Source: Hyunsoonleella pacifica
GTDB taxonomy: Bacteria; Bacteroidota; Bacteroidia; Flavobacteriales; Flavobacteriaceae
Assembly: GCF_004310335.1 (NCBI RefSeq)
Contig: NZ_SIRS01000002.1
Location: 434,001-498,000, forward strand
Length of the DNA stretch: 64,000 bases
Direction: 5' to 3'
In this document: positions 1 through 64,000 of the stretch, in pieces
Numbering within the stretch: position 1 is the stretch's first letter
Layout: each line of letters opens with the position of its first letter
Translations under genes and position numbers: made by a program
The notes under the pieces: model-generated
Told to the model about the DNA's origin: nothing
The model's input: the letters and a program-made list of their open reading frames with translations, nothing else
Database searches by the model: none

Positions 1-726
1 AATTCCTGAGGTTTCCATTTCTAAATTTGTGATTTTAGTGTTCTTATAACGAAAGCTGTCTATTTTTTTATTAAGTAAACTATCTTGTAGTGGTAACCTT
101 AAAACACGCCCTTGTGGACCATAGAACCCATTTGCTGTAGCTGTTACCCCTTTGACGGTAGCAACACTTTCAAATTTTGATAGTAGTGCTTTTGATCCTT
201 CTATTATTATTGGCTTTGCTTTGGTAGCACTCCATTGGGTATGTTGTACAAAAGCAGCTTCAATATCTGCATTAGAAATATTTTCTGTTTGATAGGAGTG
301 AAGCATTCCATTTAAATCTATAGCATATCGACTTATTAGGAAAGAATCAATAGGGATATCTGGTTGCAGTGCGCCAGAAGTCCCAATTCTAATAATATTT
401 AAACTGTTTAACTGCTTGTTAACGGTTCTTGTTTCAAAGTTAATATTTACTAAAGCATCTAATTCATTTAATACAATATCAATATTATCTGTACCAATAC
501 CTGTAGATATTACTGAGATTCTTTTATTATTAATTGTTCCTGTTTGGGTTTTAAATTCTCGCTTTTGAGTTTCAAACTCTATACTGTCAAAATGCTTTGT
601 TATTAAATCAACTCTATCTTGATCTCCTACTAATATTATTGTATCTGCAATAGCATTAGGTTTTAGATTAAGATGATAAATGCTGCCATCTGGATTTAGA
701 ATGAGTTCTGAAGCTTTAATTTGCAT
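1..726 (-). CDS. Nucleoside phosphorylase (uridine phosphorylase-like), partial
   Basis: The gene reads into the left edge of the window, so the C-terminus is missing; 242 residues are visible from the ATG at 724-726. The family (PNP/UDP phosphorylases) cleaves a nucleoside with phosphate to base and ribose-1-phosphate in the cytoplasm, for salvage. Visible family signatures are an ILVGDQDRV segment near residue 30, a TGIGTDN phosphate/ribose-site motif near residue 75, RIGTSG near residue 112, and the nucleoside-binding METSG motif at the visible end. The start overlaps the last codons of the upstream DUF1835 gene by 11 bp, so the two are likely co-transcribed. The family call is firm; the substrate (uridine or another nucleoside) is inferred from resemblance only. 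Confidence 0.85.
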   Translation of the reverse strand, partial: MQIKASELILNPDGSIYHLNLKPNAIADTIILVGDQDRVDLITKHFDSIEFETQKREFKTQTGTINNKRISVISTGIGTDNIDIVLNELDALVNINFETRTVNKQLNSLNIIRIGTSGALQPDIPIDSFLISRYAIDLNGMLHSYQTENISNADIEAAFVQHTQWSATKAKPIIIEGSKALLSKFESVATVKGVTATANGFYGPQGRVLRLPLQDSLLNKKIDSFRYKNTKITNLEMETSGI

Positions 727-1660
727 TTAAAGGAGACTTAACAAGTTTGTTTTCTAATTTATTAAATTGAAAATCTAGCTTTTTTACACCCCCAAATGTC
801 ATTTTATCTTTTAACATTTTTGAGGCATTATATTGTCCATGTAGTGTTTCATGCGCTTTTCTATTAAGCTTAATACTACTATCTGTTATAGTGTAAAATG
901 GTTCTAGATTATCAATAATACGTTTTAATTGTAAATCGCCATAACCATAAAACCCTTGATAATTAAGTGTATAGCCTAATAGGTGGTGTTTGGATTTTAT
1001 ATCATTTTTTTCAATAAGTCTTAGAGTGTTAGTTTCCAAAATGTTGAGTCCAGTAACGGCATCAGGAAAACGTTCTAAATGTGCTTTTAAACAGTTACTT
1101 AAGTATTTGAAAGATGATGATTTTACAATATAAGGTTTAAATAGATTATGATCAACCCCACAGTATATTTGCCAGAGGGTAATTGCTAAATCTAAATCAT
1201 TATTAGTTAATTTAACTTTATCCTTATAATGCTGTATTAGTTGACCTGAAGTAAGTTCTGGTAATCCTTTCAATTCTTTACTACCAGAAACTCTACCACT
1301 ACAAACTAAATACGTGGGTAAGTTTATTTTTTTTTGTTTGAGTAAGTTTATTACAGCTAACATATTAATATGACAAAACAAATCGTACTCAAACCAAAGT
1401 ACTACTTCTGAATACCTTTGATTAGCATTATCTAGTTGTTCTAATGCAAAATTAACCTTGTCCATATCTAAATCTACACTATAAAATTCCCCAAGAAAGT
1501 CTCTCCTAGCTTGAATTAATGCATTGGAATGAACCGTTACCTGTGTTGGGCCTTCACAAAGCATTTCTTGCCACGTAACAATTTCCCCTTCTATTTGTAA
1601 TTCATTTAGATAGGATGTTAAACTTCCTCCATTTGTAATATGTAGAATTTGCTTGCTCAT
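716..1660 (-). CDS. DUF1835 domain-containing protein
   Basis: A cytoplasmic protein of 314 residues with no signal peptide or membrane segment. The N-terminus (ILHITNGGSL, then GEIVTWQEMLCEGP, then LWFEYDLFCHINM) matches the DUF1835 pattern, a Rossmann-like domain of unknown function found in many Bacteroidota and Firmicutes. The C-terminal half contains DUF3658-like helical sequence rich in Lys and Leu. It is preceded 3 bp upstream by the SUI1-like gene and overlaps the nucleoside phosphorylase gene, so the three look like one operon. No biochemical role is established for the family and none is proposed. Confidence 0.75.
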   Translation of the reverse strand: MSKQILHITNGGSLTSYLNELQIEGEIVTWQEMLCEGPTQVTVHSNALIQARRDFLGEFYSVDLDMDKVNFALEQLDNANQRYSEVVLWFEYDLFCHINMLAVINLLKQKKINLPTYLVCSGRVSGSKELKGLPELTSGQLIQHYKDKVKLTNNDLDLAITLWQIYCGVDHNLFKPYIVKSSSFKYLSNCLKAHLERFPDAVTGLNILETNTLRLIEKNDIKSKHHLLGYTLNYQGFYGYGDLQLKRIIDNLEPFYTITDSSIKLNRKAHETLHGQYNASKMLKDKMTFGGVKKLDFQFNKLENKLVKSPLNAN

Positions 1661-1663
1661 AAA

Positions 1664-1993
1664 TTATCCACCTACACGTTTAACGTTAAACCCTTTGTCT
1701 TTTAATATCTGCATTATTTTATCTCTGTAGTCACCTTGTATTATGATTTTATCATCTTTAAAACTTCCTCCAACGCTAAGCTTAGTTTTTATTTCCTTGG
1801 CTAAAGCTTTAAAATCTTCAGTGGCTCCTGTATAGCCCTCCAGTATGGTTGTGGGTTTACCTTTTCGTTTTTCGTATTTACAAATTATTGGATCGTCCTG
1901 CATCCAGATACTTGTATCCTCTAAAGCATTATGCTCTGTTTCTTCTGGTTTATGATCGGGAAAGAGGTTTTTTAGTTGGTCTTGTAAATCCAT
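1664..1993 (-). CDS. SUI1/eIF1-like translation factor (YciH family)
   Basis: A 109-residue protein whose C-terminal two-thirds is a SUI1 fold. Signatures are the basic KYEKRKGKPTTILEGY strand near residues 40-55, the KTKLSVGGSFKDDKIIIQGD core near residues 70-90, and the final GFNVKRVGG. Bacterial members such as YciH are thought to affect start-codon selection fidelity on the 30S subunit. The N-terminal 35 residues are acidic and variable. It is first in a three-gene operon with the DUF1835 gene (3 bp gap) and the nucleoside phosphorylase. The family call is secure; the exact cellular role of bacterial SUI1 proteins is uncertain. Confidence 0.9.
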   Translation of the reverse strand: MDLQDQLKNLFPDHKPEETEHNALEDTSIWMQDDPIICKYEKRKGKPTTILEGYTGATEDFKALAKEIKTKLSVGGSFKDDKIIIQGDYRDKIMQILKDKGFNVKRVGG

Positions 1994-2080
1994 AATAATA
2001 TTAGGTGTGTATTACTTGGTGTTTAATAGGTAGTTAGGTAGATATAAGACATTAGGATGGAATATTGCTACCAGATCTGG

Positions 2081-3031
2081 TTACTTTTTAATAAGGCCCA
2101 ATTCAATTAAACGTTCTGTTAGAAACTCACCAGCAGTAATGTCTTCAAACTGTTTGGGATTGTTTTTGTCTACACAATTCTCTAAAACATCTAACTTCAT
2201 TTCGCTTACTGGATGCATGAAAAATGGGATAGAGTATCTTGATGTTCCCCAAAGTTCTTTAGGTGGGTTTACTACACGATGTATTGTAGATTTTAGTTTG
2301 TTATTGGTATGCCTAGATAACATATCACCAACATTAATCATTAACTCGTCAGGTTGAGCAATAGCATCAAGCCATTCTCCTTCATGACTTTGTACCTGTA
2401 AGCCCCGTCCTTGTGCTCCCATTAATAGTGTAATTAAGTTTATATCACCATGAGCAGCAGCACGAACAGCTTCTTTAGGTTCTTCTTTTATTGGAGGATA
2501 GTGTATAGGGCGCAAAATAGAATTACCATTTTTAATATAATTGTCAAAATAGGTCTCTTCCAAACCAAGGTGTAAAGCTAAAGCTCTCAAAACGTATTTT
2601 GCTGTTTTTTCAAGCATCTGATACGTCTGTTTTCCTATCTTATTAAACTCAGATAATTCTTCAACAATCACATTATCTGGATATCCATATTTTTCTTTTT
2701 CATCTTCTGAGATATACTGTCCAAAATGCCAAAATTCTTTTAAATCACCTTCTTTCTTACCTTTAGCGCTTTCTTTTCCAAAGGATACGTATCCACGTTG
2801 CCCTGCAATTTCAGGGATTTCATATTTCTGCTTTGTTTCAATAGGTAAGTCAAAAAAGCGTTTTACTTCACTGTAAAGGTTACTAACTAAAGTATCATTC
2901 AAAAAATGACCTTTTAGTGCTACAAAACCAATGTCTTCATAGGCTTTTCCAATAGATTTTACAAAATGTTGTTTTCTATCAGGGTTTTCAGAAATAAAAT
3001 CACTTAAATCTACACTAGGGATACTATTCAT
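2081..3031 (-). CDS. 2-oxoglutarate/Fe(II)-dependent oxygenase, isopenicillin N synthase family
   Basis: A 316-residue cytoplasmic enzyme of the isopenicillin-N-synthase-like superfamily. The N-terminal DIOX_N region (IPSVDLSDF, then EDIGFVALKGH) is followed by the double-stranded beta helix. Iron ligands visible are His194 and Asp196 (HGD) and His251, and the 2-oxoacid-binding Arg265-x-Ser267 (RYS). Bacterial homologues are often annotated flavonol synthase or IPNS-like, but the substrate cannot be deduced. It is divergent from the E1 gene at 3152 and separate from the operon to its left, so it is probably monocistronic. Confidence 0.88.
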   Translation of the reverse strand: MNSIPSVDLSDFISENPDRKQHFVKSIGKAYEDIGFVALKGHFLNDTLVSNLYSEVKRFFDLPIETKQKYEIPEIAGQRGYVSFGKESAKGKKEGDLKEFWHFGQYISEDEKEKYGYPDNVIVEELSEFNKIGKQTYQMLEKTAKYVLRALALHLGLEETYFDNYIKNGNSILRPIHYPPIKEEPKEAVRAAAHGDINLITLLMGAQGRGLQVQSHEGEWLDAIAQPDELMINVGDMLSRHTNNKLKSTIHRVVNPPKELWGTSRYSIPFFMHPVSEMKLDVLENCVDKNNPKQFEDITAGEFLTERLIELGLIKK

Positions 3032-3151
3032 GACTTATATACTATAATGTGATGTGAACAAATGTACAAAAACATTCTCTTGAATTATATACAGACTTCC
3101 TATTCGTAAATTGAAATTACAGTATATTTGATAGTATACAAGTATTGTTTC

Positions 3152-5155
3152 ATGAAAACCTCAAAAAAGCCCACTCAGATAAAATTTAGTACTGAAAATT
3201 TAACTACTGAAGTTTTGTTAAAGCTGTATGAAAATATGCTTAAACCTAGACTTATTGAGGAAAAAATGCTTGTGCTTTTACGTCAGGGAAAAATTAGCAA
3301 GTGGTTTTCAGGTATAGGGCAAGAGGCAATTGCGGTAGGAGTTACTATGGTGCTTAATAATGATGAATATATTTTACCTATGCATCGCAATTTAGGAGTA
3401 TTTACTTCTAGGAAAATTCCGTTATACAGATTATTTGCGCAATGGCAAGGTAAAGCTTCAGGGTTTACAAAAGGTAGAGATCGTTCGTTTCATTTTGGCA
3501 CTCAGCAATACAATATTGTTGGGATGATTTCACATTTGGGGCCTCAATTAGGAGTTGCTGATGGTATTGCTCTAGCATCAAAACTAAGAGAGGAAAAAAC
3601 GGTAACAGCGGTTTTTACAGGAGAAGGAGGTACAAGTGAAGGTGATTTTCATGAGGCACTTAATGTGGCATCTGTATGGCAATTACCAGTTTTATTTTGT
3701 ATTGAAAATAATGGCTATGGTTTATCTACACCTGCATCAGAACAATATAATTGTGAAAATTTAGCAGATAGGGGATTGGGTTATGGTATAGCATCTCATA
3801 TAATTGATGGTAATAATATTTTAGAAGTTTATACAAAAGTTAAAGAAATAGTAGAACGTATTCGCAAAAAGCCACATCCTGTATTGATAGAGTTTAAAAC
3901 TTTTAGGATGCGAGGACATGAAGAGGCTAGTGGTACAAAGTATGTACCTCAGGAATTAATGAATACTTGGGCTAAGAAAGATCCCATAGAAAATTACCAT
4001 GATTTTCTAAAAAAAGAAGGCATTATTAATGATGCTATTGTATCAAAAATTAAAACTAAAATTCTTCATGAGATTAATGAACATTTAGAGGTAGCATTTA
4101 ATGAGATTGATATAAAACCAAACTTAACTGAAGAATTAAATGATGTATTTAAAAGTTTTGATTACAAGCATATTACTCCGAATTCAAGTGTAAAAGAAAT
4201 ACGATTAATTGATGCTATTTCGGATGGGCTTCGCCAAAGTATGGATCGCTATAATGAGCTTGTTATTATGGGACAAGATATTGCTGAATATGGTGGTGTA
4301 TTTAAAATTACAGAGGGATTTGTTGAGAAATATGGTAAAGTACGTGTTAGAAATACACCTATATGTGAGTCTGCCATTGTTGAAACTGCCATGGGACTCT
4401 CTATTGCCGGTATGAAAAGTATTGTGGAAATGCAATTTGCTGATTTTGTGTCTTCAGGTTTTAATCCTATTGTTAATTATTTAGCTAAATCCTATTACCG
4501 TTGGGGGCAAAATGCTGATGTAGTCATTAGAATGCCTTGTGGAGGAGGTGTGGGAGCAGGCCCGTTTCATTCTCAAACAAACGAGGCTTGGTTTACCAAA
4601 ACGCCAGGTTTAAAAGTAGTCTATCCAGCATTTCCGTATGATGCCAAAGGTTTATTAAATACAGCAATTAATGATCCCAACCCTGTGTTGTTTTTTGAGC
4701 ACAAAGGATTATATAGAAGTATTAGGCAAGATGTTCCAACGAACTATTACACATTACCATTTGGTAAAGCAAACTTGATAAAAACTGGAGATGTAATTAC
4801 GATTATTAGTTATGGTGCAGGAGTGCATTGGGTATTAGATACCATGAAAAAATATCCAGAACTATCAGCAGATATAATAGATTTAAGAACGCTTCAACCT
4901 CTGGATACTGAAACTATTTACAACTCAGTTAAAAAAACAGGTAAAGTTATTATTCTTCAAGAGGACTCCTTGTTTGGAGGAATTGCTAGTGATATATTAG
5001 CGCAAATTATGGAAAATTGTTTTGAATATCTTGATGCACCAGTAAAAAGGGTTGCGAGTTTAGAAACACCAATTCCCTTTGCTAAAACTCTAGAGGATCA
5101 ATACTTACCTAAGCTAAGATTTGAAAAAGTATTAAAAGAATTATTAACTTATTAA
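3152..5155 (+). CDS. Fused 2-oxoacid dehydrogenase E1 alpha/beta (branched-chain type)
   Basis: The protein joins the alpha and beta subunits of a thiamine-diphosphate E1 in one chain of 667 residues. It decarboxylates branched-chain (or related) 2-oxoacids and acylates the lipoyl E2. The alpha part (to about residue 350) has GIGQEA, the TPP/Mg motif from GEGGTSEGDFHE to ENNGYG, and the RMRGHEE loop. The beta part begins near RLIDAISDGL, with MGQDIAEYGG, TPICESAIV and EDSLFGG. A TTG at 3128 extends the frame by eight residues, but the ATG at 3152 is the better start because similarity begins just after it. No E2 or E3 gene is nearby. The fused form is common in Bacteroidota. Confidence 0.92.
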   Translation: MKTSKKPTQIKFSTENLTTEVLLKLYENMLKPRLIEEKMLVLLRQGKISKWFSGIGQEAIAVGVTMVLNNDEYILPMHRNLGVFTSRKIPLYRLFAQWQGKASGFTKGRDRSFHFGTQQYNIVGMISHLGPQLGVADGIALASKLREEKTVTAVFTGEGGTSEGDFHEALNVASVWQLPVLFCIENNGYGLSTPASEQYNCENLADRGLGYGIASHIIDGNNILEVYTKVKEIVERIRKKPHPVLIEFKTFRMRGHEEASGTKYVPQELMNTWAKKDPIENYHDFLKKEGIINDAIVSKIKTKILHEINEHLEVAFNEIDIKPNLTEELNDVFKSFDYKHITPNSSVKEIRLIDAISDGLRQSMDRYNELVIMGQDIAEYGGVFKITEGFVEKYGKVRVRNTPICESAIVETAMGLSIAGMKSIVEMQFADFVSSGFNPIVNYLAKSYYRWGQNADVVIRMPCGGGVGAGPFHSQTNEAWFTKTPGLKVVYPAFPYDAKGLLNTAINDPNPVLFFEHKGLYRSIRQDVPTNYYTLPFGKANLIKTGDVITIISYGAGVHWVLDTMKKYPELSADIIDLRTLQPLDTETIYNSVKKTGKVIILQEDSLFGGIASDILAQIMENCFEYLDAPVKRVASLETPIPFAKTLEDQYLPKLRFEKVLKELLTY

Positions 5156-5712
5156 TGCGTTACAGTTTCTGCCTCAGAAAGTATAAATGGGTAAGCATCT
5201 TTAACTTGTTGTAGTTCTACTTTAGTTAGCTTATCTAGTGGGCGTTTTAAAATAGTCTCACAATACGTTTTTCTTAACTCAAAATAGGCTTTTGTTAGTT
5301 CATCTTGAACTTCTATAAACTGGTTGTAATTTGAATTTCTGTCTGATTGTAAAGAAATTATTGCTTTAGAAGGATTATCTGATGATGTTTCAGTTTTATT
5401 ACCCTTACAATATGTACAGCTTCCATCTCCATTATTATCAATAAAACTCATGGCTATATCCTTAACTTCGGAGACTGAAACAATGTTATCATCCATCATT
5501 ATCTCATTTTTAGAATTGATAGCGATTTTTAAAATGTTTCTTTCAGGAATGGGAATATTACAATCTTCTCCTTTACATTCTTTAGGTAGTTTTCTATAAA
5601 TCCCTTGATCTTTAGGAATTACTGCAGTTACTAAGAAAAAAATTAATAGCAAAAATGCGATATCTGCCATAGATCCCGCATTTACTTCTGGGTGTTCTTT
5701 TGTTCGTCTCAT
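5152..5712 (-). CDS. ExbD/TolR-family biopolymer transport protein
   Basis: A 186-residue inner-membrane protein with one N-terminal transmembrane helix (about residues 17-32, MADIAFLLLIFFLVTAVIP), the conserved Asp17 in that helix being the proton-path residue of ExbD. The rest is periplasmic. It carries two cysteine clusters, KECKGEDC near residues 44-51 and CTYCKG near 99-104, the latter in the long periplasmic insert typical of Flavobacteriia. ExbD works with ExbB to energise TonB-dependent transport, but no exbB lies next to it. Its stop overlaps the stop of the convergent E1 gene by 4 bp. Family call is firm, partner unknown. Confidence 0.88.
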   Translation of the reverse strand: MRRTKEHPEVNAGSMADIAFLLLIFFLVTAVIPKDQGIYRKLPKECKGEDCNIPIPERNILKIAINSKNEIMMDDNIVSVSEVKDIAMSFIDNNGDGSCTYCKGNKTETSSDNPSKAIISLQSDRNSNYNQFIEVQDELTKAYFELRKTYCETILKRPLDKLTKVELQQVKDAYPFILSEAETVTH

Positions 5713-5885
5713 GATTTTTATGTTTTATACCATAAGAGTTTTAAGACGATTGATTTTTTAAATTTGAATTATATTTCATCTAAAGGAAATAGAAACGAAT
5801 TTTATCATTCATTTTAAGATTCTTGTGGTATTAGTTAATGTTGTGTTAAGACACAAAAACAATACCATAAAAAATCAGAATATGA

Positions 5886-6017
5886 TTAACGCATATGATG
5901 GTGAAGTCGTTTCCAAATAATTCCTTCTGAAGGAAAACTCAAAATTCGTTTGTTAGAATTTAAGTTTTCTTTAGTAAGTCTTTCAATGTGTTTTGATATG
6001 TTGATTGTTGTTTTCAT
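5886..6017 (-). CDS. Tiny basic protein, possible divergent third member of the tandem family
   Basis: A 43-codon reading frame that starts MKTTINISKH and ends with a basic tract (IIWKRLHHHMR). It lies in the same strand and register of spacing as the two smaller paralogues to its right, shares their upstream leader (ATCAATCAAAAAA just before the start) and the same plan of polar N-terminus, Lys/Asn-rich middle and a C-terminal Trp followed by basic and aromatic residues. Sequence identity to the other two is low, so membership is inferred from plan and leader. No signal peptide or membrane segment. Function unknown. Confidence 0.5.
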   Translation of the reverse strand: MKTTINISKHIERLTKENLNSNKRILSFPSEGIIWKRLHHHMR

Positions 6018-6053
6018 ATTTTTTGATTGATGATGGTTAGAAAACAGAGACGC

Positions 6054-6143
6054 TTATGATCTATAACGTCTCTTACTGTTCCAAATGTTAGTTTTTGTTC
6101 TGTTTAATGTTTCAGATACTTGATTTGTGTTTAAAGTTCTCAT
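6054..6143 (-). CDS. Tiny basic protein (29 residues), tandem paralogue A
   Basis: A 29-codon gene that begins MRTLNTNQVSETL and ends WNSKRRYRS. About 21 of 28 residues match the neighbouring frame at 6196-6282. Over the shared WNSKRRYR segment the two DNA copies differ at four positions, all of them synonymous third-base changes, which is strong evidence that the peptide is translated and conserved. The ATG is preceded by the leader ATCAATCAAAAAA found also at 6020-6032. No signal peptide, no hydrophobic segment, net strongly positive. I do not recognise the family; a nucleic-acid or ribosome contact would fit the charge but is a guess. Confidence 0.7.
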   Translation of the reverse strand: MRTLNTNQVSETLNRTKTNIWNSKRRYRS

Positions 6144-6195
6144 GATTAATGATTTTTTTTGATTGATAAATAAAATTGATAAATTAAAGTAATTA

Positions 6196-6282
6196 CTATC
6201 TATAGCGTCTTTTGCTATTCCATCTATTAGATTTTGTATTACTTAAAGTTTCTGTTAATTGATTGGTGTTTAAAGTTCTCAT
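6196..6282 (-). CDS. Tiny basic protein (28 residues), tandem paralogue B
   Basis: A 28-codon gene that begins MRTLNTNQLTETL and ends WNSKRRYR, closely similar to the copy at 6054-6143. Differences cluster in the middle (SNTKSNR against NRTKTNI), while the N-terminal seven residues and the C-terminal eight are identical at the protein level despite silent DNA changes. It is the promoter-proximal member if all three are co-transcribed from the right; the gaps to the next members are 52 and 36 bp. Too short for ordinary gene callers. Function unknown. Confidence 0.7.
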   Translation of the reverse strand: MRTLNTNQLTETLSNTKSNRWNSKRRYR

Positions 6283-6555
6283 AATTTTTGTTTTTTAATT
6301 GATTATACTGAATAGACGACACAGAAATATTTTTGTTACAGTACTATGTATAACAAAGTAATAAATTAACAAATTTTAACATATTTATTCTAGTTTTAAG
6401 ATAGGATAGTAGTTAAAAGGAGACTATTTGGGTATGGTTATTGTTAAATACTTATAAAATATAAAGTTATAGAGTTATGTTTTAAGATATTAAATATCTT
6501 TGGTGTATAATTTCTAAAACATATAGCTTTATAATATCGAGCTAATTGACTATAT
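6283..6555. other. AT-rich divergent promoter region
   Basis: About 270 bases between the tiny genes (leftward) and the secreted protein at 6556 (rightward). It is very AT-rich and must hold promoters for both directions, but no exact TAnnTTTG minus-7 box with a well-placed TTG was found. No hairpin, repeat or further reading frame was seen. Confidence 0.4.
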
Positions 6556-7230
6556 ATGAGATTTGTAATTACTTGTATAATTTGTATTGTTTTTGCCACA
6601 ACGGCAAATTCCCAGATAGATTCTAGAAAGAAATCAGGGGCAATTATTCCTGCTATTGAAGCACCTAAAGATTCCACTGATAGTAAAAAAATAGCTCCTG
6701 AAGCGCTTAAAAAAAATGATCAACTAAGTGGAGTTAAATCTCCAAAAATAGTTGGTAAATTGGAATTACCTAAAAAGGAATTTTCGATGTTTCCTCAAGA
6801 AGAGTTTGGTAACCCAGCAGAACTACATACCAAAAAACTAAATAAGATAGAAAAAACCTTATTACCAGAAGGACATGGAGAGAATGCAGGTTTAAAAGAA
6901 GATGCGTATTGGGGAGATTATAAAACCACTTCAAAATCCTTAAGGGTTATGTATAGAGATTATTCTGCTATAGATGGGGATTTATTACGTGTTTATGTAA
7001 ATGGAGATGTAATAGAGCCTAGAGCTTACTTAACGCAAGGCTTTACTGGATTTAAACTAGATTTAAAAGATGGTCTAAACGAAATTGTCTTTCAAGCCAT
7101 TAATACCGGAGCTTCTGGCCCCAATACAGCCGAATATCGTATAGTGGACGAGAATGATAAGCGAATTTCAAATAAGGTTTGGGCGCTTGCTGCTGGTGTT
7201 AAGGTGACGATTGTTATTGTTAAAGAATAG
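6556..7230 (+). CDS. Secreted protein of unknown function
   Basis: A 224-residue protein with a cleavable signal peptide (MRFVITCIICIVFATTANSQ, cleavage likely after TANSQ). Residues 20-100 are Lys/Pro/Ser-rich and low in complexity, with the recurring text SGAIIPAIEAPKDST and SPKIVGKLELPKKEFSMFP, which looks unstructured. The C-terminal 110 residues are compact (SLRVMYRDYSAIDGDLLRVYVNGDV, then GLNEIVFQAINTGASGPNTAEYRI), a beta-rich pattern also seen in secreted flavobacterial proteins. It is convergent with the aldo/keto reductase, one base apart. Function not known. Confidence 0.7.
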   Translation: MRFVITCIICIVFATTANSQIDSRKKSGAIIPAIEAPKDSTDSKKIAPEALKKNDQLSGVKSPKIVGKLELPKKEFSMFPQEEFGNPAELHTKKLNKIEKTLLPEGHGENAGLKEDAYWGDYKTTSKSLRVMYRDYSAIDGDLLRVYVNGDVIEPRAYLTQGFTGFKLDLKDGLNEIVFQAINTGASGPNTAEYRIVDENDKRISNKVWALAAGVKVTIVIVKE

Positions 7231-7231
7231 T

Positions 7232-8245
7232 TTATTTGGTAATATTATCAATCATTTTTAACTCTTCATCTGTAAAACTCAAATTATCCAAAGCTTTCAC
7301 ATTTTCTTTCAATTGATTGGCTGAACTGGCTCCAATCAAAACTGAAGCTACTTGTTTATGTCTCAATATCCAAGCTATTGCCATTTGAGATAGTTTTTGT
7401 CCTCGACTTTCAGCAATATCATTTAAACTTTTTATTTTTTTAATGTTGCTCTCAACTGTTGTTTTATCTAAATATGTTAAATTTTTAGCAGCTCTGGAAT
7501 CTTTAGGAATACCATTTAAATATCTATCGGTAAGCATGCCCTGGGCTAAAGGAGAGAATGTTATGCATCCTACACCATTGGTTTCAAGAGTCTTTAAAAG
7601 ACCATCTTCAATCCAACGATCAAGCATAGAATATCGTGCCTGATGCAATATAAACGGTGTGTTTGATGCCTTTAAAAGTTCTGCAGCTTTTTGAGTTTCC
7701 TCAGGTTTATAGTTAGAAATAGCAACATACAATGCCTTGCCTTGGCGTACAATATCAGTTAAAGCTCCCATGGTTTCTTCTAACGGTGTTTCAGGATCTG
7801 GTCTGTGATGATAAAAAACATCTACGTACTCTAATCCCATACGCTTTAAACTTTGGTCTAAACTAGCCATTAAATATTTACGCGATCCCCAATTGCCATA
7901 AGGCCCAGGCCACATATCAAAACCTGCTTTTGAAGCGATGAATATCTCATCTCTGTATGCTTTAAAATCTTTCTTAAGAATTGTGCCAAAATTTTCTTCG
8001 GCAGAACCATAAGGAGGTCCGTAATTATTTGCCAAATCAAAATGTGTAATGCCTAAATCGAAAGCACAACGTAATACCTCTCTTGCATTTTGAATGTTAT
8101 CAATAAAACCAAAATTATGCCATAAACCTAAGGAAATAGCAGGTAGTTTTACACCACTATTACCTGTTCTTTTATATGTCATTGTATCATATCGTTCAGA
8201 AGAAGCAATATATTCTATGATGTTTGATTTGTCATTGATTTGCAT
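7232..8245 (-). CDS. Aldo/keto reductase, YghZ/Gpr-like
   Basis: A 337-residue TIM-barrel reductase that uses NADPH. The N-terminus (SSERYDTMTYKR, LPAISLGLWHNFG) closely resembles L-glyceraldehyde-3-phosphate reductase YghZ, which begins with the same ERY segment, so the upstream ATG at 8245 is preferred over the internal Met22. Catalytic tetrad residues visible: the Asp and Tyr of HFDLANNYGPPYGSAE, the Lys of IASKAGF, and the His of VDVFYHHRPD. The coenzyme site is formed by the C-terminal region around VLIGASSANQLKEN. Likely detoxifies aldehydes; the physiological substrate is not shown by sequence. Confidence 0.88.
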   Translation of the reverse strand: MQINDKSNIIEYIASSERYDTMTYKRTGNSGVKLPAISLGLWHNFGFIDNIQNAREVLRCAFDLGITHFDLANNYGPPYGSAEENFGTILKKDFKAYRDEIFIASKAGFDMWPGPYGNWGSRKYLMASLDQSLKRMGLEYVDVFYHHRPDPETPLEETMGALTDIVRQGKALYVAISNYKPEETQKAAELLKASNTPFILHQARYSMLDRWIEDGLLKTLETNGVGCITFSPLAQGMLTDRYLNGIPKDSRAAKNLTYLDKTTVESNIKKIKSLNDIAESRGQKLSQMAIAWILRHKQVASVLIGASSANQLKENVKALDNLSFTDEELKMIDNITK

Positions 8246-8287
8246 GCGAATAATTTTTGTTTAAATGTACTATATTTCTATTTCAAT

Positions 8288-8323
8288 AAAAAAAGTCATT
8301 TACAGATGTAAATGACTTTTTTT
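8288..8323 (-). terminator. Intrinsic terminator after the S9 peptidase gene
   Basis: A 12-bp perfect stem (AAGTCATTTACA paired with TGTAAATGACTT) with a two-base loop, flanked by A and T runs on both sides. It sits 19 bases past the peptidase stop and ahead of the aldo/keto reductase start, so it ends peptidase transcription; the flanking tracts would also permit function in the other direction. Confidence 0.85.
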
Positions 8324-8341
8324 ATTATGCTTTTTTACTAA

Positions 8342-10648
8342 CTAATCTTTAATCGGCTGTTTTATTTGAGGTTTTAAGTGTTTTGCATAAAAGCCCATCA
8401 TTGCTTCATAAAGCTCTATTCTGTTTTCTTCTTTTGCAAACCCATGTCCTTCATCATATTTAACCATATAGGGAACGTCAACATTTTTTGTTCTTAGTGC
8501 TGAAACTATTTGATCTGATTCATTGATATTCACTCTAGGGTCGTTTGCCCCTTGTACTACAAATAATGGTTTTTTAATTTTATCAATATGATTTACAGGA
8601 GAAACTTCTTCCATAATAACTTTCTCTTCTGGTACATCAGCATCGTACCAAATTTCTTTTATAATTTTCAAGTAAGGTTTCCAATATTCAGGCATACTAT
8701 CCATAAAAGTAAATAGGTTAGACACTCCAACATAATCTACACCGCAAGCATATAAATCTGGAGTTTTTGTTAAACCTCGTAACACAGCGTATCCACCATG
8801 ACTTCCACCATAAATAGCAGCGTTATCTTTGTCTACCCAACCTTGATCTACTATATATTGTAAGCCATCCTCAACATCATCCATTGCTTTTCTACCAATT
8901 TGCTTAAATCCAGATTCAAGAAATTCCCTTCCATAACCACCAGAAATTCTAAAATTAACTTGTAGCGTAGCATATCCTCTGCTTGCAAACAATTGTGCTT
9001 CTGGGTTAAATCCCCAAGAATCTCTGATACCTTGTGGGCCACCATGTACATTAACTATAACAGGTACTTTTTCTCCTTTAATAGCAGCTTCAGGTAGCGT
9101 AATATAACCATGTATAGTTTTACCGTCTCTACTTTTAAACGATATCGGTCGCATTTCTGCCATATCTTTTTCAACTAGATTAGGCATTAAGTTGTACAAT
9201 AATTTAAATTCTTTGTTTTTGGCATTATAAGAATAATACGTTCCGTATAATTTATCACTTTGAATAAAAACTAAATATTTACTTTCATCATCTGTTTTAT
9301 CTGCTATGGAGTAGTTGTACCCAGGAAATTTGTCAGTGATTTTTTTATGTAATTTTTTATAATATTTACTTACAGGCACAATAATTTGTTTCTCTCCTTC
9401 ATATGAGAAATAATCTAGCTCATAATCTCTATTTCTTGATAGCCCTAAACCAGAAACATCATAATTTTCGTTTGAAAATAATTTCTCTATCACTTTATCA
9501 TTTTTCAGATCATATAAGTAAATCTGAGATTTGTCACTATCTAAATTAGATACTACATAAGCATCATGTGGATAATCTGTTGCGTAATTGAAGCTAGAAA
9601 TACTAAAGCTGTCTTTCCAACTTAACTGTTTAAAAACCTCGTAATTTTCGCCATCTTGGGTATAGTAAAAATCTACATTAACACCGTCACGAAGTTTGGC
9701 AAACCCTCTAAGGTTTCCGTCTTTATCAAACTCATAGCCCGTTATAGGATTTGTAGCATCTTCATTTTTATATAATTGCTTTAATTCTCCTGTTATAATA
9801 TTAATTTTGTAAGGTTCAAATATCTGAGCATTATTTTTATTCATAGAAATAATCATATGGTTTTTATCTTCTTTTAAACCATTTAGTATATTTACCTTAA
9901 CACCATCAAAAGGAGTTAATTCTTTTTGGTTAGAACCATCAATATCTACAGCAAATAAGTGGTAATCTTCATTTCCGCCTTTATCCATTACATAAATTAA
10001 TCTGCCATCATTAGCCCACCCATAGCCTCTTATTAGCTCTTCTTTTTCCTCAATAACTTTAGTTATATCGTCAGTTTGTGTGTTTTTTACATACACATGA
10101 TTCTTTGCATTTTCATCTTTTTCTCTGTAGGATAAATACATCCCGTTAGGAGAAAACTGAAAGGATCTTGCTTTAGGTCTAGCAAAATAATCTGCCACAG
10201 AATATTTGTAATTAGTAGGGTTCCAGTTTGCTAATTTTTTCAAGTCATCATCAGATGTCGGTAAGTCTGTATTCCCAGGTAGAGTTTTTACTGTTTTTTC
10301 TAAGTTCAATGGTAATTCCATGCCTCCTTGATAAAATGTGCCATTTAATACGTTTTCTTTTAGTGTAGCAACATATTTAATTCCTGCTTTATTAAATTTA
10401 ATAGTAAGTGTATTATTCTCAAAGCTTGTTACATCCATGGGGATTCCCGTTGCACCTTGAGATGGACTATCCATAGTAGAAGAGAGATTATCTCCTTCGC
10501 TTTTAATATCAAAAACTAAAGGCATTTCCATACCTTGTACAGCGAGTGTCCCTTTCCATGAACCTTCAATATTTTGTGAGTTAACTTGTGTAGTCATACC
10601 CAAAAATAAAAAAAGAACACTACCTAATTTTAAAATAGAAGTTTTCAT
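8342..10648 (-). CDS. S9 family prolyl oligopeptidase-like serine peptidase, secreted
   Basis: A 768-residue exported peptidase with a signal peptide (about residues 1-24, ending TTQVNSQ). Residues 25-120 form a lipocalin-like beta domain (GSWKGTLAVQGMEMPLVFDI), then a beta-propeller, then the alpha/beta hydrolase domain. The catalytic triad can be placed: Ser616 in GGSHGG, Asp703 in GANDPR, His735 in DEGHGF. Homologues act as dipeptidyl or acylaminoacyl peptidases in the periplasm, probably on peptides derived from extracellular protein. A strong terminator follows the stop. The extra N-terminal domain is frequent in Bacteroidota members. Confidence 0.92.
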   Translation of the reverse strand: MKTSILKLGSVLFLFLGMTTQVNSQNIEGSWKGTLAVQGMEMPLVFDIKSEGDNLSSTMDSPSQGATGIPMDVTSFENNTLTIKFNKAGIKYVATLKENVLNGTFYQGGMELPLNLEKTVKTLPGNTDLPTSDDDLKKLANWNPTNYKYSVADYFARPKARSFQFSPNGMYLSYREKDENAKNHVYVKNTQTDDITKVIEEKEELIRGYGWANDGRLIYVMDKGGNEDYHLFAVDIDGSNQKELTPFDGVKVNILNGLKEDKNHMIISMNKNNAQIFEPYKINIITGELKQLYKNEDATNPITGYEFDKDGNLRGFAKLRDGVNVDFYYTQDGENYEVFKQLSWKDSFSISSFNYATDYPHDAYVVSNLDSDKSQIYLYDLKNDKVIEKLFSNENYDVSGLGLSRNRDYELDYFSYEGEKQIIVPVSKYYKKLHKKITDKFPGYNYSIADKTDDESKYLVFIQSDKLYGTYYSYNAKNKEFKLLYNLMPNLVEKDMAEMRPISFKSRDGKTIHGYITLPEAAIKGEKVPVIVNVHGGPQGIRDSWGFNPEAQLFASRGYATLQVNFRISGGYGREFLESGFKQIGRKAMDDVEDGLQYIVDQGWVDKDNAAIYGGSHGGYAVLRGLTKTPDLYACGVDYVGVSNLFTFMDSMPEYWKPYLKIIKEIWYDADVPEEKVIMEEVSPVNHIDKIKKPLFVVQGANDPRVNINESDQIVSALRTKNVDVPYMVKYDEGHGFAKEENRIELYEAMMGFYAKHLKPQIKQPIKD

Positions 10649-10867
10649 TTGTAATGATAAGTTTTTTTAATAATTAACCAATATAATTCTTTGTGATACG
10701 TCATTAGAATACAAGTACTATATTTTGTTACACTTTTTACCGTATTTTTTATTTTTTTAACATTTTAGACTAAAATTATTATCAACAATTTGTTGAATAA
10801 CTTTAGAAAAAACCACTTTAAAAAACCCAATAAAGATGTTACTTTTGCATTTTACCAAACTATACGT

Positions 10868-12421
10868 ATGTCAATTTCGAAAACTGAACTGCTAGAAAGG
10901 AAAACCGGGAAAGAATTATACAGCTATCAAAAAGGCGCTATAGATAAAATTTTTACTGCTTTTGAAGAGTCGCCATCTGATTATCACTTATTATATCAAT
11001 TACCTACAGGAGGAGGGAAGACAGTAATTTTCTCTGAAATTGTTCGTCAATATCTAAACATAAAGAAGAAAAAGGTTTTAGTAATGACGCATCGTATAGA
11101 ATTGTGTAAGCAAACGTCTAATATGCTTACAGAATTTGGTGTTATTAATAAGGTTGTAGATAGTAAGGCAGATTTAAGTGATCAAGCAGATTATAGTTGT
11201 TTTGTTGCTATGGTTGAAACGCTAAACAACCGTTTGAATGATGATAAATTAGATATTTCTGATATTGGTTTAGTAATTATTGATGAGGCGCACTACAATT
11301 CATTTACTAAGCTATTTAAATTCTTTAGTCAATCTTTTATTTTAGGCGTAACAGCAACACCTTTAAGTTCTAGTATGGAACTACCTATGACTGATAATTA
11401 TGATGAACTTATAGTTGGAGAGTCTATAGAATCTTTAATAAATCGAGGATTTTTGGCTCGGGCAGAGATGTTTAGTTACAATGTAGGTCTAACAAGTTTA
11501 GTTGTTGGAGCTAACGGAGATTATACAGTGAAATCTTCTGAAGATTTGTATACCGATGATAACATGCTTACTAAGTTATTACGCGCTTACGAAGAACGAT
11601 CTAAAGGTAAAAAAACACTAATTTTCAATAATGGTATAAATACATCTTTGCATGTTTATGATACGTTTAGAAGAGCAGGTTATCCTGTAGCACATTTAGA
11701 CAATACAAATACAAAGAAAGAGCGGGCCATGATTTTAAAGTGGTTTAAAAATACTCCTAATGCTATTTTAACATCTGTAAGTATTTTAACTACTGGCTTT
11801 GATGAACCTACTGTTGAGAGTATTATTTTAAATAGAGCAACTAAATCGTTAACACTATACTATCAAATGATTGGTCGTGGTTCTCGTGTTTTAGAGAATA
11901 AAGATACATTTCAAGTTATTGATTTAGGAAACAATTTTCACAGATTTGGACCTTGGGGAGATAATTTAGATTGGCAACGTATTTTTAAATCTCCTAATTA
12001 CTATTTAGATGCTTTATTAAGTGATGAAGAATTAGAAAGTAATTTTAGATATGAAATGCCTGATGATTTACGTGAAGAATTTAAAAACTCTGAAGATGTG
12101 CATTTTGATGTTCAGAAAACTTATGTAGATGCAGTAAGAAGTGGAGAATCTACTAAAGTAGTTTTAGAACGCTCTATAGCGCAACATGCTAAAATATGTA
12201 TTGAAAATAGCGAAGATGTTTATGATGCTATTGCTTTAGCAAAAAAATTAGGAGATGATATTGACTTTAGAATAAAGCGTTACACTAAGTGTATTAGTAA
12301 AAGTACACATAATTTTGTGGAATGGCTTCGAGGCGATTACCGTAAAAAATTAAATTCTTATCTAAGAGCAAATTTTGATGAAGTATTCGAAGAAGTTCAT
12401 GGTTATGCGCCTAAAGAATAA
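10868..12421 (+). CDS. DEAD/DEAH-box superfamily 2 helicase
   Basis: A 517-residue SF2 ATPase. Motifs in order: Q-like YQKGAIDKI, Walker A PTGGGKT (about residues 46-52), DEAH box in VIIDEAHYN, motif III GVTATP, motif V SILTTGFDEP and motif VI QMIGRGSR. The C-terminal 120 residues are helical and unlike canonical accessory domains. The frame is open back to a TTG at 10790, but the ATG at 10868 gives a protein that starts just before the conserved region, so it is chosen. The nucleic-acid substrate is unknown. The EamA gene follows 13 bp downstream. Confidence 0.88.
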   Translation: MSISKTELLERKTGKELYSYQKGAIDKIFTAFEESPSDYHLLYQLPTGGGKTVIFSEIVRQYLNIKKKKVLVMTHRIELCKQTSNMLTEFGVINKVVDSKADLSDQADYSCFVAMVETLNNRLNDDKLDISDIGLVIIDEAHYNSFTKLFKFFSQSFILGVTATPLSSSMELPMTDNYDELIVGESIESLINRGFLARAEMFSYNVGLTSLVVGANGDYTVKSSEDLYTDDNMLTKLLRAYEERSKGKKTLIFNNGINTSLHVYDTFRRAGYPVAHLDNTNTKKERAMILKWFKNTPNAILTSVSILTTGFDEPTVESIILNRATKSLTLYYQMIGRGSRVLENKDTFQVIDLGNNFHRFGPWGDNLDWQRIFKSPNYYLDALLSDEELESNFRYEMPDDLREEFKNSEDVHFDVQKTYVDAVRSGESTKVVLERSIAQHAKICIENSEDVYDAIALAKKLGDDIDFRIKRYTKCISKSTHNFVEWLRGDYRKKLNSYLRANFDEVFEEVHGYAPKE

Positions 12422-12434
12422 TTAGTTACTGTAT

Positions 12435-13277
12435 TTGGAGCTTAAAAAAGCGATAACATTCATGATTATAAGCACGTTGTCCTTTGCGTGCATGAATGCT
12501 ATTGTTAAGCATTTAGTCCATATGAATGCTTTTCAAATTGTGTTTTTTAGGTCTTTTAGTTGTCTGCTTTTTACACTTACTTTTCTTATTAAAAATAACA
12601 TTCCAATACTGGGGAAAAAACACAGTTTGTTGATTTTAAGAGGAGTTGTAGGTGTAACTTCGATGACTTTGTTTTTTATGTCTACAAAATATTTACCTAT
12701 TGGTACAGCAGTCTCCTTACGTTATATGGCACCAATATTTGCTGGAATTTTTGCAGTAGTATTATTAAAAGAAAAAATGAAACTTGTGCAATGGTTGTTT
12801 TTTACTATTGCATTCTCGGGAGTAATTGTTTTAAAAGGATTTGATACTTCACTTAGTATTTATGGTTTACTATTAATTTTTATCTCTGCAGTTTTTAGTG
12901 GACTAGTATATATAGTTATTAGAAAAATAGGGAAGAGCGAACATCCAGTGGTTGTGGTTAACTATTTTATGATAATTGCTACTATTGTTGGAGGTGTTTT
13001 ATCAATTAATAAATGGATTATGCCTGAAGGTAAAGAGTGGCTATTAGTATTTGGTTTAGGGTGTTTTGGGTATTTTGGGCAAGTATATATGACGAAAGCT
13101 TTTCAAATTGCTAAAACAAATCAAATAGCGCCCTTTAAATATTTAGAGGTTATTTTTACATTGTTATTTGGTGTTACTCTTTTTAGTGAAGTATATTCAT
13201 TTTTGAGTTTATTTGGAATTACTTTAATAATAACTGGGCTTGTATTGAATGTTACTTACAAGCAAAAGCCTAGATAA
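12435..13277 (+). CDS. EamA/DMT family transporter
   Basis: A 280-residue inner-membrane protein with about ten transmembrane helices in two EamA repeats, the drug/metabolite exporter plan. The first helix (KKAITFMIISTLSFACMNAIVKHL) is typical. The best start is the TTG at 12435, because the next ATG (12462) would cut into helix 1; unusual start codons are common here. Family signatures include LRGVVGVTSMTLFF and AVSLRYMAPIFAGIFAVVLLKEK in repeat one and FKYLEVIFTLLFG in repeat two. Substrate unknown (amino acids or small metabolites are usual). Confidence 0.85.
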   Translation: MELKKAITFMIISTLSFACMNAIVKHLVHMNAFQIVFFRSFSCLLFTLTFLIKNNIPILGKKHSLLILRGVVGVTSMTLFFMSTKYLPIGTAVSLRYMAPIFAGIFAVVLLKEKMKLVQWLFFTIAFSGVIVLKGFDTSLSIYGLLLIFISAVFSGLVYIVIRKIGKSEHPVVVVNYFMIIATIVGGVLSINKWIMPEGKEWLLVFGLGCFGYFGQVYMTKAFQIAKTNQIAPFKYLEVIFTLLFGVTLFSEVYSFLSLFGITLIITGLVLNVTYKQKPR

Positions 13278-13441
13278 ATTTCACATATTAATCTCTTTCT
13301 TGCCGTATTTTATATTTAGCTTTAAAAATATTTAAAATAAGTTGTTTCTTAATTATCGTTAAAAGCTTTTCAATGAAAAAAGGGTAATGCTAAACTATTC
13401 GTAAAAGTTTTTTTTCAAGATGTATACCACTACCTTTTGGC

Positions 13442-13449
13442 TATATTTG
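13442..13449 (+). promoter_or_regulatory. Candidate minus-7 box for the pntA operon
   Basis: The octamer TATATTTG fits the Bacteroidota minus-7 consensus TAnnTTTG. It lies in the 285-base gap ahead of the transhydrogenase operon and would give a leader of about 105 bases. No TTG at the ideal minus-33 distance is seen, so confidence is limited. Confidence 0.35.
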
Positions 13450-13562
13450 TCTCTTAATTTTTTGTTAAAACAAATGAAAATCAGTTTGAAGTTTATTGGA
13501 CAACTGTATTGTTTCAATTTGTTCAACGGATTATAAAAACTATAAACAAACTAACCACCAAC

Positions 13563-14663
13563 ATGAAAATTGGTATTCTAAAAGAAACCCAAAACGGAGA
13601 AAATAGGGTTTCATTATCGCCTAATATTTCAAAACAACTCATTGATAAAGGCTTTAAAGTTTTAATTGAAGAACAAGCAGGTGTAAACTCTTCCTATCAA
13701 GATGCTGATTATATTGACTTAGGAGCTTCAGTAGAAAAACGCGGCGTTGTATTCAAAGAAGCAGATTTACTTATTAAGATTAACCCTTTTGATGAAGAAG
13801 ACTTAAAATTGATTGATAAAGGCCAAATATTGATAAGTCAATTATATCACAAATCAAATCCAGAATTAATAGAAGCTATAGCCAGTAAAGGCGCTACAGC
13901 ATTTTCTATGGATGCAATACCAAGGATTTCGCGAGCGCAAGATATGGATGTATTAAGTTCTCAGAATAATTTAGCAGGCTATAAGTCAGTTATTTTAGGG
14001 GCTTATGAGATGACTAAAATTTTTCCTTTGATGATGACAGCTGCAGGAACCATAACGCCATCAAAAGTTTTAATATTTGGTGTTGGTGTTGCGGGTTTAC
14101 AAGCCATAGCTACAGCAAAGCGATTAGGAGCGGTTGTTGAGGCTACTGATATTAGAACTGAAACTAAAGAACAAGCAGAGTCCTTGGGAGCAAAATTTAT
14201 TTCTGTAGATAATGAAGGGGAAACCTCTGAAGGCGGTTATGCTAAAGAGGCATCTGAAGATTATGTAAAGAAGCAAAAAGATGCAGTAAACAAATCTTTA
14301 TTTCAAGCAGATTTAGTAATTACCACAGCTAATATTCCTGGTAGAAAAGCACCAGTTTTAATTACTAAGGAGCAAGTAGAACAAATGAAAAATGGAGCTG
14401 TTATTATTGATTTAGCGGCTGCACAAGGCGGCAATTGCGAACTGAGTAAATTAAATGAAAAAGTAATAGTAAATGGGGTAAAAATTATAGGTACTACCAT
14501 TGCGCCAGAAAGTGTCTCTACAAATGCTAGTGAGCTATATGCAAAAAACATTTACAATTTCCTTGTGCATTTAACTGAAGACGCAAAATTTAAGTGGGAT
14601 TTAGAAGAAGAAATAACTAATGATACTTTAATTGTAAAAGACGGAACCATCCGAAATAAATAA
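13563..14663 (+). CDS. pntA: NAD(P) transhydrogenase alpha subunit, domain I
   Basis: A 366-residue soluble NAD(H)-binding component of the proton-translocating transhydrogenase, which couples hydride transfer between NADH and NADP+ to proton movement. Signatures: MKIGILKETQNGENRVSLSP at the start, the RDQ-like loop with RAQDMDVLSSQ, and the Rossmann glycines in VLIFGVGVAGLQAIATAKRLGA. The start is the ATG at 13563; an in-frame upstream ATG at 13509 adds 18 unconserved residues. As in many bacteria, the alpha subunit is split: membrane domain alpha-2 is the next gene, 5 bp downstream. Confidence 0.95.
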   Translation: MKIGILKETQNGENRVSLSPNISKQLIDKGFKVLIEEQAGVNSSYQDADYIDLGASVEKRGVVFKEADLLIKINPFDEEDLKLIDKGQILISQLYHKSNPELIEAIASKGATAFSMDAIPRISRAQDMDVLSSQNNLAGYKSVILGAYEMTKIFPLMMTAAGTITPSKVLIFGVGVAGLQAIATAKRLGAVVEATDIRTETKEQAESLGAKFISVDNEGETSEGGYAKEASEDYVKKQKDAVNKSLFQADLVITTANIPGRKAPVLITKEQVEQMKNGAVIIDLAAAQGGNCELSKLNEKVIVNGVKIIGTTIAPESVSTNASELYAKNIYNFLVHLTEDAKFKWDLEEEITNDTLIVKDGTIRNK

Positions 14664-14668
14664 TAATC

Positions 14669-14977
14669 ATGAACGAATTTATTCAATTTATTAAAGATAA
14701 CTTACAAATTGTCTACATCCTTATTTTAGCCATATTTGTTGGTATTGAAGTTATAAAAAGTATTCCTGCAGTATTACATACACCTTTAATGTCTGGAGCA
14801 AATGCTTTGAGTGGTGTAGTAATAGTTGGAGCTATATTAGTAATGTTACATTCTAATCCTGATAACTATTTAGCCTTAACATTAGGCTTTATAGCGGTTT
14901 TACTCGGTATAATAAATGTAGTTGGTGGTTTTGCAGTAACCAACAGAATGTTACAAATGTTTAAAAAGAAAAAGTAA
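14669..14977 (+). CDS. pntAB: NAD(P) transhydrogenase alpha-2 (membrane) subunit
   Basis: A 102-residue membrane protein with three transmembrane helices, equal to the C-terminal part of one-chain PntA. Recognisable text: EVIKSIPAVLHTPLMSGANALSGVVIVGA, where SIPAVLHTPLMSGANALSG is the family signature lining the proton channel. Its last base is the first of pntB (TAATG-type overlap), pointing to coupled translation. Confidence 0.93.
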   Translation: MNEFIQFIKDNLQIVYILILAIFVGIEVIKSIPAVLHTPLMSGANALSGVVIVGAILVMLHSNPDNYLALTLGFIAVLLGIINVVGGFAVTNRMLQMFKKKK

Positions 14978-16359
14978 TGAGTGTTATATTAAGTGTAATT
15001 TATTTAATAGCAACGGTAACATTCGTTGTAGGTTTAAAGCGTCTTGGGCATCCAGATACAGCAAAAAGCGGTAATATCATTGCAGCATCGGGAATGGGGT
15101 TAGCTATTTTGGGAACTATATGTATTCATGATTTGAATGTAGCACCAATTATTTATATTCTTATTGGTGTTGCTATTGTGTTAGGTTCTATAATTGGTTA
15201 TTTAATAGCCATAAAAGTTGAAATGACAAAAATGCCAGAATTGGTGTCTTTGTTTAATGGTTTTGGAGGCGCAAGTGCAGCTCTTATTGGTTTGGTAGAA
15301 CTTAGTAAAAGTGTAGAAGATTCGTTGCAAGCTATTACTATTGTTTCAGGTATAATTATTGGTGCCATAACATTTTCAGGAAGTTTAGTGGCTTGGGGAA
15401 AGCTTAACGGTTCTTTAAAAAGTGTTGTAAAAATTCCTCAGTATAACATCGTTAACAATCTTTTCTTTTTGGCTATTGTTGGTTTAGCAATATTTATGAT
15501 TGTTACTGGTAGCTACAATTCGTTATTTACTTATGGTGTTTTAGCAGGAGGATTAGTTTATGGTATTTTGTTTGTTTTGCCAATTGGTGGGGCAGATATG
15601 CCAGTTGTAATTTCGTTATTAAACTCTCTTACAGGTATTGCAGCAGCTATAACAGGAATCCTGTATGATAATATGGTAATGCTTGTTGGTGGTATTTTAG
15701 TAGGCTCTGCGGGTATAATTTTAACTGTAGCAATGTGTAAAGCGATGAACAGAACACTTGCCTCTGTTATATTTGGTGCTTTTGGTGCAGGTAATGATGC
15801 TATAGAAGGTGGCAATAAAACTCAAGGAACCATCAAAAAGACTACTGCCAGTGATGCTGCTATTATGATGAATTATGCTACAAACGTGATTATAGTTCCT
15901 GGATATGGATTAGCTGTGGCGCAAGCACAACATGTTATTCATGAATTAGAGGAAATTTTAACAGATAAAGGCGTTAATGTAAAATATGCAGTTCATCCAG
16001 TTGCGGGTAGAATGCCTGGGCATATGAATGTATTACTTGCAGAATCTAACGTAGACTATAATTTGTTGATTGAAATGGAGGATATTAATCCTCAATTTTC
16101 AAATGCTGATGTTGTTTTAGTGGTAGGCGCAAATGATGTGGTTAATCCAGCTGCTCATAACGATCCATCAAGTCCAATTTATGGTATGCCAATATTAGAT
16201 GTAGAAAACGCAAAACACATTGTGGTTAACAAGAGAAGTATGAATGCTGGTTATGCAGGTATTCAAAATGAACTGTTTTTTAATTCTAAAACATCTATGC
16301 TATTTGGAGATGCTAAAGCTGCTCTAACAGAATTAGTAGGCGAACTTAAAAACATGTAA
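14977..16359 (+). CDS. pntB: NAD(P) transhydrogenase beta subunit
   Basis: A 460-residue inner-membrane subunit. The N-terminal 270 residues hold about nine transmembrane helices, including MPELVSLFNGFGGASAALIG; the C-terminal 180 residues are the NADP(H)-binding domain III with IIVPGYGLAVAQAQH, VAGRMPGHMNVLLAE, GANDVVNPAA and a terminal KRSMNAGYAGIQNELFF. All standard PntB features are present and the length is normal. The enzyme supplies NADPH at the expense of the proton gradient. Stop and start overlap by one base with the following glycosyltransferase. Confidence 0.96.
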   Translation: MSVILSVIYLIATVTFVVGLKRLGHPDTAKSGNIIAASGMGLAILGTICIHDLNVAPIIYILIGVAIVLGSIIGYLIAIKVEMTKMPELVSLFNGFGGASAALIGLVELSKSVEDSLQAITIVSGIIIGAITFSGSLVAWGKLNGSLKSVVKIPQYNIVNNLFFLAIVGLAIFMIVTGSYNSLFTYGVLAGGLVYGILFVLPIGGADMPVVISLLNSLTGIAAAITGILYDNMVMLVGGILVGSAGIILTVAMCKAMNRTLASVIFGAFGAGNDAIEGGNKTQGTIKKTTASDAAIMMNYATNVIIVPGYGLAVAQAQHVIHELEEILTDKGVNVKYAVHPVAGRMPGHMNVLLAESNVDYNLLIEMEDINPQFSNADVVLVVGANDVVNPAAHNDPSSPIYGMPILDVENAKHIVVNKRSMNAGYAGIQNELFFNSKTSMLFGDAKAALTELVGELKNM

Positions 16360-17408
16360 TGAGTTTTAAAAGTTGGATAAATCAAAAACGTCGAAAGGTA
16401 ATGACTGCAATTACCAAAAGCGTTGGTAGTTCTTATTCAGAACCTTCTTCTCATGATATAAAAAATATTGAAATTAAAAAGGTATTGATTATTAGGCCAA
16501 ATCATCGTTTGGGTAATCAATTACTAACCACGCCTTTGGTGCAAGAAGTAGAAAAAACGTTTCCTGATTGTGCAATTGATTTATTTGCAAAAGGAGGCGT
16601 AGCCTTTGCTATTTTTGAAAATTATAATTCAATCAATAAAATTTACCAACTACCAAGAAAGCCATTTAGTAATCTGTTTAAATATGCCATGTGCTGGATC
16701 TCTATCAAAAGAAAAAAATATGATTTGGTAATTAATGGTGATAAAGACTCTTCTTCAGGAAGATTACTAACCAATTTAGCAAAAGCACCACTCAAGGTTT
16801 TTGGGGATGTACATGAAGATATTCAAAGACAATATGATGATTATCTGCATATTTCTAAATACCCAATTTATAACTTGAGACGTTATTTATCTAAACTAAA
16901 CTTCCCAGAAAATAATACTACACTTCCTGTTTTGAATTTGAAGTTATCTAATGCAGAACTAAGTACTGGTAAGCAAATATTAGATAATTTGAATAAAAAT
17001 GAAAATCCTACAATTTGTATTTATACTAATGCTACAGCAGATAAATGTTATTCAGAACAATGGTGGGAATCATTTTATTTAAAATTAAAAGAAAATTTTG
17101 CTGAACAATACAATATCATAGAGATGTTGCCAATTGAAAATATTTCAAAGATAAATTTCAAGGCGCCTCATTTTTACAGTAAAGATGTTCGAGAAATGGG
17201 AGGCATTATTGCTAACACTTCTGTTTTTATTGCTGCTGATAATGGAGTAATGCATTTGGCAAGTGCTGCATTAACGCCAACAGTAGGCTTGTTTTCAAGA
17301 GATAATCAATCCATTTATGGGCCATACGGAAATGGTAGTTTAGCACTTCACACAAAAGTAAAATCCCAACAAGAGTGTATTCAAGCTATTAAAAATATTC
17401 TTAAGTAA
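16359..17408 (+). CDS. Glycosyltransferase family 9 (heptosyltransferase-like)
   Basis: A 349-residue GT-B enzyme. The N-terminal domain starts at VLIIRPNHRLGNQLLTTPLVQEVEKTFP, the classic GT9 opening that binds acceptor and positions the Asp/Asn, and the C-terminal donor domain contains ADNGVMHLASAALTPTVGLFS, the ADP-heptose-binding-like DxGxMHLA signature. Likely adds a sugar to lipopolysaccharide core on the cytoplasmic face. It begins on the last base of pntB, so it is transcribed with the transhydrogenase, an unexpected pairing. The donor sugar cannot be told. Confidence 0.87.
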   Translation: MSFKSWINQKRRKVMTAITKSVGSSYSEPSSHDIKNIEIKKVLIIRPNHRLGNQLLTTPLVQEVEKTFPDCAIDLFAKGGVAFAIFENYNSINKIYQLPRKPFSNLFKYAMCWISIKRKKYDLVINGDKDSSSGRLLTNLAKAPLKVFGDVHEDIQRQYDDYLHISKYPIYNLRRYLSKLNFPENNTTLPVLNLKLSNAELSTGKQILDNLNKNENPTICIYTNATADKCYSEQWWESFYLKLKENFAEQYNIIEMLPIENISKINFKAPHFYSKDVREMGGIIANTSVFIAADNGVMHLASAALTPTVGLFSRDNQSIYGPYGNGSLALHTKVKSQQECIQAIKNILK

Positions 17409-17422
17409 ACATTGTAGACCCT

Positions 17423-18724
17423 TTGAAGAATCCAAATAGATTTTCCTTTATCAACCCAAAAAAAGTTCCTTTTTTTTATGGCTATGTAGTTCTTATTTTT
17501 GGAAGTATTGGAGTTTTAGCTAGTATTCCTGGACAAACAGTTGGTGTTTCTGTTTTTACAGACCCTGTTAAAGACGCTTTAGGTTTATCAAGAAATCAGT
17601 TTAGTAATGCATATATGTTTGGCACGCTATTAAGTGCGTTTTTTGTGTCTAGGGCAGGGGTGTTATTTGATAGGTTTGGAGCACGTTATGTAGCATTTTT
17701 TTCTGCATTCTTATTAGGTGTCTCATTAGTGTTATGTTCGCAATCTGTGAATATCAGTAATAGCATTAGTGTTATATTGAATATTAATTCTTGGGTTGTA
17801 CCTTTTGTTGTTATCACACTTTTATTTTTTTTAATACGTTTTTTTGGACAAGGTGTTTTAACCATGTCATCACGTAATATGATTATGATGTGGTTTGATA
17901 AGAATAGAGGTAAGATTAACGCGATAAGTAGTGTTACGGTTTCATTAGGTTTTTCAGTATCACCATTATTGATTAACTATCTTATTGATGAGAATGGATG
18001 GCAAATGTCGTGGCAAATATTAGCAATGTGTCTTATTATTTTTAGTTTTTGTATCATTCAGTTTTATAGAAATAATCCTGAAGATTTTGGTTTTAAACCG
18101 GATGGTAAATCAATTAAGGCTAAAACTTTAAAAATAAGTAAAGTTGAAAAGCACTTTACTTTAAAAGAAGCTAAACAAACCCGTGCTTTTTGGGTAATTG
18201 GCTTAACACTAGCCTTTAATAGTTTTTTTGTTACAGGTTTTACATTTCACGTTATTTCTATTTTTGAAAGTCAAGATTATACTAAAGATCAAGCCATAGC
18301 CGTATTTTTCCCAATATCTATAATTGCTGTTATTATATCTACTCTAGGTAATGTGTTAAGTGATTATATCCATCATAAAGTATATGTATACATTATGCTT
18401 TTTTCAGGAGTTCTAGCATCTTTAGGTTTATATTTCTTAAATTCTAATATTGGTGTATATGCTTTAATTTTGGGTTTAGGAATGTTTGGAGGGCTATTTG
18501 CAGTAGTTAATGCCGTAACATGGCCAAGATATTTTGGAAGAGAACATTTAGGTGCAATAACAGGGAAAGTCATGAGCTTTTTAGTAATTGCTAGTGCTAT
18601 AGCACCAAGTCTATTTAGCTATTGTTATACAGCTTTAGGGTCTTATACTAACATAAGCTACATCACTGGAGGTTTTCTGTTATTTTTAATATTGGCGTCT
18701 ACTAGGGTTAAAAATCCTCAATAG
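17423..18724 (+). CDS. Major facilitator superfamily transporter
   Basis: A 433-residue permease with 12 predicted transmembrane helices. The MFS loop 2-3 motif is present as RAGVLFDRFGARYV (variant of GxxxDRxGRR). The sequence resembles oxalate/formate antiporter-like and monocarboxylate-type carriers (FFYGYVVLIFGSIGVLASIPGQTVGVSVF near the start), but the substrate is not resolved. The only plausible start is the TTG at 17423, 14 bp after the glycosyltransferase stop; no ATG precedes helix 1. Confidence 0.85.
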   Translation: MKNPNRFSFINPKKVPFFYGYVVLIFGSIGVLASIPGQTVGVSVFTDPVKDALGLSRNQFSNAYMFGTLLSAFFVSRAGVLFDRFGARYVAFFSAFLLGVSLVLCSQSVNISNSISVILNINSWVVPFVVITLLFFLIRFFGQGVLTMSSRNMIMMWFDKNRGKINAISSVTVSLGFSVSPLLINYLIDENGWQMSWQILAMCLIIFSFCIIQFYRNNPEDFGFKPDGKSIKAKTLKISKVEKHFTLKEAKQTRAFWVIGLTLAFNSFFVTGFTFHVISIFESQDYTKDQAIAVFFPISIIAVIISTLGNVLSDYIHHKVYVYIMLFSGVLASLGLYFLNSNIGVYALILGLGMFGGLFAVVNAVTWPRYFGREHLGAITGKVMSFLVIASAIAPSLFSYCYTALGSYTNISYITGGFLLFLILASTRVKNPQ

Positions 18725-18801
18725 TTGGTTTAATAGTTTGTAATCAGTTTTTTAACGAATTCTTATAAGTGTTCTTTTTATCTTTTTAGTAACTTACAGC
18801 T

Positions 18802-19368
18802 ATGGTTATGAAAAGAAACAATATACAGCTTGTAGTGTTAATGTTAATTGCTCTGTCTTGTAAAACATCTAAAGAGATTGCTACTGCTCAACAGTACGAA
18901 ACCTTTAAAGCACTTATTGCATCCCAAGAATTTACAATAGAGTCTGATTGGGCATACCCGCAATTGACTAATGCTATGACTCAAGTTTTGAATTCAGGAT
19001 TAATGGGGCCTAACAATAATGGCAACTCCATTAACTTAATAGGGAATGCTAACTTTCTAACTATAAAGGGAGACAGTATTACATCCTATTTACCTTATTT
19101 TGGAGAACGACAAATGCAGGTGGCTTATGGAGGAACAGACAGTGCTATTCAATTTAATGGGGTAATGGAAGATTTAAAAATAGAAGACGGAAAGAAAAAT
19201 CGTAAAATTTTCACGTTTAGGGCTAAAAGTAATGCTGAAAATTTTAATGTCATTATTACACTTTTTCCTAATAATACAAGCCAAATTGTATTAAATGGAA
19301 ATTCACGTTTTTCTATTCAATATTCTGGACAGGTTAAAAAAATATCTCAAGAGGAGAAAACATCTTAA
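18802..19368 (+). CDS. DUF4251 family lipoprotein
   Basis: A 188-residue lipoprotein with a lipobox in LMLIALSCKT (Cys20), followed by a domain typical of DUF4251: SQEFTIESDWAYPQL, then INLIGNANFLTIKGDSITSYLPYFGERQ and GGIQFNG-like text at TDSAIQFNGVMEDLKIE. The family is confined to Bacteroidota and has no known role. Two ATGs lie six bases apart (18802 and 18808); either could be used. The protein should be tethered to the outer membrane, facing the periplasm or the outside. Confidence 0.82.
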   Translation: MVMKRNNIQLVVLMLIALSCKTSKEIATAQQYETFKALIASQEFTIESDWAYPQLTNAMTQVLNSGLMGPNNNGNSINLIGNANFLTIKGDSITSYLPYFGERQMQVAYGGTDSAIQFNGVMEDLKIEDGKKNRKIFTFRAKSNAENFNVIITLFPNNTSQIVLNGNSRFSIQYSGQVKKISQEEKTS

Positions 19369-19524
19369 GCTTTACTAAATCATATTTTGTTTTTTAGCGA
19401 CAAAAAGTCATTATGTTTTGATTAAATAATGTCATTTTGGCATTTTTAGTTCATTTCTGATTATTAAATCCTGTCAAAATCTCATTGTTTCTATTATGGT
19501 ATTCCATTTGCTTATTAATGTATT

Positions 19525-19543
19525 GAAGTTTGCAAACAACTTC
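19525..19543 (+). promoter_or_regulatory. Inverted repeat upstream of hsp20
   Basis: GAAGTTTGCAAACAACTTC contains a perfect 10-bp palindrome (GTTTGCAAAC) and outer arms GAAGTT/AACTTC. It lies 44 bases before the hsp20 start in an otherwise plain gap, a position suited to an operator. The left part, TATTGAAGTTTG at 19521-19532, also occurs in two other promoters of this window. Confidence 0.4.
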
Positions 19544-19587
19544 ATAAGTAAAAAGAAATTTAAAGTTTAATTTAAAATTATAGTATT

Positions 19588-20061
19588 ATGAGTGCATTAA
19601 TGAATGTATCAAAAAATGGAAATTATAAAAACCATGGATTAAGCCAGAGAGGCTGGTCTAATTGGATTGATGATTTATTTAATATAGATGCTTTTCCTGC
19701 AGTTACTTCAAGCAATTTCAACACAAATGTATTTACTCCAAAAGTAAATATCAGGGAGACAAAAGATGACTATTTTGTTGATATAGCAGTTCCAGGGTTT
19801 AAAAAAGAAGATTTTAATATAGACTTAGATAATGATACTTTGTCTATATCTGCTGAACAGAAAGTAGAAGCTAAAAATAATGAAGATAATTTTACACGTA
19901 GAGAGTTTGGTTATACTTCGTTTAAAAGAACCTTTACTTTACCAGATTCTATAGAAGATAACAAAATTGAAGCTAAGTATGAAGATGGTATTTTAAGTAT
20001 ACAATTACCAAAACGCGAAGAGGCTAAGCCTAAGCCTGTGCGAACTATTAAAATTTCATAA
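19588..20061 (+). CDS. hsp20: Small heat-shock protein, Hsp20/alpha-crystallin
   Basis: A 157-residue ATP-independent holdase chaperone that binds unfolding proteins in the cytoplasm. The alpha-crystallin domain spans about residues 48-140: TPKVNIRETKDDYFVDIAVPGFKKEDFNIDL, then REFGYTSFKRTFTLPDSI, then KYEDGILSIQLPK. The C-terminal tail has the PKPVRTIKIS variant of the I-x-I docking motif. The gene stands alone between a 219-base leader and a strong terminator. Confidence 0.95.
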   Translation: MSALMNVSKNGNYKNHGLSQRGWSNWIDDLFNIDAFPAVTSSNFNTNVFTPKVNIRETKDDYFVDIAVPGFKKEDFNIDLDNDTLSISAEQKVEAKNNEDNFTRREFGYTSFKRTFTLPDSIEDNKIEAKYEDGILSIQLPKREEAKPKPVRTIKIS

Positions 20062-20088
20062 TTGATAAAGATTTAGAATTAGTTTAAT

Positions 20089-20116
20089 AAAAAAGAGGTT
20101 TTTACACCTCTTTTTT
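20089..20116. terminator. Bidirectional terminator after hsp20
   Basis: An 11-bp perfect stem (AAAAAAGAGGT with ACCTCTTTTTT) and a six-base loop, 27 bases after the hsp20 stop and 18 bases from the convergent gene's stop. Its symmetry serves both. Confidence 0.88.
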
Positions 20117-20134
20117 ATTTACTGTATATTATAA

Positions 20135-20467
20135 TCATTCACTCTCTAAGAGCTTAATTAGTTTTCCTGTAACATTTAAACCAAACAAAACTTGGGAGCC
20201 AGAAAACCCAGGAATATTCAAGTCTTTTTTCTTATTTGAAGAATATTGTACATGTAAATGTACAGAGTTTAAATAAGTGTTTACTGAAAAGTCAATTCCA
20301 TCTAGTCCAAGAGTATCATTCAGAATATTAAAAGATTTATAATCACCTACATCAATATCTGTTTGATCAATATTTTTAAAATCCCTCACAGAATTTGGTA
20401 TGTAGTCTTGTGAAAAGATTTTTATTGGTAAGATAATTAACAAAAAGGGTACAACTAAAGCTTTCAT
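20135..20467 (-). CDS. Small secreted protein of unknown function, probable target of the adjacent two-component system
   Basis: A 110-residue exported protein with a signal peptide (MKALVVPFLLIILPIKIFSQ, cleaved near FSQ-D). The mature part is short and beta-rich (IDFSVNTYLNSVHLHVQYSSN, then GSQVLFGLNVTGKLIKLLES). No family recognised. Its promoter carries the same palindrome and second box, at the same spacing, as the promoter of the lipoprotein-kinase-regulator operon to its right. That suggests control by that response regulator and perhaps a role in the same response. Confidence 0.7.
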   Translation of the reverse strand: MKALVVPFLLIILPIKIFSQDYIPNSVRDFKNIDQTDIDVGDYKSFNILNDTLGLDGIDFSVNTYLNSVHLHVQYSSNKKKDLNIPGFSGSQVLFGLNVTGKLIKLLESE

Positions 20468-20490
20468 TTTATATGTTTTATTGTTTGTGT

Positions 20491-20536
20491 AAACTTCAAT
20501 AAAACATAATGGTAGTTCAATACCCAGTATTGGGTA
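20491..20536 (-). promoter_or_regulatory. Putative response-regulator operator and promoter of the secreted-protein gene
   Basis: A 16-bp palindrome TACCCAGTATTGGGTA (20521-20536) is followed, reading leftward, by 19 bases and then TATTGAAGTTT (20501-20491), which ends 23 bases before the start codon. The same two elements with the same 19-base spacer occur at 23555-23600. The spacer itself is not conserved, so the shared parts look functional rather than a plain duplication. Confidence 0.6.
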
Positions 20537-20540
20537 AATT

Positions 20541-21164
20541 CTAGAACTTATATTTTTTCTCTAATGCATATCGCATTAGTTCTCCTTTGCCTTGTATACC
20601 TAATATACGTGCCATGTTTTTACGATGGGTGTCTACAGTATGTATACCTATAAACAGTGTGTCTGCAATTTCACGAGAAGTTTTGCCTTGTCCTATCAAC
20701 TCTAAAATTTCAATTTGTCTTTTTGTTAAAATACCTTTAGACTTATTAGATGGTTGAGACTGCAAAGCATTGGTGTTAATATTAGCATCAAAGTAAGTGC
20801 CGCCTTTATGTACGGTTAAAATTGCTTTGTATACTTCTTTTAATGTAGAATTTTTAAGAATATAACCGGAAGCACCAGCATTTAACATTTGTTGAATAGC
20901 TTCGGTTTGATCGAACATAGTAAATGCTAAAACCTTTATATGTGGATGATTTTGCTTTATTTCTCTAGTAGCATCAATACCATTTATTTTTGGCATCCTA
21001 ATATCCATTAGAATAACATTAGGTTGCTTTTTGTCTACGATTTCAAGTAGTGCTTTGCCATCATTGGCAGTACCTACTACAGATATGCCGTCTTCGTATT
21101 CTAAAAGTAGTTTTATCCCATCAATAAGAGATTGGTGGTCTTCAGCAATAACTAGTCGTATCAT
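20541..21164 (-). CDS. LuxR/NarL-family response regulator
   Basis: A 207-residue two-component regulator. The receiver domain (1-120) has the acidic pocket Glu8/Asp9 (IAEDH), phosphoacceptor Asp54 (VILMDIRMP) and the conserved Lys in YILKNS. The C-terminal GerE helix-turn-helix is ILTKRQIEILELIGQGKTSREIADTLFIGIHTVDTHRKNM-like (residues about 143-185). It overlaps the kinase gene by 4 bp (ATGA), so kinase and regulator are translationally coupled. The adjacent palindromes at 20521 and 23585 are reasonable binding sites, which would make it autoregulatory. Confidence 0.93.
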   Translation of the reverse strand: MIRLVIAEDHQSLIDGIKLLLEYEDGISVVGTANDGKALLEIVDKKQPNVILMDIRMPKINGIDATREIKQNHPHIKVLAFTMFDQTEAIQQMLNAGASGYILKNSTLKEVYKAILTVHKGGTYFDANINTNALQSQPSNKSKGILTKRQIEILELIGQGKTSREIADTLFIGIHTVDTHRKNMARILGIQGKGELMRYALEKKYKF

Positions 21165-23002
21165 GTGGGTATATCTATTATTATGGTCGTTCCTATGCCT
21201 TTTTCAGATTCTATGGTCATACTACCACTCAAGTGTTCTACACGTTTATCAATACTACTAATCCCCATGCCTTTGTGGTTTTTTGTGATTTGTTTAGGAT
21301 CAAAACCTTTACCATCATCCTCTATCATGATATTTAAAGCATCATCGTGATTGGTAAGATGAATTGTGGCTTCAGTAGCTTCAGCATGTTTTATAACATT
21401 TGTAATAAGTTCTTGTATTACTCTAAAAATAGTAAGCTCTAAGCTGTTTTCTAATCTATTTTCTAAACCATGATCTATAACTTTAATAGAGATTTGATTG
21501 GCCATAGAAACTTTATCAGCCATGTTTTGTACAGCTACAAGAAGCCCTTGTTTAGCAATAACCCCAGAATTTTTTGCATGAGCAATAGAACGAACTTTAT
21601 GATAGGCGTCATCTAAAAGGGTAGTGGTTTTATCAAATAGTTCAGGGGTTTGTTTATCTTTTAGAGCATTAAAGTGTAGTTTAACTGTTGCCATGAGTCC
21701 GCCTAAATCGTCGTGTAAATCGTTAGCGATGCGTTGCCGTTCTTTTTCTTGGCCTTCAATCATAGCATCAATACTAACTAACTCTTGTTCTTTTAAAACT
21801 GTTGCTAGTTTTTGACTTTCTAAAACTTTGGCTTGTTCTGCTAATTTTTGTTTTTTGCGGGTGTTTTTTTGGATGAGCAACATAATGGTACCTCCTAATA
21901 TTATAAAGGTTATTGCTCCAATAAGAAGGTTGCGATTTTGTTTACGTTTGTTTTCAATTTCTAAGTTATCTGCGCGGAGTTTTTCGTTATCGTATTGTTC
22001 TTGAATATCAGCTATGGCAATTCTTTGCTCTTTTAGATTAAGACTATCAGATAAAGCATGATATTCTTTTAAGTTTTGATAAGCTAATTCAAATTTTTTG
22101 GATTTAGCATATAACAAAGATAAATTTTCTTTAATCAAAGATTTTTTGAAAATTTCGTTGCCTTGTGTTGTAATACTGTCAGCTTTTTTAAAGTAATACT
22201 TTGCTTTTTCAACATTATTCTTAGAAAGATATGAATTGCCAATTCCAATATACATATCAAAAAATTGATTAGGGTTTGAATGTTGAGGGTATTTTTTTAA
22301 TAATGAAATTTTTTTACGATAATAATAAATAGCTGAATCTGAATTACCAATTACTGTTTCGTATAGTGCTCCTAAATTATGATAGGTAGATATTAGATAA
22401 ATACTATCATTTTTTTGTAGAACACTTTTAGTAATCTTTTCATATTGATGTAATGCTAATTTAGACTTATCTCTAAACAAATAATAATTTCCTAGTAAAA
22501 AGCTATGTATAATATTATGCCTTCTAGATTTGTATAAAGTAGCTTTATTTTTATATAGATTGAGGTATTTCAAATTGTAATAATTGTCTTCTAAATAGTC
22601 ATAGGATTGTGAAAGAGCAGATAGACTATTTAAAACCGTTAGGGTATCTTGGATTTCTACCCCTTTTGTATATGCAGCAAAACTTTTTTTTAAATAAAGA
22701 GAATCATTATTAAGTAATTTGTGATAATAACTTTCGAAATAAAGTATTTTACTGTATTTAGTATTTAAATATGGTTTGTTTTTTTTAAGCAATTCTAGAT
22801 AGAAAAGTATAGAATCAGTATTCTTATCTCTGGAATGTAAAATAAGATTAAAATAATCTCTATCACTTCTACTTTTCGAACTTTGAATTTTATGTATTAA
22901 ATAATCTTTTGATGTTGTATTATGAAAATAATAGAAAGTAGAATCACTCTGCGAAAAACAGAGTGAATAGTAGAATAGTAAAGGCAAGATTAGATATTTC
23001 AA
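21161..23002 (-). CDS. TPR-containing sensor histidine kinase (HPK7/NarX-like)
   Basis: A 613-residue membrane kinase. A signal peptide (1-18) leads to a periplasmic region of about 335 residues built of TPR-like helical repeats, then a coiled coil (about 325-355), one transmembrane helix (about 358-377), a second coiled coil, the HisKA_3 dimerisation domain with phosphoacceptor His430 in IANDLHDDLGG, and an HATPase_c domain with IEDDGKGFDP and GMGISSIDKRV. The periplasmic TPR sensor is common in Flavobacteriia. It phosphorylates the LuxR regulator encoded next. It overlaps its upstream lipoprotein gene by 4 bp. Signal not known. Confidence 0.92.
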   Translation of the reverse strand: MKYLILPLLFYYSLCFSQSDSTFYYFHNTTSKDYLIHKIQSSKSRSDRDYFNLILHSRDKNTDSILFYLELLKKNKPYLNTKYSKILYFESYYHKLLNNDSLYLKKSFAAYTKGVEIQDTLTVLNSLSALSQSYDYLEDNYYNLKYLNLYKNKATLYKSRRHNIIHSFLLGNYYLFRDKSKLALHQYEKITKSVLQKNDSIYLISTYHNLGALYETVIGNSDSAIYYYRKKISLLKKYPQHSNPNQFFDMYIGIGNSYLSKNNVEKAKYYFKKADSITTQGNEIFKKSLIKENLSLLYAKSKKFELAYQNLKEYHALSDSLNLKEQRIAIADIQEQYDNEKLRADNLEIENKRKQNRNLLIGAITFIILGGTIMLLIQKNTRKKQKLAEQAKVLESQKLATVLKEQELVSIDAMIEGQEKERQRIANDLHDDLGGLMATVKLHFNALKDKQTPELFDKTTTLLDDAYHKVRSIAHAKNSGVIAKQGLLVAVQNMADKVSMANQISIKVIDHGLENRLENSLELTIFRVIQELITNVIKHAEATEATIHLTNHDDALNIMIEDDGKGFDPKQITKNHKGMGISSIDKRVEHLSGSMTIESEKGIGTTIIIDIPT

Positions 23003-23526
23003 TTTCCTTTATTAGACTCTGGCGTTATTATTGGGTGACCAGCTATGGGGGTTGTGTTTTTTTTGACTCCTCCACTTCTTATATCACTGTTTCCACAGTT
23101 TCTACTTTTATAAATGTACTCGACAGAAAGATTCAATGGATTTCCTTTTTCTTGACTTAATCCAGAAATTAATTTCGGTTGTAAATAGATATCGTTTGAA
23201 AAGGTATCAACTTCACAAATATACTCTATAGTTGTATTATCAGAACTCATTCCATTATATCTTAATTCTGAACCTTTTGGGGTGGGAATAGCGAATAAAG
23301 CATAACCATATTTCGTATTGTAATATGCTTTTCCGCAATATGAACTATCATTTTCACAAAAATCATAATTGTATATAGGAATATTACTGTAATATTCAAA
23401 ATATTCTTGAATAGCTTTAGTTTGTAATAATGGCATATCGTTGCGATTATTATTATTGCATTTACTATTACATGATAAAATCAACACTATGATGCAACAT
23501 GACACGGTTAAAATTTTTAATTTCAT
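22999..23526 (-). CDS. Lipoprotein of unknown function, first gene of the two-component operon
   Basis: A 175-residue lipoprotein (lipobox LILSC, Cys19) with an Asn-rich linker directly after it. The mature part has six or so cysteines (Cys in CENDSSYCGKAYY, CEVDTF, SRNCGNSD), suggesting disulfides. It is the first gene of a three-gene unit with kinase and regulator, each overlapping by 4 bp, so it may be an accessory sensor or modulator of the kinase's periplasmic TPR domain. No family recognised; the accessory role is inferred from gene order only. Confidence 0.72.
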   Translation of the reverse strand: MKLKILTVSCCIIVLILSCNSKCNNNNRNDMPLLQTKAIQEYFEYYSNIPIYNYDFCENDSSYCGKAYYNTKYGYALFAIPTPKGSELRYNGMSSDNTTIEYICEVDTFSNDIYLQPKLISGLSQEKGNPLNLSVEYIYKSRNCGNSDIRSGGVKKNTTPIAGHPIITPESNKGN

Positions 23527-23554
23527 TTTGTTTCTTTTGATTTAGTTATACCAC

Positions 23555-23600
23555 AAACTTCAATAGAAATTCTAAAATAATAAATACCCAATACTAGGTA
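23555..23600 (-). promoter_or_regulatory. Putative operator and promoter of the lipoprotein-kinase-regulator operon
   Basis: The near-palindrome TACCCAATACTAGGTA (23585-23600) matches the one at 20521-20536 at 13 of 16 positions. Reading leftward, 19 bases later comes TATTGAAGTTT (23565-23555), identical to the other site, followed by 28 bases to the lipoprotein start. This supports autoregulation of the two-component system. Confidence 0.6.
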
Positions 23601-23685
23601 TATTTTACCCTTCAAAGTATAAAGAAAAGTGCAGCAAGAAAGAAATGCTAGATAAAAAGTAAAAAATAAAGGTATAATGCTTTTA

Positions 23686-23868
23686 CTACAATAAAAACTT
23701 TATCGCACTTATGAGTAAGATAAACCCAATAAACGCTACAAGCATCCAAATACTACCTTTATAAAAGCGTTTATGTAGCCTTAGATCTTTACGATAAGTA
23801 TAGCCAATAATGATGGAGAAGACAATAAAAAATATAATTCCGAAAATGATTTGACCTTTACTAAACAT
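23686..23868 (-). CDS. Small two-helix membrane protein
   Basis: A 60-residue protein with two transmembrane helices (IIFGIIFFIVFSIIIGYTY and WMLVAFIGFILLISAIKFLL) joined by a basic cytoplasmic loop (RKDLRLHKRFYKGS). Short proteins of this plan are common in Flavobacteriaceae and have no known function. The frame is open to 23949, but the start is placed at the Met at 23868, because the upstream extension would overlap the divergent nucleotide-pyrophosphohydrolase gene and is not conserved in style. Confidence 0.7.
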   Translation of the reverse strand: MFSKGQIIFGIIFFIVFSIIIGYTYRKDLRLHKRFYKGSIWMLVAFIGFILLISAIKFLL

Positions 23869-23906
23869 ATAGCTATTTTTATGCAAATTTAAGTAAAACA
23901 CTATAC

Positions 23907-24293
23907 ATGAAAAATAAAATTGAAGCTGTAAAAGCATTTCATACAGCATTTAAAATTGGGCATAGGGAAACACCAAAAGCTGATTTGGGATCTGCAAAGA
24001 ATATGTTGCGCTATAAATTAATGCGTGAAGAGAATGAAGAATATCTTGAGGCTGTAAATAATGACGATTTGGTAGAAGTCGCTGATGCACTAGGGGATAT
24101 GTTATATATTTTATGTGGTACTATTATAGAACACGGATTACAATATAAGATAGAAGAAGTTTTTGAAGAAATACAACGTAGCAATATGAGTAAGCTGGGG
24201 GAGGACGGACAACCTATTTACCGCGAAGATGGAAAAGTGCTAAAAGGTCCAAATTACTTTAAGCCAAATATTGAGGCTATTTTAGAAAAGTAG
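23907..24293 (+). CDS. MazG-like nucleotide pyrophosphohydrolase
   Basis: A 128-residue all-alpha NTP pyrophosphohydrolase. The metal-binding motif is visible as EENEEYLEA (ExxE) followed by EVADALGDMLYI (ExxD) about residues 46-72. The C-terminal SNMSKLGEDGQPIYREDGKVLKGPNY region is typical of the HAD-associated or phage-like MazG subfamily. These enzymes hydrolyse non-canonical or excess NTPs to NMP and pyrophosphate. The gene is divergent from the small membrane protein with a 38-base gap. Confidence 0.87.
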   Translation: MKNKIEAVKAFHTAFKIGHRETPKADLGSAKNMLRYKLMREENEEYLEAVNNDDLVEVADALGDMLYILCGTIIEHGLQYKIEEVFEEIQRSNMSKLGEDGQPIYREDGKVLKGPNYFKPNIEAILEK

Positions 24294-24721
24294 AATATCT
24301 ATTGAAATGATACACTATTTCCTTATTAGCCTTATTAAAAGCGGCTCCATTTAATAAAAAAAAGTGATTTATTAAGTTTTTAAAAAGTATTAAGAAGAGA
24401 ATTTTAGCTGTTTTACTTAGCTCAAAATAATAGAAATTTCTTTTCATTTTAAAGTATATTACTTTCAGCATAAAAATACAATACTTCATAATTTATGCGG
24501 TTCTTAGCTTAAGTAAAACTAACTATTTAACTCCATTAACTTAACTAGATTTATGACTAAATTGTTGATTAATAGCAACTTTTATAAAATTTTTCCTATA
24601 TTTAAACATTGTTAAAAGATTATATTAATAAAGAAAATACATAATTATAAATAAATAATAACGTACAAATAATAGTATCTTAATTTTATGAAATTCTCCC
24701 TCAGACATAATATTTAAGAAT
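24294..24721. other. AT-rich gap with no supported feature
   Basis: About 430 bases ahead of the GH99-like gene. A 70-codon frame on the minus strand here is low-complexity and overlaps the preceding gene's end, so it is not accepted. The region presumably holds the promoter for the following gene, but no recognisable box, hairpin or repeat was found. Confidence 0.5.
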
Positions 24722-26092
24722 ATGAAAACGTTTAATAAACTGTTAAAAATACAGTTGCTACTATGGAGTTTTATCATAATATCATGTAGTACAGATCAAG
24801 AATCTATTAACCAAGAAAACACTGATTTTTCATTTTATAGTATTCCTGAACCTTCCATAATTTATCCAGATTCGGTACTTAGAGAAGTTTTAGATAGAGA
24901 ACTTAAATTAATGCGTAAAGGTCTTACACAAAAAGCAGACACTCTGGGCATGGTTATAGATAAAGAAAATCCTAAAAAGGTATATGTACATTATATGCCG
25001 TGGTTTCAATCTAAGAGTTATGATGGGTATTGGGGGCAGCATTGGACCATGACTAATAGGAACCCTGACAATTATGATGCACAAGGACAACAAGAGGTTG
25101 CGTCTTATTACAATCCATTAATAGGAGCCTATTCTTCTTCTGATGAATATTTACAAGAATACCACTTTTTATTAATGAAACTTTGTGGTATAGATGGCGT
25201 TATTTTTGACTGGTACGGAAGTAGGGATATTCATGATTATGGTCTTATTAAAACAGCCACAGAAACTTTTATACCAAAGTTAGAAAATATAGATTTAGAA
25301 TTCGCTGTAATGTACGAAGACCGTGTGGCTTACATGGAAAATACAAGTGTAGCGATTGACCCTGTAAAACGCGCCAAACAAGATTTTAAATACATTAATG
25401 ATGTTTACTTTAAAAGCTCTAATTATTTGGAGTTTAATGGCATTAAGAGTATTTCTATGTTTGGACCGCACCATATTACAGAAAAACAGCAATGGGATGA
25501 TATATATTCGGTATTTCCAGAAGATGAGCAACCTTATCTTTTATCTCTTTGGGGATTGAAAGGCTCACTTGGAGATAATTTTAAAGGGGAGTTTTTGTGG
25601 GTAGCTCAAGACCATCTTTTAGCTAAAGAGTATTATTATAATACTTATGCAGATTCTAACTATATGACAATAGGCTCCGTTTATCCTGGTTTTGCAAGTT
25701 ATTATACTGATGGGGGATGGAGTGATGGTTCTAATTCTTGGGTATTGCCTAAATACGATGGGCTTACATTTGTAGAATCTTTAAATGCATCTACTAATAA
25801 CGCTTCAGATTTTATTCAAATTATTACATGGAATGATTTTGGGGAAGGCACCATGATTGAGCCTACTACGCAATTTGGTTTTACATATTTACAAATGTTA
25901 CAAGAATATACAGGCGTAAGTTATTCTGAGCAGGATTTAGCGGTTTGTGCAAGATTATATAATGCTCGGATGCAATACAGGGATAATATTACAGTTATGA
26001 ATTTGTTGGATGCAAGTTATACCTATATGAAAGTTTTAAATATAGAGCAGGTAGATATGATTTTGCAAGCTATAGATAGGTTTTATACTTAG
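24722..26092 (+). CDS. GH99/GH71-like glycoside hydrolase lipoprotein
   Basis: A 456-residue lipoprotein (lipobox IIISCST, Cys22). The TIM-barrel start VYVHYMPWFQSKSYDGYWGQHWTM, then GIDGVIFDWYGSRD and the C-terminal IITWNDFGEGTMIEPT are hallmarks of the GH71/GH99-like group (endo-alpha-mannosidase and alpha-1,3-glucanase relatives). The acidic residues in FDWYG and in WNDFGEGT are the likely active-site neighbours, but the catalytic pair cannot be fixed by eye. It stands alone, without SusCD or other carbohydrate genes, so its glycan target is unknown. Confidence 0.8.
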   Translation: MKTFNKLLKIQLLLWSFIIISCSTDQESINQENTDFSFYSIPEPSIIYPDSVLREVLDRELKLMRKGLTQKADTLGMVIDKENPKKVYVHYMPWFQSKSYDGYWGQHWTMTNRNPDNYDAQGQQEVASYYNPLIGAYSSSDEYLQEYHFLLMKLCGIDGVIFDWYGSRDIHDYGLIKTATETFIPKLENIDLEFAVMYEDRVAYMENTSVAIDPVKRAKQDFKYINDVYFKSSNYLEFNGIKSISMFGPHHITEKQQWDDIYSVFPEDEQPYLLSLWGLKGSLGDNFKGEFLWVAQDHLLAKEYYYNTYADSNYMTIGSVYPGFASYYTDGGWSDGSNSWVLPKYDGLTFVESLNASTNNASDFIQIITWNDFGEGTMIEPTTQFGFTYLQMLQEYTGVSYSEQDLAVCARLYNARMQYRDNITVMNLLDASYTYMKVLNIEQVDMILQAIDRFYT

Positions 26093-26221
26093 AAATTAAA
26101 CTTGAAGATGCACTTCTATTGTTTTTCTAGACTGAAACTTTATGAATTTAGTTAAAAGTGCTTTTGAAATAACTCCTAAACAATGATGTATTGAAAAAAT
26201 CCTCAAATTTATAAATCAAAA

Positions 26222-26250
26222 AAAGTCGGAAGATTAAAATTTCCGACTTT
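26222..26250. terminator. Bidirectional terminator between the GH99-like gene and ilvE
   Basis: A 10-bp stem (AAAGTCGGAA with TTCCGACTTT) with a nine-base loop, preceded by A-rich and placed between two convergent genes. It lies 130 bases after the hydrolase stop and 68 bases from the aminotransferase stop. Confidence 0.75.
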
Positions 26251-26317
26251 GATGTAAAATGAGTTTCTTTTTATTTTCTAAGTTTAATGTTAAGGAAAAT
26301 AATGGTGCTAAAAACTT

Positions 26318-27382
26318 CTACACTTTATACCTCCAACCAAAAGGGTCTTCAGCTTTATTTGTTTGTATATCGGTAATACGCTTCTTTAAAAAGTCAGCAT
26401 AAGTACTTTCTAATTTTGGTAAATCATAATCTGTACCTTTATATCCAAAGGCAGAAATAGGAGAAACTACAGCAGCAGTACCAGCACCAAACATTTCTTT
26501 AAGACTACCATTTTTTGCAGCATCAACCACTTCAGTTACAGTAATTTTTCTAACCTCAACAGGAATATTTTCGCTCTCAGCAAGTTCAATAATACTCTTA
26601 CGGGTAATACCATCCAATATTCTATCGCTAGTAGGCCCAGTAATAAGCGTATCGTTAATGCGAATAAAAATATTCATTGCACCAGCTTCTTCAATGTATT
26701 CGTGCTTGTGGTCGTCTGTCCATATAACTTGTTGGTAACCCTTAGCTTTTGCCAATTGTGTTGGATAAAATTGTCCAGCATAATTACCACCAGCTTTAGC
26801 AAAACCTACACCTCCATTAGCGGAGCGTGAGTACTTTTCTTCAATTAAAACCTTTACTTCTCCAGAGAAATAAGACCCAGAAGGCGCAGTACAAATTATA
26901 AACTTATATTCATCAGCTGGAGAGGCATGAAACCCCTGTCCTGATGCAAATACAAACGGACGAATATATAATGAACTCCCTTCGTTGGTAGGGATCCAAT
27001 CTTTATCTAATTTTAATAGAGTAATTAAGCCATCCATGAAATATGCTTTTGGTAACTCTGGAATAGATAAACGTTTCGACGAAATATTTAAACGGTTACA
27101 ATTATCTTCAGGTCTAAATAACCAGACATTTTCATCAGCATCTTTATAAGCTTTCATACCTTCAAAGACCGATTGTCCGTAATGGAAAATCTTTGCAGAT
27201 GGATCTAATGTTAAAGGTTGGTAAGGCATTATTTTTGGTGCATGCCACTTACCATCTTTATAATCGCATACGAGCATGTGGTCTGAAAAAACACTTCCAA
27301 ACTTTAAATCATCAAAGTCCACCTCATTTATTTTACTGGACTTTGTTTTTATAATCTCAATGTCGTTGATTATAGTACTCAT
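26318..27382 (-). CDS. ilvE: Branched-chain amino-acid aminotransferase
   Basis: A 354-residue fold-type IV PLP enzyme that interconverts Leu, Ile and Val with their 2-oxoacids. The PLP lysine is in GFAKAGGNYAGQ (residues about 195-206), and EYIEEAGAMNIF and GTAAVVSPISAFGY complete the cofactor and substrate sites. It resembles the longer eukaryote-type/BCAT2 group rather than short E. coli IlvE. It is monocistronic and divergent from the DUF4920 gene. It links to the fused E1 enzyme at 3152 in branched-chain metabolism. Confidence 0.94.
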   Translation of the reverse strand: MSTIINDIEIIKTKSSKINEVDFDDLKFGSVFSDHMLVCDYKDGKWHAPKIMPYQPLTLDPSAKIFHYGQSVFEGMKAYKDADENVWLFRPEDNCNRLNISSKRLSIPELPKAYFMDGLITLLKLDKDWIPTNEGSSLYIRPFVFASGQGFHASPADEYKFIICTAPSGSYFSGEVKVLIEEKYSRSANGGVGFAKAGGNYAGQFYPTQLAKAKGYQQVIWTDDHKHEYIEEAGAMNIFIRINDTLITGPTSDRILDGITRKSIIELAESENIPVEVRKITVTEVVDAAKNGSLKEMFGAGTAAVVSPISAFGYKGTDYDLPKLESTYADFLKKRITDIQTNKAEDPFGWRYKV

Positions 27383-27400
27383 GTCATATTAATTTAGCTT

Positions 27401-27408
27401 ACAAATTT
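27401..27408 (-). promoter_or_regulatory. Candidate minus-7 box for ilvE
   Basis: On the minus strand the octamer TAAATTTG fits TAnnTTTG exactly and lies 18 bases before the ilvE start. The nearest upstream TTG is about 14 bases away, closer than the usual spacing, so this is tentative. Confidence 0.3.
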
Positions 27409-27473
27409 ATAAAATTCATTCTCAAAAATGCGGTATCTTTACATAAATGCTTTAAAATTATAAATTTTATAAA

Positions 27474-27932
27474 ATGAAAAAATTTTCTCTACTGGCAATA
27501 TGTTTTATGGTACTTATTTCATGCGATAAGAATTATACTTCTTTTGGTAAAGAAATACAATCTAAAGACGCTATAATTGCCAAATCTATGGCAGCACACT
27601 ACGAAACTATGCAACAAGGAGACAGCATAAATGCAAAGATAAAAGCTACAGTAAATAAGGTATGTCAAGCCAAAGGATGTTGGATGACGTTAGATTTGGG
27701 AGAAAACAAAGAAGTTATGGTAAAATTTAAGGATTATGGCTTTTTTGTCCCCAAGGATATTTCTGGAAAAGAAGTAATCATTAACGGAAAAGCTTTTGTA
27801 AAAGAAGTTTCAGTAGATGAGCAACGCCATTATGCCACAGATTCTGGCAAATCTACAGATGAAATTGCGGCTATTACAGAGCCAAAGCGCACATATTCCT
27901 TTGAGGCAGATGGTGTTTTAGTTGCACCCTAA
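27474..27932 (+). CDS. DUF4920 family lipoprotein
   Basis: A 152-residue lipoprotein (lipobox VLISCDK, Cys17). The core KATVNKVCQAKGCWMTLDLG is diagnostic for DUF4920, and the following MVKFKDYGFFVPKDISGKEVIINGKAF is an OB-fold-like beta pattern. The two Cys of CQAKGC and the His of RHYATDSGK could bind a metal. Family members are frequent in Bacteroidota and lack a known role. Divergent from ilvE across a 91-base gap. Confidence 0.85.
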   Translation: MKKFSLLAICFMVLISCDKNYTSFGKEIQSKDAIIAKSMAAHYETMQQGDSINAKIKATVNKVCQAKGCWMTLDLGENKEVMVKFKDYGFFVPKDISGKEVIINGKAFVKEVSVDEQRHYATDSGKSTDEIAAITEPKRTYSFEADGVLVAP

Positions 27933-27949
27933 AATTTTGGTACTACACA

Positions 27950-28036
27950 CAAGGGGGCGGACTTGCCTGCCGGCAAGCAGGCTTTTCGTTAATAGTTTTT
28001 GCTTCCCGCTGTAGTGGGACCAAAAACTGCCACTAC
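27950..28036. repeat. GC-rich hairpin-forming intergenic element
   Basis: A patch of much higher GC than its surroundings. It contains an inverted repeat GCCTGC/GCAGGC (27964-27982), an 8-bp pair AGTTTTTG/CAAAAACT (27994-28001 and 28021-28028) enclosing TTCCC/GGGA, and a 7-bp pair GTAGTGG/CCACTAC (28011-28017 and 28030-28036). The last two pairs overlap and so exclude each other. It looks like a dispersed extragenic element, but only one copy is in this window. Confidence 0.5.
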
Positions 28037-28124
28037 TATCCTTAGCGCACCTGTCAGCCAATTTCATTTACTTAAATGAAGTTTTAAATTATTTGCAAAC
28101 TAAACTACCTCACTCAAGGACTTA

Positions 28125-28808
28125 ATGAAACGAAACATAATAAAAACAGCAGATGGCTCTACAACCATACATCTTCCAGACTGGGATGAGCAATACCATT
28201 CCAAACATGGGGCTATTCAGGAAGCATACCATGTATTTATAAAATATGGGTTGAATCATGTGTATGATTTAGAAGATAAAACAAAGCCTTTAAAGCAAAA
28301 GTTTATATTAGAAATAGGCTTTGGTACAGGGCTAAATGCATTTATAACATATTTAGAAGCAGAAAAATTAAAACTAAATATCAATTATGTTGGAGTAGAA
28401 GGTTATCCAGTTTTAAACGAAGAAATCAAACTTTTAAATTATCCTTCTGAATTAGGTGTAGAAGATAAAAAGTCAATATTTCAGCAATTACATGATATAG
28501 ACTGGGAGCATACACATAAAATAAATAAACACTTTTCATTAACTAAACAACAAAAAATGTTTGATGAAATAGAAGATGAAAACAAGTATGATCTTATTTA
28601 CTTTGATGCATTTGGAGCTAGAGTGCAGCCAGAATTATGGACAGAACTTGTCTTTAAGACAATGTATAACGCTTTAAAAGAAAAAGGTGTTTTAGTTACA
28701 TATTCTGCTAAAGGTAGCGTACGAAGAGCAATGCAGTCTGTTGGATTTACAGTAGAAAGATTACCCGGCCCACCAGGCAAACGAGAAATGCTGAGAGCAA
28801 CTAAATAA
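28125..28808 (+). CDS. mnmD: tRNA (5-methylaminomethyl-2-thiouridylate)-methyltransferase MnmD
   Basis: A 227-residue SAM-dependent methyltransferase that makes the last step of mnm5s2U34 in tRNA, as a stand-alone version of the N-terminal domain of MnmC. Visible: NIIKTADGSTTIHLPDWDEQYHSKHGAIQEA at the start, the SAM motif ILEIGFGTGLNAF (about residues 65-77), YDLIYFDAFGARVQPELW and VTYSAKGSVRRAMQSVGF, ending PGPPGKREMLRA. All are diagnostic of the family. No FAD domain follows, so the oxidase half of MnmC is absent here. Confidence 0.93.
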   Translation: MKRNIIKTADGSTTIHLPDWDEQYHSKHGAIQEAYHVFIKYGLNHVYDLEDKTKPLKQKFILEIGFGTGLNAFITYLEAEKLKLNINYVGVEGYPVLNEEIKLLNYPSELGVEDKKSIFQQLHDIDWEHTHKINKHFSLTKQQKMFDEIEDENKYDLIYFDAFGARVQPELWTELVFKTMYNALKEKGVLVTYSAKGSVRRAMQSVGFTVERLPGPPGKREMLRATK

Positions 28809-28881
28809 TTTAATCTGTTAAACCTTACTTAAACTTTGGTTAATAGGTATTAGCTTTTTGTAAATTTATATAAAAAAAGGA

Positions 28882-29787
28882 ATGCGAGTTTTAATAACAG
28901 GAGCAACAGGGTTAGTTGGGCAGGAAATTGTTAAGCTTTGTCATGAAAGAGAAATAAAAGTAAACTACTTAACTACTCGAAAATCCAAAATCTCAAAAGA
29001 CGATAATTATCAAGGGTTTCACTGGAATATTAAAGCTCAAGATATTGATACTAATTGTTTTAAAAATGTAGATGCTATCATCCATTTAGCAGGAGCTTCA
29101 ATTTCTAAGAGATGGACAGACAGCTATAAAAAAGAAATTATTGATAGTAGAGTGGAAAGTACACGTCTTTTAATACATAGTTTAAAAGGGGAGTCACATA
29201 CTGTCAAACAAATTGTATCAGCTAGTGCTATAGGTATTTACCCAGATTCGCTAACCAAATATTATGATAGAACTAATGAAGAGGTAAACAGTTCCTTTTT
29301 AGGTAAAGTGGTTAGTGCATGGGAGAATGAGGTTGATGGTTTTTCAGGCTTAGATATTAAAGTTTCTAAAATTAGAATAGGTTTAGTTTTATCAAGTAAA
29401 GGCGGTGCACTCAAAGAAATTATTAAACCAATAAAAATTGGTGCAGGTGCTGCTTTTGGTTCAGGTAAGCAATGGCAGTCTTGGGTTCATATTCAAGATT
29501 TAGCTAGTATGTTTCTATTTGTATTAGAAAATAAGCTGCAAGGTGTTTTTAATGGTGTGGCCCCCAATCCAGTAACTAATGCAGAATTAACTAAAGCAGC
29601 TTCTAAGGTTCTTAAAAAACCATTCTTTCTGCCAAATGTTCCTAAATTTCTCATGAAATTTGTTTTAGGAGAAATGTATATTATTTTATTTGAAAGTCAG
29701 CGTGTGAGTTCTAAAGATATAGAGCAAAAAGGTTTTGAATTCAAGTTTCATCATCTTCAACCTGCTTTAGTTGACTTGTTGTGTTAA
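28882..29787 (+). CDS. TIGR01777 family NAD(P)-dependent epimerase/oxidoreductase
   Basis: A 301-residue extended SDR. The Rossmann motif is MRVLITGATGLVGQEIV, then IIHLAGASISKRWT, the family's diagnostic GASI.. RWT segment, and a C-terminal DUF1731-like end (PNPVTNAELTKAASKVLKKP, FELKFHHLQPAL-like text). These proteins resemble YfcH and plant SulA-like epimerases; the substrate is unknown. Monocistronic with a 73-base leader after mnmD. Confidence 0.9.
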   Translation: MRVLITGATGLVGQEIVKLCHEREIKVNYLTTRKSKISKDDNYQGFHWNIKAQDIDTNCFKNVDAIIHLAGASISKRWTDSYKKEIIDSRVESTRLLIHSLKGESHTVKQIVSASAIGIYPDSLTKYYDRTNEEVNSSFLGKVVSAWENEVDGFSGLDIKVSKIRIGLVLSSKGGALKEIIKPIKIGAGAAFGSGKQWQSWVHIQDLASMFLFVLENKLQGVFNGVAPNPVTNAELTKAASKVLKKPFFLPNVPKFLMKFVLGEMYIILFESQRVSSKDIEQKGFEFKFHHLQPALVDLLC

Positions 29788-29931
29788 TAGAAATACATCG
29801 ACACATATGCATATACTTTTTCCTTAATTTAGATACGATATTTGTTAGTATTTATTGAAATGTATCTTTTCTTCAAATTTAAATAGTATTTATTAAAAGA
29901 AGATTCCTATTATTATATAAGTTGTAAATAG

Positions 29932-29970
29932 TAAAGCGCAAGTTAAATAACTCACGCTTTACTTTCTTTT
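29932..29970. terminator. Bidirectional terminator
   Basis: Arms TAAAGCG (29932-29938) and CGCTTTA (29955-29961), with inner pairing AGTT/AACT and a small internal loop, followed by a T-rich run. It lies between two convergent genes. Confidence 0.65.
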
Positions 29971-29987
29971 TCAATATTAAGAAGTAT

Positions 29988-30356
29988 CTATTCTGAGTGG
30001 GTAAATATCTTATTAGTGATTATCCAACGGTTATCAATTTTTGATAGCGATAAGTAATCATAATAGTTATATCCCAACATGGGAACATGCAATTTTGCCA
30101 TGGCTATTTTACCCATAATATCAATGCCTATTATTTTCATTTTAAAAGATTCTTTCAATTCTTTAGGACTTTGTCTGTTTTTAACTCCTTCAAGATAGTC
30201 TTTAATACTTTTTAAATAATCAACACCTTTAATATCTCCATATATGTGTGAGTTTTCATGAAAACAAGTTTCAAGTTTTAAAACATCTCCATAAAAGATA
30301 CCTTCAAAGTAATTAGTTATTAAATTTTCGATTTGTTTTATATTCTCTCTATACAT
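29988..30356 (-). CDS. NTF2-like/lumazine-binding-like protein
   Basis: A 122-residue cone-fold protein of the nuclear-transport-factor-2-like superfamily. NYFEGIFYGDVLKLETCFHENSHIYGDI and YYDYLSLSKIDNRWIITNKIFTH are typical of PF12893-type proteins. The frame extends upstream to 30407 into the SDR gene, but the Met at 30356 is the natural start, 13 bases after the SDR stop. It is the last gene of a small operon with SDR and tautomerase. Such proteins act as small-molecule binding or isomerase subunits; no specific function is proposed. Confidence 0.75.
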   Translation of the reverse strand: MYRENIKQIENLITNYFEGIFYGDVLKLETCFHENSHIYGDIKGVDYLKSIKDYLEGVKNRQSPKELKESFKMKIIGIDIMGKIAMAKLHVPMLGYNYYDYLSLSKIDNRWIITNKIFTHSE

Positions 30357-30369
30357 AAGTTTTGTTTTT

Positions 30370-31113
30370 TTAAATGGTATGACCAACAGTATGTCCGCCA
30401 GCCACATTAATAGTTTCTCCTGTTATAAAGCCACTATTGGCTAGGTAATAAGCAGCCTCAGATATTTCGTTTGCCTCTCCAATTCTATTTAAAAGATGGA
30501 GTCCTGCTAAACTGTCAGCGTTTTCAATACCCATTTTTTCTTGTAATGGGCTTCTTATTATTCCAGGAGCAATGGTGTTAACCTTAATATTGTTTTTGCC
30601 AAACTCTGCGGCGAGTTGTCGTGTAAGTGAATGGATAGCACCCTTACTAGTCAATGGAGCTGTAGCAGGGAATCCGCCAATAGCATGATCCACAAGTACA
30701 GTACCAATATTTATTATAGAACCATTGTTCTGTTTTATCATTTGTGGAATTACTGCTTGTGAGGTAAAGTAAGTTCCTTTTAAATTTACGCCCCAATAAA
30801 GCTCTAAATCTTTTTCTTCAACATCTAAAAAAGGCTTTGGAGCAAAAACACCAGCGTTGTTGATTAATACATCAATTGAGTTGTATGTTTTAAGTGCTAA
30901 TTGCACTAATTTTTGTCCAGTTTCCTTTTTGCTAATGTCGCCAACCATATAAATGGCATTGGTTGGAGACCCGAGTGCCTCGTAAGCGCGTTTTAAATTG
31001 TTTTCATTTGCAGAATTCATAACAACATTACTTTCTCTTGCTATAAAATACTTTGCAATTTCTTTACCGATTCCTGTTGATGCTCCAGAAATAATTACTG
31101 TTTTATTTTTCAT
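30370..31113 (-). CDS. Short-chain dehydrogenase/reductase
   Basis: A 247-residue classical SDR. The cofactor motif TGxxxGIG is seen as ISGASTGIGKEIA, then NNAGVFAPKPF. The catalytic segment is atypical: where most classical SDRs have Ser and YxxxK, this has IINIGTVLVDHAIGGFPATAPLTSKGAI, in which the Tyr appears replaced by Ala-Pro-Leu-Thr before SKGA. The lysine (TSK) is kept. The activity may therefore be altered. It lies one base after the tautomerase stop. Confidence 0.85.
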   Translation of the reverse strand: MKNKTVIISGASTGIGKEIAKYFIARESNVVMNSANENNLKRAYEALGSPTNAIYMVGDISKKETGQKLVQLALKTYNSIDVLINNAGVFAPKPFLDVEEKDLELYWGVNLKGTYFTSQAVIPQMIKQNNGSIINIGTVLVDHAIGGFPATAPLTSKGAIHSLTRQLAAEFGKNNIKVNTIAPGIIRSPLQEKMGIENADSLAGLHLLNRIGEANEISEAAYYLANSGFITGETINVAGGHTVGHTI

Positions 31114-31114
31114 T

Positions 31115-31312
31115 TTACTCGTTTTTGGTTCCTAAATATTGTCTTCCATTTACACCCCAATTTGCAACTGGTATTTCATCAATAACTACATGCGTTGTTT
31201 CAGGGTTTTTGTTAAGGATATCAACCACAAGTTGTGTGGCTCCTTTTATTAATTTTTGCTTTTGTTCTTGTGTTACTTGTTCGTCAGTAACTCTAATGTT
31301 AATGTATGGCAT
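31115..31312 (-). CDS. 4-oxalocrotonate tautomerase-family protein
   Basis: A 65-residue tautomerase subunit. The catalytic proline directly follows the initiator Met (MPYINIRVTDE), which fixes the start at 31312 although the frame is open to 31384. The core VIDEIPVANWGVNGRQY is typical of the 4-OT family; the Arg for the substrate carboxylate is in the TDEQVTQEQK to NGR region. It is the first gene of a three-gene unit with SDR and NTF2-like protein. Confidence 0.88.
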   Translation of the reverse strand: MPYINIRVTDEQVTQEQKQKLIKGATQLVVDILNKNPETTHVVIDEIPVANWGVNGRQYLGTKNE

Positions 31313-31432
31313 AACTTTTTTTATTAAATTATTTGTTATGCAAAATTGTAGAGAACAGCCTTTTCCAGAAAGGAGGTATATCACTTATTTTGTGTGATAT
31401 AAATCACATTTTAATGAGAAGAAATAATACTA

Positions 31433-31996
31433 TTAAGAATTCAATCTACTTAATGTCTCTCTAGAGACTCCCAAATAGGAGGCAATCATTTTTTTGGGAA
31501 CACGTTGAAATAGTTTTGGATATTGTTCTAGTAGCAAATTGTATTTTTCCTTAGAAGAGTTTTTTAGTAAGGATAAAATTCTATTTTGAAGAGCTATTCG
31601 ACCAATTTTACTTTTTTTTGCCCAAAAACGCTCCATTTTGTGCATTTCTGCAGTAAGTTTTTCTCTATTTTCAAAAGTGATATATAATAACTCACTATCT
31701 TCAATACAGTCTATAGAGGTTTTTGACTCAATTTGTCTTACAAAAGATTCATAATCTGTAATCCACCAGTTTTCCATTCCAAATTGAAGTATGTGTTCTT
31801 TGCCGTTATCATCTATAAAATAACTTTTTAAGCAGCCCTTTAATATCCAGTATTCTTTATTTACTATATCTCCTGCTTGAACAATGTATTGATGTTTCCG
31901 TTTTTTTATTTTTTGAAAATGACTTAAAACAAAATCGAATTCTTCATCAGTAAGGTTGATTATTTCTTCAATATGTTGTCTTAACGGATGTGTCAT
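31433..31996 (-). CDS. Crp/Fnr-family transcriptional regulator
   Basis: A 187-residue protein with a cyclic-nucleotide-binding-type beta roll (residues about 20-110; RKHQYIVQAGDIVNKEYWILKGCLKSYFIDDNGKEHILQFGMENWWI) and a C-terminal winged HTH with KMIASYLGVSRETLSRL. This is the flavobacterial Crp-like group that lacks most cNMP contact residues, so the effector is unknown. It lies upstream of and parallel to the tautomerase-SDR-NTF2 genes and is a plausible local regulator. Confidence 0.88.
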   Translation of the reverse strand: MTHPLRQHIEEIINLTDEEFDFVLSHFQKIKKRKHQYIVQAGDIVNKEYWILKGCLKSYFIDDNGKEHILQFGMENWWITDYESFVRQIESKTSIDCIEDSELLYITFENREKLTAEMHKMERFWAKKSKIGRIALQNRILSLLKNSSKEKYNLLLEQYPKLFQRVPKKMIASYLGVSRETLSRLNS

Positions 31997-32053
31997 TGAT
32001 GTTTTTCCAGTATTTTGAGATTAAAGTGTAGCTCATGATTTTTGGAGTAGGCT

Positions 32054-32419
32054 TTATTTTACCAAATACATACCAGCAAAAACAGCTAAAAATCCAATAA
32101 TAAAACTAGCTATAGTATATATGGCAAAACTGAAAAAATCGCCAGTTTTTAAAAACACATGGTTTTCATAAGCAAAAGTAGAGAAGGTGGTAAAACCTCC
32201 ACAAAATCCAGTTGCTAGCAGAAGTGTTTGGTTTTGCGATAACGAATCATTCTTGGCAGCTAAACCTAAAATAATACCAATTATTAAGCTTCCTAAAATG
32301 TTTGCAGCAAATGTACCGTAGGGAATGCCATTCTCAGTACTATTTAAAAATTTTCCTATAAGGTATCGTAATACACTACCAAATCCACCTCCAATAAAAA
32401 CTAATAACAGTTGCTTCAT
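32054..32419 (-). CDS. crcB: Fluoride channel CrcB/Fluc
   Basis: A 121-residue membrane protein with four transmembrane helices that exports fluoride as a dual-topology dimer. The signature GFCGGFTTFSTFAYE (residues about 71-85) and GGGFGSVLRYLIGKFLN near the start are diagnostic. Only 3 bases separate it from the SRPBCC gene, which is translated first. No fluoride riboswitch was recognised upstream of that gene. Confidence 0.94.
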   Translation of the reverse strand: MKQLLLVFIGGGFGSVLRYLIGKFLNSTENGIPYGTFAANILGSLIIGIILGLAAKNDSLSQNQTLLLATGFCGGFTTFSTFAYENHVFLKTGDFFSFAIYTIASFIIGFLAVFAGMYLVK

Positions 32420-32422
32420 ATA

Positions 32423-33442
32423 CTATTTCAAAGCAATATAAATTTCAGTTATCCAATCTGCAGGGTTAGGGTAGTCCATAGGATCATTAGTGTAAGCCTC
32501 TAGCATTGGACCATTTTCGTCTGTTATCAAGCCATTTTTATCTATGTACTTCATAGCCGTTTCCCATGCTTCTTTTAAGTTGTCATAGTTTCCTGTAAGT
32601 GTAGTTTTTAAAGCTTTAAAAGATTTTAATTGACCTGTGAGAATATCAGGGTTAGTAGATATTATTTTACTTGTAGTAGGAATACAACATGAAAACATAA
32701 CGGTGTTATTAGCTTCATCCCACTTATGGTAATAAGTAAAAGGAGCTCCAGCCATTTTAATATTATTTTTCATTGCGTAGTCTCCTAATTTTGGCATCAT
32801 TTGTTGAATATGTTTCGACTTATCAGGAATTTTGCAAGACACTGTATTATAAATGTAAAAACCACCGCCATGTTCTGTAATATTATTTACACTTATGCGG
32901 TATTTTTTCATACCAGCCACCAATATGCTATCCAGTTTTTCTAAACTTCGTTCATAGTGTGGACCTATTTGCTTTTCCATACCTCCCATAAGAGTTGAGA
33001 ACATTTTAAAACCAAAACCTAAATCTTTGCCAGAAATAGTCCAAGTAGCCTCTGTAGTGCCATCTGGGTTCGGGGTAAAAGCCCAAGTAATATCAGAAGG
33101 CGGAAAATCTGCAAATTGCATTTCTTGATGTATAGATGTATTAGGTACGGCTTTAGTAGTTTTCATAGTGCCAATACCATCTTTATCTTCCCATTTATAA
33201 GAAGCACCTATGCCTGATGTTTTTTCTGGAAGTGTTATTTTCATGTTTGGGTCTGCTTCAGCCCAAGAAGACCAAGCTTCCCAATTTTTATAATCAATAA
33301 CATTATTATATAACACTGAAGATGGCGCATTTATGGTTTTTGTTCGAGTAACTTCAAAGGAATTAGGCTGTACTGCAATATAAATTGCTAACCCAATTAT
33401 TGCAATAAGTAGCAAAAAGAAAATATACTTTAAAGCTTTCAT
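32423..33442 (-). CDS. SRPBCC domain protein fused to a GyrI/AraC-effector-like domain
   Basis: A 339-residue protein with an N-terminal membrane anchor (ALKYIFFLLLIAIIGLAIYIAV), an SRPBCC (polyketide-cyclase-like) domain from about residue 25 to 175 (FEVTRTKTINAPSSVLYNNVIDYKNWEAWSSWAE), and a C-terminal GyrI-like small-molecule-binding domain (about residues 185-339; GGGFYIYN, then TYYHKWDEANNTVMFSCCIP). Both parts bind hydrophobic ligands in other families. It is co-transcribed with crcB. This architecture recurs in Bacteroidota; role unknown. Confidence 0.8.
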   Translation of the reverse strand: MKALKYIFFLLLIAIIGLAIYIAVQPNSFEVTRTKTINAPSSVLYNNVIDYKNWEAWSSWAEADPNMKITLPEKTSGIGASYKWEDKDGIGTMKTTKAVPNTSIHQEMQFADFPPSDITWAFTPNPDGTTEATWTISGKDLGFGFKMFSTLMGGMEKQIGPHYERSLEKLDSILVAGMKKYRISVNNITEHGGGFYIYNTVSCKIPDKSKHIQQMMPKLGDYAMKNNIKMAGAPFTYYHKWDEANNTVMFSCCIPTTSKIISTNPDILTGQLKSFKALKTTLTGNYDNLKEAWETAMKYIDKNGLITDENGPMLEAYTNDPMDYPNPADWITEIYIALK

Positions 33443-33624
33443 TTTAATAGGTTTTTGTTTAAAACAAATATAGTCAATTTTAAAATTTGGATTTAATATT
33501 TGTTACATTTGTTTAGTAAAACAGGGGTTTTAGCAACTATTTATTCATTATTACTGGTTATCCATAACTTAAATGAAATAAACACTTACTCAATTAATAA
33601 TAAACTAAAACATTAGCTGAAATT

Positions 33625-35657
33625 ATGAAACTGAAAGTCATTTTAATTTTTGTGTCTATTGCCTTTTTTTTCTGTTGTAATGAGAATAAAAAAATGAAGA
33701 AGTACTTGAAAATGAAACCGAAATCAATAAAGATTTTGATTATAATGTTGAGCAATTTGCTGACATTAAAATATTACGTTATCAAATTCCAAGTTGGGAT
33801 AAACTAACTCTACAAGAACAGAAATTAGTGTATTACCTAACTCAAGCAGGACTTTCAGGTAGAGATATTATGTGGGATCAAAATTATCGTCATAATCTCA
33901 AGGTAAGAAAAGCTTTAGAAAACATTTATAAAACATATCAAGGTGATAAAACCTCTGATAATTGGAATGCTTTTACAACATATCTTAAGCGTGTATGGTT
34001 TAGTAATGGTATTCATCATCACTATTCAAATGATAAGATAAAACCAAAGTTCTCAGCCAATTATTTAAAAGAGTTATTATCAACAACAAATACAATATTA
34101 GAAGGTGACGCTTTTGAAGTAATTTTTAATGATAAGGATGCTAAAAAAGTAAATCAAGCCAAAGGCGTGGACAATGTGGCTCTTTCTGCAGTTAATTTTT
34201 ATGGATCAAATGTTACTAATACTGATGTAATTAGTTTTTATAAACAGAAAACTTCCCCTAATCCTGATAAACCATTATCATTTGGCTTAAATTCACAGTT
34301 GGTTAAAGAAAACGGTATACTAAAAGAGCGTGTATACAAATCTGGCGGGTTATATGGGGCAGCAATTGATGAAATTATTAAATGGTTAGAATTAGCTAAA
34401 GGTGTAGCTGAGAATAAGGCTCAAGGCGAAGCGTTAGGTTTATTAATTGAATATTATAAGACGGGAGATTTACAAACTTGGGATAATTATAATGTGGCTT
34501 GGACAGCAGCTACTAAAGGTAATATTGATTACATTAATAGTTTTGTAGAGGTATATAATGACCCCTTAGGGTACAGAGGTTCTTATGAGATGATTGTTCA
34601 AATAAATGATTTTGATATGTCTCAAAAAATGAAAGTGTTATCGGATAATGCGCAATGGTTTGAAGATAATTCTCCGTTAATGGAAGCTCATAAAAAGAAA
34701 AACGTAGTTGGAGTAACATATAAAGTGGTAACTGTAGCAGGAGAAGCTGGAGATGCATCACCTAGCACACCAATTGGGGTTAATTTACCAAATGCCAACT
34801 GGATACGAAAAGAAGTAGGAAGCAAATCTGTATCTTTAGGTAATATTATTGAGGCATATAATAATGCAGGAAGCACGGGACGTTTAAAAGAGTTTGTACA
34901 TGATGAGGAAGAATATCAATTAGAAAAGAAATACGGGCAGCTAGCTGATAAATTACATACAGCACTTCATGAAGTTATTGGGCATGCATCAGGACAATTA
35001 AACCCTGGAGTAGGAGAAACCAAGGAAACACTTAAAAATTATGCATCTACATTAGAAGAAGGACGAGCTGATTTAGTTGGTCTATACTATTTGTATCATC
35101 CTAAATTACAAGAATTAGGATTAGTAGATAATTGGGAAAAAGTAGGTATTGCTGCTTATGATGCATATATAAGAAATGGACTCATGACACAACTCATTAG
35201 GTTGAATTTAGGCGATGATGTTGAAGAGGCACATATGCGTAATAGGCAATGGGTATCTGCTTGGGTATTTGAAAAAGGGAAAAAAGATAGCGTTATTGAG
35301 AAGGTAATAAAAGATGGGAAAACCTATTTCAACATAAATGATTATAATAAATTACATGATTTATTTGGAGAGTTATTACGAGAAACACAGCGTATTAAGT
35401 CTGAGGGCGATTATACTGCAGTTGAGACTTTAGTTGAGACTTATGGCGTAAAAGTAAATCAAGACATTCATTCTGAAGTTTTAGAACGTAATAAACAGTT
35501 CACTTCTGCACCATACAGTGGTTTTGTTAATCCTGTTTTGGTTGCAGATATGGAAAATGAGGAAATTAAAGCCATACGTGTAGAACAGCCAGAAACATTT
35601 GCAGAACAGATGTTGAATTATAGTAAAGAATATAACTTTTTACCTGAAGTAAATTAA
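33625..35657 (+). pseudogene. Frameshifted M49-family dipeptidyl peptidase (DPP III-like)
   Basis: The 609-codon frame from 33828 encodes an M49 metallopeptidase (zinc motif HEVIGH followed by ASG, second Glu in LEEGRADLVGLYYL). The N-terminal lipoprotein signal (MKLKVILIFVSIAFFFCC, Cys in FFFCC) is encoded from 33625 in a different frame. At 33688-33694 seven A lie where one extra A would join the frames as NENKK-NEEVLENE. The downstream frame is open from 33690 and shows normal family sequence (IKILRYQIPSWDKL) before any start codon. So the gene is one base short in a homopolymer. It could be a true mutation, phase variation, transcriptional slippage, or a sequencing error. Confidence 0.8.
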
Positions 35658-35679
35658 GTAAAGATTATACAAAAAGCAA

Positions 35680-35713
35680 AAAACAGATCCTTAATCAAGG
35701 ATCTGTTTTTTTA
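35680..35713 (+). terminator. Terminator after the M49 peptidase gene
   Basis: A stem of about 12 bp (AAACAGATCCTT with AAGGATCTGTTT) and a four-base loop, followed by a T run. It lies 23 bases past the peptidase stop. Confidence 0.85.
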
Positions 35714-35781
35714 TTAACGCTAAAAGCTAATAATATTAAATTAACAACAATGAGTAAGCTAATTATTAGTAATATTTTCAT
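35695..35781 (-). CDS. Possible 28-residue single-helix membrane peptide
   Basis: A 28-codon minus-strand frame: MKILLIISLLIVVNLILLAF, then a short polar tail ending TDP. It is one hydrophobic helix with a basic start. Its stop codon falls in the loop of the terminator of the convergent peptidase gene. Short single-helix frames arise by chance in AT-rich DNA, and no paralogue is at hand, so support is limited to the clean amphitopic plan. Confidence 0.35.
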   Translation of the reverse strand: MKILLIISLLIVVNLILLAFSVNKKTDP

Positions 35782-35961
35782 GTTGTTCGCTGTTGATGTT
35801 ATTATTATGATGCAAAGTTTTCTAAAAGGTTGCGTAAAGAAACCATGTTTATTTATGTAACAGTTTAACTTTCTTTTTTCCTAGTGAATAACTTACTTTT
35901 TTTAGAATAGTTTAGGCCTTGAAAGAATCTATAATTCGTATTTTTAAGGAAAATTGCATTA

Positions 35962-36981
35962 TTGAAATTAATCAGCTTTACTAAAAAAGGACTTTATTGC
36001 ATTCCAGGTAAATTTTATTTAGATCCTTGGTATCCTGTAAATTACGCAGTAATTTCTCATGGGCATGCAGATCATGCTAGATGGGGAATGAAGTACTATT
36101 TATGTCATCATCATACAAAACCTATTTTAAAACATCGTATTAATGCTGATATTAATGTGCAAAGTTTAGGTTATAATGACCCTTTGGTTGTAAATGGTGT
36201 AAAAGTCAGTTTTCATCCAGCAGGTCATATCATCGGTTCTGCACAAATTCGTTTGGAATACAAAGGCTTTGTAGTTGTGTTTACTGGAGATTATAAAACA
36301 ACTTCAGATGATATAACGGTTCCTTTTGAAACCGTTAAATGCCATCAATTTATTACTGAGAGTACATTTGGCTTGCCTGTATACAAATGGTTACCAGAGG
36401 TAACCTTAAAACAACAAATGCACGATTGGGTAGCTGTAAATAAATCTAACAATAGAACAAGTGTATTTTTTGGATATTCTTTAGGGAAAGCCCAGCGGAT
36501 AATGAAAATGCTTGAAGATATAGATAATATATATGTACATAATGCCATTTATAAGTTAAATGAAGCTATTAGCACCACAGATGTTATATTACCAAAAACT
36601 AATTGTATAACCACAGATTTTGATAAAAAAGAAATTCAAAATAGAATAGTGATTTTACCACCTTCACTTTTGGGGTCGAGATTATTAAAGCGTATTCCAA
36701 ATGCAGCAACTGCAGTATGTTCAGGATGGATGCAAATAAGAGGTAATAGGAGATGGCGCGCTGTTGATGCAGGTTTTCCTGTAAGTGATCATGCAGATTG
36801 GAACGGATTAATTAGTGCAGTAAAAGCTTCAGGAGCTGAAAAAGTATATGTTACCCACGGGTCTCAAGCAACATTTTCAAAATATTTGAACACCATTGGT
36901 ATTCCCTCTGAAGAAGTAAAAACTGAATATGGCGAAGAGCTGTTGAATGATGTAGAAACCAATGAAATTTCTAGTTCATGA
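35962..36981 (+). CDS. Ligase-associated DNA exonuclease (MBL fold)
   Basis: A 339-residue metallo-beta-lactamase/beta-CASP-type nuclease of the TIGR04122 group. The metal motif is SHGHADHARWG, with further ligands in FHPAGHIIGSAQI and FTGDYK, and the C-terminal VSDHADWNGL and VTHGSQ. In Pseudomonas putida the homologue (Exo) belongs to the MPE-Exo-Lig-Lhr set of repair proteins. The start is a TTG at 35962, as no ATG precedes the conserved region. It is the first gene of a four-gene operon and overlaps the ligase gene by 4 bp. Confidence 0.92.
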   Translation: MKLISFTKKGLYCIPGKFYLDPWYPVNYAVISHGHADHARWGMKYYLCHHHTKPILKHRINADINVQSLGYNDPLVVNGVKVSFHPAGHIIGSAQIRLEYKGFVVVFTGDYKTTSDDITVPFETVKCHQFITESTFGLPVYKWLPEVTLKQQMHDWVAVNKSNNRTSVFFGYSLGKAQRIMKMLEDIDNIYVHNAIYKLNEAISTTDVILPKTNCITTDFDKKEIQNRIVILPPSLLGSRLLKRIPNAATAVCSGWMQIRGNRRWRAVDAGFPVSDHADWNGLISAVKASGAEKVYVTHGSQATFSKYLNTIGIPSEEVKTEYGEELLNDVETNEISSS

Positions 36982-38567
36982 AAGATTTCGTTAGCCTAAT
37001 AAATACTATTGAGATTACGAATAAAACCAATGCTAAAATTCAAGCCTTGGTAAATTATTTTGAAACAGCTACAAACAAAGATAAATTGTGGCTTATTGCT
37101 ATTTTTACAGGAAAGCGCCCGCCAAGACCAGTAAAATCTTCTTTAATGAAGCAATGGTGTATGGATATTATAGACATTCCTGAATGGTTATTTCTAGAGA
37201 GTTATAGTACTGTAGGAGATTTAGGAGAAACACTAGCGTTATTATTACCAGAACCTAAGCACAGTATAGAAAAAACCTTAGATGCTTGGATGCAAGATAT
37301 TATTGTTTTAAAATCTAAGACAGATGAGGAAAAGAAAGGGTATGTATTACACGCATGGTCTGGATTAAATATGCAAGAACGGTTTATATTTAATAAACTT
37401 ATTGGTGGTAGTTTTAGAATAGGGGTTTCTAAAAAGACTTTAGTAAATGCACTTGCTAAATATTCTGGTATAGATGCAAATCAGCTCATGCATAGTATTA
37501 TTGGCAATTGGGATATAGAAACTATAAACTTTGATGAGTTACTTAGTGGTGCGCATATTAATTATGATAATTCTAAACCTTATCCATTTTGTTTGGCCTA
37601 TGCTTTAGAAAAAGAGCTAGATGCATTAGGGCAAACCCATGAATGGCAGGTAGAATATAAATGGGATGGCATTCGCGGACAAGTAATAAAACGGAATAAT
37701 GAAATTTACATCTGGTCGAGAGGAGAAGAATTAGTTACAAAGCAATTTCCAGAGATTGAAACGGTAATGCATCAGTTTAAAGAAGATTTTGTTTTAGATG
37801 GAGAAATACTTGCATTAAAAGACAGTAATGTTTTGTTATTTAATGATTTACAAAAAAGATTAAACCGAAAAAATATATCTAAAAAATTATTAGAAGAAGT
37901 TCCAATAGGATTTTATGCATATGATCTATTAGAGTTCAATAATGAAGATTTAAGGTCTATATCTTTAGAAAAACGTAGAGTGATTTTAGAACAACTATTC
38001 AAAAGTATCAAGCTTCCTAATTACATTAAACTATCTCAAGTCATAAGTTTTAAAGATTGGAATGCACTTCATCTTATTCGCGAAAACGCAAGAAGTATTA
38101 ATTCTGAAGGTTTAATGTTAAAGCAAAAAGCATCAGGGTATCATGTTGGTAGAAAGAAAGGCGATTGGTGGAAATGGAAAGTAGACCCATTAACGATTGA
38201 TGCTGTTATGATTTATGCACAAAAGGGTAGTGGTAGGCGAAGTTCAAAATACACAGATTATACATTTGCTGTTAAAAAAGAAGACGGTTTAGTTACTGTA
38301 GCCAAAGCCTACTCTGGTTTAACCGATAAGGAAATTACCGAAATTTCCAGATGGGTAAATAAAAATGCTATAGAAAAATTTGGTCCTGTTCGTACTGTAA
38401 AGCCTGAATTGGTTTTTGAAATAGCTTTTGAAGGTATAGCGCTAAGTAAACGTCATAAATCTGGAGTGGCTTTACGTTTTCCTAGAATAAAACGTTGGCG
38501 TCACGATAAAAAAGTTGAAGATATAGATACCATTGCATCTGTAAAAAGTTTAATTAATACGCAATGA
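36978..38567 (+). CDS. ATP-dependent DNA ligase, ligase-associated cluster
   Basis: A 529-residue ATP-dependent ligase of the TIGR04120 group. The N-terminal domain (1-200) is DNA-binding, the nucleotidyltransferase domain has motif I EYKWDGIRGQ with adenylated Lys228, motif III in FYAYDLLEFN, motif IV EGLMLK, motif V WWKWKVDPLTIDAVMIYAQ, and the OB domain ends with PRIKRWRHDK (motif VI). It seals nicks with ATP, distinct from the essential NAD-dependent LigA. It starts within the end of the exonuclease gene and overlaps the helicase gene by 4 bp. Confidence 0.95.
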   Translation: MKDFVSLINTIEITNKTNAKIQALVNYFETATNKDKLWLIAIFTGKRPPRPVKSSLMKQWCMDIIDIPEWLFLESYSTVGDLGETLALLLPEPKHSIEKTLDAWMQDIIVLKSKTDEEKKGYVLHAWSGLNMQERFIFNKLIGGSFRIGVSKKTLVNALAKYSGIDANQLMHSIIGNWDIETINFDELLSGAHINYDNSKPYPFCLAYALEKELDALGQTHEWQVEYKWDGIRGQVIKRNNEIYIWSRGEELVTKQFPEIETVMHQFKEDFVLDGEILALKDSNVLLFNDLQKRLNRKNISKKLLEEVPIGFYAYDLLEFNNEDLRSISLEKRRVILEQLFKSIKLPNYIKLSQVISFKDWNALHLIRENARSINSEGLMLKQKASGYHVGRKKGDWWKWKVDPLTIDAVMIYAQKGSGRRSSKYTDYTFAVKKEDGLVTVAKAYSGLTDKEITEISRWVNKNAIEKFGPVRTVKPELVFEIAFEGIALSKRHKSGVALRFPRIKRWRHDKKVEDIDTIASVKSLINTQ

Positions 38568-41020
38568 TGGGAAGGTTTGAGGAAAGTGAAGGATTTCGTG
38601 TCATTCAAAAATTTTTAGCTGAAAAAGATCAAAAACCATTTAGTTTTCAACTGCAAACATGGAAAAAATATAATACTGGATATAGTGGTATTGTTGTAGC
38701 ACCAACTGGTTTTGGTAAAACATTTTCGGTGTTTTTAGCAGTAGTAATTAACTATTTAAATAATCCTGATAACTATACAAAGGGATTAAAATTACTTTGG
38801 ATAAGTCCATTACGTTCATTGGCTAAAGATTTAGCTAAAGCCATGACAAGTGTTGTTGACGAGATTGGTTTAGATTGGGAAGTACAAGTAAGAAATGGAG
38901 ATACGCCACAAAATGTAAGACGACAGCAGGAACGCCTAATGCCTGATGTTTTGCTAACTACGCCAGAAACCATGCATTTATTGTTTTCTCAAAAAAACAA
39001 CTCTAGATGGTTTAAAAATTTAGAATGTGTTGCAGTTGACGAATGGCATGAATTAATTGGGAATAAACGAGGTGTTTTAACTGAACTTGTACTTTCAAGA
39101 TTATTTACCCTATCTCCAAAACTTAAAATTTGGGGGATTACAGCAACCATTGGTAACTTAAAGGATGCATTAGAGGTTCTAATTCCCTATGAATCTTTAA
39201 AAACGGTAATGATACAGGCTAAAGAGCGCAAGAAAATAAACGTAATCTCTGTATTACCGGATGAAGTTGAAGTATTGCCGTGGGCTGGTCATCTAGGAAA
39301 ATCTATGAGCTCTAAAATTGTGCCTATTATTTTGGAAAATAATACCACCCTCATTTTTACCAATACAAGAGGGCAAAGCGAATTGTGGTATCAAATTATT
39401 CTAGAAGCAGCTCCAGAACTTGCAGGGCAATTGGCAATTCACCATGGTTCTATAGATTTAAAATTACGGCATTGGATTGAAGATAATATATCAGAAGGTA
39501 ATTTAAAAGCGGTAATTTGTACATCTTCACTAGACTTAGGTGTTGATTTTAAACCTGTAGATTGTATCATACAGATAGGCTCAGCAAAAGGTGTAGCAAG
39601 GTTTATGCAACGCGCAGGGAGAAGTGGGCATTCGCCTTATGAAGTATCTAAGATATATTGTGTGCCTACACATTCTTTAGAGTTAATTGAAGTTGCAGCG
39701 CTAAAAGAAGCTATTAAATTAGGACAAGTAGAGGAACGCAATCCAATGGTGCTGTGTTATGATGTGCTCGTTCAATTTTTAGTAACATTGGCAGTAGGAG
39801 AAGGTTTTATTGCTGAATATGCTTTTAAACTTTTAAAACAGACTCATGCTTTTTCTTATTTAAATATAGAGGAATTTAATTGGGCTTTACAGTTTATTAC
39901 ACAAGGCGGTAAAACATTAAATGCCTATGAAGAATTTCATAAAGTTGAAAAAGATAATAGTGGGGTTTATAAAGTAAACAGCAGGCGTATAAGTATGTTG
40001 CATCGCATGAATATCGGAGCTATAGTTAGTGATGCAATGTTACGCGTAAAATTTATGTCTGGTGGTTATATTGGTATGATAGAGGAGTTTTTTATTTCAA
40101 AATTAAAACCCAAATCAAGCTTTGTTTTAGCTGGTCGCGTGTTGGAATTGGTTAAAATAAAAGATGTAACAGTTTATGTAAAACGTAGTAAAGCTAAAAC
40201 TGCTATCACACCAAGTTGGTTAGGAGGGAGGTTGCCTTTAACATCGCATTTAAGTCATTTTTTGAGAGTGAAACTAACCGATGCGCTTACACCAGGAATA
40301 CGAGAAAAAGAATTAAAGTTTTTGCACCCTTTAATTTCTAGGCAAAGTAATTTTTCGCATATTCCAAAGCAAAATGAATTTTTAGTAGAACTCATAGAAA
40401 CTAAAGAAGGTCATCATCTATTTATGTATCCTTTTGAAGGGAGATTGGTACATGAGGTAATTTCTGCATTGGTAGCACATCGTTTAAGTAAAATTAAGCC
40501 TCTTACATTTACAATTGCTATGAATGATTATGGTTTTGAGTTATTAAGTGACCAACCTATTCCTATTGACAGCGCAAATCTAACATCTATTCTTTCAAAA
40601 GAAAATTTGATGGAAGATGTTACGGCGAGTATCAACGCCTCTGAAATGGCATCAAGAAAATTTAGAGATATTGCCGTAATTGCAGGTCTTGTAGTGCAAT
40701 CTCGTCCAGGGAGTAAGCAAAACAATAAAAGTTTGCAATCATCCTCAGGTCTAATATTTAGAGTTTTAGAAGACTATGAGCCACAAAATTTACTATTACG
40801 ACAAGCTTATACAGAAGTATTTAATCAACAATTAGAAGAAGTTCGATTACAGGCCGCTTTTGAGCGTATCTCAAAAAGTAAAATTATTTTAAAACACGTT
40901 AAAGGGTTTACACCTTTAAGTTTTCCAATTAAAGTAGATAGCTTGAGAAACTCTATGAGTAATGAGAATTTAGAAAAACGTATAGCACGTATTCAAAAAC
41001 AAACTCTAAACATTGAATGA
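38564..41020 (+). CDS. Ligase-associated DEXH-box helicase (Lhr family)
   Basis: An 818-residue SF2 ATPase of the TIGR04121 Lhr-like group. Motifs: APTGFGKTFSVFL (Walker A), WISPLRSLAKDLAKAM, LLTTPETMHLL, DEWHE (motif II), GITATIGN (III), LIFTNTRGQSE (IV), ICTSSLDLGVDF (V), QRAGRSGH (VI). The C-terminal half holds the Lhr winged-helix and beta-barrel elements. Lhr translocates 3' to 5' on single-stranded DNA and unwinds RNA-DNA hybrids. It overlaps both neighbours by 4 bp, which points to obligate co-expression. Confidence 0.94.
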   Translation: MMGRFEESEGFRVIQKFLAEKDQKPFSFQLQTWKKYNTGYSGIVVAPTGFGKTFSVFLAVVINYLNNPDNYTKGLKLLWISPLRSLAKDLAKAMTSVVDEIGLDWEVQVRNGDTPQNVRRQQERLMPDVLLTTPETMHLLFSQKNNSRWFKNLECVAVDEWHELIGNKRGVLTELVLSRLFTLSPKLKIWGITATIGNLKDALEVLIPYESLKTVMIQAKERKKINVISVLPDEVEVLPWAGHLGKSMSSKIVPIILENNTTLIFTNTRGQSELWYQIILEAAPELAGQLAIHHGSIDLKLRHWIEDNISEGNLKAVICTSSLDLGVDFKPVDCIIQIGSAKGVARFMQRAGRSGHSPYEVSKIYCVPTHSLELIEVAALKEAIKLGQVEERNPMVLCYDVLVQFLVTLAVGEGFIAEYAFKLLKQTHAFSYLNIEEFNWALQFITQGGKTLNAYEEFHKVEKDNSGVYKVNSRRISMLHRMNIGAIVSDAMLRVKFMSGGYIGMIEEFFISKLKPKSSFVLAGRVLELVKIKDVTVYVKRSKAKTAITPSWLGGRLPLTSHLSHFLRVKLTDALTPGIREKELKFLHPLISRQSNFSHIPKQNEFLVELIETKEGHHLFMYPFEGRLVHEVISALVAHRLSKIKPLTFTIAMNDYGFELLSDQPIPIDSANLTSILSKENLMEDVTASINASEMASRKFRDIAVIAGLVVQSRPGSKQNNKSLQSSSGLIFRVLEDYEPQNLLLRQAYTEVFNQQLEEVRLQAAFERISKSKIILKHVKGFTPLSFPIKVDSLRNSMSNENLEKRIARIQKQTLNIE

Positions 41021-41670
41021 TGACTATCGTTACTAAGGATATAGCGTGTAATGGAGAGGTATTAACTTTAACTAATCAACGTGTAGTGTTTTGGGAGAGA
41101 ACACAAATTTTAATTTTGTCAGACTTACATATTGGTAAAGTTGCGCACTTTAGAAAAAATGGCATTCCAATACCATCAGATGTGCTTCAAAAGGATTTAC
41201 TAAGGTTAGAGGAGCTCATAAAACACTTTAATCCAAAAACATTATTATTAGTTGGAGATTTATTTCATGCTGAATTGAATAGTGATGTTCTTCAATTTAA
41301 AAATTGGACACATCAATTCCCAAACCTTAAACTAATATTAGTTAAAGGAAACCATGATAGACAAAATTTTGAGCTTTATGATAATTTGAATATTGAAATT
41401 ATCTCTAATAAATTAGATGTTTTTCCTTTTACTTTCATGCATGACGTAAAAGATAATGATGAAAACTCATTTTATATATCTGGACATATGCATCCTGGAG
41501 TAATTATAAAAGGTAAAGCCAAACAACGTATTACATTACCTTGTTACCAAGTTACCAAAAAACAATTAATCTTACCTGCATTTAGTTTGTTTACAGGCTT
41601 AAATACTCACAATCCTACTGATGTTATTGATATTTATGCTTTTTCTGAATCTAATATTTTTAAAATATAA
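41017..41670 (+). CDS. pdeM: Ligase-associated DNA-repair endonuclease PdeM (metallophosphoesterase)
   Basis: A 217-residue calcineurin-like phosphoesterase of the TIGR04123 group. Metal-site motifs in order: LSDLHIGK, VGDLFHAE, KGNHDR, and SGHMHPG. The P. putida homologue MPE is a manganese-dependent single-strand DNA endonuclease. It is the last gene of the repair operon. No inducible SOS-like box was recognised in front of the operon at 35714-35961. Confidence 0.92.
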   Translation: MMTIVTKDIACNGEVLTLTNQRVVFWERTQILILSDLHIGKVAHFRKNGIPIPSDVLQKDLLRLEELIKHFNPKTLLLVGDLFHAELNSDVLQFKNWTHQFPNLKLILVKGNHDRQNFELYDNLNIEIISNKLDVFPFTFMHDVKDNDENSFYISGHMHPGVIIKGKAKQRITLPCYQVTKKQLILPAFSLFTGLNTHNPTDVIDIYAFSESNIFKI

Positions 41671-41871
41671 TAGCATATAAATTCTGAAACATTAAAAAAC
41701 CTAAATCTATACTATCTGATTAGTATGATGATTCTTTGTATTTTATCGTTGTTTTTTGCAGTTCATATTTGCGTTCGTTCAATGAACCAGTGATTTTTGC
41801 TTTTTTTCCGATTTTTTATTTTGACGGCACTGTAGTTAATTAGTTTTGAGAAGATTATAAAACAAAGCCCC

Positions 41872-42477
41872 ATGAAACGTTTATTATCTTCATTAATTAT
41901 CATCTTAAGTTTGAATTCATTTTTTGGTGTTAACGCCCAAAATTTTGTGAAAAATATTAAGAAGCGTCATGCTTTTTATGGACATTCACAAATAAACCTT
42001 AAAAACACTGATACCATTTCAGGTTTTAATTCTAAGGAAGAAAAATTAAAAATTACAGGAACCATTTATGAAAGTGATGGTATAACTCCTGCAAAAGGCG
42101 TTATTCTTTATATCTGCCAAGCAGATGAATATGGAGATTATAATCCAAAAAAAGTAAACGGTCAACGTGTTTTAGAACATCAGGGTTGGGTAAAGACTGA
42201 TACTGATGGCAAATACACATTCTACACTTTTGTTCCTGGAACCTATTGGCCATCAAGAAAAATACAACAGATTCACGCTATAGTAAAGGCCCCTAATGAT
42301 ACAGAGGCATATCAATTAAATCATTTTGTTTTTGATAATGATCCGCTTTTAAGAGCATCATGTAAGAGAAAAATAGAAACACGTGGATTAAATAACGTTT
42401 TAAAACTAGAAAAGAAAGATAGTTTACTTATTGGTAAACGAGATATTATTTTAAATCCAATATCCCTAACATATTAG
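41872..42477 (+). CDS. Secreted intradiol ring-cleavage dioxygenase-fold protein
   Basis: A 201-residue protein with a signal peptide (1-23, ending GVNAQ). The core is the intradiol dioxygenase/transthyretin-like beta sandwich: ITGTIYESDGITPAKGVILYICQADEYGDYNP, then GWVKTDTDGKYTFYTFVPGTYWPSRKIQQIHAIVKAP and NHFVFDNDPLL. Catalytic dioxygenases bind Fe(III) with two Tyr and two His; here a His in QIHAIV and Tyr residues near YGDY and TYWP are candidates, but the full set is not certain. Secreted members in Bacteroidota may not be catechol enzymes. Confidence 0.82.
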   Translation: MKRLLSSLIIILSLNSFFGVNAQNFVKNIKKRHAFYGHSQINLKNTDTISGFNSKEEKLKITGTIYESDGITPAKGVILYICQADEYGDYNPKKVNGQRVLEHQGWVKTDTDGKYTFYTFVPGTYWPSRKIQQIHAIVKAPNDTEAYQLNHFVFDNDPLLRASCKRKIETRGLNNVLKLEKKDSLLIGKRDIILNPISLTY

Positions 42478-42495
42478 TGTTTATTATGTAAACTG

Positions 42496-42537
42496 AAATC
42501 CCCGAACGTACCTCGTTATGTATGTCGGGGATTTTTA
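42496..42537. terminator. Bidirectional terminator
   Basis: Arms AAATCCCCGA and TCGGGGATTT (10 bp) with an interior that can add pairing, followed by T. It is 18 bases after the dioxygenase-like gene and 20 bases from the convergent lipoprotein gene's stop. Confidence 0.88.
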
Positions 42538-42557
42538 TTTTAGTTACATACCTATTA

Positions 42558-43067
42558 TCAATTGCATTCAGAGGGTATTTCAAAGGAGCCTACAACTGTA
42601 ATATCTCCCGGGGTGTTATCTTGCCTGTCATATTCCACATTTATACTTCCTTTAAAAATTTTACAATCTCCATCTTCAATAATTTCATTAATATTTAAAG
42701 TGCCACCAGCTTTAGATAAAAAGATACCACTACCTGGGATACTCATACTAGAAATGTTATCCATAGTATTATTATAAACAATCATGGTATATTGTTTTTT
42801 TTCAACAGGTGCAGGAAGCGTAAAGGTAATTCTGTAACCTTCTTGATTTCTAACATCTAAGCGAACCCTATTATTTTCAACATCAATAATGTCAACAATA
42901 TCTAGTTCAAGTTTTAGATCTGCAAAGCCATCGCCATTAATAGTTATAGAAGCGAAATTTTTTTCTGGATCTTGTTCCATTTGGGAGTCGCTATCGTCAC
43001 TATTTGAACAAGATGTTAAAGTAATAATAAAGCTTAGGAGAAATAGGCTGTAAATCAATTTTTTCAT
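42558..43067 (-). CDS. Lipoprotein of unknown function
   Basis: A 169-residue lipoprotein; the start is placed at the Met at 43067 because MKKLIYSLFLLSFIITLTSC gives a proper signal with lipobox LTSC. The frame is open to 43142, but that would put 25 residues ahead of the signal. After a Ser/Asp-rich linker the mature domain is beta-rich (FASITINGDGFADLKLELDIVDI, GSFEIPSEC at the end). It resembles DUF4382-like or small Ig-like lipoproteins only loosely. No operon partner. Confidence 0.72.
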   Translation of the reverse strand: MKKLIYSLFLLSFIITLTSCSNSDDSDSQMEQDPEKNFASITINGDGFADLKLELDIVDIIDVENNRVRLDVRNQEGYRITFTLPAPVEKKQYTMIVYNNTMDNISSMSIPGSGIFLSKAGGTLNINEIIEDGDCKIFKGSINVEYDRQDNTPGDITVVGSFEIPSECN

Positions 43068-43283
43068 GGTTTTCAATGTTTGTTTGTACTTATTTACATA
43101 AACATCGAAAACCTTTAAAAATGTCATCACATTATTTAACAATTCTCAATTTTGAATTTCAGTTTATCTTTTTCTGAAAAATAACAAAAGGTATTTTCCA
43201 GTATCAGCTATTGTAACATTGTATATTTCTTGGACACCTAGATATAGGTAACAATGTTAATCTATCTTATGTAGAAGGAACAC

Positions 43284-44180
43284 CTATTTTTCAATGACTA
43301 ATTGCTGACCGATACGCAAAACCGAATTTCTCCGTATAGTATTCACTTTACATAAAGAAGCAATAGTAACCTCGTTTCGTTTAGATATTCTAGAAAGTGT
43401 ATCTCCAGGTTTTACAATATAAATTGAACGTTGTTTTACCAAACTAGCTAAAGCATCTTCTTCAGTAAGTAAAGGCTTTATTTTGCTTTGCTTTTTAGAA
43501 TTATGCGCAATAGGTTGGGTCCATTTTTTGGTTACCCAGATTTCTTGAGCTCTTATAGTATTACTACTATCAAAATTAAAAATATACTCAGGGTTAATAG
43601 AAGTCCCTTTATAATTTACCACTAGATGTAGATGACTTCCTCTGGCATTACCAGAGACACCACCCTTGCCGAGATATCCACCTTTAGCAACGGTATCATT
43701 TTCTTTTACGTCATATTTAGATAAATGTGCATAAACAGTTTCTAATCCATTATAATGCCTAACTACAACAGTCCTTCCGTGACCTCTAGTATATCTTGCC
43801 ATACGTACAATACCTCCAAACATAGAATAAATACTGTCACCAGTAATTAAATCAATATCAATACCTTTATGTGGTCTGCCATATCTCCAACCATAACGTG
43901 ACGTCACTATTTTTTTCTTTTTGATAGGTGGGGCATAGGTGGAGTCTTCAAACGTTAGTTTTAATGGAAACTTTAAATCCTCAGCATATTTGTAGGGATT
44001 ATATACTGTACTTATCCAATATTCTCCTTTTACATCTGGCTTTTCAAGATTAATAGAATCTACAGTTGTGGTCATAGAATCCACCACAATATCAATTTCT
44101 ATAGGTTTTAAGAAGTTATATTTTTGAGCGTTTGATTGAAAACTTAATACTGTAAGTACAATACAAAATAATACTTTCAT
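43284..44180 (-). CDS. M23 family metallopeptidase with LysM domain
   Basis: A 298-residue secreted cell-wall endopeptidase. Signal peptide (1-18, ending QSNA). The LytM/M23 domain (about 95-195) has RPHKGIDID (zinc His and Asp), VYAHLSKY and HLHLVV (zinc His pair). A C-terminal LysM (about 252-298, IYIVKPGDTLSRISKRNEVTIASLC) binds peptidoglycan. This reversed order (M23 first, LysM last) is common in Flavobacteriia. Acts in the periplasm on peptidoglycan cross-links. Confidence 0.92.
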   Translation of the reverse strand: MKVLFCIVLTVLSFQSNAQKYNFLKPIEIDIVVDSMTTTVDSINLEKPDVKGEYWISTVYNPYKYAEDLKFPLKLTFEDSTYAPPIKKKKIVTSRYGWRYGRPHKGIDIDLITGDSIYSMFGGIVRMARYTRGHGRTVVVRHYNGLETVYAHLSKYDVKENDTVAKGGYLGKGGVSGNARGSHLHLVVNYKGTSINPEYIFNFDSSNTIRAQEIWVTKKWTQPIAHNSKKQSKIKPLLTEEDALASLVKQRSIYIVKPGDTLSRISKRNEVTIASLCKVNTIRRNSVLRIGQQLVIEK

Positions 44181-44332
44181 GAGGGATTAAAGACTTATTT
44201 TTAGTTGGATGATCGCAAATTTAAGCATTTCAGCGATACTATTAATAATAAGTTATTAAGATATGTTTAATGTCTGTTTGATATAATTTAACTATGAAAT
44301 GTACGACTAGGTTTTATAAAAATGATAGTCTA

Positions 44333-46423
44333 TTAACTTCTATTCCTATTACTTTTTACCACAAAAATAACTAAGCCAATCACTATTAATGACATAAGAC
44401 CTATAACCCAATACAGTATCGTTGTTATACTTGAAGTAAAGTTATTACTAAATAAGGGCGCATCAAAATTACCACTATTTGCTTCGCTTTTTGGAATATA
44501 AATGTAATAGCCCAAAATTTGTTCTACCTCTTTAATTTTCGTGTAATATTCTTCAAAGTCTTCAGGTTTTACATAGCTGGTTTTATTTTTATATTCATAA
44601 TTTATATATAGAATATCTTGTGTGGGGTTCATTTTAGATGTTATTGAAAAATCAAAACTCTTAGAATTTACACTACTGTTATCTTTAGAAATAGGCCATC
44701 TTCTTGGTAGCTTAACTGTAATCTGATGTTTTTTATGCGTTGGATAATATAAGGCAAATGGTGTTTCACGTTGTGTTTCGTTAGGTAAGATAAAAACATC
44801 CAATATACTGTATGGTGTAAATTCTACGGCTATATTTTTATCGTTTCCTACCATTGATTTCCATATATCATTGATTTTGTATGATTCTTCCACTAGTATT
44901 TCATTTGACAAGCTATCATCATCAAAAACAGGATCTTTTAAAGATTCAACTCCATCATAAAGATTGTCATAATAGCTTTTAAAATCTTTACGTAATGATG
45001 ATATACTATTCGATTTATATCGTGACCTTATGATATCTGCTTCAGCTTCTTTATATACAGTCATAGTATTTAAAGTGCCAGGGCCACCTACTGTGGGTAA
45101 ATTAAATGTATCAAACACCTCAACCAAATTTTCACTTTTAGTGGTAATCTGCTCTAAGGCTGTATTACCCTGTTTTATAACTAAAGCTTTTCCGTAATTT
45201 GTGAAGGGAACTGACTTATAATTTCCAGATTGATTGCTATTAGTGGGGTCATAAAACAAATTTGTATTTGTACTATCAATAACTTTAACCACTACATGAT
45301 CAAATACTTTAGGAGAGGGTAAAAATTGATGAAGAGATTCGCCATATACTGTATTAATAAGTACAGGGTATGCCTTAATACCCATACTACGAAGCATGGT
45401 AACCATAAGCCAGCTTTTATCTTTACAATCTCCAAAACGTTGCTCTAATACTTTATTTGGAGAAAAAGGCTTATATGCCCCAATACCAGACTCTAAACCA
45501 AGATATCTAATATCATCTTGTACAAACTTAAGTGTCGCAAATATGCGCTCGCCTTCATATTCAGTACTGCTTTTTATTTTTTCAATTACATCTTTTAGTG
45601 TCTGCGATGGTTTAACGTTGTCTTGATATATGTTCAAGGCCCAGTCTACAACACTCTTCCAAGTTTCAAAATCGGTAACAAATAGGTTTTGGTAAGAAAG
45701 ATACCAACTTGGTGTATTCTCTTCAAATTTCGGAGCTTTTGTTAACGTGGTTGTCCAATTATAGGTTGTATACCCTTTATATTTCCCTGTTTTTGGTGTA
45801 ATGTCTGAATTTAGACTCTTATATTTTAAGTTCTTATTAGAGATTAAGTAATAATTAATTTTCCCTACAGGCTGAAAGTCGTTAAGTGCAGTACCTCCAG
45901 AAAAATGGTTTCCATGTATAGGGTTAAAACCTTTAATAGTATAGCTTACATCCACAATATCACCATTTCTTATATCAGCTAAATTAGCTATCGCATTAAG
46001 GCTACCGTCATAAATATAGCTTTCAGCATTAGATTCTTGTCGAATACTCTGAAAATCATTTACGTTAAGTTTATTAATGGTTTTTCCTTGCCTAATTACA
46101 GTAATACCATGTAGAAATAACTGTTGGTATGTAGGGTCGTAATTAATAGATATTGATGATCCATCTTGTACACCAACATTATCTGTTATTTTACGAACAA
46201 AACGAATATAACGTTCCTTTTTAGGGATATGAATTTGCTCATCACTAAGTAGCGTTAATAAGCCATAAGAAATCTCATCTAAATCAATTTCAGGAGTTTT
46301 ATCATAAGATTGTTTTACAACCCATACTGGTGTATCACTTACTTTTATTTGTGCACAAAATACATTGAAACTAAAAAGAAATATTGTGGCAAAAAGATAG
46401 AAGTTATTGGCTTTAAGAATCAT
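44333..46423 (-). CDS. DUF3857 and transglutaminase-like domain protein
   Basis: A 696-residue exported protein anchored by a C-terminal transmembrane helix (TTILYWVIGLMSLIVIGLVIFVVK). The N-terminal signal is followed by a DUF3857 domain (about 45-210), then a transglutaminase-like domain with the catalytic triad Cys in FGDCKDKSWL, His in FDHVVVKVI and Asp in LFYDPTN. A DUF2569-like beta region follows. These proteins are widespread in Bacteroidota and thought to act on periplasmic peptides or proteins; activity unknown. Monocistronic. Confidence 0.9.
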   Translation of the reverse strand: MILKANNFYLFATIFLFSFNVFCAQIKVSDTPVWVVKQSYDKTPEIDLDEISYGLLTLLSDEQIHIPKKERYIRFVRKITDNVGVQDGSSISINYDPTYQQLFLHGITVIRQGKTINKLNVNDFQSIRQESNAESYIYDGSLNAIANLADIRNGDIVDVSYTIKGFNPIHGNHFSGGTALNDFQPVGKINYYLISNKNLKYKSLNSDITPKTGKYKGYTTYNWTTTLTKAPKFEENTPSWYLSYQNLFVTDFETWKSVVDWALNIYQDNVKPSQTLKDVIEKIKSSTEYEGERIFATLKFVQDDIRYLGLESGIGAYKPFSPNKVLEQRFGDCKDKSWLMVTMLRSMGIKAYPVLINTVYGESLHQFLPSPKVFDHVVVKVIDSTNTNLFYDPTNSNQSGNYKSVPFTNYGKALVIKQGNTALEQITTKSENLVEVFDTFNLPTVGGPGTLNTMTVYKEAEADIIRSRYKSNSISSLRKDFKSYYDNLYDGVESLKDPVFDDDSLSNEILVEESYKINDIWKSMVGNDKNIAVEFTPYSILDVFILPNETQRETPFALYYPTHKKHQITVKLPRRWPISKDNSSVNSKSFDFSITSKMNPTQDILYINYEYKNKTSYVKPEDFEEYYTKIKEVEQILGYYIYIPKSEANSGNFDAPLFSNNFTSSITTILYWVIGLMSLIVIGLVIFVVKSNRNRS

Positions 46424-46772
46424 AATGATGGATTAAAAAACAAATAAACTAAAAATATTACGCAAATTTGGGTAGCATAACGTATATAATTTCACATGAA
46501 CGATTTATTCACTTGTGCCTATATCAATAACTATGAAATTCATTAATTAGAATACTAATTCATTGTTATTACACGTTTTAATCATTTTATACTGTCTCTA
46601 ATTTCCTGTTAAATTTATTATATTTACATGCATTACTTCATAATAAGTAGTGTTGTTCTTTCTAATATTTCACTATATAAATAATTTATAAATTACCTGT
46701 TATTGGGTATTCTTAGCCTGCAATAAAGAATATACATTGTAAAATAATTAATGTATAAACAAAAAGTAAATT
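46424..46772. other. AT-rich divergent promoter region
   Basis: About 350 bases between the transglutaminase-like gene (leftward) and the three-gene unknown operon (rightward). It is extremely AT-rich. A 16-base match, TACCTGTTATTGGGTA at 46694-46709, resembles the palindrome of the two-component operon (13 of 16) but lacks the second box, so it is not called an operator. Nothing else supported. Confidence 0.4.
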
Positions 46773-47084
46773 ATGGCTTGCGAAAAATTTATTGTAAAAG
46801 AGGTTTCTAAGAGCATGGTCGAAAGAATTATTAAAGCACTATTAAGAGCTGGTGCTTCTGTAAAAGGCGATAATCCTTGGGATATAATGTTAGAAGATAA
46901 AAATATAGTACTTATTGCTGATTGGTATGAGTCTACGAATACGCTAAGTATAAAAATTACTCGCAAACCATTTTTAGCCCCTTGTAGGGTGGTTGTAAAT
47001 AGATTGAAAGAAGAAATAGAAAAATCTAAACTTCAAAATTTAGAAGATGATATCTTTGATTTTAATTTGAATATAGATGCTTAA
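46773..47084 (+). CDS. Hypothetical protein, first gene of a three-gene operon
   Basis: A 103-residue soluble protein with no signal or membrane segment. It is of alpha/beta character: FIVKEVSKSMVERIIKALLRAGASVKGDN, then IVLIADWYESTNTLSIKITRKP, then an acidic helical tail. Alternation of charged and hydrophobic residues suggests a small globular domain, perhaps a binding or chaperone partner of the membrane proteins that follow 13 bases later. Not recognised. Confidence 0.65.
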   Translation: MACEKFIVKEVSKSMVERIIKALLRAGASVKGDNPWDIMLEDKNIVLIADWYESTNTLSIKITRKPFLAPCRVVVNRLKEEIEKSKLQNLEDDIFDFNLNIDA

Positions 47085-47097
47085 AATATAAATTAAT

Positions 47098-47505
47098 ATG
47101 CAGTCTTTGTATTGGGTAGTTTCCGCTGTAATAGTATTAGCTGTACTGATTCTCTTTGCGTTAGAGATAATAGCTAAATTGAACAATGTTCCTAATGATA
47201 ATGTTAATGAGTTAATTAGACAATGGGCTTATGATAAGTACTACTTTATTACGTTTTGTTTTGGTGTAATTTCTGGGCACCTTTTTCTAGGGATAACTTA
47301 TAGGTGGTTTGATTGCCAAACTTTAGGAATAAATTTGGATTGTGGCATTTTTGATGTTCTTGTAATAGCAGTTTTAGTTTCAATTTTTCTTATTAGTGGA
47401 TTGGTGTCTAAATTTAAAACTTCAAATGTGTTTTTTCATTTTTTGTTGCTAATCTGTGGGCTGTTTGCAGGTCACTTTATTTGGAGCATGAATATTTTCG
47501 TTTAA
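47098..47505 (+). CDS. Four-helix membrane protein of unknown function
   Basis: A 135-residue membrane protein with about four transmembrane helices. Two of them carry the pattern FGVISGHLFLG and GLFAGHFIW, that is G-x-x-x-G-H near an aromatic, which recurs in the last helix of the next protein (GVIAGYLFW). A Cys pair (DCQTLGINLDCG) lies in the periplasmic or cytoplasmic loop between helices 2 and 3. No family recognised; the shared helix motif hints at partners that pack together. Confidence 0.65.
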   Translation: MQSLYWVVSAVIVLAVLILFALEIIAKLNNVPNDNVNELIRQWAYDKYYFITFCFGVISGHLFLGITYRWFDCQTLGINLDCGIFDVLVIAVLVSIFLISGLVSKFKTSNVFFHFLLLICGLFAGHFIWSMNIFV

Positions 47506-47517
47506 ATAATTATCAAT

Positions 47518-48087
47518 ATGAAAAACCAAATAAATAGCTTAGTAAAAATAGCGAACAGTGAAGGCGCAAAGAAGTTCAAGAAAATTATCTTTTTTGTTTT
47601 TATTGCATTAGTAGTTTTAGATATTGTATTTGTTTCTTTTTCACAATTCCCAACTATTAGTAGAGTTATTTATAACTCATCGCCTAAGTTTATTGTGCTA
47701 ATTTGGTTGTTTGGTTTATTTATTTCCAATGTGTTTTTACAACGAAAAGTATCAAATAATATAAATTTTGTTTGGAACTTAATCATACTTGTCATTATAT
47801 CTGTTGGATTTATAATTATAGGAAACAAAATTATAATAAGTGATGATGTTAAATGTTCTAACTATCAAACTATTATAAAAAAGGTGGAAATTAAATATGT
47901 TACCAGAGTACTATGTCAAGAATTTGAGAGTGATTCTTTTCATTATGAAAATAGAGATTGCGAGACTCTTAACTGTAATAGTAAGGTAGGTTTTAAATTA
48001 GATTTAACAAATGAAATGAAACTATTAATACTTGTACTTGGAGTAATTGCAGGATATCTATTTTGGCCTAAAATAATAGAAACATAA
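47518..48087 (+). CDS. Membrane protein of unknown function
   Basis: A 189-residue protein with four predicted transmembrane helices (about residues 24-44, 57-75, 84-104 and 166-186) and one soluble loop of about 60 residues between helices 3 and 4. That loop is Cys-containing (SDDVKCSNYQ, TRVLCQEFESD, NRDCETLNCNS), suggesting an extracytoplasmic domain with disulfides. The last helix has GVIAGYLFW, echoing the preceding protein. Ends the three-gene unit; function unknown. Confidence 0.65.
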   Translation: MKNQINSLVKIANSEGAKKFKKIIFFVFIALVVLDIVFVSFSQFPTISRVIYNSSPKFIVLIWLFGLFISNVFLQRKVSNNINFVWNLIILVIISVGFIIIGNKIIISDDVKCSNYQTIIKKVEIKYVTRVLCQEFESDSFHYENRDCETLNCNSKVGFKLDLTNEMKLLILVLGVIAGYLFWPKIIET

Positions 48088-48281
48088 GTAGCTTTACTAT
48101 TACTTTTTTCCATCAAGATGTAAATTATAACTACTTAAAATTGAATATTTCCACAAAAATTTCATAATACTAGTGTTTTTACAATAAAAGCCTTATGCAT
48201 TTTGTACAGTAAAGTTAGGCATATCATGGTATTTGATATACTATAAAATATAATCAATATTTTAGTAGAAAATTTGCTCTT

Positions 48282-49871
48282 TTGAAGACCATAATATTTG
48301 TTATAGTATTTCTTTGTCTACAATTAAAAATCAATGCACAGCAACTAGATTCGCTAATAACTGAGCTGGAGTCTACTATGAATATGCATCAAGATTATGA
48401 TTTGCAAAAAGAAAAACAAATCAGAAACCTTCTTACTCATAGAAATGAGACTACAGATTTAGAAAAAATATACGCGTTTAATAACTCTCTTTTCAAGATC
48501 TATCAATTCTATAATTTTAATAATGCACTTAGATATATAGAAGGTAACATTCAAATTGCAAATCAATTAGAGAACTTATCATATATTAATGAATCGAAAC
48601 TTAAATTAGGGCTATTACTCGTAAATACAGGTCGTTATAAAGAGTCAATTGATGCTTTGAATGAAGTGGTTAAAAAAACACTTCCTAATATCTTATTAGA
48701 TAACTATTACATTGCTTTTAGTGAAGGGTATTCTGGTTTGGCCTTTAATACAACTGTTAACAGTAGTAAATTAAATTATACTCAATTATACTTAGCGTAT
48801 CAAGACTCATTATACTCAAGGCTTAAATTAGATTCTGAAGAAGCTTTGAGAGTAAAAGAAAAGGAATTTAGAGATAATAGAAATCTTAAAATGGCGCTAG
48901 AGATAAATAACCAGCGCTTATCTAAAGTAAATGACGGTTCAAGACTATTTTCATTGATAACTTTTGAAAGATCATTGCTTTATGAATTAGAAGGTAATAT
49001 TACTGAACAAAAAAAGTACTTAGTTCTATCTGCAATTTCTGATATTAAATCTTCAGTAAAGGATAATGCATCTTTAGGGACACTTGCAAAAATACTTTTT
49101 AAAGAAGGCGATATAGATCGTGCTCATCGTTATATTAATTTTTCCTATGATGATGCAGAATTTTATAATTCTAATTTACGTTTTGTAAATATTGCTAATA
49201 GTATGCCTTTAATAACAAAGGCTTATGAGGAAAAAACAGCTAAACAAAAAGAGCGTCTACAAGAACTGCTAATATTCATAAGTATACTTTCTGTATTTTT
49301 ATTAGTTGCTGTCTATCTTATCTATAAGCAAGTTCAAAAAGTTTCATTAGCTAGAAATGAATTAAAAACAGCAAATGAAGATTTAAGAAAATTATATAAA
49401 GAACTTTCAGAAGTTGATAAAATAAAAGAACACTACATAGGTAATTTTTTAAACCTTTATTCAGAATACATCTCAAAATTAGATGTTTATAGAAAATTAG
49501 TAAGTAAATATGTAAACGCAAATCAGATGAATGCTTTACTAAAGCTTTCTAAATCTAAGCAATTAATTGATGAAGAATTAGAGATTTTTAATAAAAATTT
49601 TGATAGTTCATTTTTGCATATCTACCCAGACTTTGTTGATGCAGTTAACAAACTACTTAAGCAAGACAATCAAATACATCTTGAAGATAAGACCAAACTT
49701 AATACTGAATTACGGATTTTGGCATTAATAAAATTGGGAATAACAAGCAGTTCTAAAATTGCAAAAATCTTACGATATTCAGTAAATACAATTTACAACT
49801 ATAGGGCGTCAATTAAAAGTATGTCAAAAGACAAAGCTTTGTTTGAGGATTTGATAAAAAAAATACAATAA
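48282..49871 (+). CDS. DUF6377 domain protein, probable regulator of the polysaccharide locus
   Basis: A 529-residue protein with a signal-like N-terminus (IIFVIVFLCLQLKINAQ), a periplasmic TPR-like region (30-325), a transmembrane helix (about 328-348, LLIFISILSVFLLVAVYLIY), a coiled coil and the C-terminal DUF6377 domain with HYIGNFLNLYSEYISKLDVYRK and a LuxR-like helix-turn-helix (LGITSSSKIAKILRYSVNTIYNYR). This membrane-spanning sensor/regulator type typically sits beside susCD pairs. The start is a TTG at 48282. It would sense sugar outside and act at the locus promoter. Confidence 0.85.
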   Translation: MKTIIFVIVFLCLQLKINAQQLDSLITELESTMNMHQDYDLQKEKQIRNLLTHRNETTDLEKIYAFNNSLFKIYQFYNFNNALRYIEGNIQIANQLENLSYINESKLKLGLLLVNTGRYKESIDALNEVVKKTLPNILLDNYYIAFSEGYSGLAFNTTVNSSKLNYTQLYLAYQDSLYSRLKLDSEEALRVKEKEFRDNRNLKMALEINNQRLSKVNDGSRLFSLITFERSLLYELEGNITEQKKYLVLSAISDIKSSVKDNASLGTLAKILFKEGDIDRAHRYINFSYDDAEFYNSNLRFVNIANSMPLITKAYEEKTAKQKERLQELLIFISILSVFLLVAVYLIYKQVQKVSLARNELKTANEDLRKLYKELSEVDKIKEHYIGNFLNLYSEYISKLDVYRKLVSKYVNANQMNALLKLSKSKQLIDEELEIFNKNFDSSFLHIYPDFVDAVNKLLKQDNQIHLEDKTKLNTELRILALIKLGITSSSKIAKILRYSVNTIYNYRASIKSMSKDKALFEDLIKKIQ

Positions 49872-50105
49872 GATTTACAACTCTGTTTTTTCTTACCTTT
49901 TTTAATATCTAATCCTTAAAAAAAGGTGCTATTTTTTATTATTTCCATACTTTAAATCCACTTTTTGGTTTCAATAATAAATTATTAAATAATTGATTAT
50001 TAGTCAATTGTTGTGTTTTTGGGTTTTATTATATCCACTTTTTAAAGATTCCCTATTGTTATAAGTCTTATGTCAAAGTAAATTGCATCAAGAAAATTTT
50101 CAATC

Positions 50106-50143
50106 TAAACTTAACTAAATATTAATTTAAACTTAACTAAATA
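50106..50143 (+). repeat. 16-bp direct repeat in the susC leader
   Basis: TAAACTTAACTAAATA occurs at 50106-50121 and again at 50128-50143, period 22 bases, the second copy ending just before the susC start codon. Its placement in the untranslated leader suggests a role in transcript stability, translation or regulator binding, but AT-rich slippage is possible. Confidence 0.5.
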
Positions 50144-50144
50144 A

Positions 50145-53087
50145 ATGATACAACAAAAGTGGTTAACGATTGCAGTACTTATTTTATTTACTTGTCATTT
50201 TGCAATAGCTCAAACCAATGTTTCAGGGCTAGTTGTAGATAAGGATGATATACCATTACCTGGCGTTTCAATAATTATTAAAGGAACAGCTACAGGAACT
50301 ACAACAGATTTTGATGGTAATTATGCATTAAAAGAGGAGGTGACCAATTCTTCCATTCTTGTTTTTAGCTATTTGGGCTTTAAGACACAGGAAATACTTG
50401 TTAATGGACAAAGTGTTATTAATGTAAAATTAGAAGAGGATATTAGTACTCTAGATGAAGTAGTAGTAGTCGGTTATGGATCTCAACTTAAAAAAGATAT
50501 TACAGGAGCAGTAGCCACTATTGACGGAGATAGTTTTGAATCTAGACCTAACACACAAGTGGGGTCGTTATTACAAGGGCAATCATCAGGAGTACAAGTT
50601 ATCTCAAGTTCTGGTAAACCCTCCGCTGGTTTTAGTTTAAGAATTAGAGGTACCAATTCTATTAATGCTAGTAGTGAACCTTTGTATGTAGTAGATGGTG
50701 TACCTACAAATGATACTAGATCTATAAATCCAAGTGATATAGATACTATTACCGTTTTAAAAGATGCATCTTCTGCAGCTATTTATGGAGCTCAAGGTGC
50801 CAATGGTGTTGTTTTAATTACTACTAAAAGAGGAACAACATCTAAGCCTAAAGTTACTTTAGATGCCTATACTGGAGTATCTCAAGTTTGGAATACATTA
50901 CCTGTATTGAATGGCGAACAGTATCGAGATTTAATGACAGAAATGGGTTTAACTACAGATTGGGATAGTTTTACAGCACGCACAGATTGGCAAGATGAAA
51001 TATTTCAAAATGGATTTTCACAAAATTATCAAGCATCAGTTTCAGGAAAAGTAAATGGTACTAATTATTTTATCTCTGGAGGTTACCTGTCTCAAGAAGG
51101 AGCAGTTAGAAGTTCTGAGATAGAACGTAGTAATTTTAAGATTAATATAGATCAAGAAATAAACGATTGGCTAAAAGTAGGCACAAGAATAGCTTATACT
51201 ATATATAGAGATGTTGATGTTAATGATAACAATAGTGTAAATCAAGGAGGCGTACTTTTAGGCGCTTTAACAACGCCATCTATCATAGGAGTTTTTAGTG
51301 ATAATGGTATGTTTACAAGTAATCCATTTCAAAATTGGGAAAACCCATTAGCAAGTACAGATGGATTGGATAGAGAATTTAACGATCAACGTTTTTTAGG
51401 AAATATTTACTTAGAGGCTAAGTTTCTAAAAAATTTTAAATACCGTTTTAATTATGGTATAGATAATAGTCATGGTGTTTTTGATTCTTTTCTTGACCCT
51501 TTTAGAACCGGTTTTGGTGTTGCTATAGGTGGTCAAGGTATTAATAATACCAACAAAAAATCATATTACATTGTAGAGAATACAATAAGCTTTAATAAAA
51601 ATTATAATAAACATAAAGTTGAAGCATTAGTAGGTTCTGTTGCGCAAAAATTTAGATTTGAGGATAGTAGTATACAAACTAGAAATTTTGCGAGTGATGC
51701 CATAACAACGCCTAGTGGTGGTGCAGAACTGTTTTCGGCATCAGCATTTAAATCAGAAAGAGCAAATACCTCGTTTTTAAGCAGAATAAATTATGGCTAT
51801 GATGATAAGTATCTTGTAACTGCCAATTTTAGAGCTGATGGATCTAGTGTTTTTGGACCTGATAAACGTTGGGGGTATTTTCCATCATTTTCATTGGGGT
51901 GGCGTATGTCTAGAGAGAGTTTTATCAAAGACGACTCATTCATTAATGATTTAAAACTTAGAGCAGGATGGGGTATTGTAGGTAATGATAATATTGAAGC
52001 ATACAGTTATCTAGGGCGTGTTGGTTCTGGTGCCAATTATCCTTTTGCAGGAGTAGTGCAACCTGGAACTTTTCCTGCGTCTATAGAAAATTTAGAGCTT
52101 AAATGGGAAGAGTCTGAGCAAACTAATATAGGTATTGACATTGCACTATTTAGTAGTAGAATAAGCTTAACTGCAGATGCATACATTAAAAAGACAAAAG
52201 ATTTACTATTAAATGCACCGTTGCCAACAGCTACTGGTTTTGATAATGCCATAAGAAACATTGGTGTGATTGAAAACAGAGGATTAGAATTTGCGTTAAA
52301 TACGGTTAATATTGATACAAAAAACTTATCCTGGAATACTGGATTTAATATTTCATTTAATCGTAATGAAGTTGTTGATTTAGTAGGTCAAGAATTACTT
52401 CAAGGTGGTATTACTGGAGGTAGAGGAGAAGCAAGTTTGGTAAGAGAAGGGGAACCTTTAGGATCACTTTACGGTTATATTTTTGGAGGTGTAGATCCAG
52501 CAACAGGAAATGCGTTTTACATTGATAGAAATGGAAGCTCTACGTTTACACCAAGTTCAGATGATAGAACTATAATAGGCGATGCCAACCCAGATTTTTA
52601 TTATGGCGTTACAAATACTTTAAGTTATAAAGGGTTTGGTTTGTTTGTATTCTTGCAAGGTTCTCAAGGTAACGATATGCTAAATGTTACACGTATTGAA
52701 ACCGAGGGCATGATAGACCCTAAAAATCAATCAATAGCAGTTTTAAACAGGTGGCGTAATCCTGGAGATATTACCAATATTCCAAGATCAAGCTTTGGGA
52801 ATAGTGATAATTCAAGAGTGTCTACAAGGTTTATTGAAGATGCCTCATATTTAAGATTTAAAACCATCACTCTAAGCTATAATTTACCACAAAGTATTCT
52901 AGATAAGCTTGGTATATCAGCTTTAAAAATTTATGGAACAGGGGAGAATATCTTTACGATTACAAACTATTCTGGTTTCGACCCTGAAGTGAACGCTTTT
53001 GGCGGTAGCAATACGGTGCAAGGTATAGACTTTGGTACCTATCCACAAACCAGAAATTTAATATTTGGACTAAACGCAACATTTTAA
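50145..53087 (+). CDS. susC: SusC-like TonB-dependent outer-membrane transporter
   Basis: A 980-residue SusC/RagA protein. A signal peptide (1-22, ending AIAQ) is followed by a carboxypeptidase-regulatory-like domain (NVSGLVVDKDDIPLPGVSIIIKGT to LEEDIS), the TonB box/Ton-motif TLDEVVVVGYGSQ, the plug (KKDITGAVATIDG, SLLQGQSSGVQV, LYVVDGVP) and a beta barrel ending in the aromatic C-terminus GLNATF. It imports oligosaccharides captured by SusD, powered by TonB-ExbBD. SusD starts 11 bases downstream. Sits at the head of the locus after a 273-base regulatory gap. Confidence 0.95.
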   Translation: MIQQKWLTIAVLILFTCHFAIAQTNVSGLVVDKDDIPLPGVSIIIKGTATGTTTDFDGNYALKEEVTNSSILVFSYLGFKTQEILVNGQSVINVKLEEDISTLDEVVVVGYGSQLKKDITGAVATIDGDSFESRPNTQVGSLLQGQSSGVQVISSSGKPSAGFSLRIRGTNSINASSEPLYVVDGVPTNDTRSINPSDIDTITVLKDASSAAIYGAQGANGVVLITTKRGTTSKPKVTLDAYTGVSQVWNTLPVLNGEQYRDLMTEMGLTTDWDSFTARTDWQDEIFQNGFSQNYQASVSGKVNGTNYFISGGYLSQEGAVRSSEIERSNFKINIDQEINDWLKVGTRIAYTIYRDVDVNDNNSVNQGGVLLGALTTPSIIGVFSDNGMFTSNPFQNWENPLASTDGLDREFNDQRFLGNIYLEAKFLKNFKYRFNYGIDNSHGVFDSFLDPFRTGFGVAIGGQGINNTNKKSYYIVENTISFNKNYNKHKVEALVGSVAQKFRFEDSSIQTRNFASDAITTPSGGAELFSASAFKSERANTSFLSRINYGYDDKYLVTANFRADGSSVFGPDKRWGYFPSFSLGWRMSRESFIKDDSFINDLKLRAGWGIVGNDNIEAYSYLGRVGSGANYPFAGVVQPGTFPASIENLELKWEESEQTNIGIDIALFSSRISLTADAYIKKTKDLLLNAPLPTATGFDNAIRNIGVIENRGLEFALNTVNIDTKNLSWNTGFNISFNRNEVVDLVGQELLQGGITGGRGEASLVREGEPLGSLYGYIFGGVDPATGNAFYIDRNGSSTFTPSSDDRTIIGDANPDFYYGVTNTLSYKGFGLFVFLQGSQGNDMLNVTRIETEGMIDPKNQSIAVLNRWRNPGDITNIPRSSFGNSDNSRVSTRFIEDASYLRFKTITLSYNLPQSILDKLGISALKIYGTGENIFTITNYSGFDPEVNAFGGSNTVQGIDFGTYPQTRNLIFGLNATF

Positions 53088-53098
53088 AAAATATATCT

Positions 53099-54574
53099 AT
53101 GAAACTATATAAAATTTTAACGATTCTATTTATTTCAATAACATGGCTTTCTTGTGATGATTATTTAGAATTGGAACCTATTTCTATAGAAACAAGTGGA
53201 AATGCTTATGAAACAGCTAGTCAAATAGAAGCTGCATTAGTTGGAGCTTACGAATCTTTTCAATCTTCAGAATATTATGTTTGGGATTATCTATTATTTC
53301 AAGATGTGAGATCTGATAACTGTTACGCAGGAGGAGACAATCCTGAAATTTTTCAATTAGATTTTCTTGATATTGCACCAACCCATTCCAGATTATTCAA
53401 GCATTGGTCAAATATTTATAATGCCATCTCTAAAGCTAATTTAGTATTAGAACGCGTAGATGGTATTAATGATCCTTTACTTACAGAAGAACGTAAAAAC
53501 CAAATTAGAGGTGAAGCGCTCTTTTTAAGATCATACCATTATTTTACACTAGTAAAATTATGGGGAGGGGTACCTTTAATTACAAATACAATAACCTCAA
53601 CAGAAGCTGATGCTATTAATATACCTCGTTCTACAGCAGAGGAAGTATATGCACAAATAACCTCAGATTTAGTTTTAGCAGCATCATTACTACCAGATGT
53701 TTATGGAAATGATGCAAGTATTAATAAAGGGAGAGCTACATCAGGTGCAGCTCATGCTCTGGCAGCTAAGGCCTATGCTCAGCAACCAATGCCAGATTAT
53801 CAAGCTGTTTTAAACCATATTGAAGCTGTTGAGACGAGCGCAGCAAATTATCAACTTATCGACTACAATCAGTTATTTGATGGTAATAATTATAACAATG
53901 CAGAATCGATTATTGAAGTACAATATTTAGGAGGAAATGAAGGTAATTTTGGTCCACAGCTTTTGTTGCCACCATCAGTTAGTGGTGACACTTGGAGAAA
54001 ATTTGTAACACCTTCGGTAGATCTAATTAATGCATTTGATGCTGAAGGCGATACGGTTAGAAAAAATGCAGCTATTTTATTTGAATCTGTACAATGGGTA
54101 GACGAATATTGGGGTAATAGCCAAGGTACATCAATTCCATTTAGTTATAAGTGGAAAAACGCTAGTGGTTTTGCAAGTGCAGATAATACATACCTAATAC
54201 GTTATGGCGATATTGTTTTACTTAAGGCAGAAGCCTTAAATGCTACAAACCAACTTCAAGCAGCTATTACAGAGATAAACCTAATTAGGTCGAGGGCTGG
54301 ATTACCAGATTTAACAGACGTTCAAAGTAGTTCACAACAGGTATTAAGAGAAACCATTCTTAAGGAGCGGCGATTAGAATTATTTCAAGAAGGTCAACGT
54401 TGGGATGATCTTGCCAGATATAATGTATTAGTCTCTACAATGAATGATGTTGTAGAAATAGATTTAAGAACTGGTAATCCAGTTAATTATAATATGACAG
54501 AGGCAAAAAAATTATTGCCAATTCCACAACAAGAGTTAGATAGAAATCCAGCTTTAGATCCAAATCCACTTTAA
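53099..54574 (+). CDS. susD: SusD/RagB-like glycan-binding lipoprotein
   Basis: A 491-residue lipoprotein (lipobox ITWLSCDD, Cys20) that forms the lid of the SusC pore. TPR-like helical motifs and signatures such as SNIYNAISKANLVLERVDG, IRGEALFLRSYHYFTLVKLWGGVPL, RYGDIVLLKAEALN and LKERRLELFQEGQRWDDLARYN are diagnostic. It binds the target glycan at the cell surface and delivers it to SusC. Ten bases to the next gene. Confidence 0.95.
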   Translation: MKLYKILTILFISITWLSCDDYLELEPISIETSGNAYETASQIEAALVGAYESFQSSEYYVWDYLLFQDVRSDNCYAGGDNPEIFQLDFLDIAPTHSRLFKHWSNIYNAISKANLVLERVDGINDPLLTEERKNQIRGEALFLRSYHYFTLVKLWGGVPLITNTITSTEADAINIPRSTAEEVYAQITSDLVLAASLLPDVYGNDASINKGRATSGAAHALAAKAYAQQPMPDYQAVLNHIEAVETSAANYQLIDYNQLFDGNNYNNAESIIEVQYLGGNEGNFGPQLLLPPSVSGDTWRKFVTPSVDLINAFDAEGDTVRKNAAILFESVQWVDEYWGNSQGTSIPFSYKWKNASGFASADNTYLIRYGDIVLLKAEALNATNQLQAAITEINLIRSRAGLPDLTDVQSSSQQVLRETILKERRLELFQEGQRWDDLARYNVLVSTMNDVVEIDLRTGNPVNYNMTEAKKLLPIPQQELDRNPALDPNPL

Positions 54575-54584
54575 AAATCCAGCT

Positions 54585-56309
54585 ATGATAACAAAGAATT
54601 TAAATACAATAAGAATTATAATGGCGTGTGTGGTGTTAGTAATAACATCTTGCCATCCAGACGGTAACTTGCAACCAGAAGGTCAATGGGAATTAAGCAC
54701 ACCAACAATATTAACACCATCTATAGAATCTGTAATAGTATTAGATGAAGACACACCTAATGAAACTATTACTTTTAGTTGGGAGGCTGCAGAATCATCA
54801 GAAGGATACGCAGTTACTTATGAAGTTTTAATAGATGAAATAGGTGCAGATTTCACGAGACCTCTTTTTAACTCAGAATCATCTAATAATGGTACAAATA
54901 CTTCACTATCTATAAGTTATGAAGCATTAGACCAAGCATTAGCTTTCTCAGGTTTTCGAGCCAATGAAGAAGCGCAAATAACATTTGCTGTAAAAGCTAA
55001 TAGCTTAAGCAAGTCGAGTCAAACAACTGCAAACTTAAATATCACACGTTTTGAAAGTGAAGCATTGCCACAATCACTTTACATTTCTGGAACAGCAACA
55101 GAAAATAATAATGATTTATCTCAAGCTATTGCTTTAAGACGCTTAACAGATAGTAATGGTGCATTATCAAATATCTATGAAGTTTATACAAGTCTTGTCG
55201 CAGGAGAAAGTTACAAGTTTTACAGTGAACGTTCACTACCTGCATTAGAGTTTGGTGGGAGTGATGGTAATATAGTATCATTTGGAGATGCAATAGTAGC
55301 TAATGATTCAGGTCAATTTAGAATAAGAGTAGATTTAGATAACAATACCTACGAACTATTTCAAATAAATTTTTGGAGTATGGTAGGTACACCAATCAAT
55401 GGTGGTTGGGGAGGTGATGAACCTTTAGCTTATCAGGGCAATGGTGTTTGGAGAGCATCTATCAATCTGCTGGAAACAGGTGGGTTTGTGTTTAGAGCCA
55501 ATGGAGATTGGGGCTATTTATTAAAACGAATAGTTGGTACACCAAATACACTTGTTTTGGAAAGTGATGCAGGTAACCAAGGGGTAACTTTTGAAGATAT
55601 ACCAAACAACCAAACGGGACAATATTTTGTAACTCTAGATCTATCAGCTGAAAACTATAATTATGCTTTTGAAATAGATGATACTGTTGTTGAACCCATA
55701 GACACACCATCACAATTATTTCTATTTGAAAATGGAACTATGATTGAAGAGTTATCTGCAAATGGGGATGTTTTTAGTTCTAGCAGGTTTATTCCTATGC
55801 AAGCTAGTAATAGCTATACTCTTAATAGTGCTATGGATGGTTCGGGCACTTCATACAGTGTTAATGATGTATTAGCCAACAGTGTAACTCCTGATGGCGA
55901 TTTAGTAACTGATGCTATTACTTTGGTAGAAAGCAACACAACGTTTACAGTTGTTTCAGATAGAGCATTACGTTTCACTATAGATTTTAGTGCGCCAGAA
56001 CTTACATGGTCTTACTACAACTTTAAATTATTTCACTGGCAAGTTTGGGATGATAGAGAAGAGTTACAGATGACGTACAGCCATCCAAATACATTTACAG
56101 TTACAGCCAATCTTACAGCAGGATCAGATAGTAAATTTATTAGTCCATGGGATTTTGATTTAGGTAGCGATAATCCAGCCTCATTAACAGGAAACCTTAT
56201 TAATGGCGGAGGTGCAAACTTACTTAATATAGATACTGATGGCTCATATACAGTAACTATAGTATTAAATGATGATTACCAAACAGGAACCTACGAATTT
56301 GCTCAATAA
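54585..56309 (+). CDS. SusE/SusF-like surface glycan-binding lipoprotein
   Basis: A 574-residue lipoprotein (lipobox VLVITSCHP, Cys23). Residues about 35-150 are a SusE-type domain (LSTPTILTPSIES, ITFSWEAAESSEGYAVTYEVLI). Two repeated beta-sandwich units follow (GNGVWRASINLLETGGFVFRANGDWGYLL, and ANGDVFSSSRFIPMQASNSYTL), like the starch-binding units of SusE/F. It is likely a surface glycan-binding protein that helps retain the substrate. Divergence from known SusE is high, so specificity is not inferred. Confidence 0.85.
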   Translation: MITKNLNTIRIIMACVVLVITSCHPDGNLQPEGQWELSTPTILTPSIESVIVLDEDTPNETITFSWEAAESSEGYAVTYEVLIDEIGADFTRPLFNSESSNNGTNTSLSISYEALDQALAFSGFRANEEAQITFAVKANSLSKSSQTTANLNITRFESEALPQSLYISGTATENNNDLSQAIALRRLTDSNGALSNIYEVYTSLVAGESYKFYSERSLPALEFGGSDGNIVSFGDAIVANDSGQFRIRVDLDNNTYELFQINFWSMVGTPINGGWGGDEPLAYQGNGVWRASINLLETGGFVFRANGDWGYLLKRIVGTPNTLVLESDAGNQGVTFEDIPNNQTGQYFVTLDLSAENYNYAFEIDDTVVEPIDTPSQLFLFENGTMIEELSANGDVFSSSRFIPMQASNSYTLNSAMDGSGTSYSVNDVLANSVTPDGDLVTDAITLVESNTTFTVVSDRALRFTIDFSAPELTWSYYNFKLFHWQVWDDREELQMTYSHPNTFTVTANLTAGSDSKFISPWDFDLGSDNPASLTGNLINGGGANLLNIDTDGSYTVTIVLNDDYQTGTYEFAQ

Positions 56310-56324
56310 TACAAATTAAGACTC

Positions 56325-57764
56325 ATGAAATTATTAAATATATACAATTTGAACTTTTATTTTATACTACTTCTTATAGTGACGTTACAGGCGTGTAATG
56401 ATGATGAAATGCGAACTTACCCACCACCTGAAGTTGCAGATGTGAATGTAGATTTTTTTCTCACTTCTCCTGATGAAGCCAATCTACTAGCTGAGACAAC
56501 TAATGGCCTATTTCCAATGGTCACAAACAACAATTTTACAATTACTGTTGATGAAGGTACAAGCTATCAAGAAATGGATGGTTTTGGATATTCATTAACA
56601 GGAGGTAGTGCTATGCTAATTAATAACATGTCATCTTCAGCTAGAGCAAATCTTTTAGAGGAACTTTTTGGAACAGGAGCAAACAGTATAAGTATTAGTT
56701 ATTTAAGAGTAAGTATTGGTTCTTCTGATTTAGATGCAAACACGTTTAGTTATAACGATTTGCCAAGCGGACAAACTGATGTTAATCTAGATAATTTCTC
56801 TCTAAATCCAGATATGGCAAATCTAATTCCTGTACTAAAAGAAGTTTTAGCCATAAATCCTAATATTAAAATTTTGGCAACACCATGGTCTGCACCAACA
56901 TGGATGAAAACTAATAATAATACAGTAGGAGGAGAGTTGTTACCACAATATTATGATACGTATGCAAATTATTTTGTGAAGTATGTAGAAGGAATGGCTG
57001 CTCAAGGTATCGTTATAGATGCTATTACAGTACAAAACGAACCAGAAAATCCATTTAATAACCCAAGCATGGTAATGAGCGCAGAACAACAAAAAGTCTT
57101 CATCAGAGATCATTTGGGACCATTATTTGCAACAGAAAACATAACAACGAAAATCATTCTTTTTGATCATAATCTTGATAATCCAGATTATCCTATTTCA
57201 ATAATGAATGACGCCTCTGCTAAAACCTATGTAGATGGGTCAGCCTTTCATTTATACGCTGGTCAAATTAGTAACATGTCGCTTGTTCATAATGCACATC
57301 CTGACAAAAACCTGTATTTCACAGAGCAGTGGATACAAGCACCTGGAGATTTCTTTGGAGATATGCGTTGGCATGTTAGAGAACTCATGGTTGGTGCACC
57401 ACGTAATTGGAGTAAAAATGTATTACAATGGAACTTGGCATCAGATCCTAATAGCGATCCACATACCAATGGCGGTTGTGAAGAATGTTTGGGTGCTGTT
57501 ACAATAGATGGTAATTCTATCCAAAGAAACCCAGGGTACTACATTATAGCACATACTTCAAAATTTGTACCGCCCGGTTCTGTAAGAGTAGAATCTAGTG
57601 CCTCTTTTGAGTTTCCTAATGTAGCATACAAAACACCTGAGAATAAGATTGTAGTTCTTGTATTAAACAATTCAGACGTACAAAAATCATTAAACATTAA
57701 CGTACAAACAGAGCCTATAACAGTAACGATACCAGCAGGTTCAGTAGCTACATTTATTTGGTAA
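56325..57764 (+). CDS. GH30 glycoside hydrolase, first
   Basis: A 479-residue lipoprotein (lipobox TLQACND, Cys24) of glycoside hydrolase family 30, a (beta/alpha)8 barrel with a beta side domain. Catalytic residues by position: acid/base Glu239 in VQNEPENP, nucleophile Glu334 in YFTEQW. Other signatures: DGFGYSLTGGSA and TPWSAPTWMK. GH30 in Bacteroidota loci of this layout is usually a beta-1,6-glucanase (subfamily 3), but subfamilies cannot be fixed by eye. Surface location is implied by the lipobox and neighbouring SusD. Confidence 0.9.
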   Translation: MKLLNIYNLNFYFILLLIVTLQACNDDEMRTYPPPEVADVNVDFFLTSPDEANLLAETTNGLFPMVTNNNFTITVDEGTSYQEMDGFGYSLTGGSAMLINNMSSSARANLLEELFGTGANSISISYLRVSIGSSDLDANTFSYNDLPSGQTDVNLDNFSLNPDMANLIPVLKEVLAINPNIKILATPWSAPTWMKTNNNTVGGELLPQYYDTYANYFVKYVEGMAAQGIVIDAITVQNEPENPFNNPSMVMSAEQQKVFIRDHLGPLFATENITTKIILFDHNLDNPDYPISIMNDASAKTYVDGSAFHLYAGQISNMSLVHNAHPDKNLYFTEQWIQAPGDFFGDMRWHVRELMVGAPRNWSKNVLQWNLASDPNSDPHTNGGCEECLGAVTIDGNSIQRNPGYYIIAHTSKFVPPGSVRVESSASFEFPNVAYKTPENKIVVLVLNNSDVQKSLNINVQTEPITVTIPAGSVATFIW

Positions 57765-57776
57765 AAAATAGTAGAA

Positions 57777-59261
57777 ATGAATAAAAGAATCTTATACCTC
57801 CTTTTCATAGTATCCGCTTTTTTTGCGTGTAAGCAAAAAGAAAATTCTAGAGACTTAGCTATGAATTATGAAAGTAAAGTAAAAGAAAGTACAAGCCTAT
57901 TAGGTAAACAAGTGCGTGTTTATACTACGGCAGAACATACCGATAAAAGATTGTCTTTAGACATTCAGAAAACGTTTAAGGAAGCAAAACAACCATTAGA
58001 AACTGAAGTAGCCATTTTTGTTAATCCAGAAAAGCAATTTCAAGAATTTCTAGGAATAGGAGGAGCTATTACAGATGCGGCAGCAGAAGTATTTTCAAAA
58101 TTAAGTGAAGACAAGCAAGAGGAGTTCCTAAACGCCTACTTCTCTGATGAAGGTATCAACTATAACGTTATAAGAACCAGTATCCACAGTAGCGATTTTG
58201 GTTTAGGTAGCCATACTTATATAGAAGAAGGAGATATGGAGCTTAAAACATTTTCCATTGCGAAAGACAAGGAAAAGCGTATACCTATGATTAAACGAGC
58301 CCAAGCTCTTGTAAATGATGATTTGGTGTTTTATGCAAGTCCGTGGAGTCCACCAGCATTTATGAAAACTAATAAACACATGCTTCAGGGCGGTAAGTTG
58401 TTGCCAGAGTACTATCAAGCTTGGGCTAATTATTTTGTAAAGTTTATAGAGGCCTATGAAGCAGAAGGCATTCCAGTTTGGGGCGTAACTATTCAAAATG
58501 AACCTATGGCAACACAACGTTGGGAATCTTGTATATATACAGCCGAAGAAGAACGAGATTTTTTAAAGTACAATTTAGGGCCAACATTTGAAAAAAATGG
58601 TTTAGGAGATAAAAACATTGTAGTGTGGGACCATAATAGAGATTTAATATCACATAGAGCCAATACTATTTTTGAAGACCCAGAAGCTATGAAATACGCT
58701 TGGGGAATAGGGTTTCACTGGTATGAAACTTGGACAGGAGGTGATCCAAAATACGATAATCTTAAAAACATTAAAGCGTCTTTCCCATCTAAAAATTTAT
58801 TGTTCACAGAAGGATGTCAAGAAAAATTTGATGCCACGCAGTATGAGCGTTGGTCTAATGCAGAACGTTATGGTAATTCCATGATTAACGATTTTAATAG
58901 TGGTACTGTTGGTTGGACCGATTGGAATATTTTGTTAAATGAAAATGGTGGTCCAAATCATGTTAAGAACTTCTGTTTTGCGCCTATACATGCAGATACA
59001 AAAACTAACACGCTTATATATACACCTACCTATTACTACATCGGGCACTTTTCAAAGTTTATAAAGCCTAAAGCAAAACGCATCAGTACTACAATGAGTA
59101 GAAGTACGATTGAAAGTACCTCGTTTCAAAATCCAGAAGGAGAAATTGTTACTGTGGTAATGAATAAAACAGACCAACCTATTGATTATAAATTAATAGT
59201 AAGCGATTATCAAATCGATTATAAAATAATGCCCCATGCAATGCAAACAATAATTTATTAA
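57777..59261 (+). CDS. GH30 glycoside hydrolase, second
   Basis: A 494-residue lipoprotein (lipobox AFFACKQ, Cys18). GH30 with FLGIGGAITDAAAEV, YASPWSPPAFMKTN, acid/base Glu242 in IQNEPMATQRWESC and nucleophile Glu345 in LLFTEGCQEK; QRWESC and FHWYETWTG match the glucosylceramidase-like, endo-beta-1,6-glucanase subfamily more clearly than its neighbour does. It differs strongly from the first GH30, so the pair probably cut different linkages or chain lengths (for example endo and exo) of the same polymer. Confidence 0.92.
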   Translation: MNKRILYLLFIVSAFFACKQKENSRDLAMNYESKVKESTSLLGKQVRVYTTAEHTDKRLSLDIQKTFKEAKQPLETEVAIFVNPEKQFQEFLGIGGAITDAAAEVFSKLSEDKQEEFLNAYFSDEGINYNVIRTSIHSSDFGLGSHTYIEEGDMELKTFSIAKDKEKRIPMIKRAQALVNDDLVFYASPWSPPAFMKTNKHMLQGGKLLPEYYQAWANYFVKFIEAYEAEGIPVWGVTIQNEPMATQRWESCIYTAEEERDFLKYNLGPTFEKNGLGDKNIVVWDHNRDLISHRANTIFEDPEAMKYAWGIGFHWYETWTGGDPKYDNLKNIKASFPSKNLLFTEGCQEKFDATQYERWSNAERYGNSMINDFNSGTVGWTDWNILLNENGGPNHVKNFCFAPIHADTKTNTLIYTPTYYYIGHFSKFIKPKAKRISTTMSRSTIESTSFQNPEGEIVTVVMNKTDQPIDYKLIVSDYQIDYKIMPHAMQTIIY

Positions 59262-59277
59262 CTAAAATTTTAAGACA

Positions 59278-60273
59278 ATGAAAAAAAATTACATTTTAAG
59301 CTTTGCTATAGCTATGCTTATATCAGTACAAGCATTTGCACAAGTAGATGTAACTATTAGAGTAGACATGGCAGGACAGTCTGTAAGCGCTAATGGAATA
59401 CATGTGGTGGGCACAATTAACGGTTGGACTCCAGACGCTACAATGTTAACTCAAGAAGGAGCAACGAGTATTTATGCTGTAACTATTCAGTTAAATCAAG
59501 GATGGCACCGATACAAATTCTTAAATGGAAATGCATGGGGTACAGAGGAGCAAGCTGGGTACCCTTGCGCACCTTCAAATGGAGACAGATTCTTGTACAT
59601 CAATAATTCTGGTATGGCTGTAGTTTTAGAACCTGTACCTTTTAATGGTTGTAACGCTTCAGGAACAAGTTTTGAGGTAACATTAAATGTAGATATGTCT
59701 AGTGAAGGTACCATTGCAGCAGGTAATGTACATGTAGCGGGTTGGTTAACCGATTGGAATGCAGAAGTGTTATCACTGCCAAATGCTTCAGGAGATATAC
59801 ATAGTGGTGTTTTAAGACTTCCTACACCATCAGATTATCCTATCGAATTGGAATATAAGTATTTAAGTGCTTCAGGATGGGGTAATGATGAAACGCCAGG
59901 GCCAGAAGCTACCTGTGCTACAGTTACTGGTACAAATAGGCTAGTTACCGTTAATAGTTCAGGTGAGAATCTTTTAGATGTATTTAATGCCTGTAATTAT
60001 TCAACATTAAATACTAAAGATTTTAATGTTAACTCGCTAAACTTGTTATACAATCAACTAGATAGATCAGTAAAACTTTTAAGTGATGGATTTAATAGTA
60101 AAATTTCAGAAGTTCAAATCTTTGATGTAACAGGTAAATCCATAAAAACGATCCAAGAGATTATTTCAATTAAAGACACAGTAATTGATTTTCAAAATCT
60201 TACCAATGGTCTTTATTTTGTGAGAATTTCAAGTGAAGGTAAACAGTTAGTTAAGAAAGTGATGGTGCATTAA
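59278..60273 (+). CDS. T9SS-exported protein with two E-set-like beta domains
   Basis: A 331-residue secreted protein (signal peptide 1-21, ending SVQAFAQ). Two repeats of about 110 residues follow: VDVTIRVDMAGQSVSANGIHVVGTINGWTPDA, then FEVTLNVDMSSEGTIAAGNVHVAGWLTDWNAE. These look like glycogen-binding/E-set or CBM48-like carbohydrate domains. The last 80 residues (EVQIFDVTGKSIKTI to GLYFVRISSEGKQLVKKVMVH) are a type A T9SS sorting domain, so it is exported across the outer membrane. No catalytic residues seen; probably a glycan-binding adjunct to the two GH30 enzymes. Confidence 0.85.
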   Translation: MKKNYILSFAIAMLISVQAFAQVDVTIRVDMAGQSVSANGIHVVGTINGWTPDATMLTQEGATSIYAVTIQLNQGWHRYKFLNGNAWGTEEQAGYPCAPSNGDRFLYINNSGMAVVLEPVPFNGCNASGTSFEVTLNVDMSSEGTIAAGNVHVAGWLTDWNAEVLSLPNASGDIHSGVLRLPTPSDYPIELEYKYLSASGWGNDETPGPEATCATVTGTNRLVTVNSSGENLLDVFNACNYSTLNTKDFNVNSLNLLYNQLDRSVKLLSDGFNSKISEVQIFDVTGKSIKTIQEIISIKDTVIDFQNLTNGLYFVRISSEGKQLVKKVMVH

Positions 60274-60304
60274 TGAGTAAGTTAAATTTGTACACTATAA
60301 CACC

Positions 60305-60341
60305 ACGTCCAATAAAAATATTTTATTGGACGTTTTTTTTT
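60305..60341 (+). terminator. Terminator at the end of the polysaccharide locus
   Basis: A 13-bp stem (ACGTCCAATAAAA with TTTTATTGGACGT), three-base loop, followed by eight T. Lies 31 bases after the T9SS cargo gene, marking the end of the susC operon. Confidence 0.92.
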
Positions 60342-60563
60342 AAATTATGTTCTAAGCAATAGACTAGTAGTTTTTTTAAGGTTTAAACCGAAAATATAAG
60401 TTTCTGTTTTATAAATACTTAAAGACGATTATTAATTACTGTTATGAGAAGATAAGTTATAATATTTTTTTGAAAACATAAATTTAGATTATATAAATCA
60501 TTAAAAATATAAATAATAATATATGATTTTTGTTTCGTAATTTTAATTTAAAATAAAATAGTT

Positions 60564-61343
60564 ATGAAAACAAAAGTTATATTCTTAGTTACCACAATTC
60601 TACTTTTTACAAGTTGCGCAGTTATTAGGCCTGGTGAGGCAGGTGTAAAACAAACATTAGGTAAATTATCCAATCAAGTTGTTACTCAGGGTACCATCTT
60701 CTACAATCCTTTTAATAGTAAAGTGATAAAAGAATCTACTCAAACTAACAACATAAAACTTATCTTAAATCTACCAAGTAAAGAAGGGTTAAGTGTAAAA
60801 TCTGAAATTTCAATTCTGTATCGTTTAGAACAAGAAAAAATCCCATCAGTTTTAGAAAACTTAGGTAGAGATTATGAATCTATTATCACTAGTGTATTTA
60901 GGTCTGCATCTTCTGATGTTTGTGCTCAGTTTTTTGCAAAAGATATGCATTCAGGTATGCGTGCAAATATAGAAGAAGAAATCAAGCAGAAAATGATGAT
61001 AAATTTAGAAAAACAAGCTGATGGCATAGAACTTATTGCGGTATTAATGAAAAGTATTCAGTTGCCTAGTGGTCTTGCTAGTTCTATAGAGCGCAAATTA
61101 CAAGCAGAACAAGATGCAATGCGTATGGAGTTTGTAATACAACAGGAAAAATTAGAAGCAGAACGAAAAATAATTAATGCAAAAGGAGAAAGAGATGCTC
61201 AAAAGATTTTATCAGAAGGTTTAACGCAAGAGATAATTAAAATACGAAGTATTGAAGCTTTTAATAAATTATCTAAATCGCCTAATAGCAAAATTATAAT
61301 TACCGATGGTAAAACACCATTTTTAATTGAAACTGATGAATAA
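60564..61343 (+). CDS. SPFH/band-7 (prohibitin-like) lipoprotein
   Basis: A 259-residue band-7 protein with a lipobox (LLFTSCAV, Cys18). The SPFH domain (about 25-190) contains VIRPGEAGVKQTLGKLSNQVVTQGTIFYNPF and SSDVCAQFFAKDMHSGMRANIEEEIKQKM, followed by a coiled coil (SIERKLQAEQDAMRMEFVIQQEKLEAERK). Bacterial prohibitins are usually anchored by a transmembrane helix; lipid anchoring is typical for this Bacteroidota group. They form ring-like scaffolds in membranes. Followed 28 bases later by a small gene. Confidence 0.9.
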   Translation: MKTKVIFLVTTILLFTSCAVIRPGEAGVKQTLGKLSNQVVTQGTIFYNPFNSKVIKESTQTNNIKLILNLPSKEGLSVKSEISILYRLEQEKIPSVLENLGRDYESIITSVFRSASSDVCAQFFAKDMHSGMRANIEEEIKQKMMINLEKQADGIELIAVLMKSIQLPSGLASSIERKLQAEQDAMRMEFVIQQEKLEAERKIINAKGERDAQKILSEGLTQEIIKIRSIEAFNKLSKSPNSKIIITDGKTPFLIETDE

Positions 61344-61371
61344 GTAAGTTAATTTTTAAATCATAAAAATC

Positions 61372-61602
61372 ATGAAGTTAATAGAAAAAGCACTAGAGTT
61401 CGAAAAGAGAAGCATGTCTAGAATGACTACTAGCGATAGGGTGTTAGCATCACGAGAAGCTAAAGCAATAGTATTAGCTATTAATACTATTTATAAGAAA
61501 ACAAAAGATCCTAAACTAATGGATATTATGAAATTGGTAACCATTAAAAAACGCAAAATTGACAAGCGTCTTAAAGGTTTTTCTCTAAGTTCTGCAGTTT
61601 AG
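61372..61602 (+). CDS. Small basic protein of unknown function
   Basis: A 76-residue basic cytoplasmic protein (KALEFEKRSMSRMTTSDRVLASREAKAIVLAINTIYKKT, then KLVTIKKRKIDKRLKGFSL). Mostly helical, no signal. It is co-transcribed with the band-7 gene and ends at a strong terminator. Similar short proteins occur in Flavobacteriaceae, without a role. Confidence 0.65.
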   Translation: MKLIEKALEFEKRSMSRMTTSDRVLASREAKAIVLAINTIYKKTKDPKLMDIMKLVTIKKRKIDKRLKGFSLSSAV

Positions 61603-61639
61603 AGCAGCAGTATTAGTTTAATAGTTTGGTTAGTTAGTT

Positions 61640-61688
61640 AAGCCGAACAATCTCTGTAAAATAAGAGGTTGTTCGGCTTTTGTTTTTA
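61640..61688 (+). terminator. Terminator after the band-7 operon
   Basis: Arms AAGCCGAACAA and TTGTTCGGCTT (11 bp) around a U-rich-tailed loop containing a second short pairing (CTCT/AGAG), followed by T run. It separates the band-7 operon from the lanthipeptide locus. Confidence 0.9.
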
Positions 61689-61942
61689 TACATTATTGTA
61701 TCCATACGTTTTATAACAGTGTAAAAAAAAGGAAAAACCCTACTATAAAAAGGTTAAAAATCCTATTAATTTAAAATTGGTCTCTATTTAATTTAGCTAA
61801 CGAAAAGAATCACTAATAGTAATCATCTTTTATTGATTTTTTTAAATTAACAACTAGTTGTACAGGTAAAATCCGAAAGCCTTTAATAAGTAGGACGTAT
61901 AGCCGAATGCGTTAATGTAGGTACAAATATTTAATTAAAATC

Positions 61943-62266
61943 ATGGATGCAAAGCAATTCAATCAATTATTAAAAGAAGTAAAAGGAGATCCAAAACTTT
62001 TACATTCACTAATCTTCGAAACAGAAAAAGCTATTGATAAGTTAGAGTTTTTAGATAGGAAAACCAAAGCTTCAATACTAGCACTGGATCCCGAGGAGTT
62101 TATTGGGGTAATTACTGGAGACATTGGTACCGCAGCTGGCTGTGATGTAACCTGTACAAGTAGTTGTGGGGTTACATGTAACCAAAGTTGTGGTTACACC
62201 ACGAACTTAGTTAATCCTGGAGATTTTAGAACTCTTGCTTTAAACAACAGAAGACTTTTGTTTTAA
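61943..62266 (+). CDS. Putative lanthipeptide precursor with periodic Cys/Ser/Thr core
   Basis: A 107-residue peptide ahead of a LanKC gene. Residues 1-66 form a helical leader (MDAKQFNQLLKEVKGDPKLL at the start, LDRKTKASILALDPEEFIG near 37-55) that loosely resembles Nif11-type leaders; the canonical class III ILELQ-like box is not evident. Residues 67-83 are the core, with Cys at 67, 71, 75, 79 and 83, exactly four apart, and Thr or Ser immediately before each of the last four. A 24-residue tail without Cys follows (two Thr at 86-87, and basic ending NNRRLLF). Modification by the adjacent LanKC is inferred from proximity and from the Ser/Thr-Cys pattern. Confidence 0.82.
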   Translation: MDAKQFNQLLKEVKGDPKLLHSLIFETEKAIDKLEFLDRKTKASILALDPEEFIGVITGDIGTAAGCDVTCTSSCGVTCNQSCGYTTNLVNPGDFRTLALNNRRLLF

Positions 62267-62278
62267 TCTTTTTAACCT

Positions 62279-62312
62279 AATGCCCAGCCTTAAATAAGGC
62301 TGGGCATTTTTA
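62279..62312 (+). terminator. Attenuating terminator between precursor and LanKC
   Basis: Arms AATGCCCAGCC and GGCTGGGCATT (11 bp) with a short loop and a T tail, 12 bases after the precursor stop and 13 bases before the synthetase start. It would let most transcripts stop after the precursor, giving excess peptide over enzyme, as is common in lanthipeptide operons. Confidence 0.9.
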
Positions 62313-62324
62313 ATTAAAATAATA

Positions 62325-64000
62325 ATGGAAACATATAAAAACATCTTAGAGAAACATCATATAGATTTTGAAGAAAAACAACCATGGCTTATTTGCGGAA
62401 AAACTAACTTAGTTCAAGGGTGGAAATTACATGTTTCTACAACACCAAATAAGATTCATCAATTATTTACTATCATTTGTCCGTATTTAAAACAAAATAA
62501 AATTGCTTTTAAAATCATCGCTAATAAACAGTTGTGTATACAGCTAAACGATGGCGATTTAGGGGTGACACAAATAGGTAAGACTATGACTATTTACCCA
62601 GAAAACGAAACAGTTGCAAAACAAATAATTACTTACATAAAGCAGAGAACCGATTTTAAATTTACAGGTCCAAAGATCTCCACAGACATTAGGCTAGGTA
62701 GCATTCTTTATACTAGGTATGGTGGTTATAACCCTATTATTGAATATGATAGATTTGGGCGTAAAAAATTAATGATTTATGACCCCTATAACAATCTTAT
62801 AGAAGACAACTATACAAGTCATTTAGATTTAAAATATTATAAGTTTCCATTTAATGAATTTAAATATGAGATACCTCAAGAAGAGAGAAGCAAACTTTTA
62901 TTCAATCAATATTTAATATTAGATGTATTAAAGTCCCATCCGAAAGGACAAGTCTTTAGAGGGATTGATATTTCAAATAAAGAAAACATTAAACCTGTAG
63001 TTATAAAACAAGCAGTAGCCAATATATTTTGTGATGAAGATAGTGATAGAGACATCATTAACAGGTTGAATTCCCAATTTCAACTTTCAAAGAAAATAAA
63101 AAATATAAATATTCCTACACCATATGATTTAAAAAAGTATAAAGAAAATCATTATCTCATAACCGAATATATAGATGGTGGTAATTTAGAGCATAAAGTA
63201 TTTGAACTTTTAAGCACTTCAACATTTAAAGCATCTAAACTACAAACTAAAAAACTATTAATAAACTACGCTATTCAATTAATAGAAGAAGTTATAAGAT
63301 TACACGATCAAGGTATAGTGCACAGGGATTTATCAGCAAGTAATATATTAGTTTCAAAAAACGACTTTATATATTTATCAGATTTTGAATTAGCTTACGA
63401 TCTAAATAACTCTTCAGAACATCCGTTTAAAGGAGGTACAGATGGGTTCATGTCTTTAGAGCAAAAAGAAAATATGGAGCCTAAATTTGAAGATGACATT
63501 TATTCTGTTGGTGCAATAATTACTTTAATTTTTACGGGCTTAGACCCTAGGCGTGTACTAAAAGGTACTTTAAGTCAAATTAAAAAGCGGTTGTTACATT
63601 TAGCAGGAGGAGATATTGAAATTGTTCTAGATGATTTATTAAACTGTTTTAAACCGAGCAATGATAGACCATCTCTAGCCTATTTAAAATCAAAGTTTAA
63701 ACAGATTAAGTTTAAGGAAGTATCTAATAAAAAAAGTTCGTTTTCAATTACAAAGCAAGAATTAACAACATCAATAAATAATTGTATCAGTTCCATAGCG
63801 CATACTGTCTATACTTTGGATGATTTATGGTTTTCAGAAACTATAGATAAAAGCAATCACGAACAAAACAACAAAGCTTCAAATAAAACATTTTATGGTT
63901 CTTTAAACAGGGGAATTAGTGGTGTGTTATATGTTATGGCGCATGCTAAAATATCTGGTTTTGATATAACATCAAACTCAAAAATCATTGATAAATCCAT
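62325..64000 (+). CDS. LanKC-type lanthionine synthetase, partial
   Basis: The gene starts at ATG 62325 and runs off the window after 558 codons without a stop. Three parts are visible. Residues about 25-200: the LanKC N-terminal lyase-like domain (QGWKLHVSTTP, AFKIIANKQL, IGKTMTIYP, LYTRYGGYNP). Residues about 205-460: a kinase domain with beta-3 Lys228 (VVIKQA), HRD catalytic loop 333-335 with Asn340 (HRDLSASNILV) and DFE at 353-355 in place of DFG. Residues from about 480: the beginning of the LanC-like cyclase (YGSLNRGISGVLYVM). Zinc ligands that separate class IV from class III lie outside the window. It would dehydrate Ser/Thr by phosphorylation and elimination and form thioether rings. 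Confidence 0.92.
   Translation, partial: METYKNILEKHHIDFEEKQPWLICGKTNLVQGWKLHVSTTPNKIHQLFTIICPYLKQNKIAFKIIANKQLCIQLNDGDLGVTQIGKTMTIYPENETVAKQIITYIKQRTDFKFTGPKISTDIRLGSILYTRYGGYNPIIEYDRFGRKKLMIYDPYNNLIEDNYTSHLDLKYYKFPFNEFKYEIPQEERSKLLFNQYLILDVLKSHPKGQVFRGIDISNKENIKPVVIKQAVANIFCDEDSDRDIINRLNSQFQLSKKIKNINIPTPYDLKKYKENHYLITEYIDGGNLEHKVFELLSTSTFKASKLQTKKLLINYAIQLIEEVIRLHDQGIVHRDLSASNILVSKNDFIYLSDFELAYDLNNSSEHPFKGGTDGFMSLEQKENMEPKFEDDIYSVGAIITLIFTGLDPRRVLKGTLSQIKKRLLHLAGGDIEIVLDDLLNCFKPSNDRPSLAYLKSKFKQIKFKEVSNKKSSFSITKQELTTSINNCISSIAHTVYTLDDLWFSETIDKSNHEQNNKASNKTFYGSLNRGISGVLYVMAHAKISGFDITSNSKIIDKS

Follow-up and report, generated by a model that had tools for sequence, protein, structure and literature searches.

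A probably acquired, class IV-type lanthipeptide gene pair in Hyunsoonleella pacifica with a core peptide nearly identical to that of a proteobacterial plasmid

Pinensins are class I lanthipeptides, whose LanB and LanC enzymes are separate proteins. They were the only lanthipeptides isolated from Bacteroidetes up to the time of a survey in which most LanKC (class III) and LanL (class IV) synthetases are placed in Actinobacteria and Firmicutes (PMC7268733); the same survey may include enzymes of the type described here without comment. A class I lanthipeptide is also mentioned in Flavobacteriaceae (PMC10734526). The two single-chain classes differ in the cyclase: LanL cyclases retain their zinc ligands (PMC2843593), and the loss of these ligands is the mark of class III (PMC10604976). 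The characterized class IV products counted in PMC9576775 comprise two earlier ones, the venezuelins and SflA, and two added from Streptomyces and Chondromyces. Judged by titles and the start of abstracts, none of the matches listed in our literature searches concerned class III or IV lanthipeptides of Bacteroidota or the core peptide described below, and queries with the core strings themselves returned nothing on the subject by the same measure.

The locus reported here lies at the end of a window of 64,000 nucleotides from the Hyunsoonleella pacifica genome (G000:C12:434001-498000) and consists of a precursor gene, lanA, followed on the same strand by a synthetase gene of lanL type. From sequence comparison we regard this pair, with a probability of roughly 0.8, as a lanthipeptide unit of class IV type that was gained by horizontal transfer and whose zinc-dependent enzyme uses the ring-forming mechanism of that class. 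A class IV-type enzyme with a clear partner peptide in Bacteroidota would widen the range of the few characterized class IV products. More surprising is that, across phyla, the core is the same at 20 of 22 residues and the enzymes are only about 32% identical, a pattern that suggests a single product with a single task.

Within the window, the synthetase gene (62325-64000, + strand) is open from its ATG to the last letter and covers 558 codons, comprising the lyase domain, the kinase domain, and the start of the cyclase. A first-pass annotation made from these letters had proposed a three-domain lanthionine synthetase and had named a stop or frameshift just past the window as a threat to that proposal. 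In the downstream sequence the frame runs on without either to codon 876 (G000:C12:496325-498955), so this threat is excluded. Pfam recovers the three domains from the full protein in the order RamC_N (residues 16-163, E 6.7e-28), Pkinase (218-410, E 3.1e-21), and LANC_like (526-863, E 3.4e-39), and the quoted motifs RYGGYNP (from R131), HRDLSASN (from H333), and DFE (353-355) are all in place. By alignment, the kinase residues K228, H333-R334-D335, N340, and D353 are intact, as are the likely acid/base residues D620 and H685 of the cyclase. In the lyase domain, K34, H36, and Y91 are each numbered 17 below Lys51, His53, and Tyr108 of VenL (PMC2843593); at the same offset Arg83, the proposed catalytic base of VenL, would correspond to A66, with K63 nearby, so that by this numbering three of the four VenL lyase residues are matched and Arg83 is not. 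PADLOC defence-kinase models match the kinase part in the best 25 of 33 rows, and one of them extends to residue 594. An AlphaFold model of modest quality for the relative from Neobacillus (6-row alignment, mean pLDDT 78, pTM 0.53) retrieved full-length chains of CuvL (a class IV enzyme), ThurKC, SalKC, and PneKC as its best 18 PDB matches in Foldseek, with CuvL and ThurKC at the top. As the overall rmsd against these full chains is 14.7-16.4 Å, the model backs the domains and not their packing.

The cyclase half lies beyond position 64000 and carries the residues that bear on class. The first-pass annotation had suggested looking there for Cys-Cys-His zinc ligands, and all three are present as C744, C789, and H790 in an alignment with 13 relatives, the naming of these residues resting on conserved motifs in the 14 sequences. 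The triad is kept, together with D620 and H685, in the window enzyme, in three relatives (L010, L011, and L012), in Rhodococcus L008, and in all three LanL references, two of which are annotated as lanL and one, from S. noursei, was grouped as LanL by us. All five LanKC references and the Chitinophagaceae synthetase L015 have lost the three ligands and H685, and four of the five LanKC references retain an Asp equivalent to D620. The family search proposed in the same annotation came out in favor of LanL in rank (386.5 bits with NF038150, class IV, against 249 bits with NF038151, class III) and not in level, as both scores lie below the NCBIfam cut-offs of 650, an annotation threshold and not a mechanistic criterion, and 575; the LanM model gives 113 bits (cut-off 304).

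In a midpoint-rooted tree of the 14 sequences, the window enzyme, L010, L011, L012, and L015 form one clade with support of 100/100, apart from the three LanL and five LanKC references and thus not grouped with actinobacterial LanL. Its other members come from Haematobacter, an alphaproteobacterial MAG, Neobacillus, and a Chitinophagaceae MAG; within it, the pairing of the window enzyme with L015, a long branch, has support of only 91/93. Relatives were sought in genome contigs with two short peptide patterns in one scan, which makes the family count a lower bound. Five of the nine loci from the scan entered the tree; of the others, L016 has an ORF that ends at 517 aa, L017 and L018 have matches confined to the kinase region, and L014 was likewise left out. 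Nine plasmid rows were retrieved from the best 20 of 142 records, and the species shared by H1 and L012 is represented in the tree once. Some sequences have approximate starts: the reading of L010 began one codon ahead of an internal ATG, its ORF opening at 7938, and L008 was read from 5001, stop-free and upstream of its annotated start.

The window enzyme resembles class IV LanL (VenL and others) in combining a lyase, a kinase, and a zinc-type LanC domain in one chain. It differs in its sub-threshold model score, in having HRD in the kinase where all three LanL references have LRD, and in the presumed 66-residue leader of its precursor. Because it belongs to a clade of its own, falls outside the NCBIfam LanL model, and is matched at three of the four VenL lyase residues and not at Arg83, we use "class IV-type" as a statement of mechanism; the best reading is that it belongs to a subfamily of which we found no description.

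The precursor gene lanA (61943-62266, + strand) encodes 107 residues, presumably divided into the leader, a 22-residue core (62141-62206, + strand; CDVTCTSSCGVTCNQSCGYTTN) made of five C-x-x-[ST] units, and a 19-residue tail ending in RRLLF. The claim that a dedicated precursor adjoins the synthetase upstream is borne out, since lanA matches an ORF at the same place in Haematobacter (E 7e-23, with 82% of lanA covered; 51% identity where aligned); no second copy of lanA was found in its own genome at E values up to 10. The Haematobacter locus, on plasmid pOT1-4 of H. massiliensis, has the same order of precursor and synthetase, the latter annotated as "lanthionine synthetase LanC family protein", and none of the papers listed by a search naming the genus concerned it. 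Its precursor, an ORF of 146 aa, has a similar start and differs in carrying two copies of CDVTCTSSCGATCAQSCGYTTN, where the window precursor has one core. Against the first copy, the core codons are identical at 8 positions, synonymous at 12, and non-synonymous at 2; against the second, the numbers are 10, 10, and 2. The core is also better conserved between the two precursors (20/22) than the first leader residues (24/59; Fisher p 4e-5). These comparisons indicate that the conserved core is under purifying selection, and the fact that a remote proteobacterium has nearly the same peptide next to a related synthetase suggests one conserved, ring-shaped product.

A diverged version of the same repeat, CNYTCLDTCDITCDESGCNYTK, precedes the enzyme of the alphaproteobacterial MAG (L011), so that the cores of three lineages consist of five C-x-x-[ST] units. 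Five consecutive units arose in none of 200,000 shuffles of the 22-residue core and in none of 200,000 shuffles of the last 41 residues. In six-frame translations of the window and the collected loci, many of them overlapping (931,930 residues), runs of at least four units were confined to these precursors and L048, which had entered the locus set through the core-pattern search itself and was dropped as antisense to a low-complexity repeat. The other clade members depart from the pattern. Neobacillus sp. Marseille-Q6967, like the MAG, shares the enzyme clade, gene order, and an alignable leader with the window locus, and its core is short and dissimilar with a single C-x-x-T unit; no precursor of lanA type was seen beside the Chitinophagaceae gene. 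The frozen core therefore characterizes the window and Haematobacter, and the five-unit pattern is common to three of the five members of the clade. The last residues of the precursor tails are RRLLF, RRSRFG, and RRFR. A Nif11 or NHLP leader is not claimed: NHLP/Os17 leader models do not match the window and MAG precursors, and their matches to the Neobacillus precursor (E 0.0046 and 0.028) and to that of Haematobacter (0.22) are weak and below the cut-off.

In the pathway that we propose, the 107-aa precursor would be bound through its leader by the 876-aa enzyme, whose kinase domain would phosphorylate Ser and Thr residues of the core and whose N-terminal lyase domain would remove the phosphate to leave dehydroalanine or dehydrobutyrine. 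The zinc-dependent LanC domain would then add the core Cys residues to the dehydrated positions as thioethers, each Cys most likely pairing with the Ser/Thr three positions later, which would give five consecutive four-residue rings. Enzymes with genes elsewhere in the genome would finally remove the leader, the probable cleavage site being the AG-Cys junction. Because the residues are intact and the core is under purifying selection, we infer that the pair works as a lanthipeptide system; we counted against this that class IV clusters in E. coli gave a modified peptide in only two of seven cases (PMC9576775). The repeat is regular enough for a ring prediction that is sharp and can be tested, with two lineages serving as natural replicates. 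Between lanA and lanL lies a terminator-like hairpin with a 13-pair stem and a T-rich tail (62279-62308, + strand; z-score of -5.9 for the fold of 62264-62324), which could lower the enzyme relative to the precursor. The corresponding gap in Haematobacter also holds a stable hairpin (z -4.6). In the MAG the gap is no stabler than shuffles (z 1.4), and neither is the folded stretch in Neobacillus (z 0.0), where a small stem and then a T run follow lanA.

Relative to a genus-mate (G924), the pair lies in a 6.9-kb insert. The gene order in G924 is Band_7, a gene of 76 aa, and a calpain-like gene; the window genome has lanA, lanL, and two genes on the other strand between the 76-aa and calpain-like genes, bounded by a decayed direct repeat (124 of 178 columns identical in blastn, E 3e-19). 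The left copy occupies 61522-61696 (+ strand), and its counterpart on the right lies past the window end, at L002:7631-7784 (G000:C12:502630-502783). The repeat corresponds to the 3' end of the 76-aa gene (61372-61602, + strand) and occurs once at the matching place in G924. This gene follows Band_7 in both genomes and belongs to the host backbone, not to the lanthipeptide unit; its 3' end and terminator form the left border of the insert. Band_7 matches occur in all 12 genomes of the genus and are close (84% or more) in three besides the window genome; among ORFs of at least 100 aa around these three, no lanA or lanL was seen by eye, and in two of the three, other genes follow Band_7.

The synthetase is missing from 11 of the 12 genus genomes and was found in 1 of 199 genomes of the family, and searches with the enzyme or profiles gave 1 of 395 genomes for the order and 3 of 395 for the class, where the remaining hits consist of one fragment at a contig end and one protein lacking the LanC part. 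RamC_N alone occurs in 3 of 395 genomes of the phylum. These samples overlap, include the window genome, and, except perhaps for the genus, are draws from larger groups; on such counts, the expectation that the system is rare among relatives holds. The simplest explanation is that the pair was gained by insertion, with loss from the other relatives as an alternative, and the two-gene unit is probably an acquired one. Viral contigs held no relative of the enzyme or the precursor, their one core-pattern match being the discarded L048, and spread by viruses was dropped as an explanation, a phage tblastn match with E 0.2 being taken as chance.

The label LanKC given in the first-pass annotation is not supported. 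A true class III enzyme, whose cyclase would work without a metal and whose products might contain labionin, would share the order of RamC_N, kinase, and LanC domains, which is common to classes III and IV, as well as the replacement of DFG by DFE or DLE; the LanKC model does match at 249 bits, and ThurKC ranks among the closest solved proteins in both sequence and fold. Since class III is marked by the loss of zinc ligands, all of which are kept here and absent from the five LanKC references, the synthetase is not a LanKC; the 137-bit advantage of the LanL model and a position outside the LanKC clade speak against class III as well, and we consider that assignment extremely improbable. It is also very unlikely that the pair is decaying foreign DNA without function in its present host. 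Its rarity in the genus (1 of 12) and the decay of the flanking repeat would fit such a fate; against it, the frame of 876 codons is intact, the checked catalytic residues are kept except for the counterpart of Arg83, and the core is conserved at the protein level through 12 synonymous codon differences.

For a functional class IV-type pair, the ring pattern and the role of the product are less certain. Thioethers in which Cys precedes Thr are known from cinnamycin. Most known lanthionines instead have Ser or Thr before Cys, and T6-S7-S8-C9 in the core would permit the usual TxxC ring; dehydration and cyclization would then yield overlapping rings from Ser/Thr to later Cys. We think this somewhat improbable in view of the MAG core, whose five Cys and five Ser/Thr, within 22 residues, are exactly the unit positions. 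It has an extra residue between units four and five, which keeps the C-x-x-[ST] spacing and alters the distance to the neighboring unit; this one case favors pairing inside each unit, with Cys before its partner at i+3. As for the role, a constant core with changing enzymes and hosts is a sign of a conserved target, which we propose with moderate confidence. The pair might accordingly act inside the cell or at its surface and not as a secreted antibiotic, its core binding a conserved partner or a metal; antibiotic cores usually vary, and this one is nearly invariant between phyla. The genes beside the pair would fit such a role. The first-pass annotation had pointed to protease and ABC-transporter genes as companions to look for, and this did not hold up: Pfam recognized no exporter or immunity gene among the neighbors, where the venezuelin cluster has the ABC transporter pair venT/venH (PMC2843593). 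Downstream of lanL, on the other strand, are a TPR protein, a second protein with a weak TPR match (best E 0.01, under the cut-off), and a calpain family peptidase (Peptidase_C2, E 5e-19; L002:7840-9087, - strand). The peptidase has a close counterpart in G924, which lacks lanA and lanL, and is thus not cluster-specific; as it is the sole protease nearby, no transporter or protease was recognized as part of the cluster. The relatives are similar. In Haematobacter, the transporters annotated within 10 kb to either side are of the TRAP and ectoine types only; in Neobacillus, the three large neighbors scanned are metabolic enzymes (PPDK_N, BcrAD_BadFG, and Lyase_1) with no exporter among them; and downstream of the L011 enzyme is an ORF without a Pfam match and unlike the second TPR-like protein. 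On the other side, unlinked proteases are known for lanthipeptides (PMC8960859), and the genome encodes two C39 ABC proteins, though these stand beside small peptides of their own with GG-type leaders (by eye). We regard an intracellular or surface role as unlikely, if a serious contender. Taken as a whole, the picture of a cross-phylum family remains tentative and somewhat below even odds: a near-frozen five-unit core and a distinct zinc-dependent clade, a product shaped as a rod of five four-residue thioether rings with Cys before Ser/Thr, a bare two-gene unit moving between Bacteroidota and Pseudomonadota, and a conserved target in place of a variable antibiotic.

Several other loci were observed in passing. 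The synthetase at L015:7929-10622 is a member of the window clade with all zinc ligands lost, possibly a separate zinc loss in Bacteroidota, and is followed at 11210 and 12052 by two similar ORFs of 98 aa that carry two Cys and begin with what, by eye, resembles a secretion signal. A membrane protein beside it resembles, by eye, the neighbor of a 467-aa protein at L005:544-1947 (G441) that has RamC_N and kinase parts and no room for LanC, and a 388-aa ORF at L006:952-2118 (G437) matches RamC_N just above the cut-off (30.7 bits). The two C39-peptidase ABC proteins of the window genome belong to a separate bacteriocin-like locus (L047:3294-11942, G000:C32), which also holds proteins that by eye are secretion-type adaptors. 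Beyond the window, L002:9632-13057 (G000:C12:504631-508056) contains a second RiPP-like group, of which nothing was seen beyond the calpain-like gene of G924, with a QueG-like Fe-S protein, a HemW-like radical SAM protein, an ATP-grasp-like protein, and an 87-aa peptide of NHLP/Os17 type (E 8e-5, below the cut-off). In the vicinity, a protein with a Por_Secre_tail (type IX secretion sorting) domain was found, and one neighboring gene has its best plasmid match in Persicobacter, a genus of Bacteroidota; both agree with a host from that phylum. Within the window, two adjacent glycosyl hydrolase family 30 proteins are encoded at 56325-59261 (Pfam 1.2e-42 and 3.7e-80).
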